Of a DNA stretch of 9,614 nt, positions 1-9,614 are shown one piece after another; position 1 is the first letter of the stretch, and each line of letters starts with the position of its first letter. Origin of the DNA: a bacterium (GTDB lineage Bacteria > ARS69); NCBI GenBank assembly GCA_025774805.1, contig JALGZR010000124.1, forward strand, positions 1 through 9,614. Direction: 5' to 3'. The position numbers and the translations under genes were made by a program. Below the pieces are notes generated by a model. It saw only the letters and a program-made list of their open reading frames with translations. It was not told the DNA's origin and did no database searches.

Positions 1-132
1 GGCCGATCCCGGGCGGAGGCGGCCGGCTCCCTCCGTTTTTCGCTGGGATCGGGTTCCACTCGATCCGAAGTCGAGGAGGTGCTGAAGATCCTCCCGAAGG
101 TCGCCTCGCGGCTGGCGGCGGCGAGCTCCTAG
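1..132 (+). CDS. Cysteine desulfurase (NifS/IscS-like), C-terminal fragment
   Basis: Only the last 43 residues are present; the gene begins before the window. The frame is open from base 1 to the TAG at 130-132. The visible tail contains LRFSLGSGSTRSEVEEVLKI followed by LPKVASRL. This matches the end of class V aminotransferase-fold cysteine desulfurases, which typically read (V/L)RFSLGRFTTEEEI followed by an LPxVVxRLR helix. Such enzymes use PLP to take sulfur from cysteine for iron-sulfur clusters or tRNA thiolation. The PLP lysine and the catalytic cysteine loop are outside the window, so the subtype (IscS, NifS, SufS) cannot be told. The next gene starts 39 bases downstream on the same strand, so co-transcription is plausible. 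The family call rests on a short but characteristic tail. Confidence 0.75.
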   Translation, partial: GRSRAEAAGSLRFSLGSGSTRSEVEEVLKILPKVASRLAAASS

Positions 133-171
133 CCTCGTGCGGACCACGCATCACCAACCCCGGAGTGTTTC

Positions 172-813
172 ATGAGATCACGACCCCACTCGCGCCTTCT
201 CTCTCTCATTCGACTCTCGGCCCTCGCGGTCTGGGTGGCCGGCTGTGCCGCGGAGGAGGCGGGCGGGGACCGGGGAGGCGGGGAGGCGTCGACCCCGCAG
301 GCTTCCTCGGAGTCCGATCTCGAGGGCGCTCCGGTATCCGGACCGGCGTCGCGCGGGTTACAGCCCGCACCCGATTTCACTCTCGATCGAGTGGACGGGG
401 GAACGCTCCAGCTCTCGTCCCTCCGGGGCAAAGTGGTCCTGCTCGACTTCTGGGCGACCTGGTGCGCGCCGTGCCGACGCGCGATTCCACACCTGAACAA
501 GCTCCATTCGACCTACGGGGAGGACGGCTTCGAGATCGTCGGTATCTCCGTCGACCAGCCCCGCGGGACCGTGGCGGCGCTCGATCTCGTCCGCGCCTTC
601 ATGGCACGTACGACCATGAAGTACCCGAACGTCATGGGGAGCCTCTCCGTGGTGACCGCGTACGGCGGAATCCGGAGCATTCCGACCGCGTTCCTCATCG
701 ACCGGGAAGGCAGGATCCGGCACCGCTACGTCGGCTACCAGCCTCCGCACGTCCTCGACCGTGACGTGAAGGCGGTTCTCGCCGAGGGGGTGGACGGGAC
801 CGCGTCGATCTGA
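172..813 (+). CDS. TlpA-family thioredoxin-like lipoprotein
   Basis: A 213-residue exported thiol-disulfide oxidoreductase. The N-terminus has basic residues, a hydrophobic stretch (about 9-23) and a lipobox-like VAGC with the lipidated Cys at residue 25, so it should be membrane-anchored and face the periplasm. A low-complexity Gly/Ser/Ala linker covers about 26-62. The thioredoxin fold follows: PDFTLDRVDGG near 67, VVLLDFWATWCAPC with the redox pair Cys98/Cys101, the GISVDQP strand near 124, and the cis-proline in SIPTAFLIDREG (Pro171). The order and spacing are typical of TlpA/ResA/CcmG proteins, which usually keep apo-cytochrome or other exported protein cysteines reduced. The ATG follows GGAG at 162-165 with 6 bases between. 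The next gene encodes an exported protein with three cysteines, a possible client. The exact substrate cannot be deduced. Confidence 0.92.
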   Translation: MRSRPHSRLLSLIRLSALAVWVAGCAAEEAGGDRGGGEASTPQASSESDLEGAPVSGPASRGLQPAPDFTLDRVDGGTLQLSSLRGKVVLLDFWATWCAPCRRAIPHLNKLHSTYGEDGFEIVGISVDQPRGTVAALDLVRAFMARTTMKYPNVMGSLSVVTAYGGIRSIPTAFLIDREGRIRHRYVGYQPPHVLDRDVKAVLAEGVDGTASI

Positions 814-853
814 TTCCCTCTCCGCGATTCCGACGGGCCGAACCGACGATTCT

Positions 854-885
854 CCGGAACGGCCCGCCTCCACGATCCGTTCCGG
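854..885. repeat. GC-rich inverted repeat between tlpA-like and HEAT-cyclophilin genes
   Basis: CCGGAACGG (854-862) and CCGTTCCGG (877-885) are perfect 9-base reverse complements separated by 14 bases. As RNA this would be a stable hairpin; as DNA it could be a dyad protein-binding site. No T-run follows, so it is not a standard intrinsic terminator. It is the only structure I see in the 105-base gap (814-918) between the two plus-strand genes. Confidence 0.5.
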
Positions 886-918
886 CGGTCCACGCGACCG
901 GCGGGGAGAGCATCGATC

Positions 919-2982
919 GTGCGGTTGTTTCCGGTTTCGCGCGCCACCGGTCGGGCGGTCGCGGCCGTCGTCGCTGCGATCGGGCTCGCCGCCGTGACCG
1001 ACTCCCCCGCCCGGGCGAATCGGGGCGTCTCCGACCTGAAAGAGATCGCCGAACTGGAGGATCTCCGCTCTCCGGGAGAGGGCATCCTGGCGGAGCGGCT
1101 CCGGGACCGCAACGCGGAGACCCGGGCGGCCGCCGCGCGCGCCCTCGGGCGGAACGGGCACGAGGACGCGGTCCCCTCACTTCTCGACGCGCTCCAGGAC
1201 TCGGAGCTGTCGGTCCGCCTCGAGGTGATCTTCGCGCTCGGTCAGATCGGAAGCGCCGAGGCCCGCGACCCGCTGAGACGCATCGCCGCCTCCAACGCCA
1301 CGGTGGAGGAGCGCGACGAGGCCCTTCTCGCGCTCGGGAAGCTCCGAGGAGAGGGCGCCGCCGAAGCGATCCTGCCGTTCCTCGCCGATCCGGTGGCCAC
1401 GATCCGGGCCGACGCGGCGATCGCCCTCGCGCGAACGGCGGACAGCGTGGCCGCGATCGACCTGAGAGCGCTCCTCACCGACGACGATCCGGCGGTGCGA
1501 TCCAGCGCGGCGTGGGCGGTCGGCCGCCTGAAGGTCCGGGATCTCGCGGAGGACCTTCGTGACCTCCTGGAGGATCCCGATCCGGACGTGAAGCTCGCGG
1601 CGACGAAGAGCGTCGGTCAGATCGAGGACGTCGAGGCGATCGAGGCTCTCTCCCGACTCGTTCAGGATTCCGACTGGCGGGTCCGGGCGAACGTCGCGTC
1701 GTCGCTGGGGGCGACGAAGAGCCCGGACGCGCTGCCGGGGATCGCGCGTCTCGCGCGGGACGAGAACGGAAACGTCCGGGCGTCGGCCGCGGCGGCGCTG
1801 GAGCACGTTCCCCCGCACGAGAAGAGGGACGAAGTGCTCGCCCTCCTCCGGAAGGACCCCGAGGCCCAGGTCGTCGCGGCGCTGATGCCCGCACTGGCGA
1901 TCGGCCTCGAGAACCGGGCGAACGCGCGGGAGGAGCACCGGACCGCCCTCGCCGATCTGCGCGGCGCGGTCGTGCGCGCGGCCTACGCCTCGCTCGCGGA
2001 GGCGGGGCGCCGCGTGGAGGGCGATCCGCCCCACGTGTGGCGGCACGAGGCGTGGACCTGGATGCGGGACCGCCTGGCGGCCGAGGAGACCCCGATCGCG
2101 GAGAAGATAGCCGCCGCCTACCATGCCGGCGCCTTCGGCAGCGCGGGCCCGAGGCCGGAGTTGATCGAGTCGCTCTCCGGAGTCCACTGGGCGGTCACGG
2201 CGGCGGCGTTGCAGGCGCTCTCCGAGATGACTCCGGCCGACACGGCCGATCTGCAGAGGCATCGGGAGGAGACTCCGAAGATCATCGAGAGCGTGTTGAC
2301 GAACGACCCGGCGGCGGGCGCGTCGGTAGACGTGCGCCTCTCCGCGGCGGAAGCGCTCGGATCGTTCGACGGTGAAGACGCGAAGCGGATCCTCCGGGGT
2401 CTCGCGGCGAGCGATCCCGATCATCGCGTCCGCACTCGGGCGGCGCGGTCGCTCGAGGAGCTCGGAGAGCCCCGGCCCGAAGTCGCTCCCCCCGGCCCCC
2501 GTCCCGGACCCGCCGAACCGCTCGAGGAGGTCTATCTCGGCGCGAGACCGGGCTCGCTCGTCGCCGCGATCTCGACGGCGAAAGGTGATCTCGTGATCGA
2601 GCTGCTCCACCGGGACGCCCCGCGCACGGTGCAGAACTTCGTCGCGCTGGCGAAGAGGGGCTTCTACGACGGTCTCACGTTCCACCGGGTCGTTCCGAAC
2701 TTCGTGGTCCAGGGGGGATGCCCCCTGGGGAACGGCTGGGGGAGCCCCGGGTACGAGATCCGCTGCGAGTACAACCGGCACCGGTTCGCGCGGGGAATGG
2801 TCGGCATGGCCCATGCAGGCAAGGACACGGGGGGGTGCCAATTCTTCATCACCCATTCGCGGCAGCCCCATCTCGACGGGCGCTACACGATCTTCGGCCG
2901 CGTGATCGAGGGCATGGACGTCGTAGACGCCATCCGGGTCGAGGACGAGATCGAGAGGATCACCGTACGCCGGAAGCGCTAG
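919..2982 (+). CDS. Exported HEAT-repeat protein with C-terminal cyclophilin (peptidyl-prolyl isomerase) domain
   Basis: A 687-residue fusion. Residues 1-34 form a signal peptide (basic start, hydrophobic about 13-27, likely cleavage after SPARA). About eight HEAT/PBS-lyase-like repeats of 29-32 residues follow between 55 and 300, each marked by an R..AA.ALG helix (near 69, 100, 131, 163, 194, 226, 255 and 287). A less regular helical region (300-465) comes next, then two more repeats (473 and 504) and a proline-rich linker (518-535). The cyclophilin domain (about 545-687) has [15 protein letters not shown] with catalytic Arg590, Phe595 and Gln598, then [20 protein letters not shown]. CypA Trp121 corresponds to His651, as in many bacterial cyclophilins. 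The family catalyses cis-trans isomerisation of X-Pro bonds; the repeats probably bind a protein partner. The GTG start is preceded by GGGGAGAG at 903-910, 8 bases away. All three cysteines (601, 616, 640) lie in the isomerase domain. The TAG stop lies inside a repeat shared with 3927-3969. Confidence 0.93.
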
Positions 2983-3017
2983 CCTGCATTTCTCACCAGC
3001 CTCTGCGGCGGCGGCTC
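2978..3017 (+). repeat. 3'-end repeat, copy A (inverted relative to copy B)
   Basis: This 40-base unit starts at the last codon and TAG stop of the HEAT-cyclophilin gene and ends in GCGGCGGCGGCTC. Its reverse complement matches 3927-3969: 38 of 40 bases are identical, with one 3-base insertion in the other copy. Homology ends sharply on the downstream side. The core, TAGCCTG-N5-CTCACCAG, recurs twice more in the window. The first 22 bases can also pair with copy C at 3027-3047. I do not recognise a named family. It may be a dispersed palindromic repeat that serves as a 3'-end or terminator structure. Confidence 0.7.
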
Positions 3018-3047
3018 TCGACGACTCTGGTGAGAAACTCAGGCCGG
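2979..3047. terminator. Possible bidirectional terminator hairpin between convergent genes
   Basis: Arms 2979-2999 and 3027-3047 are 21 bases long and 17 of 21 pair, including an uninterrupted 11-base match (TTTCTCACCAG at 2989-2999 with CTGGTGAGAAA at 3027-3037). The loop is 27 bases. The structure fills most of the 82-base gap between two converging genes, the usual place for a shared terminator. The T/A runs are on the outside of the stem in the wrong order for a classic U-tract, so a terminator role is an inference from position. Confidence 0.4.
3027..3047 (-). repeat. 3'-end repeat, copy C (short)
   Basis: Read on the minus strand this is CCGGCCTGAGTTTCTCACCAG without the GC-rich tail of copies A and B. 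It lies 17 bases after the stop of the receiver-STAS gene, in the same transcript-relative orientation as copy A has to its own gene. The TAG present in the other copies is CGG here, so the stop codon is not shared. CTCACCAG and GCCTG are intact and correctly spaced. Confidence 0.5.
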
Positions 3048-3064
3048 TGGAACGCGATCCCGGA

Positions 3065-3859
3065 CTATCCGGAGGTCGATCTCGTCTCCTGCGCCGAGCT
3101 CCGGGCGGTCTGCAGCGCGCTGGCGCGATCGGGGAGGATCGGGGCGTAGAGGTTCAGCTTCTCGAGGAGAAGCCGCGTGCCGATTCCCTTGCCCGGTGCG
3201 ACGATCACCAACCTCCCGTTCGCCTTCCGGAATCTCACCTCGAACTGCACGATCCGGTCTCCGACCGTCGAATCGACCTTGTTGACTTTCGACAGGTCGA
3301 GAATCAGAGGACGATTCCCCTCTCCCCCGGCGCTCACCAAAGCCCAGGTCAGGTCCCGGACGACGGGTCCGGCGATCTCGGACGACAGGGCGGTGACCAG
3401 GGGAATGCCGTGGGTATCGACCACGGAGAAGTTCATTCGATAGTCGCCGAGCAGCTTCGACACTTTGGCCAGGAGATTCGCGGGCTCGAACGGCTTCACC
3501 AGGTACTCGTCCACGCCCGCCTGGTGCGCGGCGGTGATGCTCTCCCGGTCGTTGCGCGAGGTGACCATCATGAGCGGGATGTGTCTCGTCGCGGGATCGC
3601 TCCTCAGGGTGCGCGCGACCTCCAGACCGTCCATCTTCGGCATCGAGATGTCGAGGAGCACGAGATCCGGCTTTTCCTCTCCCGTCCTTCTCACCGCCTC
3701 CACGCCGTCGGCGGCGGTGATGACCTCGTGCCCCTTCTCCTCGAACATCGCGGCCAGCATCTTGGAGATGAACTTCACGTCGTCGACGACAAGGATGCGC
3801 GCCATGGTGTCCGTCCCGGTTCCGGCCCCGGAGGGCGTCTCCTGGGTTGATGCGGTCAT
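3065..3859 (-). CDS. Response regulator receiver-STAS fusion protein
   Basis: A 264-residue cytoplasmic signalling protein. The CheY-like receiver (about 20-138) looks active: acidic pair Asp26/Asp27 in ILVVDDVKF, phosphoacceptor Asp70 in LVLLDISMPKMDG, Thr100 and Lys122 in VKPF. The C-terminal part (about 143-250) resembles a STAS domain: PLILDLSKVNKVDSTVGDRI, then RLVIVAPGKGIGTRLL. Thr198 sits where SpoIIAA-type anti-sigma antagonists carry the phosphorylated serine. STAS proteins of this type bind anti-sigma or switch kinases, so phosphorylation at Asp70 could control partner release; that is inference. There is no DNA-binding domain. The start at 3859 has AAGG four bases upstream and the first 18 codons keep the gene's GC3 bias. 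An internal ATG at 3805, just before the receiver, is an alternative start. The gene is 105 bases downstream of the DUF885 gene on the same strand. The cognate kinase is not in the window. Confidence 0.88.
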   Translation of the reverse strand: MTASTQETPSGAGTGTDTMARILVVDDVKFISKMLAAMFEEKGHEVITAADGVEAVRRTGEEKPDLVLLDISMPKMDGLEVARTLRSDPATRHIPLMMVTSRNDRESITAAHQAGVDEYLVKPFEPANLLAKVSKLLGDYRMNFSVVDTHGIPLVTALSSEIAGPVVRDLTWALVSAGGEGNRPLILDLSKVNKVDSTVGDRIVQFEVRFRKANGRLVIVAPGKGIGTRLLLEKLNLYAPILPDRASALQTARSSAQETRSTSG

Positions 3860-3926
3860 CTGGCCTTCGGCTCGGCTATCGGCCGAAACGAAGGAGAACT
3901 GAAGCGATGAAAGCGGGGGGCGCGGC

Positions 3927-3969
3927 GAGCCGCCGCCGCACCGGAGGCTGGTGAGACATGCCGGCTAGC
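3927..3969 (-). repeat. 3'-end repeat, copy B (inverted relative to copy A)
   Basis: A 43-base unit on the minus strand beginning at the last codon and TAG stop of the DUF885 gene. It matches copy A (2978-3017) at 38 of 40 bases plus a 3-base insertion (CGG). Unlike copy A it has no inverted partner of the CTGGTGAG core. Instead its GC-rich end runs into a compact hairpin on the minus strand, GCGGCG-GCT-CGCCGC, which lies at about 3920-3934 and is followed by a C-rich run and no clear U-tract. Confidence 0.7.
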
Positions 3970-5626
3970 TGGGATTCCCGGCCAGGATCCGATCCCGAAC
4001 GATCGGAATCGGAACCATGCCCCAGTAGAGGAACTCGTCGTGGAAGGCGCGGTCGGAGTAGCCGCTCCCCCGGGCCGCCCGGAGGTCGTCCCGGAGCTTC
4101 ACGAGCATCCGCTTCCCGAGGGTGTAGCGCACGGCGCCCGGATCGAAGGTGCCCCGCACCGCCTCGGTGCGTGCCGCCGCCTCGCTGAGGTCGGCCTCTC
4201 CCCGGAAGAGACGATGGGCCTCGTCGACCGTCATGCCGCGCGTGTGCATGCGGATGGCCGTGATGAGCCTCACGTTGCGCACGACCGCGCCCCGGAGCTG
4301 AAAGAGCCGCAGCGCGGGATCGCCGTCACCGTACCCCGCTTCCACCGTCATCTCCACGGCGTAGTCCGCCCACGCCTCGGCCGACGAAGAGGAACGAAAG
4401 GTCCGCACCACGCGCGACGGATTGCGCCGCAGGTGAAGGCCGTGCAGGAAATGGCCGGGCCAGACCCGATAGACGGCTTTCAGGATGAGCTCGGGGCGGC
4501 AGAACTCGCGCAGCCAGTCCTCGGCGGTGGACTCGTCCCACTCGGGTCGCGGCGGGGTGACGTAGAAGGTGCCGGGTTCCCTCTGGACGGTCAGCGCGCC
4601 GGGGCCGTCCAGCATGGAGAAGGCGAAGCTCCGATAGGGAGGGGTCTCGGCGACGTGACACTCGATCGAAGACGGGATCGACACGATCTCCCTCTGCGCG
4701 ACCCAGCGACGGAGATCCTCGAGAACGTCGCGGGCCGCGTCGACGAGACCCCGGGCCTCGGGAGCCTCGGTCGAGAGCCGGCGGATCAGATCCTTCGGCT
4801 CGGCGCGGGGATCGATCGCGCGCGCCGTCTCCCGGAGATCCCTCTGGTTGCGCTCCAGGTCTCGCTCGCCGATCTCCAGCAGGCGATCGGGATCGGTGTC
4901 GATCCCCTCGGCGGTCGCGAGCCTCTTTGCGAAGACCTCCGGACCCAGCGGAAAGACGTCGGGACGGGATTCGGCCAGCCGATCCTCCAGAAACGCGATG
5001 AACTCGCGTCCCGCCTCGGCGGCCTGTTGCCGGGCCTGGAGGAGAGCGCGTCGGAGCATGGCGTCGTCGCCGTGGGCGTCCGTCAGCGCGTCGCCGAGCT
5101 CGCCCTCGACGAAGAGGACGAAGCCGCGAACGAGCCGTCGGGCCGTAGACGTGATCGTCCGATCGAGTACGGGCTCGAGCTGGCTCCGGATCTGGTCGAG
5201 AGCGCGCGGAATCCCCTTTAGGTGCAGGCACAGGGCCGCGGCCCGGTCTCCGCGAGGCGCGTGGTCGCCGATCAGGTACCGGGTCAGGTCGATCTGGTCC
5301 AGCGCGACCAAGGGATTGCGACTCCAGAGCCGGAGATCGCGGATTCCGACCAGCTCCCGGCGACAGGCGGCCCGAAGCACTCTCCAGTCGAGCGTACGGT
5401 CCGGGTCGAGCGCCGCGGAATCGATCGAGTCCAGCTCCTCGAGAGCTCCCTCCAGCTCCTCCGCCCGACGGGCGATCCCGCCCTCACCGATGTCGGGCAG
5501 CCGACCGTCGTAGGCGTGCAGTCCGCCGAATCGGGCCTCCTCGGGATGGGCCTCGTAGTGAGCGTCGAGGATACGCTCGGCCAGCGCATCGAGGGATGCG
5601 CGGGCGGTGGCGGTCGAATCGGCCAT
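3965..5626 (-). CDS. DUF885 family protein with degenerate metal-binding motif
   Basis: A 553-residue protein with no signal peptide that matches the DUF885 family (predicted zinc-dependent peptidase-like, mostly helical). It opens with the typical ALAERILDAHYEAHPEEARFGG and has the middle signature PGTFYVTPP (351-359). Active family members carry HE(A/V)(Y/M)PGHH followed by an EGWA(L)Y helix. Here the first reads VYRVWPGHFLHG (385-396): His and Glu are replaced by Tyr386 and Arg387, while His392 is kept. The second is EAWADYAVE (Glu417), and the later His461 in RMHTRGMTVDEA is also kept. Loss of the HE pair suggests that it binds metal differently or is not a peptidase. ATG 5626 is preceded by GAGGAA, with 6 bases between. 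It lies between two signalling genes on the same strand (87 and 105 base gaps). Substrate unknown. The family call is firm; the function is not. Confidence 0.85.
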   Translation of the reverse strand: MADSTATARASLDALAERILDAHYEAHPEEARFGGLHAYDGRLPDIGEGGIARRAEELEGALEELDSIDSAALDPDRTLDWRVLRAACRRELVGIRDLRLWSRNPLVALDQIDLTRYLIGDHAPRGDRAAALCLHLKGIPRALDQIRSQLEPVLDRTITSTARRLVRGFVLFVEGELGDALTDAHGDDAMLRRALLQARQQAAEAGREFIAFLEDRLAESRPDVFPLGPEVFAKRLATAEGIDTDPDRLLEIGERDLERNQRDLRETARAIDPRAEPKDLIRRLSTEAPEARGLVDAARDVLEDLRRWVAQREIVSIPSSIECHVAETPPYRSFAFSMLDGPGALTVQREPGTFYVTPPRPEWDESTAEDWLREFCRPELILKAVYRVWPGHFLHGLHLRRNPSRVVRTFRSSSSAEAWADYAVEMTVEAGYGDGDPALRLFQLRGAVVRNVRLITAIRMHTRGMTVDEAHRLFRGEADLSEAAARTEAVRGTFDPGAVRYTLGKRMLVKLRDDLRAARGSGYSDRAFHDEFLYWGMVPIPIVRDRILAGNPS

Positions 5627-5698
5627 GGAGGTTCCTCGAGGGTCCGGTCGGAAGGCGGAGAAGTGTAGCGCAGGACCACCCGGGACTGGAAGCGCAAC

Positions 5699-5715
5699 GT
5701 GAGGTTTTCAGGCTA
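5699..5715 (-). repeat. Possible 3'-end repeat, copy D (weak)
   Basis: On the minus strand the stop of the HD-GYP gene reads TAGCCTG-AAAAC-CTCAC, the same start, spacing and CTCAC block as copies A and B. The CAG and GC-rich tail are missing. Only about 12 defined bases match, so chance is possible; the position exactly at a stop codon is the reason to record it. Confidence 0.3.
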
Positions 5716-7665
5716 ACCGAACACCGTCGTCAACCAGGTGTCGTTCGGCGCATCGACCTCGGATCCGGGCGCGCGGCCGACCTCTTCGGCGAAGAGCGCG
5801 ACGAGGCCCGGATCGTGGAGAAGACCGGCCCCCCGCTCGAGTCGCCGAAGCGCTTCCTCCTGACTCACCGGGGCGATCGAATCGTGGGTGAGGCGGTCGA
5901 AGGAATCGACGATCGCGATGATCCGCCCGAAGAGGTGGATGTCCTCTCCCTTCAATCCGAACGGGAAGCCGCACCCGTCGTAGCGCTCGTGGTGCTGCTC
6001 GACGCCGTGGAGAAGAGACGGATGGGCCTTCGCCCGCGAGAGGATCCGGGAGCCGAGGACGGGATGCCGCCTCTCGACCGGATCGCCGGAGCCGGCGGCG
6101 GGCGGATCGACTCCGGTCTTCCCCACATCGTGCACGAGCGCGCAGAAGACCAGGTTTCGCATTTCGCCGTCGGAGAGACCGCACGCTCGTCCGAGAGCCA
6201 GTGCGCCCCGGGCGACGCGCTCGGCGTGACCCCGGTCCTCCGGAAACCGGAGCTCCGCGGCGGCGACCAGTCCCTGCAGACCGACCAGCGAGAGGTCCTG
6301 CAGGTCCTCGAGTCGCAGGAGATTCCGGAGAGCGATGTGGGCCGAGGACAGGACCACGTCGAGCGCCCGCCGTTCCCGAGGCTCGAGCTCCGGAGGGTCC
6401 CGACGCTCGTCGTCTCGGCGGCCGCCGAAGATCAGCATTCCGAGGCGGTGATCGTCGGCGCGAAGAGCCGCTCCCCACCGCAACCCCGCCCCCGTGAGAA
6501 GACGGAGTTCCCGGCTTCCGAGCCCCTCCGGGTCCAGTCGATCGAGAACGACGACGCCCTTCGCGTCGAGACAGCCGCGACCGAGTCCGTGGTCCAGGGA
6601 GAGACCGATTCGATCGAGGAGGTGTGGCGCGAATCCGTAGGACGCCTGGAGGTCGAGAAGGCCGTCTCCCCCGGTGCGGGGAAGGAAAAGGGCGGTCTTC
6701 GTCCACCCGATCTCTCGCCGGAGGGTCGTGAGGATCCGGTCGGCGAGGGGCCCCCGTCGGTCGAAGCGCGTGAGCCGGTCCACCGTCTCGAGAAGACTCT
6801 TCAGGCTCTCGGACTGGCCCTCGGTGACGCCGCGGGATCGCTCGAGCTCATCCCGCGTCGCGGCCGCGCGCATCGCGCTCCCGACCAGGTTCATCAGTCC
6901 TTCGCGCAGGCCGGGATCGGCGGGGGCGCCCCGGAGGGCGATGGCCAGGTCGGTTTCCCGGGCGCCGAGCCCCACGGCGACGCAGGCCACCTCGTGGAAC
7001 CCGCCGTCCACCTCGAGCCGGATCAGAAACGGACGCAACCCCCGAAGGGAGGATCGGAGGGAGATCTCCTCGGAGATGCGGGCCGCCAGAGGTGCGTCGA
7101 GTCCGCGACTCGCCTCGATCCACCCTTCCGCGGACCGATCCCGGTAGACGACCAGCGTGCCCCGGACCCCGTAGAAGAAGTCGAACGCCTCCGTCACCAG
7201 ATCGACGCGATCCTCGATGGACGCGACCTTGGGGAGAGAGGAGGCGAGACGACGGGCCAGATCGAGACACCCTCTGCCCTCGTCCCTCCGACCGTCGGGA
7301 ACGGTCGAGGGCCCGAGCGCCAGAAGTGCCTCCTCCACGCGTCGGAGCACCTCGTCGGGATCGGCGTTGCACCGCATCGGCTCGCCGACTCCGTCCGCAG
7401 GAAACTCCTCGGTGAGCATGAGGTCGGGATCGATACGGAGATGCGCCGCACGGGGAACTAGATCGCGAAGCCGCCCCGGCGCGTCGGGCCCCTCCAGGGG
7501 AGCCAGGACGACGTCGGGATCGAGTCCCTCGTGGATCAGTCGGACGGCGGCGGCGTCATCCTGCACGGCGGCGACGTCGTGTCCGGCCTCCTCCAGTCGG
7601 CTCTCGAGGCTTCGCCGGAGGGCGTCCTCTGGTTCGACCAGAAGGATCTTTCCCGTGAGTAGCAA
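5713..7665 (-). CDS. HD-GYP domain protein with degenerate receiver and GAF-like domains
   Basis: From the chosen TTG at 7665 the product is 650 residues and cytoplasmic. Residues 3-115 resemble a receiver (GKILLVEPED) but Ala55 replaces the phosphoacceptor Asp in DVVLAPLEG, so it is a pseudo-receiver. A probable GAF domain spans about 135-270 and a clearer one about 290-445, joined by a helical segment. The C-terminal HD-GYP domain (about 460-625) keeps the metal ligands: HAERV (His480), LVHDVGK (His512/Asp513), RRHPVLG (His534), HHERYDG (558-564) and VDSFD (Asp587). The signature reads GFP instead of GYP. HD-GYP proteins hydrolyse cyclic di-GMP or related dinucleotides; GAF domains sense small molecules. 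The frame extends to an ATG at 7773, giving 686 residues, but the added 36 are Arg-rich with atypical codons. TTG 7665 has GGAG nine bases upstream and starts right at the receiver. Probably upstream member of the minus-strand group. Confidence 0.87.
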   Translation of the reverse strand: MLLTGKILLVEPEDALRRSLESRLEEAGHDVAAVQDDAAAVRLIHEGLDPDVVLAPLEGPDAPGRLRDLVPRAAHLRIDPDLMLTEEFPADGVGEPMRCNADPDEVLRRVEEALLALGPSTVPDGRRDEGRGCLDLARRLASSLPKVASIEDRVDLVTEAFDFFYGVRGTLVVYRDRSAEGWIEASRGLDAPLAARISEEISLRSSLRGLRPFLIRLEVDGGFHEVACVAVGLGARETDLAIALRGAPADPGLREGLMNLVGSAMRAAATRDELERSRGVTEGQSESLKSLLETVDRLTRFDRRGPLADRILTTLRREIGWTKTALFLPRTGGDGLLDLQASYGFAPHLLDRIGLSLDHGLGRGCLDAKGVVVLDRLDPEGLGSRELRLLTGAGLRWGAALRADDHRLGMLIFGGRRDDERRDPPELEPRERRALDVVLSSAHIALRNLLRLEDLQDLSLVGLQGLVAAAELRFPEDRGHAERVARGALALGRACGLSDGEMRNLVFCALVHDVGKTGVDPPAAGSGDPVERRHPVLGSRILSRAKAHPSLLHGVEQHHERYDGCGFPFGLKGEDIHLFGRIIAIVDSFDRLTHDSIAPVSQEEALRRLERGAGLLHDPGLVALFAEEVGRAPGSEVDAPNDTWLTTVFG

Positions 7666-7770
7666 CGTCGGGGTCTCCGGCGGTGAACCGGGTGAGCCGA
7701 TCGACCGGGCGGATCGAGGCGACGCGCGGGTTCGACCGGCGAGTTCGACGCGAGCTCGACGACGGCGCCG

Positions 7771-7796
7771 CATCCCGGCAGCGCATCTCGGCAGCG
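7771..7796. repeat. 13-base tandem duplication
   Basis: CATCCCGGCAGCG (7771-7783) is followed directly by CATCTCGGCAGCG (7784-7796), 12 of 13 identical. It lies in the 265-base divergent intergenic region 7666-7930 and covers the distal ATG of the HD-GYP frame. The unit is not a multiple of three, which fits non-coding sequence better than coding. Confidence 0.5.
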
Positions 7797-7797
7797 T

Positions 7798-7819
7798 GGA
7801 GAGCTCTCCTCGAGCTCTC
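7798..7819. repeat. Overlapping palindromes in the divergent intergenic region
   Basis: GGAGAGCTCTCC (7798-7809) is a perfect 12-base palindrome. It overlaps a second dyad, GAGAGCTC (7799-7806) with GAGCTCTC (7812-7819). A further short palindrome, CCGGT-TG-ACCGG, is at 7845-7856. Together these could be regulatory sites for the minus-strand group or for trpF, or arise by chance in GC-rich DNA. Confidence 0.3.
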
Positions 7820-7876
7820 TTCGGGGATCGGCAGGGAGAGAGTCCCGGTTGACCGGAACACCCCGACTGCCGAAGT

Positions 7877-7905
7877 TTGACAGGGGTAGACCCTCACTCT
7901 ACCCT
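7877..7905 (+). promoter_or_regulatory. Sigma70-type promoter of trpF-aroC
   Basis: A perfect -35 hexamer TTGACA (7877-7882) is followed by 17 bases and a TACCCT -10 (7900-7905, three of six consensus bases). Transcription would begin near 7911-7913, leaving a leader of about 20 bases to the ATG at 7931. That is too short for a riboswitch or attenuator. The placement directly upstream of trpF and the ideal spacing support it; the weak -10 suggests it may be regulated. Confidence 0.6.
7884..7904. promoter_or_regulatory. Candidate operator over the trpF -10 region
   Basis: GGGTAGA (7884-7890) and TCTACCC (7898-7904) are perfect 7-base reverse complements separated by 7 bases, a dyad of the size bound by dimeric helix-turn-helix repressors. 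It fills the spacer and most of the -10 hexamer, so a bound protein would block RNA polymerase. It does not look like the E. coli TrpR operator (CTAGTT/AACTAG core), so the regulator is unknown. Confidence 0.5.
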
Positions 7906-7930
7906 TCCCTGACTTCCCATGCGGGGTGCC

Positions 7931-8581
7931 ATGATCCGCCAAACATGGATCAAGATCTGCGGAATCACCCGATCCTCCGATGCGATGGCGGCCGCGAGAT
8001 CGGGAGCGGACGCCGTCGGATTCCTCTTCGCCGAGAGCCCTCGTCGAGTGAAGCCGGAGGTCGTCCGCACGATCGTCCAGGATCTTCCGCCGCACCTGCT
8101 GAGGTTCGGGGTCTTCGTCGACGCGAATCCGGCCGAGATCGCCCGGGTGGTGTCGGTCGCGGAGATCGACCGGATCCAGCTTCACGGATTCGAGGAGCCG
8201 ATGGTCCGGGAGCTCGTGGGCACTCGCGTCGTGAAGGCGTTTCGCGCGCGAGACGAGCTCGTCCTGCAGGAGATCCAGGAGTGGAACGTCGACACCTTCC
8301 TCCTCGACGCCTGGTCGCCGGAGGCGGCGGGAGGCACCGGGAGACCCTTCGACCGGGACCTCGGGCGGCGGGCCGCGAAGCTCGGCCGCATGATCCTGGC
8401 GGGAGGGCTCACCCCGGAGAACGTCGGGAAGGCGATCCGGGAGATCCGGCCCTTCGGAGTGGACGTTTCCAGCGGGGTCGAGGAGTCGCCGGGGATCAAG
8501 GACATGGCGAAGATCCAGGCCTTCATCGACGCGGTCCGGGCCGCCGACGGCGAGCTGGCGCGATCCTCCACGCCGGCGTGA
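7931..8581 (+). CDS. trpF: Phosphoribosylanthranilate isomerase
   Basis: A 216-residue single-domain TIM barrel, the usual length. It converts N-(5-phosphoribosyl)anthranilate to CdRP in tryptophan synthesis. The whole signature set is present: WIKICGIT with catalytic base Cys10, GADAVGFLFAESPRRV, GVFVD, IQLHG, TFLLDAW with catalytic acid Asp126, GGTGRPFD, the phosphate-binding LAGGLTPENV, and GVDVSSGVEESPGIKD. The start at 7931 has GGGG five to eight bases upstream and gives the standard short N-terminus. An in-frame ATG at 7919 (four more residues) has no ribosome-binding site and lies within a few bases of the predicted transcription start, so it is less likely. No other trp gene is next to it; aroC follows after 31 bases, so trpF here is detached from the main trp operon, at least locally. 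Confidence 0.96.
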   Translation: MIRQTWIKICGITRSSDAMAAARSGADAVGFLFAESPRRVKPEVVRTIVQDLPPHLLRFGVFVDANPAEIARVVSVAEIDRIQLHGFEEPMVRELVGTRVVKAFRARDELVLQEIQEWNVDTFLLDAWSPEAAGGTGRPFDRDLGRRAAKLGRMILAGGLTPENVGKAIREIRPFGVDVSSGVEESPGIKDMAKIQAFIDAVRAADGELARSSTPA

Positions 8582-8612
8582 GAGGGTGTCGCGAGGCGGA
8601 GAATCTCATCCG

Positions 8613-9614
8613 ATGAGCCGACTCACCTACACGACCGCGGGAGAGAGCCACGGATCCTGTCTCGTGGCCCAGATCGAGGGGCTCCCCGCCGGCTTCGAGT
8701 TTTCGGTCGCCCTGGCGAACGCGATGTTGCGCCGCCGTCAGGGAGGCTACGGACGGAGCGGTCGTCAGGAGCTCGAGCGGGACGAGGTCGAGGTCCTCAC
8801 GGGTGTCCTTCGCGGGCGGACGATCGGTTCGCCGATCGCGATCCGGATCGCCAATCGAGATCACCGCATCGATGAGGCGCCGCCACTCCATCGGCCCCGT
8901 CCGGGACACGCCGATCTCGCCGGGTCCGTCAAGTGGGAGACCGACGACTGTCGGCCGGTCCTCGAGAGGGCGAGCGCGAGAGAGACCGCAGCGAGAACCG
9001 CCGCCGGGGCGTTCGCGAAGGGTCTGCTCGCCGAGTTCGGGGTCGAGGCCGCGGGGTTCGTCACGCATCTCGGCGGGATCGACGCCACGGTTCCCGAAGA
9101 GCTTCCGCTGAGGGAGCTCGTGGAGCGACGCGACGCGAGCGCGGTCTACTGCCCCGATCCGGAGGCCGAGGCGGCGATGAAGCGCGTCATCGACGACGCG
9201 AGGAAGAAGGGCGACACGGTCGGCGGTGTCTTCGAGGTGCGCGTCACCGGACTTCCGGTCGGGCTGGGGTCCTGCTTCCGCCGGGAGGACCGACTCGATG
9301 CGCGGCTCGCCGCGGCGGTCATGGCGATCCAGGCGGTCAAGGGCGTGGAGATCGGGCTGGGCTTCGGGGTCGCCTCGCGCCGTGGATCCGAGGTGCACGA
9401 TGAGATCGAATGGGACAGGGCGGCCGCGGCGGCGTCCGGCGGCGCGGGATCGGAGACGGGAGCCGGGGCGAGGAGTCGCGGGATTCGACGCCCGTCCAAT
9501 CGGGCCGGAGGTCTGGAGGGAGGCATGACGAACGGCGAGACGCTGATCGTGCGCGGGGCGAAGAAGCCCATCTCCACTCTGGGAAAGAGGCTGCGCTCCA
9601 TCGACCTGCGAACG
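8613..9614 (+). CDS. aroC: Chorismate synthase, 3' end beyond the window
   Basis: The first 334 residues are present and the frame is open at the last base. The enzyme makes chorismate from EPSP using reduced FMN, the last shikimate-pathway step. Visible signatures: LTYTTAGESHG (His13), RRRQGGYGRSGRQ (FMN/EPSP-binding arginines), IGSPIAIRIANRDH, RPRPGHADL (His99), VLERASARETA, AVKGVEIGLGF, GSEVHDEI and RRPSNRAGGLEGGMTNGE. Only the last part of the C-terminal region is missing. The loop between EIEWD and GIRRPSNRAGG (about 269-289) holds a run of Ala, Gly and Ser about 18 residues longer than in B. subtilis-type enzymes as I recall them. GGAG at 8598-8601 precedes the ATG by 11 bases, a slightly long gap. 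Probably transcribed with trpF. Confidence 0.96.
   Translation, partial: MSRLTYTTAGESHGSCLVAQIEGLPAGFEFSVALANAMLRRRQGGYGRSGRQELERDEVEVLTGVLRGRTIGSPIAIRIANRDHRIDEAPPLHRPRPGHADLAGSVKWETDDCRPVLERASARETAARTAAGAFAKGLLAEFGVEAAGFVTHLGGIDATVPEELPLRELVERRDASAVYCPDPEAEAAMKRVIDDARKKGDTVGGVFEVRVTGLPVGLGSCFRREDRLDARLAAAVMAIQAVKGVEIGLGFGVASRRGSEVHDEIEWDRAAAAASGGAGSETGAGARSRGIRRPSNRAGGLEGGMTNGETLIVRGAKKPISTLGKRLRSIDLRT

Follow-up and report, generated by a model that had tools for sequence, protein, structure and literature searches.

Inverted repeats on two stop codons are probably decayed copies of a MITE family with IS1380-type ends and a CTAG target

In the window, by which we mean the whole stretch of 9,614 nucleotides analysed here, two inverted repeats bracket a receiver-STAS gene, and each of them begins on the stop codon of a neighbour gene. 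This arrangement raises the question of whether the repeats act as signals of these gene ends or came to lie there for another reason. We conclude, with a probability of about 0.88, that both repeats derive from a non-autonomous transposon family (MITE) with IS1380-type ends and a CTAG/YTAR target and have since decayed. The features of the locus are collected in Table 1.

Copy A (2978-3017, plus strand, GCTAGCCTGCATTTCTCACCAGCCTCTGCGGCGGCGGCTC) and copy B (3927-3969, minus strand, GCTAGCCGGCATGTCTCACCAGCCTCCGGTGCGGCGGCGGCTC) are identical at 38 of 40 positions with a single 3-base gap, and the pair ranks first in the inverted-repeat listing of the window (38 nt, 87% ungapped, spacing 916 nt). 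The earlier note had reported that each repeat starts at the TAG stop of a different neighbour gene, and this was confirmed: the TAG at 2980-2982 in copy A terminates the HEAT-cyclophilin gene (919-2982, plus), and the complement of TAG at 3965-3967 in copy B terminates the DUF885 gene (3965-5626, minus). Both copies point away from their own gene in the same sense. Overlooked at that stage was that copy A is itself a hairpin, with its right arm CTGGTGAGAAACTCAGG at 3027-3043; it folds as one hairpin on either strand (z about -3). Copy B folded no better than shuffled sequences (z 0.26), and no right end of copy B was found when it was sought by sequence and by alignment to the full element.

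Table 1 Features of the repeat-bearing locus in the window.
Feature	Position	Strand	Description	Basis
HEAT-repeat / cyclophilin-type peptidyl-prolyl isomerase gene	919..2982	+	Ends in the CTAG of copy A	Pfam, homologs in four relatives
Copy A	2979..3047	+	Internally deleted 69 bp MITE	Sequence, alignment with full-length and short members, hairpin fold
Left target of copy A	2979-2982		CTAG; its TAG is the HEAT-cyclophilin stop
Left terminal repeat of copy A	2983..3003	+	CCTGCATTTCTCACCAGCCTC	Matches the family end exactly
Right terminal repeat of copy A	3027..3043	-	Plus strand reads CTGGTGAGAAACTCAGG
Right target of copy A	3044-3047		Decayed, CCGG
Receiver-STAS gene	3065..3859	-	Between the copies, outside the element	Pfam, same orientation in element-free relatives
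Copy B	3919..3968	-	One-ended remnant of the same MITE as copy A	Aligns with roughly 50 bp at the start of the full element
Target of copy B	3965-3968		CTAG; includes the DUF885 stop
DUF885 gene	3965..5626	-	Ends in the CTAG of copy B	Pfam, G003 homolog

The repeats recur throughout the genome, far above chance, as the earlier note had supposed for the pair. With up to one mismatch allowed, a search of the 5.10 Mb genome gave 294 matches to the core TCTCACCAGCCTC against 8 for the reversed control; the 20-base end CTAGCCTGCATNTCTCACCAG, with up to two mismatches, gave 290 against zero for its control. A census of 800 kb of genome stretches (about 16% of the genome) yielded 71 units, 31 two-ended and 40 single-ended, which extrapolates to about 450 elements in the genome. 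The two-ended units measured 55-98 bp or 181-182 bp, plus one of 208 bp, and copy A aligned with the short members. Intact copies of about 182 bp read CTAG-CCTGCATNTCTCACCAG...CTGGTGAGANATGCAGG-CTAG, with terminal inverted repeats of 21-25 bp at both ends of the element; they have no coding capacity and no transposase gene, and lie within the MITE size of under about 300 bp. Forty scored copies matched one full-length copy at 92-99%, full-length copies were 87-99% identical to the consensus, and the full element folded as one long hairpin (z -7.7). With its short terminal inverted repeats, non-coding interior, hundreds of copies, and deleted and one-ended derivatives, the family has the features of a MITE, and copies A and B are decayed members of this large MITE-like family. 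Copy number and anatomy bear out the suggestion that a dispersed, small palindromic element of this genome inserted at the stop codons.

Across 22 full-length copies, two-sided changes were found in 5 of 50 pairs, mostly in the terminal arms. Such covariation is expected of paired ends and is alone no argument for an RNA function. The arms of one element also change together (A1 columns 7/177 and neighbours), CCTGC going with GCAGG and CCCGC with GCGGG, which suggests subfamilies or arm-to-arm conversion.

The borders of the copies reveal the target. Most intact copies have CTAG, a palindrome, at both borders, and among the non-CTAG borders, TTAA/TTAA and TTAG/TTAG speak for a duplication of 4 bp; in several other non-CTAG copies the borders agree over TA only, for example TTAG/CTAG and CTAG/CTAA. 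The preferred target, present at both borders, is CTAG, more generally YTAR. Tandem copies (L005, L022) share a single CTAG, which fits CTAG being the target. Such tandems, another of which lies at L206 12452-12650, suggest insertion of the elements into one another's borders. A single short, near-perfect palindromic copy bordered by TTAG/CTAA was observed in a relative of another genus (G004:C85:3182-3237, L051).

In other bacteria, these ends and this target recur around complete IS1380-family transposase genes. In a Bryobacterales MAG, two copies of about 1.72 kb (L164/L173), 97% identical, carry an open IS1380-family transposase frame (PF13701, 492 codons) between the ends, bracketed by CCTGCATTTCTCACCA / CCCGCATTTCTCACCA and TGGTGAGATATCCGGG, whereas the window copies encode nothing. 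One of these copies is bordered CTAG/CTAG and the other CTAA/CTAA, both 4-bp duplications, and a more distant IS1380 element is bordered TTAG/TTAG. Full IS1380-family elements in the Bryobacterales and other MAGs share with the family described here the ends CCYGSATWTCTCACCA and the 4-bp YTAR borders, and differ from the window copies in having a transposase. Judged by its ends and target, the family is probably tied to IS1380-type transposases, and we infer that an enzyme of this type moved the window's element. In this genome, PF13701 is represented by a fragment only, and no matching autonomous element is present in the MAG. The fragment, the sole IS1380-type trace in the genome, is a 131-aa C-terminal piece of a distant subgroup at L162 1501-1839 (G000:C17:1747-2085); it is about 30% identical to the transposases with matching ends, and its own locus lacks the ends.

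Two other mobilizing systems have to be weighed against an IS1380-type enzyme. REP/REPIN-type repeats mobilized by a Y1 (RAYT) transposase would likewise be dispersed, palindromic, high in copy number and mostly extragenic. However, no Y1 (Y1_Tnp, PF01797) gene over the cut-off was found in this genome; the two symmetric ends, the fixed CTAG border and a related IS with 4-bp duplications fit a DDE enzyme, and it is IS1380 elements that carry the ends. We regard this origin as extremely improbable. The second system is another CTAG/YTAR-targeting family, of IS5 or IS701 type. It finds a parallel in MITEPsy1, which is described with a 4 bp CTAG or YTAA target and a tentative link to the IS5-type ISPsy2 (PMC3189936), but neither a DDE_Tnp_1 (IS5/IS4-type, PF01609) nor a DDE_5 (IS701, PF13546) gene exceeded the cut-off in this genome, which was the scope of that search, and here again the ends lie on IS1380 elements. 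Mobilization by such a family is very unlikely.

The ends also reach well beyond this genome. Among the matches listed, the exact end was found in MAGs of Deltaproteobacteria, Candidatus Eisenbacteria, Gamma- and Alphaproteobacteria and Nitrospira, and in further MAGs labelled Verrucomicrobiia, Acidobacteria and Gemmatimonadetes; the plasmid records searched held zero copies. PF13701 exceeded the cut-off in 10 of 22 end-bearing genomes (taken from the matches listed) compared with 14 of 95 others (p = 0.003), an excess that may partly reflect genome size or genome choice. In the Deltaproteobacteria MAG K_DeepCast_65m_m2_035, very many VGTG contigs (L064-L158) stop within a copy of a related element whose ends lie about 165 bp apart. 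The assembly therefore appears to be broken up by the family.

Why copies of such a MITE lie on stop codons was addressed with its target sequence. CTAG is depleted about 12-fold in this genome (104 observed in 400 kb, about 1191 expected), and element ends make up 67 of the 200 CTAGs in 800 kb. With genes called by a home-made, simple codon-usage script, 27 of the 71 elements in the 800 kb sample coincided with the TAG stop of a gene directed towards the element, and none with the stop of a gene directed away from it; 27 of the 518 genes in the sample, about 5%, thus carry an element on their stop. Of the element-free CTAGs, 34 were stops, 45 were other extragenic sites and 42 fell within genes. 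With intragenic sites set aside, 40% of elements (27/67) and 43% of element-free CTAGs (34/79; p = 0.71) lay on stops; the element-free set may include some eroded elements. Because the two shares are equal, target choice alone explains the association with stops. Inside genes, elements were far scarcer than element-free CTAGs (4/71 vs 42/121, p = 1.5e-6). As CTAG is rare and often forms a TAG stop, and insertions in genes are selected out, the surviving copies often lie exactly on stops. No more than target choice and selection against damaging insertions is needed, and the look of a gene-end signal is only apparent.

These counts bear directly on the proposal that the repeats are a 3'-end element, retained at gene ends since the hairpin terminates or protects transcripts. 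The one-sided placement on stops and the strong fold of intact copies speak for it, as does a slightly higher frequency of convergent contexts than at CTAG controls (23/67 vs 17/75). However, the difference in convergent contexts lacks significance (p = 0.14), the stop share is the same as at element-free CTAG sites, the hairpin of copy B is gone, and the homologous genes of relatives end without any such element. No terminator-like site (GC stem plus T-run) was found at 2900-4050, no T-run follows either hairpin, and neither a promoter-like site nor an Rfam family was found for the repeats. A terminator or RNA-processing unit, as the earlier note had it, is unlikely. Of its expectation of genome-wide copies associated with stop codons, the hundreds of copies were found; the stop association did not go beyond that of element-free CTAGs.

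Relatives in which this locus is free of the element allow its history to be traced. Four relatives, all from the same family but each from a different genus, carry the HEAT-cyclophilin gene, and their cyclophilin homologs end at nearly the same residue. In three element-free relatives, 34, 6 and 22 bp separate this gene from the convergent receiver-type frame, compared with 82 bp in the window, where copy A makes up 65 bp of the interval. This frame was matched to receiver-STAS by tblastn in G004 and G001, and in G003 the contig stops too early beyond the cyclophilin gene for such a match. The G003 cyclophilin homolog ends in CTAG and the G003 DUF885 homolog, on a separate contig, in TTAG, both without the element, and the receiver-STAS gene follows the latter in the same orientation as here. 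Among these relatives, all of different genera, no exact element-free allele was seen. The same gene ends and orientation in element-free relatives indicate that both stops and the gene orientation predate the repeats, and the idea that the element supplied the stop codons finds no support. Positions 3860-3964 of the window hold copy B and its eroded interior upstream of the receiver-STAS gene, and the insertion of copy B may have altered the promoter of this gene.

The earlier note had also considered that the inverted pair lets the 0.9 kb segment with the receiver-STAS gene invert or move, in keeping with the inverted orientation and the 38/40 identity. Against this, the genes lie in the same order and direction in relatives that lack the element, and the identity between copies A and B is broken, the longest identical run being only 13-14 bases. 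Nor do A and B form a normal composite transposon, since copy B lacks one end. Inversion or movement of this segment can hardly be credited.

Returning to the MITE with IS1380-type ends, the following course of events would account for the locus. An IS1380-type transposase acting in trans would have cut at CCTGCAT...ATGCAGG and pasted the element into YTAR sites, duplicating four bases. At a stop codon, such an insertion would duplicate CTAG and leave the protein intact. Insertions within genes would have been purged by selection, leaving survivors often exactly on stop codons, and the transposase would later have been lost from this genome or be missing from this assembly.

The closest published analogue is MITEPsy1 of Pseudomonas syringae pv. 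phaseolicola, an element of about 100 bp with terminal inverted repeats (GGAAGGTCTGAAAAAGCC) and no transposase, present in six copies in one genome (PMC3189936). Its CTAG or YTAA target is duplicated as 4 nt, and it is thought to be mobilized in trans by a resident IS, tentatively the IS5-type ISPsy2 (PMC3189936). Small size, target and 4-nt duplication resemble the window family, which differs in having other terminal repeats, IS1380-type ends and hundreds of copies. For IS1247 and other known members of the IS1380 family, the duplications are given as 5 bp (PMC3281130). In a limited literature search, no description of an IS1380-derived MITE family was found, and queries on the end sequence, on IS701 with YTAR and on IS1380 with MITE and CTAG returned nothing direct. 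REP/REPIN and Correia (NEMIS) elements are small, palindromic, high-copy and largely extragenic as well. They differ from the window family in their ends and target, and no Y1 transposase is present here.

A wider interpretation, which we consider rather doubtful, is that the CTAG preference put the MITE on the stops of about 5% of genes, such that hundreds of genes would share a 3' flank that the host may partly exploit as an mRNA 3'-end structure, and that the ends in several phyla would reflect repeated horizontal spread of one IS1380 subgroup. The analysis also offers a plain account of how a transposable element can come to mimic a gene-end signal: in a GC-rich genome in which CTAG is so depleted, an element targeting CTAG/YTAR lands on TAG stops and leaves the protein unharmed. 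The null test used here, the stop share of element-free target sites, is applicable to other repeats claimed as 3'-end signals, and a small palindromic repeat family of several phyla is linked to IS1380-type ends.
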